NCBI GenBank assembly: GCA_021813235.1
Contig: JAKALG010000026.1
Span: 1 to 9,614 of the forward strand
DNA length: 9,614 nucleotides
Source: a bacterium
Lineage (GTDB): Bacteria; Patescibacteria; Paceibacteria; UBA9973
Reading direction: 5' to 3'
Of the stretch, positions 1 through 9,614 are shown piece by piece. The notes under the pieces are model-generated. The model was not told where the DNA came from and made no database searches. It worked only from the letters and a program-made list of their open reading frames with translations. The translations under genes and the position numbers were made by a program. How positions within the stretch are numbered: the first letter of the stretch is position 1; each line of letters begins with the position of its first letter.

Positions 1-116
1 ATCTCAAAACCCCAAAAGACCTCCTTCATTACCCAGTAGAAACAATATCCCTAGATGGGAACCCTCCCTTAAACCGACAAGGGACTGCTAAAATGCTTGG
101 GTTTAAATATGTATAA
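1..116 (+). CDS. C-terminal end of an unrecognised protein (cut by left edge)
   Basis: An open frame enters from the left edge; the first complete codon is at base 3 and it stops at TAA 114-116, giving 37 visible residues. The tail contains prolines and a glycine-rich turn (LDGNPPLNRQG) and ends in KMLGFKYV. I cannot assign it to a family from this fragment. It is accepted as coding because the frame stays open to the edge, its amino-acid mix looks like an ordinary protein, and it lies on the same strand as all other genes. The next gene is 133 bases downstream, behind a structured leader, so the two are probably not translationally coupled. Confidence 0.6.
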   Translation, partial: LKTPKDLLHYPVETISLDGNPPLNRQGTAKMLGFKYV

Positions 117-136
117 GGTTGTTGAGATGTGGTGAG

Positions 137-166
137 GGCTATGCTTATAATGGCTATGCTCATAGC
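137..166 (+). repeat. Tandem GGCTATGCT copies with a shared complementary arm
   Basis: GGCTATGCT occurs at 137-145 and again at 152-160, followed directly by CATAGC at 161-166. Either copy's GCTATG can pair with the single CATAGC arm, so two alternative hairpins are possible just upstream of the leader of the 250-483 gene. The elements are short, so chance is possible. Confidence 0.35.
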
Positions 167-175
167 TCCACTATC

Positions 176-249
176 CGATTTTTACAATTCTATACCCTAT
201 ATGTAGAGGGGGACGAAAACCCTAGAACATTACAAGTAACAAAAAAAAC
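176..249 (+). promoter_or_regulatory. Leader module A (CGATTTTTACAATT, G/C hairpin, GAACATTA, A-tract)
   Basis: The 14-base word CGATTTTTACAATT (176-189) recurs exactly at 749-762. It is followed here by GGGGAC (209-214), a complementary CCC (220-222) that can form a short hairpin, GAACATTA (225-232), and an A-rich run ending at the ATG at 250. The same order of parts appears in leader C, and the last two parts in leader B. Role is inferred: a promoter plus 5' leader shared by co-regulated genes. No Shine-Dalgarno motif is present; the A-tract is the only likely ribosome contact. Confidence 0.45.
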
Positions 250-483
250 ATGACTAAAAAGGACTATGAGCTTATTGCAGACGTAATAAGCAAGAGGAAA
301 GAAACAGAGGAGATTTTGGCGAGGGGAAAAGGTGATTATGGTGTGCAAGCTATTGCGGACTTATGTTTAGATATGGCTCACGCATTACAGAACGAAAACC
401 CACGCTTTAATTTTCAGAAATTTGTTAGTGCTTGTGGCTTTCCCACTATGAGGGACGTAAGCGGGGGTGAACGTTTTGAATGA
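250..483 (+). CDS. Small phage-type hypothetical protein, helical, 77 aa
   Basis: The 77-residue product opens MTKKDYELIADVI and carries NPRFNFQKFVSACGF at about residues 50-64. This pattern, a short charged N-terminus, two amphipathic helices and an NPRF...F..ACG ending, resembles a small hypothetical protein I have seen repeatedly in phages and plasmids; its function is unknown. Start chosen at 250 because the A-rich leader runs directly into this ATG. It appears distantly related in layout to the 1341-1565 product (helix, variable loop, helix, then N.sFNe..F). No membrane segment or metal site is visible. Confidence 0.75.
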   Translation: MTKKDYELIADVISKRKETEEILARGKGDYGVQAIADLCLDMAHALQNENPRFNFQKFVSACGFPTMRDVSGGERFE

Positions 484-504
484 GAATGATGTAGTGGTCT
501 GATA

Positions 505-562
505 GTGGGACGAGTTGCTAAGCAACAGCCCCACAATTCAGAACATTAAAAAACAAAAAAAT
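505..562 (+). promoter_or_regulatory. Leader module B: two-step hairpin plus GAACATTA and A-tract
   Basis: GTGGG (505-509) pairs with CCCAC (530-534), and inside it GTTGC (514-518) pairs perfectly with GCAAC (522-526) around a TAA loop. This is followed by GAACATTA (541-548) and an A-rich stretch ending at the ATG at 563. The GGGAC...CCC hairpin, GAACATTA and A-tract order matches leader A. The hairpin starts 22 bases after the upstream stop codon. It has no U-tract, so it is more likely a leader or RNA-processing element than a terminator. Confidence 0.5.
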
Positions 563-712
563 ATGCATTACAATCTACCGATTGCGATTTCATACAAAGG
601 GCGATTTATGACGGTTATATTCGCTAGTTGTTTGAGAACAGCACGTAATACGTTCATACGCAATAACCCAGAGCTTGATACAAATAAAATTATAGCATGG
701 TATGAGCTATAA
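563..712 (+). CDS. Hypothetical basic small protein, 49 aa
   Basis: The product is 49 residues. The frame is open from a TTG at 515, but that start lies inside the leader hairpin; the ATG at 563 directly follows the conserved GAACATTA/A-tract leader, so it is preferred. The protein begins MHYNLPIAISYKG and has an R..RNTFIRNNPELD segment, giving a beta-strand-like N-terminus and a basic helix. I do not recognise a family. Its stop codon lies in the loop of a small hairpin (705-718). The shared leader suggests co-regulation with the 250-483 and 927-1250 genes. Confidence 0.6.
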   Translation: MHYNLPIAISYKGRFMTVIFASCLRTARNTFIRNNPELDTNKIIAWYEL

Positions 713-721
713 GTAGCTTTT
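705..721 (+). terminator. Weak hairpin with U-tract at gene end
   Basis: AGCTA (705-709) pairs with TAGCT (714-718) around TAAG and runs into TTTT (718-721). The hairpin contains the stop codon of the 563-712 gene. The 5-bp stem with two G/C pairs is marginal for intrinsic termination. Confidence 0.3.
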
Positions 722-748
722 CCTAAGTGCATTTGAACAAGTAAAAAA

Positions 749-802
749 CGATTTTTACAATTTTGAATGTACTTATGGGGACACTACCCCAAAAGAACAT
801 TA
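749..802 (+). promoter_or_regulatory. Leader module C (CGATTTTTACAATT, GGGGAC/CCCC hairpin, GAACATTA)
   Basis: CGATTTTTACAATT (749-762) is identical to 176-189. GGGGAC (777-782) and CCCC (787-790) form a 4-bp G/C hairpin, followed by AAAA and GAACATTA (795-802). Unlike modules A and B, no start codon follows at once; the transcript would continue into a long stem-closed structure before the 927 ATG. Confidence 0.45.
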
Positions 803-806
803 ACAG

Positions 807-918
807 GTCGGGGAGCATAAACTGGTGGCAAGGGGCGAGTAAACGCTAACTTGTTTTATGGTTTTTCAAGAAGTTTTTACTTGCTGATTGACCTTGTCGC
901 TGGTCTATGCTTCCCGAT
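807..918 (+). promoter_or_regulatory. Candidate structured 5' leader RNA closed by a 13-bp stem
   Basis: Bases 807-819 pair continuously with 906-918 (13 pairs, two of them G-U). The core is CGGGGAGCATA with TATGCTTCCCG. The enclosed ~86 bases contain smaller pairings, such as CAAG (829-832) with CTTG (850-853) around GCG/CGC. The closing stem ends only 8 bases before the ATG at 927, so it could control access to that start. It matches no riboswitch class I know. The closing stem is seen directly; the regulatory role is inferred. Confidence 0.5.
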
Positions 919-926
919 ATAAAAAT

Positions 927-1250
927 ATGCAAAAAAAAATACCATTGCTTGATATAGTAGGATGGTTAGTGCTTCCTTCTGTTATGGGAGAAGTACGAAA
1001 GGGCGCAAAATTCCTAGATGTTGTTTCAATCACGAACAACGGGACGCGTTGGTATGTGAGATGTAAACAAAATCACTATATTTACGAAGTAACACTCGGA
1101 AATGAGGCGCTTGTCGTCAAACGTAAGGGGGCTATAACAGGCAACCTTCACGAAGAGATTAATGTAGGAAAACACAAAGCGGGTACTTATATTCCTAATT
1201 TTAGATATATAAGACGTTCGCTTGTTGGTTTTTGTGAGATACTATTTTGA
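927..1250 (+). CDS. Hypothetical protein, beta-rich, 107 aa
   Basis: The product is 107 residues. The frame is open from a TTG at 888, but that codon lies inside the structured leader and its 13 extra codons have no support. The ATG at 927 sits just after the leader stem in AT-rich sequence and is preferred. The N-terminus is hydrophobic (IPLLDIVGWLVLPSVMG, residues 5-21) and could be a buried helix or weak membrane segment. The rest alternates strand-like stretches (FLDVVSITN, RWYVRCK, YIYEVTL, ALVVKRKG), suggesting a small beta fold. Family and function are not recognised. It ends three bases before a strong terminator, so it closes its transcription unit. Confidence 0.6.
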   Translation: MQKKIPLLDIVGWLVLPSVMGEVRKGAKFLDVVSITNNGTRWYVRCKQNHYIYEVTLGNEALVVKRKGAITGNLHEEINVGKHKAGTYIPNFRYIRRSLVGFCEILF

Positions 1251-1252
1251 GC

Positions 1253-1285
1253 AACAAATACCCCCCACGAGGGGGTTTTGTTTTT
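1253..1285 (+). terminator. Strong intrinsic terminator, potentially bidirectional
   Basis: CCCCC (within 1261-1266) pairs with GGGGG (1271-1275) around an ACGA-containing loop, followed by TTTTGTTTTT. The stem extends with AACAAA (1253-1258) against TTTGTT (1277-1282), so the reverse strand also has an A/T flank. It starts three bases after the stop codon at 1250. Confidence 0.85.
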
Positions 1286-1340
1286 AGTGTTGTATATGGT
1301 CGTTATATGGCACAAAATTATAAAAAATAATAAAATAAAT

Positions 1341-1565
1341 ATGGCAAAAGCAAAATCAAACGTATTAACTAATTCACAAATGCGTTTAGTAGCACGGGCA
1401 ATCGTTCGAGCAAAGAATGTGGAAATAGAACGAGACGGAGCAAATTCGCAGGTTATTGAAAACACTTTTGGCGCAGTGATTGAGGAGTTGTGTTCTTATA
1501 TGCGTTACAATAGCTCCTCATTCAATGAGCAATCATTCAGAGAATATGTGAAGGGAATAAAATAA
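1341..1565 (+). CDS. Small helical hypothetical protein, 74 aa
   Basis: The product is 74 residues, from the ATG at 1341. The frame is open from a TTG at 1278, but that codon overlaps the terminator U-tract and the intervening codons look non-coding. The ATG is preceded by an A/T-rich run with no Shine-Dalgarno motif. The layout is LTNSQMRLVARAIVRAK, a variable loop, an ENTFGAVIEELCSYMR helix, then SSFNEQSFREYVKG. This matches the order and spacing of the 250-483 product, suggesting two divergent members of one family. It is the first gene after the 1253 terminator. Its function is unknown. Confidence 0.7.
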   Translation: MAKAKSNVLTNSQMRLVARAIVRAKNVEIERDGANSQVIENTFGAVIEELCSYMRYNSSSFNEQSFREYVKGIK

Positions 1566-1598
1566 ATTATTACACAATAAAGAATAAAGATTAAAACA

Positions 1599-1724
1599 AT
1601 GAAACACCGAGAAAATAAACATAAAAATCACCAATTCGTGATAAAATCAAACGGAAAACATAGAGAGATAAGATGCGCAACGTGCAATAAGGAAATAGAA
1701 ATACCACGCAATAAACGGAAATAA
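1599..1724 (+). CDS. Mini-protein with CxxC motif, 41 aa
   Basis: The short frame runs from ATG 1599 to TAA 1722-1724. The product is strongly basic and contains HQFVIKSNGKH (11-21) followed by IRCATCNKEI (24-33). The F..I.SNG.H...C..CNK.I pattern resembles a small phage motif in which a strand, an NGxH turn and a CxxC precede a final strand; I recall similar mini-proteins in phage genomes but cannot name one. It may bind zinc with its histidines and two cysteines, or act as a dimer. It starts 33 bases after the preceding gene. Its small size keeps confidence moderate. Confidence 0.55.
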   Translation: MKHRENKHKNHQFVIKSNGKHREIRCATCNKEIEIPRNKRK

Positions 1725-1748
1725 GATAAACAGGACTACCAATATATA

Positions 1749-1767
1749 GATAAAATTTAAAAGGTCG
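1749..1767 (+). promoter_or_regulatory. AT-rich element with AAGGTCG upstream of the 1793 start
   Basis: A GATAAAATTTAAA-type tract runs into AGGTCG (1762-1767), about 30 bases before the ATG at 1793. A very similar arrangement occurs at 5995-6018 before the ATG at 6038, and TATAAAGGTC occurs at 2735-2744 before the ATG at 2772. It is too far from the start codons to be a ribosome binding site. A promoter or transcript-start element is inferred. Confidence 0.35.
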
Positions 1768-1792
1768 CAAAAATTCGTAAATAAATTCATTT

Positions 1793-2401
1793 ATGGATAG
1801 TAATATTTTTAAAGTAGGGGACTTGGTAAAATACACTTCTGGTGAATATACAGACAGTGTATATAATCCTTTATGGGGTGGAAAACACGGGAAAGTAATA
1901 GGTATTATATCACAAGTCAGACCACACGATAATGATTATTATAATGTATTTTGGGAAAATAAAATGCGTAATACGTATAGTTTTATATCCCTAGATAAGA
2001 TAACGAGGGAAGATATTATGGAACGCTCTGGTGATAAAGATAAATTTAGGAATGAGCTGATAAGTTTATTAGAGGACTCGGAAACAGATTTATTAAGTTC
2101 TAATATTAAAGCGGGGGATATAGTAACAGTATCACATAATTGTAGTGGATGTAGAGTTGGAGAAATATATAAACTATATAAACTTAGCGCATCATTAGTT
2201 GCGAATAGAATACTAAATAGTAATAATCGTTTCAGTCCTATTGATTTATCAAAATGGGCGGGGTGTTCGTGTGAAGATAATTTCATAAAATTAACAGGAC
2301 ACAAGATAGGAAATAAAACTATATATACCATGAACCCTATTTTAGATACAATACATATCTATTTAGCAAAAATAAAAAAAGAATATAATATAACATTATA
2401 A
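1793..2401 (+). CDS. Two-domain SH3-like protein with Cys motifs, 202 aa
   Basis: The product has 202 residues with two similar modules. Residues 5-71 begin FKVGDLVKY, include HGKVIGIISQV and end NTYSFISLDKI; this is typical of SH3/KOW-like barrels, where a VGD turn leads the first strand. Residues 104-168 begin IKAGDIVTVSH and end CEDNFIKL, a second copy of the pattern, with CSGC (117-120) and CSC (158-160) that could bind zinc. An acidic linker (72-103) joins them, and a hydrophobic helix closes the C-terminus. Such barrels bind nucleic acid or peptides; the specific partner is unknown. Preceded by the AGGTCG element and followed after 4 bases by the zinc-ribbon gene, so the two are probably co-translated. 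Confidence 0.75.
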   Translation: MDSNIFKVGDLVKYTSGEYTDSVYNPLWGGKHGKVIGIISQVRPHDNDYYNVFWENKMRNTYSFISLDKITREDIMERSGDKDKFRNELISLLEDSETDLLSSNIKAGDIVTVSHNCSGCRVGEIYKLYKLSASLVANRILNSNNRFSPIDLSKWAGCSCEDNFIKLTGHKIGNKTIYTMNPILDTIHIYLAKIKKEYNITL

Positions 2402-2405
2402 AATT

Positions 2406-2663
2406 ATGACACAACCAGAATTAACAGTAGATAATTTTCGTAAGAAGGGATTGTGCCCCCATTGTGGAATAGATTTACTTAAACGTAGACCAGTATTCGG
2501 AGTAGAGGTACATGAAACGGGAAGAGTAAGAGTCAATGAAAATGTATATTTAGACGATTTTGAGGTCTATGATAGAGAGAATGTCAGTAGTTATGAATTT
2601 TCTTGTCCAGAATGCAACAACGATTTAGGAAATGAAGATGCACTATTAAAATTATTCGAATAA
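2406..2663 (+). CDS. Zinc-ribbon protein, 85 aa
   Basis: The product is 85 residues with two paired cysteines: CPHC at 17-20 and CPEC at 67-70. Both knuckles sit in short turns separated by about 45 residues of predicted strands (VFGVEVHETGRVRVNENVYLDDFEVYD). Four cysteines in this arrangement normally bind one zinc ion. The long insert between the knuckles could be a separate small beta-sheet. Such ribbons often contact nucleic acid or other proteins; nothing here identifies the partner. It starts 4 bases after the SH3-like gene stops, with no Shine-Dalgarno sequence, which suggests translation by coupling from that gene. Confidence 0.75.
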   Translation: MTQPELTVDNFRKKGLCPHCGIDLLKRRPVFGVEVHETGRVRVNENVYLDDFEVYDRENVSSYEFSCPECNNDLGNEDALLKLFE

Positions 2664-2688
2664 TTGGATAAATAGTTCCCTATTGATT

Positions 2689-2732
2689 TCTAGTATAAAA
2701 TAATTATACTAGACACCAGTAGAGATACTGGT
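2689..2732 (+). promoter_or_regulatory. Tandem perfect hairpins in the 2664-2771 intergenic gap
   Basis: The first hairpin pairs TCTAGTATAA (2689-2698) with TTATACTAGA (2704-2713): 10 perfect pairs around a 5-base loop. Two bases later ACCAGTA (2715-2721) pairs with TACTGGT (2726-2732) around a GAGA loop of the stable GNRA class. Neither is followed by a U-tract, so neither is a convincing terminator. TATAAAGGTC follows at 2735-2744. Likely roles are a structured leader for the 2772 gene, an RNA-processing site, or protein-binding palindromes in DNA. Confidence 0.55.
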
Positions 2733-2771
2733 ATTATAAAGGTCTTATTATAAACCAATACATATAGATAC

Positions 2772-3002
2772 ATGACTATCAAAGAAGTCAAGGATAGTTT
2801 TCTTCGTTTGGTTGGTGTAGACTCAGATGCAGGCGTTGCCGTGCAAACTGGATACCGCAATACCGATGGAGAACGCACTCAGTTAGGTATTCATTTGTTG
2901 TTAAACTTCATTGAAGAAAACAACAAAGAAGAGTTCTTTGCGTGGCTTCGTTCAAAACGAGATGTTGCGCTAGAAGAGAGTAAAAACAAAAAGTCTGAAT
3001 AA
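2772..3002 (+). CDS. Hypothetical soluble protein, 76 aa
   Basis: The 76-residue product opens MTIKEVKDSFLRLVGVDSDAG, has a GYRNTDGERTQLG turn at about 37-49, then an amphipathic stretch LLLNFIEENNKEEFFAWLRSKRD and a charged tail. It appears mainly helical, with no cysteines, membrane segments or known motif. The start at 2772 is the first ATG after the TATAAAGGTC element and tandem hairpins. A strong terminator 50 bases after its stop suggests it is monocistronic, or the last gene of the 1341-3002 stretch. I do not recognise the family. Confidence 0.65.
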   Translation: MTIKEVKDSFLRLVGVDSDAGVAVQTGYRNTDGERTQLGIHLLLNFIEENNKEEFFAWLRSKRDVALEESKNKKSE

Positions 3003-3035
3003 GATAATTTGTTTTTATTTATAAATAGAAACAAG

Positions 3036-3048
3036 TTGTGTTTCACAA
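3036..3048 (+). repeat. Short hairpin before the terminator
   Basis: TTGTG (3036-3040) pairs with CACAA (3044-3048) around TTT, just upstream of the 3054 terminator. It may stabilise the transcript 3' end or be chance. Confidence 0.3.
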
Positions 3049-3053
3049 GTATT

Positions 3054-3095
3054 TCTCCCGATTGTTGTCGAACAGTCGGGAGATTTATTTTATTA
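3054..3095 (+). terminator. Strong intrinsic terminator
   Basis: TCTCCCGATTGTT (3054-3066) pairs with AACAGTCGGGAGA (3071-3083): 13 pairs with one G-U, closed by a GTCG loop and followed by TTTATTTTATTATT. It separates the 2772-3002 gene from the amidoligase unit, so the latter needs its own promoter or antitermination. Confidence 0.9.
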
Positions 3096-3110
3096 TTAAT
3101 CAATAAAAGT

Positions 3111-3794
3111 ATGAGAGAATTCCAAGTTGGAGATTGTGTTGAGCTTGCAAAAGATAGTAAATTCGCAAGACAGCCAGCTAGATATGGTTGCGAAAATGAC
3201 GGAGTAATTACAGATATTATTGAACAAGAAGGAATAGGAAAAATCAACATTGTCAAGTTCGATAAAAATGACCACACTAATTCCCTGTACTTTAATTATA
3301 TGGATAAAGATTTGGTAAAACAAGCAGTCTCAAAGAAAGAAACTGTTTCAAAATCTCCCAAAAAAGCAGATGACAAAAAGAAGATAATCATTGAAGCAAT
3401 TCGTGAAGATGGTGTTACTAAATTCATGTTTGAAGTTGATGCCCGTATAACAAAAATGTACGAGGGACAATCAACAGAAATTAAACCCAGTGGAAAGTGG
3501 GAGGGGTTGAAGTTCTACTATATACCATCGTTACTCGAAAGTTCTATCTATCAACATAAACTTTCTGAGTTTGGTTTATTTGATGACTATGGTTCTACTT
3601 TCTATCGAGATGGAAGAATGAATATCGCTTGGCTTAGAACAGTCGGTGGAAAAGGTACTATTATTATTGATGAAACCATAGAATTTGCACAGTTGAGTAT
3701 TCTTATCAAAAAGACAATGCAGTTCTTAAAAGAATACTTTGAGGAGTATTACAAAGAATTCAAAATAAAGGGCGAATTAACTGTTGAGGTATAG
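3111..3794 (+). CDS. SH3/KOW-like two-domain protein linked to the amidoligase, 227 aa
   Basis: The product is 227 residues from the ATG at 3111; an upstream TTG at 3009 would place the terminator inside the gene and is rejected. Residues 4-70 form an SH3/KOW-like module (FQVGDCVELAKD, NDGVITDIIEQEG, KINIVKFD). A lysine/serine-rich linker follows (about 71-91). The C-terminal domain (92-227) alternates strands and ends in a long helix (ETIEFAQLSILIKKTMQFLKEYFEEYYKEF); I do not recognise it. It leads the amidoligase-GATase unit, six bases ahead of the amidoligase. Its stop is TAG, the only TAG stop among the genes called here, and the frame continues without interruption into the amidoligase. 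It could be the modified protein, a targeting factor, or by rare readthrough an amidoligase extension. Confidence 0.75.
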   Translation: MREFQVGDCVELAKDSKFARQPARYGCENDGVITDIIEQEGIGKINIVKFDKNDHTNSLYFNYMDKDLVKQAVSKKETVSKSPKKADDKKKIIIEAIREDGVTKFMFEVDARITKMYEGQSTEIKPSGKWEGLKFYYIPSLLESSIYQHKLSEFGLFDDYGSTFYRDGRMNIAWLRTVGGKGTIIIDETIEFAQLSILIKKTMQFLKEYFEEYYKEFKIKGELTVEV

Positions 3795-3800
3795 CATAGT

Positions 3801-4640
3801 ATGTGTAACAAAATTCACAAGTTCGGTTTCGAAATTGAGGGAGAATTTACCCACTCTATGATAAAAAATAAATTGGAAATTGCTAACTTTGATGAGGACG
3901 AGTATGAAGAAAGTAGGGAGTCAGATTATGGAGGAATGCACTCAGATAGTAGTGTTTCTAGTTGTTATAATGAGTCAAGAGCTACGAGGGCATATAAGAA
4001 ATGGCATGAGAAACACAACAATGATATGATAGAAGCTGAATTTGCTTCTGCGCCATTTCCTTTTACAGAAAGTGGTATTAAAAAATCACTAAAAGTATTT
4101 GATTTATTTCAAGAGGGATGGGAGAACGGAGAATATCACAACAATCCCAGTTGTGGATTTCATATTCATGTTAGTTTCACTCCCGAAGAAGTACCACCAG
4201 AAATAGTCAGTGAAGAATTTGATAAATACTTCACAGAAAGGATGGCTTCTACTTTTACAAAAGAGTTTAAGGAAAGAAAGAATAACAGATACTGTATGGC
4301 AGGAAAATTAACAGAAGTGGAAATAGCAAACAAACAACACGATAGATATAGAGCTGTTAATTTTAATCATTTAAGCGATAGAAGAAAAACTATTGAGTTC
4401 AGAATATTCCCTTCAGCAGAACCGAAGAAGATGTTAGAGTATCTTCAATTCACATTGAAGGTAGTATCAGACTTCTTGACCAAACATAAATTACAAAGAC
4501 ACATAGTGTTTGAGATTGAAGAAGATACGATAACAAGCGTTGACTATAAGTCGATAGTCGACACAGAACCATTACAGGAAGAATTTAAAGATATAATAAT
4601 TCCTTCCCGAATGGATAGTAATATAAATATGACAACATAA
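3801..4640 (+). CDS. Putative amidoligase (COOH-NH2 ligase, glutamine-synthetase-like fold)
   Basis: The 279-residue product carries the signature of the putative amidoligase family (Pfam Amidoligase_2): FGFEIEGE at 8-15, a GGMHSDSSV segment at 44-52, an IEAEFASAPF strand at 77-86, CGFHIHVSF at 118-126, and RYRAVNFNH...TIEFRIFPSA at 183-206. In this fold related to glutamate-cysteine ligase, the acidic residues bind Mg-ATP and the His and Arg residues act at the carboxylate. The predicted reaction is ATP-dependent amide formation between a carboxyl group and ammonia or an amine. The GATase gene overlaps its stop by one base (TAATG), the classic pairing in which the partner supplies ammonia. 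The substrate is not evident. It starts MC like its partner, probably by coincidence. Confidence 0.85.
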   Translation: MCNKIHKFGFEIEGEFTHSMIKNKLEIANFDEDEYEESRESDYGGMHSDSSVSSCYNESRATRAYKKWHEKHNNDMIEAEFASAPFPFTESGIKKSLKVFDLFQEGWENGEYHNNPSCGFHIHVSFTPEEVPPEIVSEEFDKYFTERMASTFTKEFKERKNNRYCMAGKLTEVEIANKQHDRYRAVNFNHLSDRRKTIEFRIFPSAEPKKMLEYLQFTLKVVSDFLTKHKLQRHIVFEIEEDTITSVDYKSIVDTEPLQEEFKDIIIPSRMDSNINMTT

Positions 4641-5707
4641 TGTGTAAACTTATAATAGGAATGCAGAAACAAGACAATACCGATTTATTTAGTGCCATAT
4701 ATGCTCAAAGAAATTTATTAAAGGGTGAGCTAGATGGAATAGGTGGTATGTCTGTTATGAAAGATGGCAGTGTAAATATATATAGAGATATGGATGACTA
4801 TGATTTGATTATTGGAAACGTATTAAGAGACGTTGCTGAGTCAAGATTGGTCGTTCTTCATTCACGTACCAGTACAGGTGGCGAGCATTCACTTCTCAAC
4901 GTACATTTATTCAGACATGGTAACTGGGTATTCGCTCATAATGGGTTCGTTAGTGCTTATAGTAGGTGGGGGGCATATCAGGGTTATGATAGACAAGTAA
5001 GCACCCAACCACCAATGGGGTTTAATACTTACCATAAAGTAGATAAATATGATAGTATAGCTATGAACGAGATAGAACGCAAGCAACTCGAACGACAATT
5101 CGATGCACTAAACTATAAACTTACAAATTGTAGAAAGTGCATTTCTTCTAAAAGTGGATGTTGCCAGAAACATAAGAACCTGTTGAAAAAAATTGACAAC
5201 ATTTCCGAGAAGTTGTGGGGTATTTCAGGAGTTGAATATGCAACTGAGGATGGAGATATAGAATATGGAGATATGCAAACAAGTCTATCTCTTGTTAATA
5301 AAGATGGTACAAAATCACAAATACAAGAGATTGAGAATAAACTTTGTGATAGCTTTCAATTCTTAAATAGCTTGCCAGATAAGTTGACAAAAGAAAAATT
5401 AGAGAGTAAGGTAGAGGAAGACGGTTTTAGTGGTATGGGATTTCTATTTAACACTAAAACATTAGAAGGTTTTGTTATCGTCAAGAAGACATGTTATGCG
5501 TTGACTGATATAGAGAATACTTATTCCCTATTTTGTAGCTTTGACCCAGCAACCACATTCAAAATGGACTATCCGAATAAGAATTTATTTGGGATTGATG
5601 TGGAGGGAGAATATGATTTTAGAACATTGGATGTAAAGAAGCTATCCATAATAAATTCAATATACAATATAAAAGCGGAAGTCGAACCGCAATCAAATAA
5701 GAAATAA
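4640..5707 (+). CDS. Class II glutamine amidotransferase (Ntn-hydrolase), amidoligase partner
   Basis: The 355-residue product begins Met-Cys; after Met removal Cys2 is the expected N-terminal nucleophile that hydrolyses glutamine to glutamate and ammonia. Supporting motifs are LHSRTSTGG (73-81, the usual H.R..T.G region), NVHLF (87-91), VFAHNGFVSA (97-106) and, later, CDSFQFLNSL (236-245) and DGFSGMGFLF (261-270), which match the usual SD.E and G..A... stretches. Between the HNG and CDS motifs there is a long insertion (about 115-235) containing a Cys/His cluster: C164, C167, C174, C175 and H178. No synthetase domain is fused, so ammonia probably goes to the amidoligase encoded just upstream with a one-base overlap. 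Typical housekeeping roles such as PurF or AsnB are unlikely given this context. Confidence 0.85.
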   Translation: MCKLIIGMQKQDNTDLFSAIYAQRNLLKGELDGIGGMSVMKDGSVNIYRDMDDYDLIIGNVLRDVAESRLVVLHSRTSTGGEHSLLNVHLFRHGNWVFAHNGFVSAYSRWGAYQGYDRQVSTQPPMGFNTYHKVDKYDSIAMNEIERKQLERQFDALNYKLTNCRKCISSKSGCCQKHKNLLKKIDNISEKLWGISGVEYATEDGDIEYGDMQTSLSLVNKDGTKSQIQEIENKLCDSFQFLNSLPDKLTKEKLESKVEEDGFSGMGFLFNTKTLEGFVIVKKTCYALTDIENTYSLFCSFDPATTFKMDYPNKNLFGIDVEGEYDFRTLDVKKLSIINSIYNIKAEVEPQSNKK

Positions 5708-5711
5708 CAAG

Positions 5712-5972
5712 ATGTACATTTTATTAGCAGGTATAATGTTCCTCATTATCGGCATATATACATTCTTCAAAGCCGTAAGTGAAGTAGAGTATATGAAATT
5801 TCTCAATAAGGAGAATACATTTATGATAATGTTAATACTTAAAGAGATGAATATAAGTAAACAGTTAATAGTCGATACCGCAATATTCAAACGCAAAGAG
5901 ATTATGTCATTTGCTATGGATATATTAGATGAGATTTCTAAACGTGAGAACGTGAGTGGGACGAAGATATGA
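5712..5972 (+). CDS. Small membrane-anchored protein, 86 aa
   Basis: The 86-residue product has one N-terminal transmembrane segment (YILLAGIMFLIIGIYTFF, residues 2-19) and then a charged, helical domain of about 65 residues (KFLNKENTF..., ILKEMNISKQLIVDT, FKRKEIMSFAMDILDEISKRE). The short N-terminus with no positive charge before the segment, followed by lysines after it, favours a cytoplasmic C-terminal domain. It begins 4 bases after the GATase stop, so it belongs to the amidation unit and might bring that activity or its target to the membrane. That role is inferred only from position. No family recognised. Confidence 0.65.
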   Translation: MYILLAGIMFLIIGIYTFFKAVSEVEYMKFLNKENTFMIMLILKEMNISKQLIVDTAIFKRKEIMSFAMDILDEISKRENVSGTKI

Positions 5973-5994
5973 ACCAAGAATAAAATATAAGATA

Positions 5995-6018
5995 GATAAA
6001 TTTAAAAAATAAAGGTCG
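5995..6018 (+). promoter_or_regulatory. AT-rich element with AAAGGTCG upstream of the 6038 start
   Basis: GATAAATTTAAA (5995-6006) leads to AATAAAGGTCG (6008-6018), 19 bases before the ATG at 6038. It closely resembles 1749-1767. It may mark the start of the 6038-8205 transcription unit. No terminator is visible between 5972 and 6038, so readthrough from upstream is also possible. Confidence 0.35.
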
Positions 6019-6037
6019 ATAATAATACATTACTTAT

Positions 6038-7147
6038 ATGCCAATACCGAGAGTAAGAATAATGGATGATGGACAAGATGGTGTAACGGGATTTCAAACA
6101 TCCCCTCAAACATCCAGTGAACAACAAGAACAAACACAATTATTGCAATCGCGACTAGCGCAAGTATTTGAAGAAATGCACCCGCAAACACACCATCAAG
6201 TTCCAACAGAATTTTCAACCACATATACGCCATACTATTACGATTATATAAGTGTATCTGAAGATTATAAGGATAATATACTAACGAGAGAGAATAAAAA
6301 TAAACGTGTAAAAGATATTATCGATAGAATTAAAAGTATAAAAATAGAAAACTTAACTGAGGTAAGTGTCTTATTATATAATATAATGTCTATAAATAAT
6401 CTTACAGAAAAGTATATATATGATTTATTAGATTATTTATCATATTCTGATAATGATTTAGAAGATGTTCAACATATATCAGATGATGATTTAATTGAAA
6501 ATTTATATACATCTATATCTAAATATCTTTATCAATCTCCAAAAGAAATTATATCAACACGTTATATAAAATATTCAAGTCAAACATTTTCCTTTCCGAT
6601 AGATTTATTATTTAAATTAAATAAAGTATTTAAAAAATTAAACTGTGTGGTAGAGAACGGACAGGTATTCCACCGATACAATAGGAATGGAGTTATCGTA
6701 TATGAGGATGATAGTTTGATATTGAAATTTGGTAAACTAGATTTCAATATGTTGCAGAAACATCATGTATGTAATATATGTAAATCTACTAGCAACAATG
6801 GATTCTGGATGAATTCATTAGTTTATAAATACGATTATAATACATATGGAGTTCAACCGTTGTCATCACATCATAATTATTGTCCCATGTTTGATAATAT
6901 AAATATGTCATCGTTTATAGGTATAAAAACTATGAAAGAATTAAATATTATATTTAGTTCCTCAAATAAAACATATATCAACAGCGCAATAAGTATTCCA
7001 TCTATTCTATTAGATAGAAAATATGGCGATTATACTGAGAATAAACCATTTATAGATATAAATATATCAGATATAATTGATTGGCTCGATAAATATGTAG
7101 ATGCAATACAAGAAAAATTATTACCATTAACCCATAGACAAATATGA
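6038..7147 (+). CDS. Unrecognised 369-aa protein with disordered N-terminus and Cys/His cluster
   Basis: Residues 1-65 are rich in Gln, Thr, Ser and Pro (GFQTSPQTSSEQQEQTQ) and probably disordered. Residues 75-205 are helical and rich in Ile, Leu, Lys, Asn and Tyr. The C-terminal third contains HHVCNICKS (242-250) and SSHHNYCPMF (276-285), whose Cys-x2-Cys and His-His-x2-Cys could form one zinc site. Codons are extremely AT-rich, with frequent TTA, ATA and AAT. It leads a run of four genes and overlaps the next by ATGA. No structural, enzymatic or membrane motif is recognised. Phage virion or assembly proteins with low-complexity N-termini are one possibility, but nothing proves it. Confidence 0.7.
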   Translation: MPIPRVRIMDDGQDGVTGFQTSPQTSSEQQEQTQLLQSRLAQVFEEMHPQTHHQVPTEFSTTYTPYYYDYISVSEDYKDNILTRENKNKRVKDIIDRIKSIKIENLTEVSVLLYNIMSINNLTEKYIYDLLDYLSYSDNDLEDVQHISDDDLIENLYTSISKYLYQSPKEIISTRYIKYSSQTFSFPIDLLFKLNKVFKKLNCVVENGQVFHRYNRNGVIVYEDDSLILKFGKLDFNMLQKHHVCNICKSTSNNGFWMNSLVYKYDYNTYGVQPLSSHHNYCPMFDNINMSSFIGIKTMKELNIIFSSSNKTYINSAISIPSILLDRKYGDYTENKPFIDINISDIIDWLDKYVDAIQEKLLPLTHRQI

Positions 7148-7479
7148 AATATATCATAGTTATCATTCTATTATGTATACCATTACATATATACGCACAG
7201 GAAATACCAATATGCAATTCGTATGTCGAACGAAGCAGTGATTGGTACGTTTGTTATATCTCGAATTTACAGAGACAATTACAAACATTATTAAATTATT
7301 TAAAAGAAATGGAAAAGGATAATGTTGCTGGGCAACCAGTATCACCACAGGAATTACAATCAACACCGACAACGACAGAATTAGAAAGCAATGAACCACA
7401 AACAAAGGTCGATATACAGGAAGACCCAAACGCAAAAGACAACAAAGGTGGAACAGTATCACCAAATACTTGGGCATAA
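7144..7479 (+). CDS. Secreted protein with signal peptide and low-complexity tail, 111 aa
   Basis: The N-terminus MKYIIVIILLCIPLHIYAQ is a typical signal peptide: one lysine, a hydrophobic core, and cleavage expected near IYA|Q at residues 16-19, a style common in Bacteroidota. The Cys at position 11 lies within the core and lacks a small residue before it, so it is not a convincing lipobox. The mature part has two cysteines (24 and 37), possibly a disulfide, then a short coiled-coil-like helix (LQRQLQTLLNYLKEMEKD, about 42-59) and a Pro/Thr/Gln/Glu-rich tail. It would act outside the cytoplasmic membrane, perhaps in lysis or on the cell envelope; this is inference. Its ATG overlaps the upstream TGA (ATGA). 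Confidence 0.7.
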   Translation: MKYIIVIILLCIPLHIYAQEIPICNSYVERSSDWYVCYISNLQRQLQTLLNYLKEMEKDNVAGQPVSPQELQSTPTTTELESNEPQTKVDIQEDPNAKDNKGGTVSPNTWA

Positions 7480-7489
7480 TATAAAATAT

Positions 7490-7702
7490 ATGTCAAGAAG
7501 ATTAAACATAAGAAACGCAACCGATTTGTTCTTTAAGATTTATGGTAAAATTCCAACATTCAAAGAGCTCCAGCAATTCATGGATAACTACCATAAACCT
7601 GTAGAAGATGACACGATAGATGAGACTGAGGAGCAAGTTGAGAAAAGATTAGAAATTAAAATGAAACGTAAAAGATATTTTGTAACATCAAAAATAAAAT
7701 GA
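7490..7702 (+). CDS. Small charged hypothetical protein, 70 aa
   Basis: The 70-residue product is called from the ATG at 7490. The frame extends upstream to 7391, but that part overlaps the secreted-protein gene, so the internal ATG ten bases after that gene is preferred. The N-terminal half (NIRNATDLFFKIYGKIPTF) is helical, followed by KELQQFMDNYHKP, an acidic stretch (VEDDTIDETEEQVE) and a very basic C-terminus (KMKRKRYFVTSKIK). That charge pattern suits a nucleic-acid-binding or scaffold protein. No family recognised. It overlaps the downstream regulator gene by ATGA, so the two are translationally coupled. Confidence 0.6.
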   Translation: MSRRLNIRNATDLFFKIYGKIPTFKELQQFMDNYHKPVEDDTIDETEEQVEKRLEIKMKRKRYFVTSKIK

Positions 7703-8205
7703 ATACAGCTAAACTAAAATCATATAACAAAAAACGTAACGACCATATAGAGAAACTTCGTTATGATAAACACATGACGTTGCAAGAGATAGCAAACAAG
7801 TTTAACATTACCCGTGAACGGGTACGGCAAATACTTTTAGGTTATCTTGAACAACATCCAGAGTGGGAGGGACTTCGCATATCCCATAGAGCATATGCAA
7901 TAGACGAAAGAATAAAAGTAATCGAGTGTAAACAATGTTCTACTCCATTTCCTATAAGTATAAAATTAAATAGGAAATTCTGTGATAGGAAATGCTTCCA
8001 TGAATGGATACATAACCATCGAAAGATTGTTACCATTGAAGATAGAAGGCAACGTGATAGAATTCGAATGAATAAATATTATCACGAGCATAAGAATGAC
8101 GAACATTATAAAGCTAAACTTGAACAATATCGCAAGAAAGCTAGGGAAAATGGTTACTATAAAAAGTATTACCAGATGAAAAGGAAAAATCAAGTTGCAT
8201 TATAA
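7699..8205 (+). CDS. Sigma-region-4-like HTH plus zinc-finger protein, probable regulator
   Basis: Residues 27-47 (TLQEIANKFNITRERVRQILL) closely match the region 4.2 helix-turn-helix of sigma-70 factors (TLEEI....TRERIRQI), which reads -35 promoter DNA. A second module holds C77-x2-C80 and C95-x3-C99 (ECKQC...KFCDRKCF), a four-cysteine zinc finger like those at the start of some HNH endonucleases. The remaining 65 residues are highly charged, rich in Lys, Arg, Tyr and His. Other sigma regions are missing, so it is not a full sigma factor. It is more likely a phage transcription regulator or DNA-binding protein; an endonuclease remnant is possible, but no HNH residues are visible. It overlaps the upstream gene by ATGA and ends the run before the structured region. 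Confidence 0.75.
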   Translation: MNTAKLKSYNKKRNDHIEKLRYDKHMTLQEIANKFNITRERVRQILLGYLEQHPEWEGLRISHRAYAIDERIKVIECKQCSTPFPISIKLNRKFCDRKCFHEWIHNHRKIVTIEDRRQRDRIRMNKYYHEHKNDEHYKAKLEQYRKKARENGYYKKYYQMKRKNQVAL

Positions 8206-8231
8206 TATAATTTCTGATACTGTTCCGCTAA

Positions 8232-8347
8232 TAATAGCTGGCTAGTGGAGGGATAATTGCATCGACCCATTTATTCCTTAGTATTATTTGGTGAGATTGG
8301 TATATTTTCCCATATTTTTATACCATCTCTCCATTAGTCAGCTATTA
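8232..8347 (+). ncRNA. Candidate structured RNA domain 1, closed by a 19-bp stem
   Basis: Bases 8232-8250 pair without interruption with 8329-8347: 19 pairs, two of them G-U. Inside, 8294-8304 pairs with 8319-8328 through a GGTATA/TATACC core with one bulged T. Also 8251-8256 can pair with 8271-8276, giving a three-way junction. The G-U pairs in an otherwise perfect stem suggest selection for RNA pairing rather than a DNA palindrome. The element begins 27 bases after the regulator gene stops. It lacks a terminal U-tract, so it is not a simple terminator. The family is unknown. Confidence 0.6.
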
Positions 8348-8366
8348 AACAATAGTTAAACAATAG
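8345..8366 (+). repeat. Perfect tandem 11-base repeat
   Basis: TTAAACAATAG occurs at 8345-8355 and again immediately at 8356-8366. The first copy overlaps the last bases of the 19-bp stem. Tandem 11-mers next to A/T-rich DNA can be protein-binding iterons or slippage products; only two copies are seen. Confidence 0.6.
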
Positions 8367-8410
8367 ACAGAAGAAAGTTTTTGTAGATTCTTTTTAAAAA
8401 ACTACACACC

Positions 8411-8480
8411 CTTGTTCTCTAACGAACAAATCCAAGCTCTGTGCGTAAACTCACAACTTGGTCTGTGGTTAGAGAATAAG
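8411..8480 (+). ncRNA. Candidate structured RNA domain 2, 13-bp stem with an alternative hairpin
   Basis: CTTGTTCTCTAAC (8411-8423) pairs with GTTAGAGAATAAG (8468-8480): 13 pairs with one G-U. Inside, CCAAG (8432-8436) pairs with CTTGG (8457-8461) and TGTG (8440-8443) with CACA (8452-8455). The 5' arm can instead form TTGTTC (8412-8417) with GAACAA (8424-8429), a 6-bp hairpin that excludes the long stem. Two exclusive folds resemble a switch. It is about tRNA-sized but lacks the T-loop and D-loop consensus. Confidence 0.55.
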
Positions 8481-8732
8481 TATGAACACATACAGTAGTG
8501 ATAAAACAGTAACGGCTACCAAATCTGTCTCCTGTTTAGGAGTTAAGTATCATTGTATTGTCTGTGTATCTCTGTCTTACATATCGGAAATAACTTTGGT
8601 TACCTACTACCACAGTATAAAGGTCAGACTAAAACTAACTTAAAGAAAAAAACGATTGGGTATGGGGCGGAACTATTGGAAAGTTTTTTAACGAGAAATG
8701 CCTACTCCCAACGGAACAATGGCAAAACAATT

Positions 8733-8918
8733 ATGAAAGAAATAAAAATACAAAGAGCGTGGCTTGAAAGGTTGCTAGAATATGTGAAAGTTACGCAAGA
8801 ATTCATGGACAAAGATTTAGACTATATAGATAGGAAAGTCCTGTTGGACGCACACATCCCTGAATTAGTAGGGTACTGCTTGTCCGCAAAAACAATATTC
8901 AAATATAACAAGAAATAA
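8733..8918 (+). CDS. Small phage-type hypothetical protein, 61 aa
   Basis: The 61-residue product starts at ATG 8733. The frame is open from a TTG at 8553, but the 60 codons before the ATG overlap the structured region and look non-coding. The protein reads IKIQRAWLERLLEYVKV near the start and ends LVGYCLSAKTIFKYNKK. The ending L.GY..SAKTI.KY resembles a small protein I have met in phages of Bacteroidota and Firmicutes, with no known role. It is probably two helices. It begins the last unit of the window, and the next gene follows after 6 bases. Confidence 0.7.
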   Translation: MKEIKIQRAWLERLLEYVKVTQEFMDKDLDYIDRKVLLDAHIPELVGYCLSAKTIFKYNKK

Positions 8919-8924
8919 CCCCCT

Positions 8925-9152
8925 ATGTCCCACGATACTACACAGAAGAAAATAGAGATAGGCGATATCGTTTTATGTAAAAATTCTTTACCTTTTGGCA
9001 GAAGTGGTAATAGAAAAATATTGCGAATAGCCGACGGTCATTCTATATATGTGAAACTAACTAATGAGGATAGTGCATATCAAAATAGAGCACCACATCA
9101 AGATTTCTGGCAGGTTATGTGGGAAGATTTTCAAGTAATTAACCACCCCTAA
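8925..9152 (+). CDS. SH3-like small protein, 75 aa
   Basis: The 75-residue product begins with a short leader (MSHDTTQKK) and then IEIGDIVLCKN, the first strand and turn of an SH3/KOW-like barrel. RKILRIADGHSIYVKL and FWQVMWEDFQVI supply further strands. Two other genes here, at 1793 and 3111, carry the same type of module, so this barrel is recurrent in the element. A stretch of its start region (8934-8953) is repeated exactly at the start of the next gene. There is no Shine-Dalgarno motif; a C-rich tract sits just before the ATG. It probably binds nucleic acid or protein; the partner is unknown. Confidence 0.7.
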   Translation: MSHDTTQKKIEIGDIVLCKNSLPFGRSGNRKILRIADGHSIYVKLTNEDSAYQNRAPHQDFWQVMWEDFQVINHP

Positions 9153-9179
9153 TATGGAAGATACTACACAGAAGAAAAT
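8934..9179 (+). repeat. Direct repeat of a gene-start region (8934-8953 and 9160-9179)
   Basis: The 20-base word GATACTACACAGAAGAAAAT is present at 8934-8953, inside the 8925 gene start, and again at 9160-9179, inside the methyltransferase start. Both are read in the frame giving DTTQKK. Each is preceded by a CCCCTA-type tract and ATG, and followed by AGAGATA or GAGATA. The copies span stop-start junctions. Confidence 0.85.
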
Positions 9180-9614
9180 GAGATACCTTTCATTATTTAG
9201 TGGTATTGGAGGTTTTGAATTAGGAATACAACAAGCATATGAAAATTTACGACCCTTACAACAAAGTATTTCCAAAAGAACAAAAGATATGTACGACACT
9301 TCGGACAAACTACAGCAATGGGAATGCGTGGGTTATTCTGAAATCGACAAATACGCAATCCAAATCTACGAAAAACATTTTAACCACAAAAACTATGGAG
9401 ATATCACCAAAATCAACGCAGAAGAACTCCCAGATTTTGACTTGCTTGTCGGAGGATTCCCTTGTCAATCTTTTTCAATCGCTGGAAAACGAAAAGGATT
9501 TGACGATACCAGAGGAACGCTCTTCTTTGACATTGCGAGAATACTGCGAGCAAAACAACCTAAATTATTCCTCCTTGAAAATGTTAAAGGACTTCTTAGC
9601 CACGACAACGGAAA
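9154..9614 (+). CDS. DNA (cytosine-5-)-methyltransferase, N-terminal part (cut by right edge)
   Basis: The visible 153 residues contain the ordered motifs of C5 methyltransferases: motif I LFSGIGGFELG (14-24, SAM binding), motif II YSEIDKYAIQIYEKHF (61-76), motif III YGDIT (81-85), catalytic motif IV GGFPCQSFS (100-108, with Cys104 the nucleophile), and motif VI LENVKG (141-146). They transfer a methyl group from SAM to cytosine C5 in a specific DNA site. The target-recognition domain lies beyond the edge, so specificity is unknown. About 25 residues (30-55) are inserted between motifs I and II. The ATG at 9154 is used, but Met9 (9178) begins the conserved part and is an alternative; the first 8 residues come from the duplicated start. 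No restriction gene is visible, so it is probably a solitary phage methylase. Confidence 0.92.
   Translation, partial: MEDTTQKKMRYLSLFSGIGGFELGIQQAYENLRPLQQSISKRTKDMYDTSDKLQQWECVGYSEIDKYAIQIYEKHFNHKNYGDITKINAEELPDFDLLVGGFPCQSFSIAGKRKGFDDTRGTLFFDIARILRAKQPKLFLLENVKGLLSHDNG

Follow-up and report, generated by a model that had tools for sequence, protein, structure and literature searches.

A recurrent neighbour of the amidoligase gene in uncultivated phages as a candidate third subunit of a glutamine-dependent amidating enzyme

Background

Phage-encoded pairs of an amidoligase and a glutamine amidotransferase have been noted in several papers, the available passages of which name no substrate. 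The stretch of DNA analysed here (the window, 9,614 nucleotides in full), a probable piece of a bacterial virus, encodes such a pair between a protein with an unclassified C-terminal domain, here termed P1, and a small membrane protein. This raises the question of whether either neighbor belongs to the same machinery as the enzymes and, if so, what it contributes. The enzyme pair itself is of an already known phage kind; what is new here is P1.

Results and discussion

Organization of the cassette

All four open reading frames of the cassette were found where a preliminary description had placed them (Table 1). The one-base gene overlap that it reported holds for the ligase and amidotransferase genes, which share position 4640, but not for the other junctions, with P1 and the ligase separated by 6 nt and the amidotransferase and the membrane protein by 4 nt. 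The ATG of P1 is an internal start within a longer mechanical ORF that opens with a TTG at 3009; as the terminator-like hairpin upstream of P1 falls within this longer frame, it supports the ATG at 3111 as the start. The region 3045-3100 folds at -25.1 kcal/mol (z -7.5), and none of 200 shuffles was equally stable. A new transcription unit probably starts with the cassette, and the membrane protein is probably co-transcribed with it.

Table 1. Features of the cassette and its upstream boundary (window coordinates)
Feature	Position	Strand	Basis
Terminator-like hairpin with 13-pair stem and T-rich tail, shortly before P1	3054..3083	+	folding energy against shuffles
P1, 227 aa, unclassified cassette partner	3111..3794	+	no family above cut-off
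Optional SH3-like domain of P1, residues 1-78	3111..3344	+	structure
P1 core domain, residues 88-227	3372..3791	+	model, alignment
Amidoligase_2 ligase, 279 aa, conserved residues intact	3801..4640	+	PF12224 above cut-off
Class II glutamine amidotransferase, 355 aa; Cys2, Arg76, Asn101-Gly102, Asp237	4640..5707	+	PF13230 above cut-off
C-x2-C...C-x2-H zinc-finger-like stretch in amidotransferase insertion, residues 164-178	5129..5173	+	by eye
86-aa protein, one N-terminal hydrophobic stretch	5712..5972	+	hydropathy, BLASTP against a relative

The ligase and the amidotransferase

The amidoligase and GATase motifs quoted in the preliminary description are present, and both enzymes score above their Pfam cut-offs (46 bits against 22 for the ligase with PF12224, and 26.8 bits against 23 for the amidotransferase with PF13230). 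Across 16 cassettes, the window included and L003 excluded for a P1 truncated at the contig end, the ligase residues G9, E11, E13, D49, S51, N115, G119, H121, H123, Y183, T197, E199 and R201 are identical throughout. The same holds for amidotransferase residues C2, G33, H74, R76, H89, H100, N101, G102 and D237, including the N-terminal cysteine, whose possible loss from homologs the earlier reading had considered. We take the conserved Glu, His and Arg positions of the ligase to be the catalytic residues of the Amidoligase_2 motifs; in the amidotransferase the N-terminal Cys is presumably catalytic, and the Arg, Asn-Gly and Asp presumably form the glutamine site. With the families matched and these residues intact, amide formation with glutamine nitrogen, as previously predicted from the sequence, is the best-supported candidate chemistry of the cassette.

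The zinc-finger-like stretch of the amidotransferase was seen by eye in four of the five rows of alignment A2. In L002 an ATC rather than an ATG precedes the amidotransferase Cys; that a group I intron separates the split genes of this locus was considered and rejected, with no Rfam support and one weak unrelated match (E 0.081). SH3-like C-termini on the ligases P0012 and P0015 looked genuine by eye, but are not claimed here because local-profile support was weak (E 0.038 for P0012, nothing for P0015). Weak PADLOC matches of two other window proteins were judged to be chance.

P1: an optional SH3-like domain and an unclassified core

P1 had been portrayed as an SH3-like protein with an unclassified C-terminal domain, and both parts of this portrayal were borne out: structure comparison supports an SH3-like barrel for residues 1-78, and the core had no above-cut-off match in Pfam, PHROG or NCBIfam, weak Pfam and PHROG matches of P1 being judged chance. 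As the structure search with full-length P1 tested mainly the SH3 part, the core (~140 residues) was modelled and searched alone. It was modelled confidently (pLDDT 94.8), with no clear fold match among solved structures. Asn171 of the core is retained in 41 of 41 aligned rows and Arg176 in 40. It is this core, and not the SH3-like domain, that the members of the P1 group share; the latter is missing from several of them and is thus an optional add-on, perhaps with a role in docking in the window protein.

Recurrence of P1 beside the ligase

A P1 profile of 23 rows, all close although 19 had been found through a profile including remote rows, was run against the 6,920 ORFs of the collected loci. 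Nine untrained P1s (L002, the truncated L003, L029, L004, L013, L018, L005, L009 and L024; E up to 0.063) ranked ahead of every other ORF, the best of which had E 0.16. All nine are encoded directly 5' of a ligase gene, and the ligases of these loci are 24-33% identical to that of the window over the aligned parts. With this profile the remote P1s of L032, L058 and L031 ranked below the first other ORF and that of L034 was not listed; four remote members were found only with later profiles. A second-round profile of nine rows recovered the untrained P1s of L003, L034, L018, L058, L009, L032 and L024, each with E no higher than 1.7e-5; all but one of these seven lie directly 5' of the ligase. 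Weak matches in L017 (E 0.055) and L033 (E 0.015) are also 5' of the ligase and were not counted as P1 loci.

The gap between P1 and ligase genes lies between -14 and +24 nt in 14 of the 16 cassettes, with overlap in five. In L067 the amidotransferase sits between P1 and ligase, and in L058 P1 lies at a distance of about 4.5 kb, while L031 carries the P1-ligase-amidotransferase set twice (its first P1 recognized by profile, E 1.3e-7, the second by position and by eye). The distance matrices of P1, ligase and amidotransferase correlate (Spearman 0.51, 0.47 and 0.61, none reached in 2000 permutations), in a test that does not tell physical coupling from co-inheritance. P1 recurs beside the enzyme pair in other uncultivated viruses and probably belongs to one machine with it.

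P1 was recognized in 14 of the 66 ligase loci listed, by a profile built from most of these sequences, and was not found at the threshold used in the other 52, indicating that the enzyme pair can exist without it. These 66 loci are a sample of listed matches, with L031 and L040 on one contig; they were fetched via the ligase or the amidotransferase, so that a P1 away from both would escape. An amidotransferase pattern occurs in 42 of the 66 listed, a tally that misses L032, whose amidotransferase was recognized by eye; the pattern starts at the wrong Cys for L001/L069 and L002. Alignment A4 omits P0026 and P0027 (the same proteins as those of L002 and the window) and the short P0049 and P0051.

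Two P1-led scans, of IMG/VR and GTDB, gave nothing beyond loci already known, the former returning only L068 and L072 (the contig of L067). Single-sequence IMG/VR scans with the window ligase or amidotransferase gave no relative, relatives emerging only with alignments, and GTDB genome contigs gave none of the ligase or P1; the scans of both collections rely on a handful of exact peptide patterns and so cannot prove that relatives are absent. In tblastn searches of cultured phages, the window ligase and amidotransferase, the remote P1s of L018 and L032 and the remote ligase of L009 were without match. The remote amidotransferase of L005 matched 11 cultured-phage records, and the P1 profile found nothing among 14 proteins from four of these.

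The downstream membrane protein

The 86-aa protein has a single hydrophobic stretch, at its N-terminus, in agreement with its earlier designation as a single-pass membrane protein. The next gene of the close relative L068 gave no BLASTP alignment with it, and in only 3 of 16 P1-bearing IMG/VR loci (L029, L032 and L069) is the cassette followed by an ORF whose mean hydropathy over 19 residues is 1.8 or more, a cut-off picked after the fact. A role as conserved partner is therefore not supported. The check proposed in the preliminary description, whether the two flanking genes are conserved beside the amidoligase, thus comes out in favor of P1, by virtue of its core and not of its SH3-like domain, but not of the membrane protein.

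Comparison with known cassettes and amidating enzymes

The phiEco32/LUZ24-type cassette comprises a COOH-NH2 ligase (PF14395), a phrog_4877 protein, an Amidoligase_2 protein, a class II amidotransferase, a RimK-like ATP-grasp protein and a gamma-glutamyl cyclotransferase. The window shares with it an Amidoligase_2 gene near a class II amidotransferase gene, the two being adjacent in the window. In LUZ24, tf, UFV-P2 and 'otherone' the ligase gene is directly preceded, with an overlap, by the gene of an unclassified protein, a slot held in the window by P1. The occupant differs, being phrog_4877 in the phiEco32/LUZ24-type cassettes: P1 gave no phrog_4877 match, comparing 41 P1 rows with 8 rows of phrog_4877 type in hhalign yielded a probability of 0.3% over 9 columns, and phrog_4877 had no match at E <= 1 among the 6,920 ORFs of the loci. 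Two tests at profile level found no homology of P1 to LUZ24 gp17 or phiEco32 phi32_85. The environmental phage locus L032, with the order GGACT, COOH-NH2 ligase, P1, ligase, amidotransferase, places P1 in the phrog_4877 slot of an otherwise similar cassette.

Among amidating enzymes, the tRNA-dependent amidotransferase GatCAB has three subunits, the third of which is non-catalytic and holds the other two. Its families are unrelated to those of the cassette, and the three-subunit likeness is an analogy only. MurT-GatD, which presumably combines a Mur-ligase with a class I-type amidotransferase fold, lacks P1, and the window enzymes belong by Pfam to Amidoligase_2 and GATase_4 instead. As far as the cited passages go, the likeness of this peptidoglycan-amidating pair to the window lies in two-protein carboxylate amidation (PMC3267633). 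The OM43 phage MEP402 has, like the window, an adjacent ligase and class II amidotransferase (see also PMC10580990); no P1 was found among three of its proteins tested, and its ligase bears a long N-terminal extension.

Functional interpretation

On the strength of sequence comparisons, we favor by a small measure the view that the cassette specifies a three-part phage enzyme for glutamine-dependent amidation, with P1 as a non-catalytic specificity or scaffold subunit. Going by family and intact residues, the amidotransferase would split glutamine and free ammonia, and the ligase would activate a carboxylate with ATP and join it to the freed ammonia. Conserved adjacency, overlapping frames in some cassettes and correlated divergence point to P1 as a ligase-binding third subunit, which may recognize the substrate or hold the two enzymes together; the SH3-like domain of the window P1 might serve in docking. 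The leading candidate for the substrate is a cell-wall or surface precursor, a guess by analogy with the published reading of the phiEco32/LUZ24-type cassettes. A virion, envelope or host protein, the target tentatively suggested in the preliminary description, found no support in these comparisons.

The window could instead carry a reduced phiEco32/LUZ24 'peptidoglycan modification' cassette, whose enzymes would shield the wall or shut out superinfection by amidating a carboxylate of a wall peptide, with P1 as a minor helper only. Such a wall or surface modification is the usual published reading of these cassettes (PMC5498523, PMC10580990), in passages that present it as a hypothesis; a related published view, from the passages available on Phage-ZRK32, has such genes supplying nitrogen to amino-acid metabolism (PMC10945688). 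PF14395 genes in L032 and L058, GGACT in L032 and a RimK-like ATP-grasp gene beside the amidotransferase of L018 speak for the wall. Yet PF14395 appears in just two and GGACT in one of 18 records (the 16 with P1 plus L017 and L033, possibly fragments), and a Pfam scan of 14 window proteins recognized no PF14395, GGACT, ATP-grasp or cyclotransferase gene, leaving this a serious but unlikely account. That P1 is a passenger or regulator sitting in the operon by chance would fit the many small unknown genes of phage operons and the 52 listed ligase loci without it, but is improbable in light of the position of all nine top untrained matches beside such divergent ligases and of the doubled set in L031.

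Two further possibilities concern what is modified. P1 might itself serve as substrate: as a peptide-like or carrier protein it would offer the carboxylate that the ligase amidates or extends, in the manner of carrier-bound or RiPP-type chemistry. Its fixed place beside the ligase is compatible with this, as are the two adjacent Asp residues (each in 33 of 41 rows) and the short hydrophobic strand with a penultimate acidic residue that ends many close members. However, no acidic residue is invariant in the 41 rows, where Asn and Arg are the near-invariant ones, the C-terminal residues differ in remote members, and the core models as a well-ordered domain, all of which makes this quite improbable. 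Modification of phage DNA bases, for instance as a 7-deazaguanine amide or hypermodified pyrimidine, is suggested by GTP cyclohydrolase I, PTPS (QueD-like), radical-SAM (QueE-like) and QueC genes on the L004 contig, QueC on that of L024, a cytosine methyltransferase at the window's end and single DNA methyltransferases among the neighbors. But QueC is found in only 2 of the 18 records, and no DNA-modification family matched more than one of 96 neighboring ORFs (among the commonest 25 of 28 and 25 of 54 families; 96 of 162 ORFs were scanned, cassette genes and some spurious-looking ORFs excluded). As a general role DNA modification was accordingly rejected, and for the cassette it is highly improbable.

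Conclusions

Beyond the three-part enzyme favored here, a bolder proposal, which we hold tentatively and at less than even strength, is that P1 founds a new protein family, possibly with a new fold, as an obligate third subunit. Under this proposal P1 in uncultivated phages and phrog_4877 in phiEco32/LUZ24-like phages, apparently unrelated, would fill the same slot, and many phage amidoligases would be three-part enzymes with exchangeable specificity subunits. The P1 core offers a confident model without a clear counterpart among the solved structures searched. A conserved third partner provides a handle on these systems, for co-purification, as bait, and for comparison with the unrelated slot protein of cultured Escherichia coli and Pseudomonas phages, and laboratory phages such as phiEco32 and LUZ24 thereby allow the question of what the cassettes modify to be put to the test.

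Gene organization of the cassette and its surroundings

All four genes singled out in the preliminary description, namely P1, the ligase, the amidotransferase and a small downstream protein, are present, and the ORF listing places the main genes of the 9,614-nt window on a single strand. The window yielded neither a tRNA nor an Rfam match at the gathering score. As a strong terminator-like hairpin is separated by just 27 nt from the P1 ATG, the transcription unit probably starts with the cassette. By eye, a clear Shine-Dalgarno motif is missing at most of the eight ORF starts from 1793 to 6038, perhaps a sign that the host makes weak use of such motifs. Given that the relatives sit in IMG/VR viral contigs, and that terminase large-subunit families were matched among the ORFs neighboring their cassettes, we infer that the source of the window is a phage. 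The helix-turn-helix protein may be either an endonuclease or a transcription factor of the phage. The close loci L067 and L068 also seem to carry small SH3/KOW-like proteins resembling those of the window.

Features of the window
Feature	Position	Strand	Length	Basis
SH3/KOW-like small proteins or domains	1793-2401, 3111-3344, 8925-9152			by eye and weak matches
Terminator-like hairpin	3054-3083			z -7.5
P1	3111-3794	+	227 aa	ORF listing
Amidoligase_2 ligase	3801-4640	+	279 aa	above Pfam cut-off
Class II glutamine amidotransferase	4640-5707	+	355 aa	above Pfam cut-off
Protein with N-terminal hydrophobic stretch	5712-5972	+	86 aa	ORF listing and hydropathy
Protein without Pfam or NCBIfam match	6038-7147		369 aa	weak matches only: PHROG E 0.0097; PADLOC PDC-M63B E 0.00053
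Sigma-70 region 4-like helix-turn-helix protein, zinc-finger-like Cys pattern	7699-8205			Cys pattern by eye
DNA cytosine-5 methyltransferase, N-terminal part; continues past window end	9154-9612			

The enzyme pair

The ligase-amidotransferase pair is already known, and a 2009 study by Iyer et al. is said to be the source analysis for such cassettes. Across the window and 15 P1-bearing loci (16 cassettes), 13 positions of the ligase and nine of the amidotransferase are invariant, the latter including Cys2, Arg76, Asn101-Gly102 and Asp237. The N-terminal Cys recognized earlier in the amidotransferase is thus kept throughout this set, and both enzymes are predicted from sequence to be active. 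A C-x2-C...C-x2-H stretch sits in a long insertion of the window amidotransferase that is absent from distant cassettes. In the close locus L002 the ligase and amidotransferase genes are parted by an ORF that by eye resembles an HNH endonuclease (L002:8900-9373 and 9318-10355), and ATC occupies the start-codon position preceding the amidotransferase Cys; no intron family was found at these split genes. In phages C75C1 (L073:4001-4894) and ctfjg026 (L076:4001-5215), proteins annotated only as cyclotransferases combine an amidotransferase-like N-terminus (GATase_4 just below its cut-off) with a gamma-glutamyl cyclotransferase domain. Through these predicted fusions, some members connect the pathway with gamma-glutamyl chemistry.

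P1 as a recurrent partner

BLASTP searches from the window matched both P1 and the ligase in a group of close loci: L067, L068, L069 (one contig with L001), L002 and L003. All of these also encode the amidotransferase, that of L002 being recognized at a later step. A profile of five close P1s had as its only new matches at E <= 10 those in L003, L029, L004, L013 and L005, each immediately 5' of a ligase. The nine-row second-round profile yielded untrained matches in L003, L034, L018, L058, L009, L032 and L024 (E 1.7e-5 or better), and six of these seven have the same placement, the exception being L058, where P1 lies about 4.5 kb downstream. When a profile of 23 close rows was run over the 6,920 ORFs of the fetched loci, nine untrained P1s (L002, L003, L029, L004, L013, L018, L005, L009 and L024) outranked every other ORF; those of L032 (E 0.54), L058 and L031 ranked under the first other ORF, and that of L034 was not listed. 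The preliminary description had held that conserved flanking genes would support a system, and on the P1 side this is borne out, with all nine top matches immediately 5' of a ligase. In 14 of 16 cassettes P1 and ligase are spaced by -14 to +24 nt, reading frames overlap in five of the 16, and in L067 the amidotransferase lies between P1 and ligase. Pairwise distances correlate between P1 and ligase (0.51), P1 and amidotransferase (0.47) and ligase and amidotransferase (0.61; 0/2000 permutations each), showing at the sequence level a co-inheritance that does not by itself prove contact. With the broadest, partly circular profile, P1 was detected in 14 of the 66 ligase loci listed (52 being without it at that threshold), as against 42 with a recognizable amidotransferase nearby; hence the general unit is the enzyme pair, and P1 is the mark of one branch. 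The 150-kb contig L031 carries the P1-ligase-amidotransferase set twice (5658-7573 and 11230-13319; second P1 assigned by position and by eye), with an additional lone ligase between the copies.

In phiEco32/LUZ24-type phages the slot 5' of the ligase is taken by the phrog_4877 family. In LUZ24 a COOH-NH2 ligase (gp16) is followed by an unknown protein (gp17), the ligase (gp18) and the amidotransferase (gp19); in phiEco32 the phrog_4877 protein phi32_85 is two genes from the amidotransferase phi32_83, with phi32_84 and phi32_86 as putative ligases from position and annotated relatives. In tf, UFV-P2 and 'otherone' the phrog_4877 gene overlaps the annotated amidoligase gene; in GAP52 and P59 it overlaps the gene that follows, which carries no name. 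The slot protein occurs in 101 phage records with the LUZ24 query and 113 with the phiEco32 query, sets that may overlap, and the gene table of UFV-P2 gives it only as a conserved hypothetical (PMC3890496). The environmental phage L032 shows the order GGACT, COOH-NH2 ligase, P1, ligase and amidotransferase, with P1 (second-round profile, untrained, E 1.7e-7) at the place of phrog_4877 in other cassettes. As profile comparison (41 P1 versus 8 phrog_4877-type rows) found no homology between the two, the slot is the conserved element and its occupant varies.

Functional implications

Passages on related podoviruses name the gene set a 'peptidoglycan modification cassette' and hypothesize a superinfection block (PMC5498523; PMC10580990; PMC3890496), whereas one on Phage-ZRK32 links such genes instead to nitrogen and amino-acid metabolism (PMC10945688). 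Titles, abstract starts and passages of the openly licensed literature yielded no description of a P1-like third partner, which is weak evidence of absence.

In the best reading, drawn from family knowledge and the intact residues, the amidotransferase would split glutamine and pass ammonia to the ligase, which would couple it with an ATP-activated carboxylate; the position, overlap and co-inheritance of P1 suggest that it may recognize the substrate or clamp both enzymes. That P1 is instead the substrate of the ligase is less likely, because none of its acidic residues is invariant. DNA modification is unlikely as a general role, since QueC is found in just 2 of 18 records and no DNA-modification family was matched in more than one of 96 neighboring ORFs. 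The contig of one P1-bearing locus encodes PTPS (QueD-like), radical-SAM (QueE-like) and GTP cyclohydrolase I proteins (L004:14344-15835) and, at another place, QueC, a set that may serve 7-deazaguanine DNA modification.

The preliminary description had recognized no standard partners in the two genes flanking the enzymes and had taken both to suggest a targeted modification. The 86-aa membrane protein and the SH3 domain are not the point of the cassette; the finding proper is the conserved third partner, P1.
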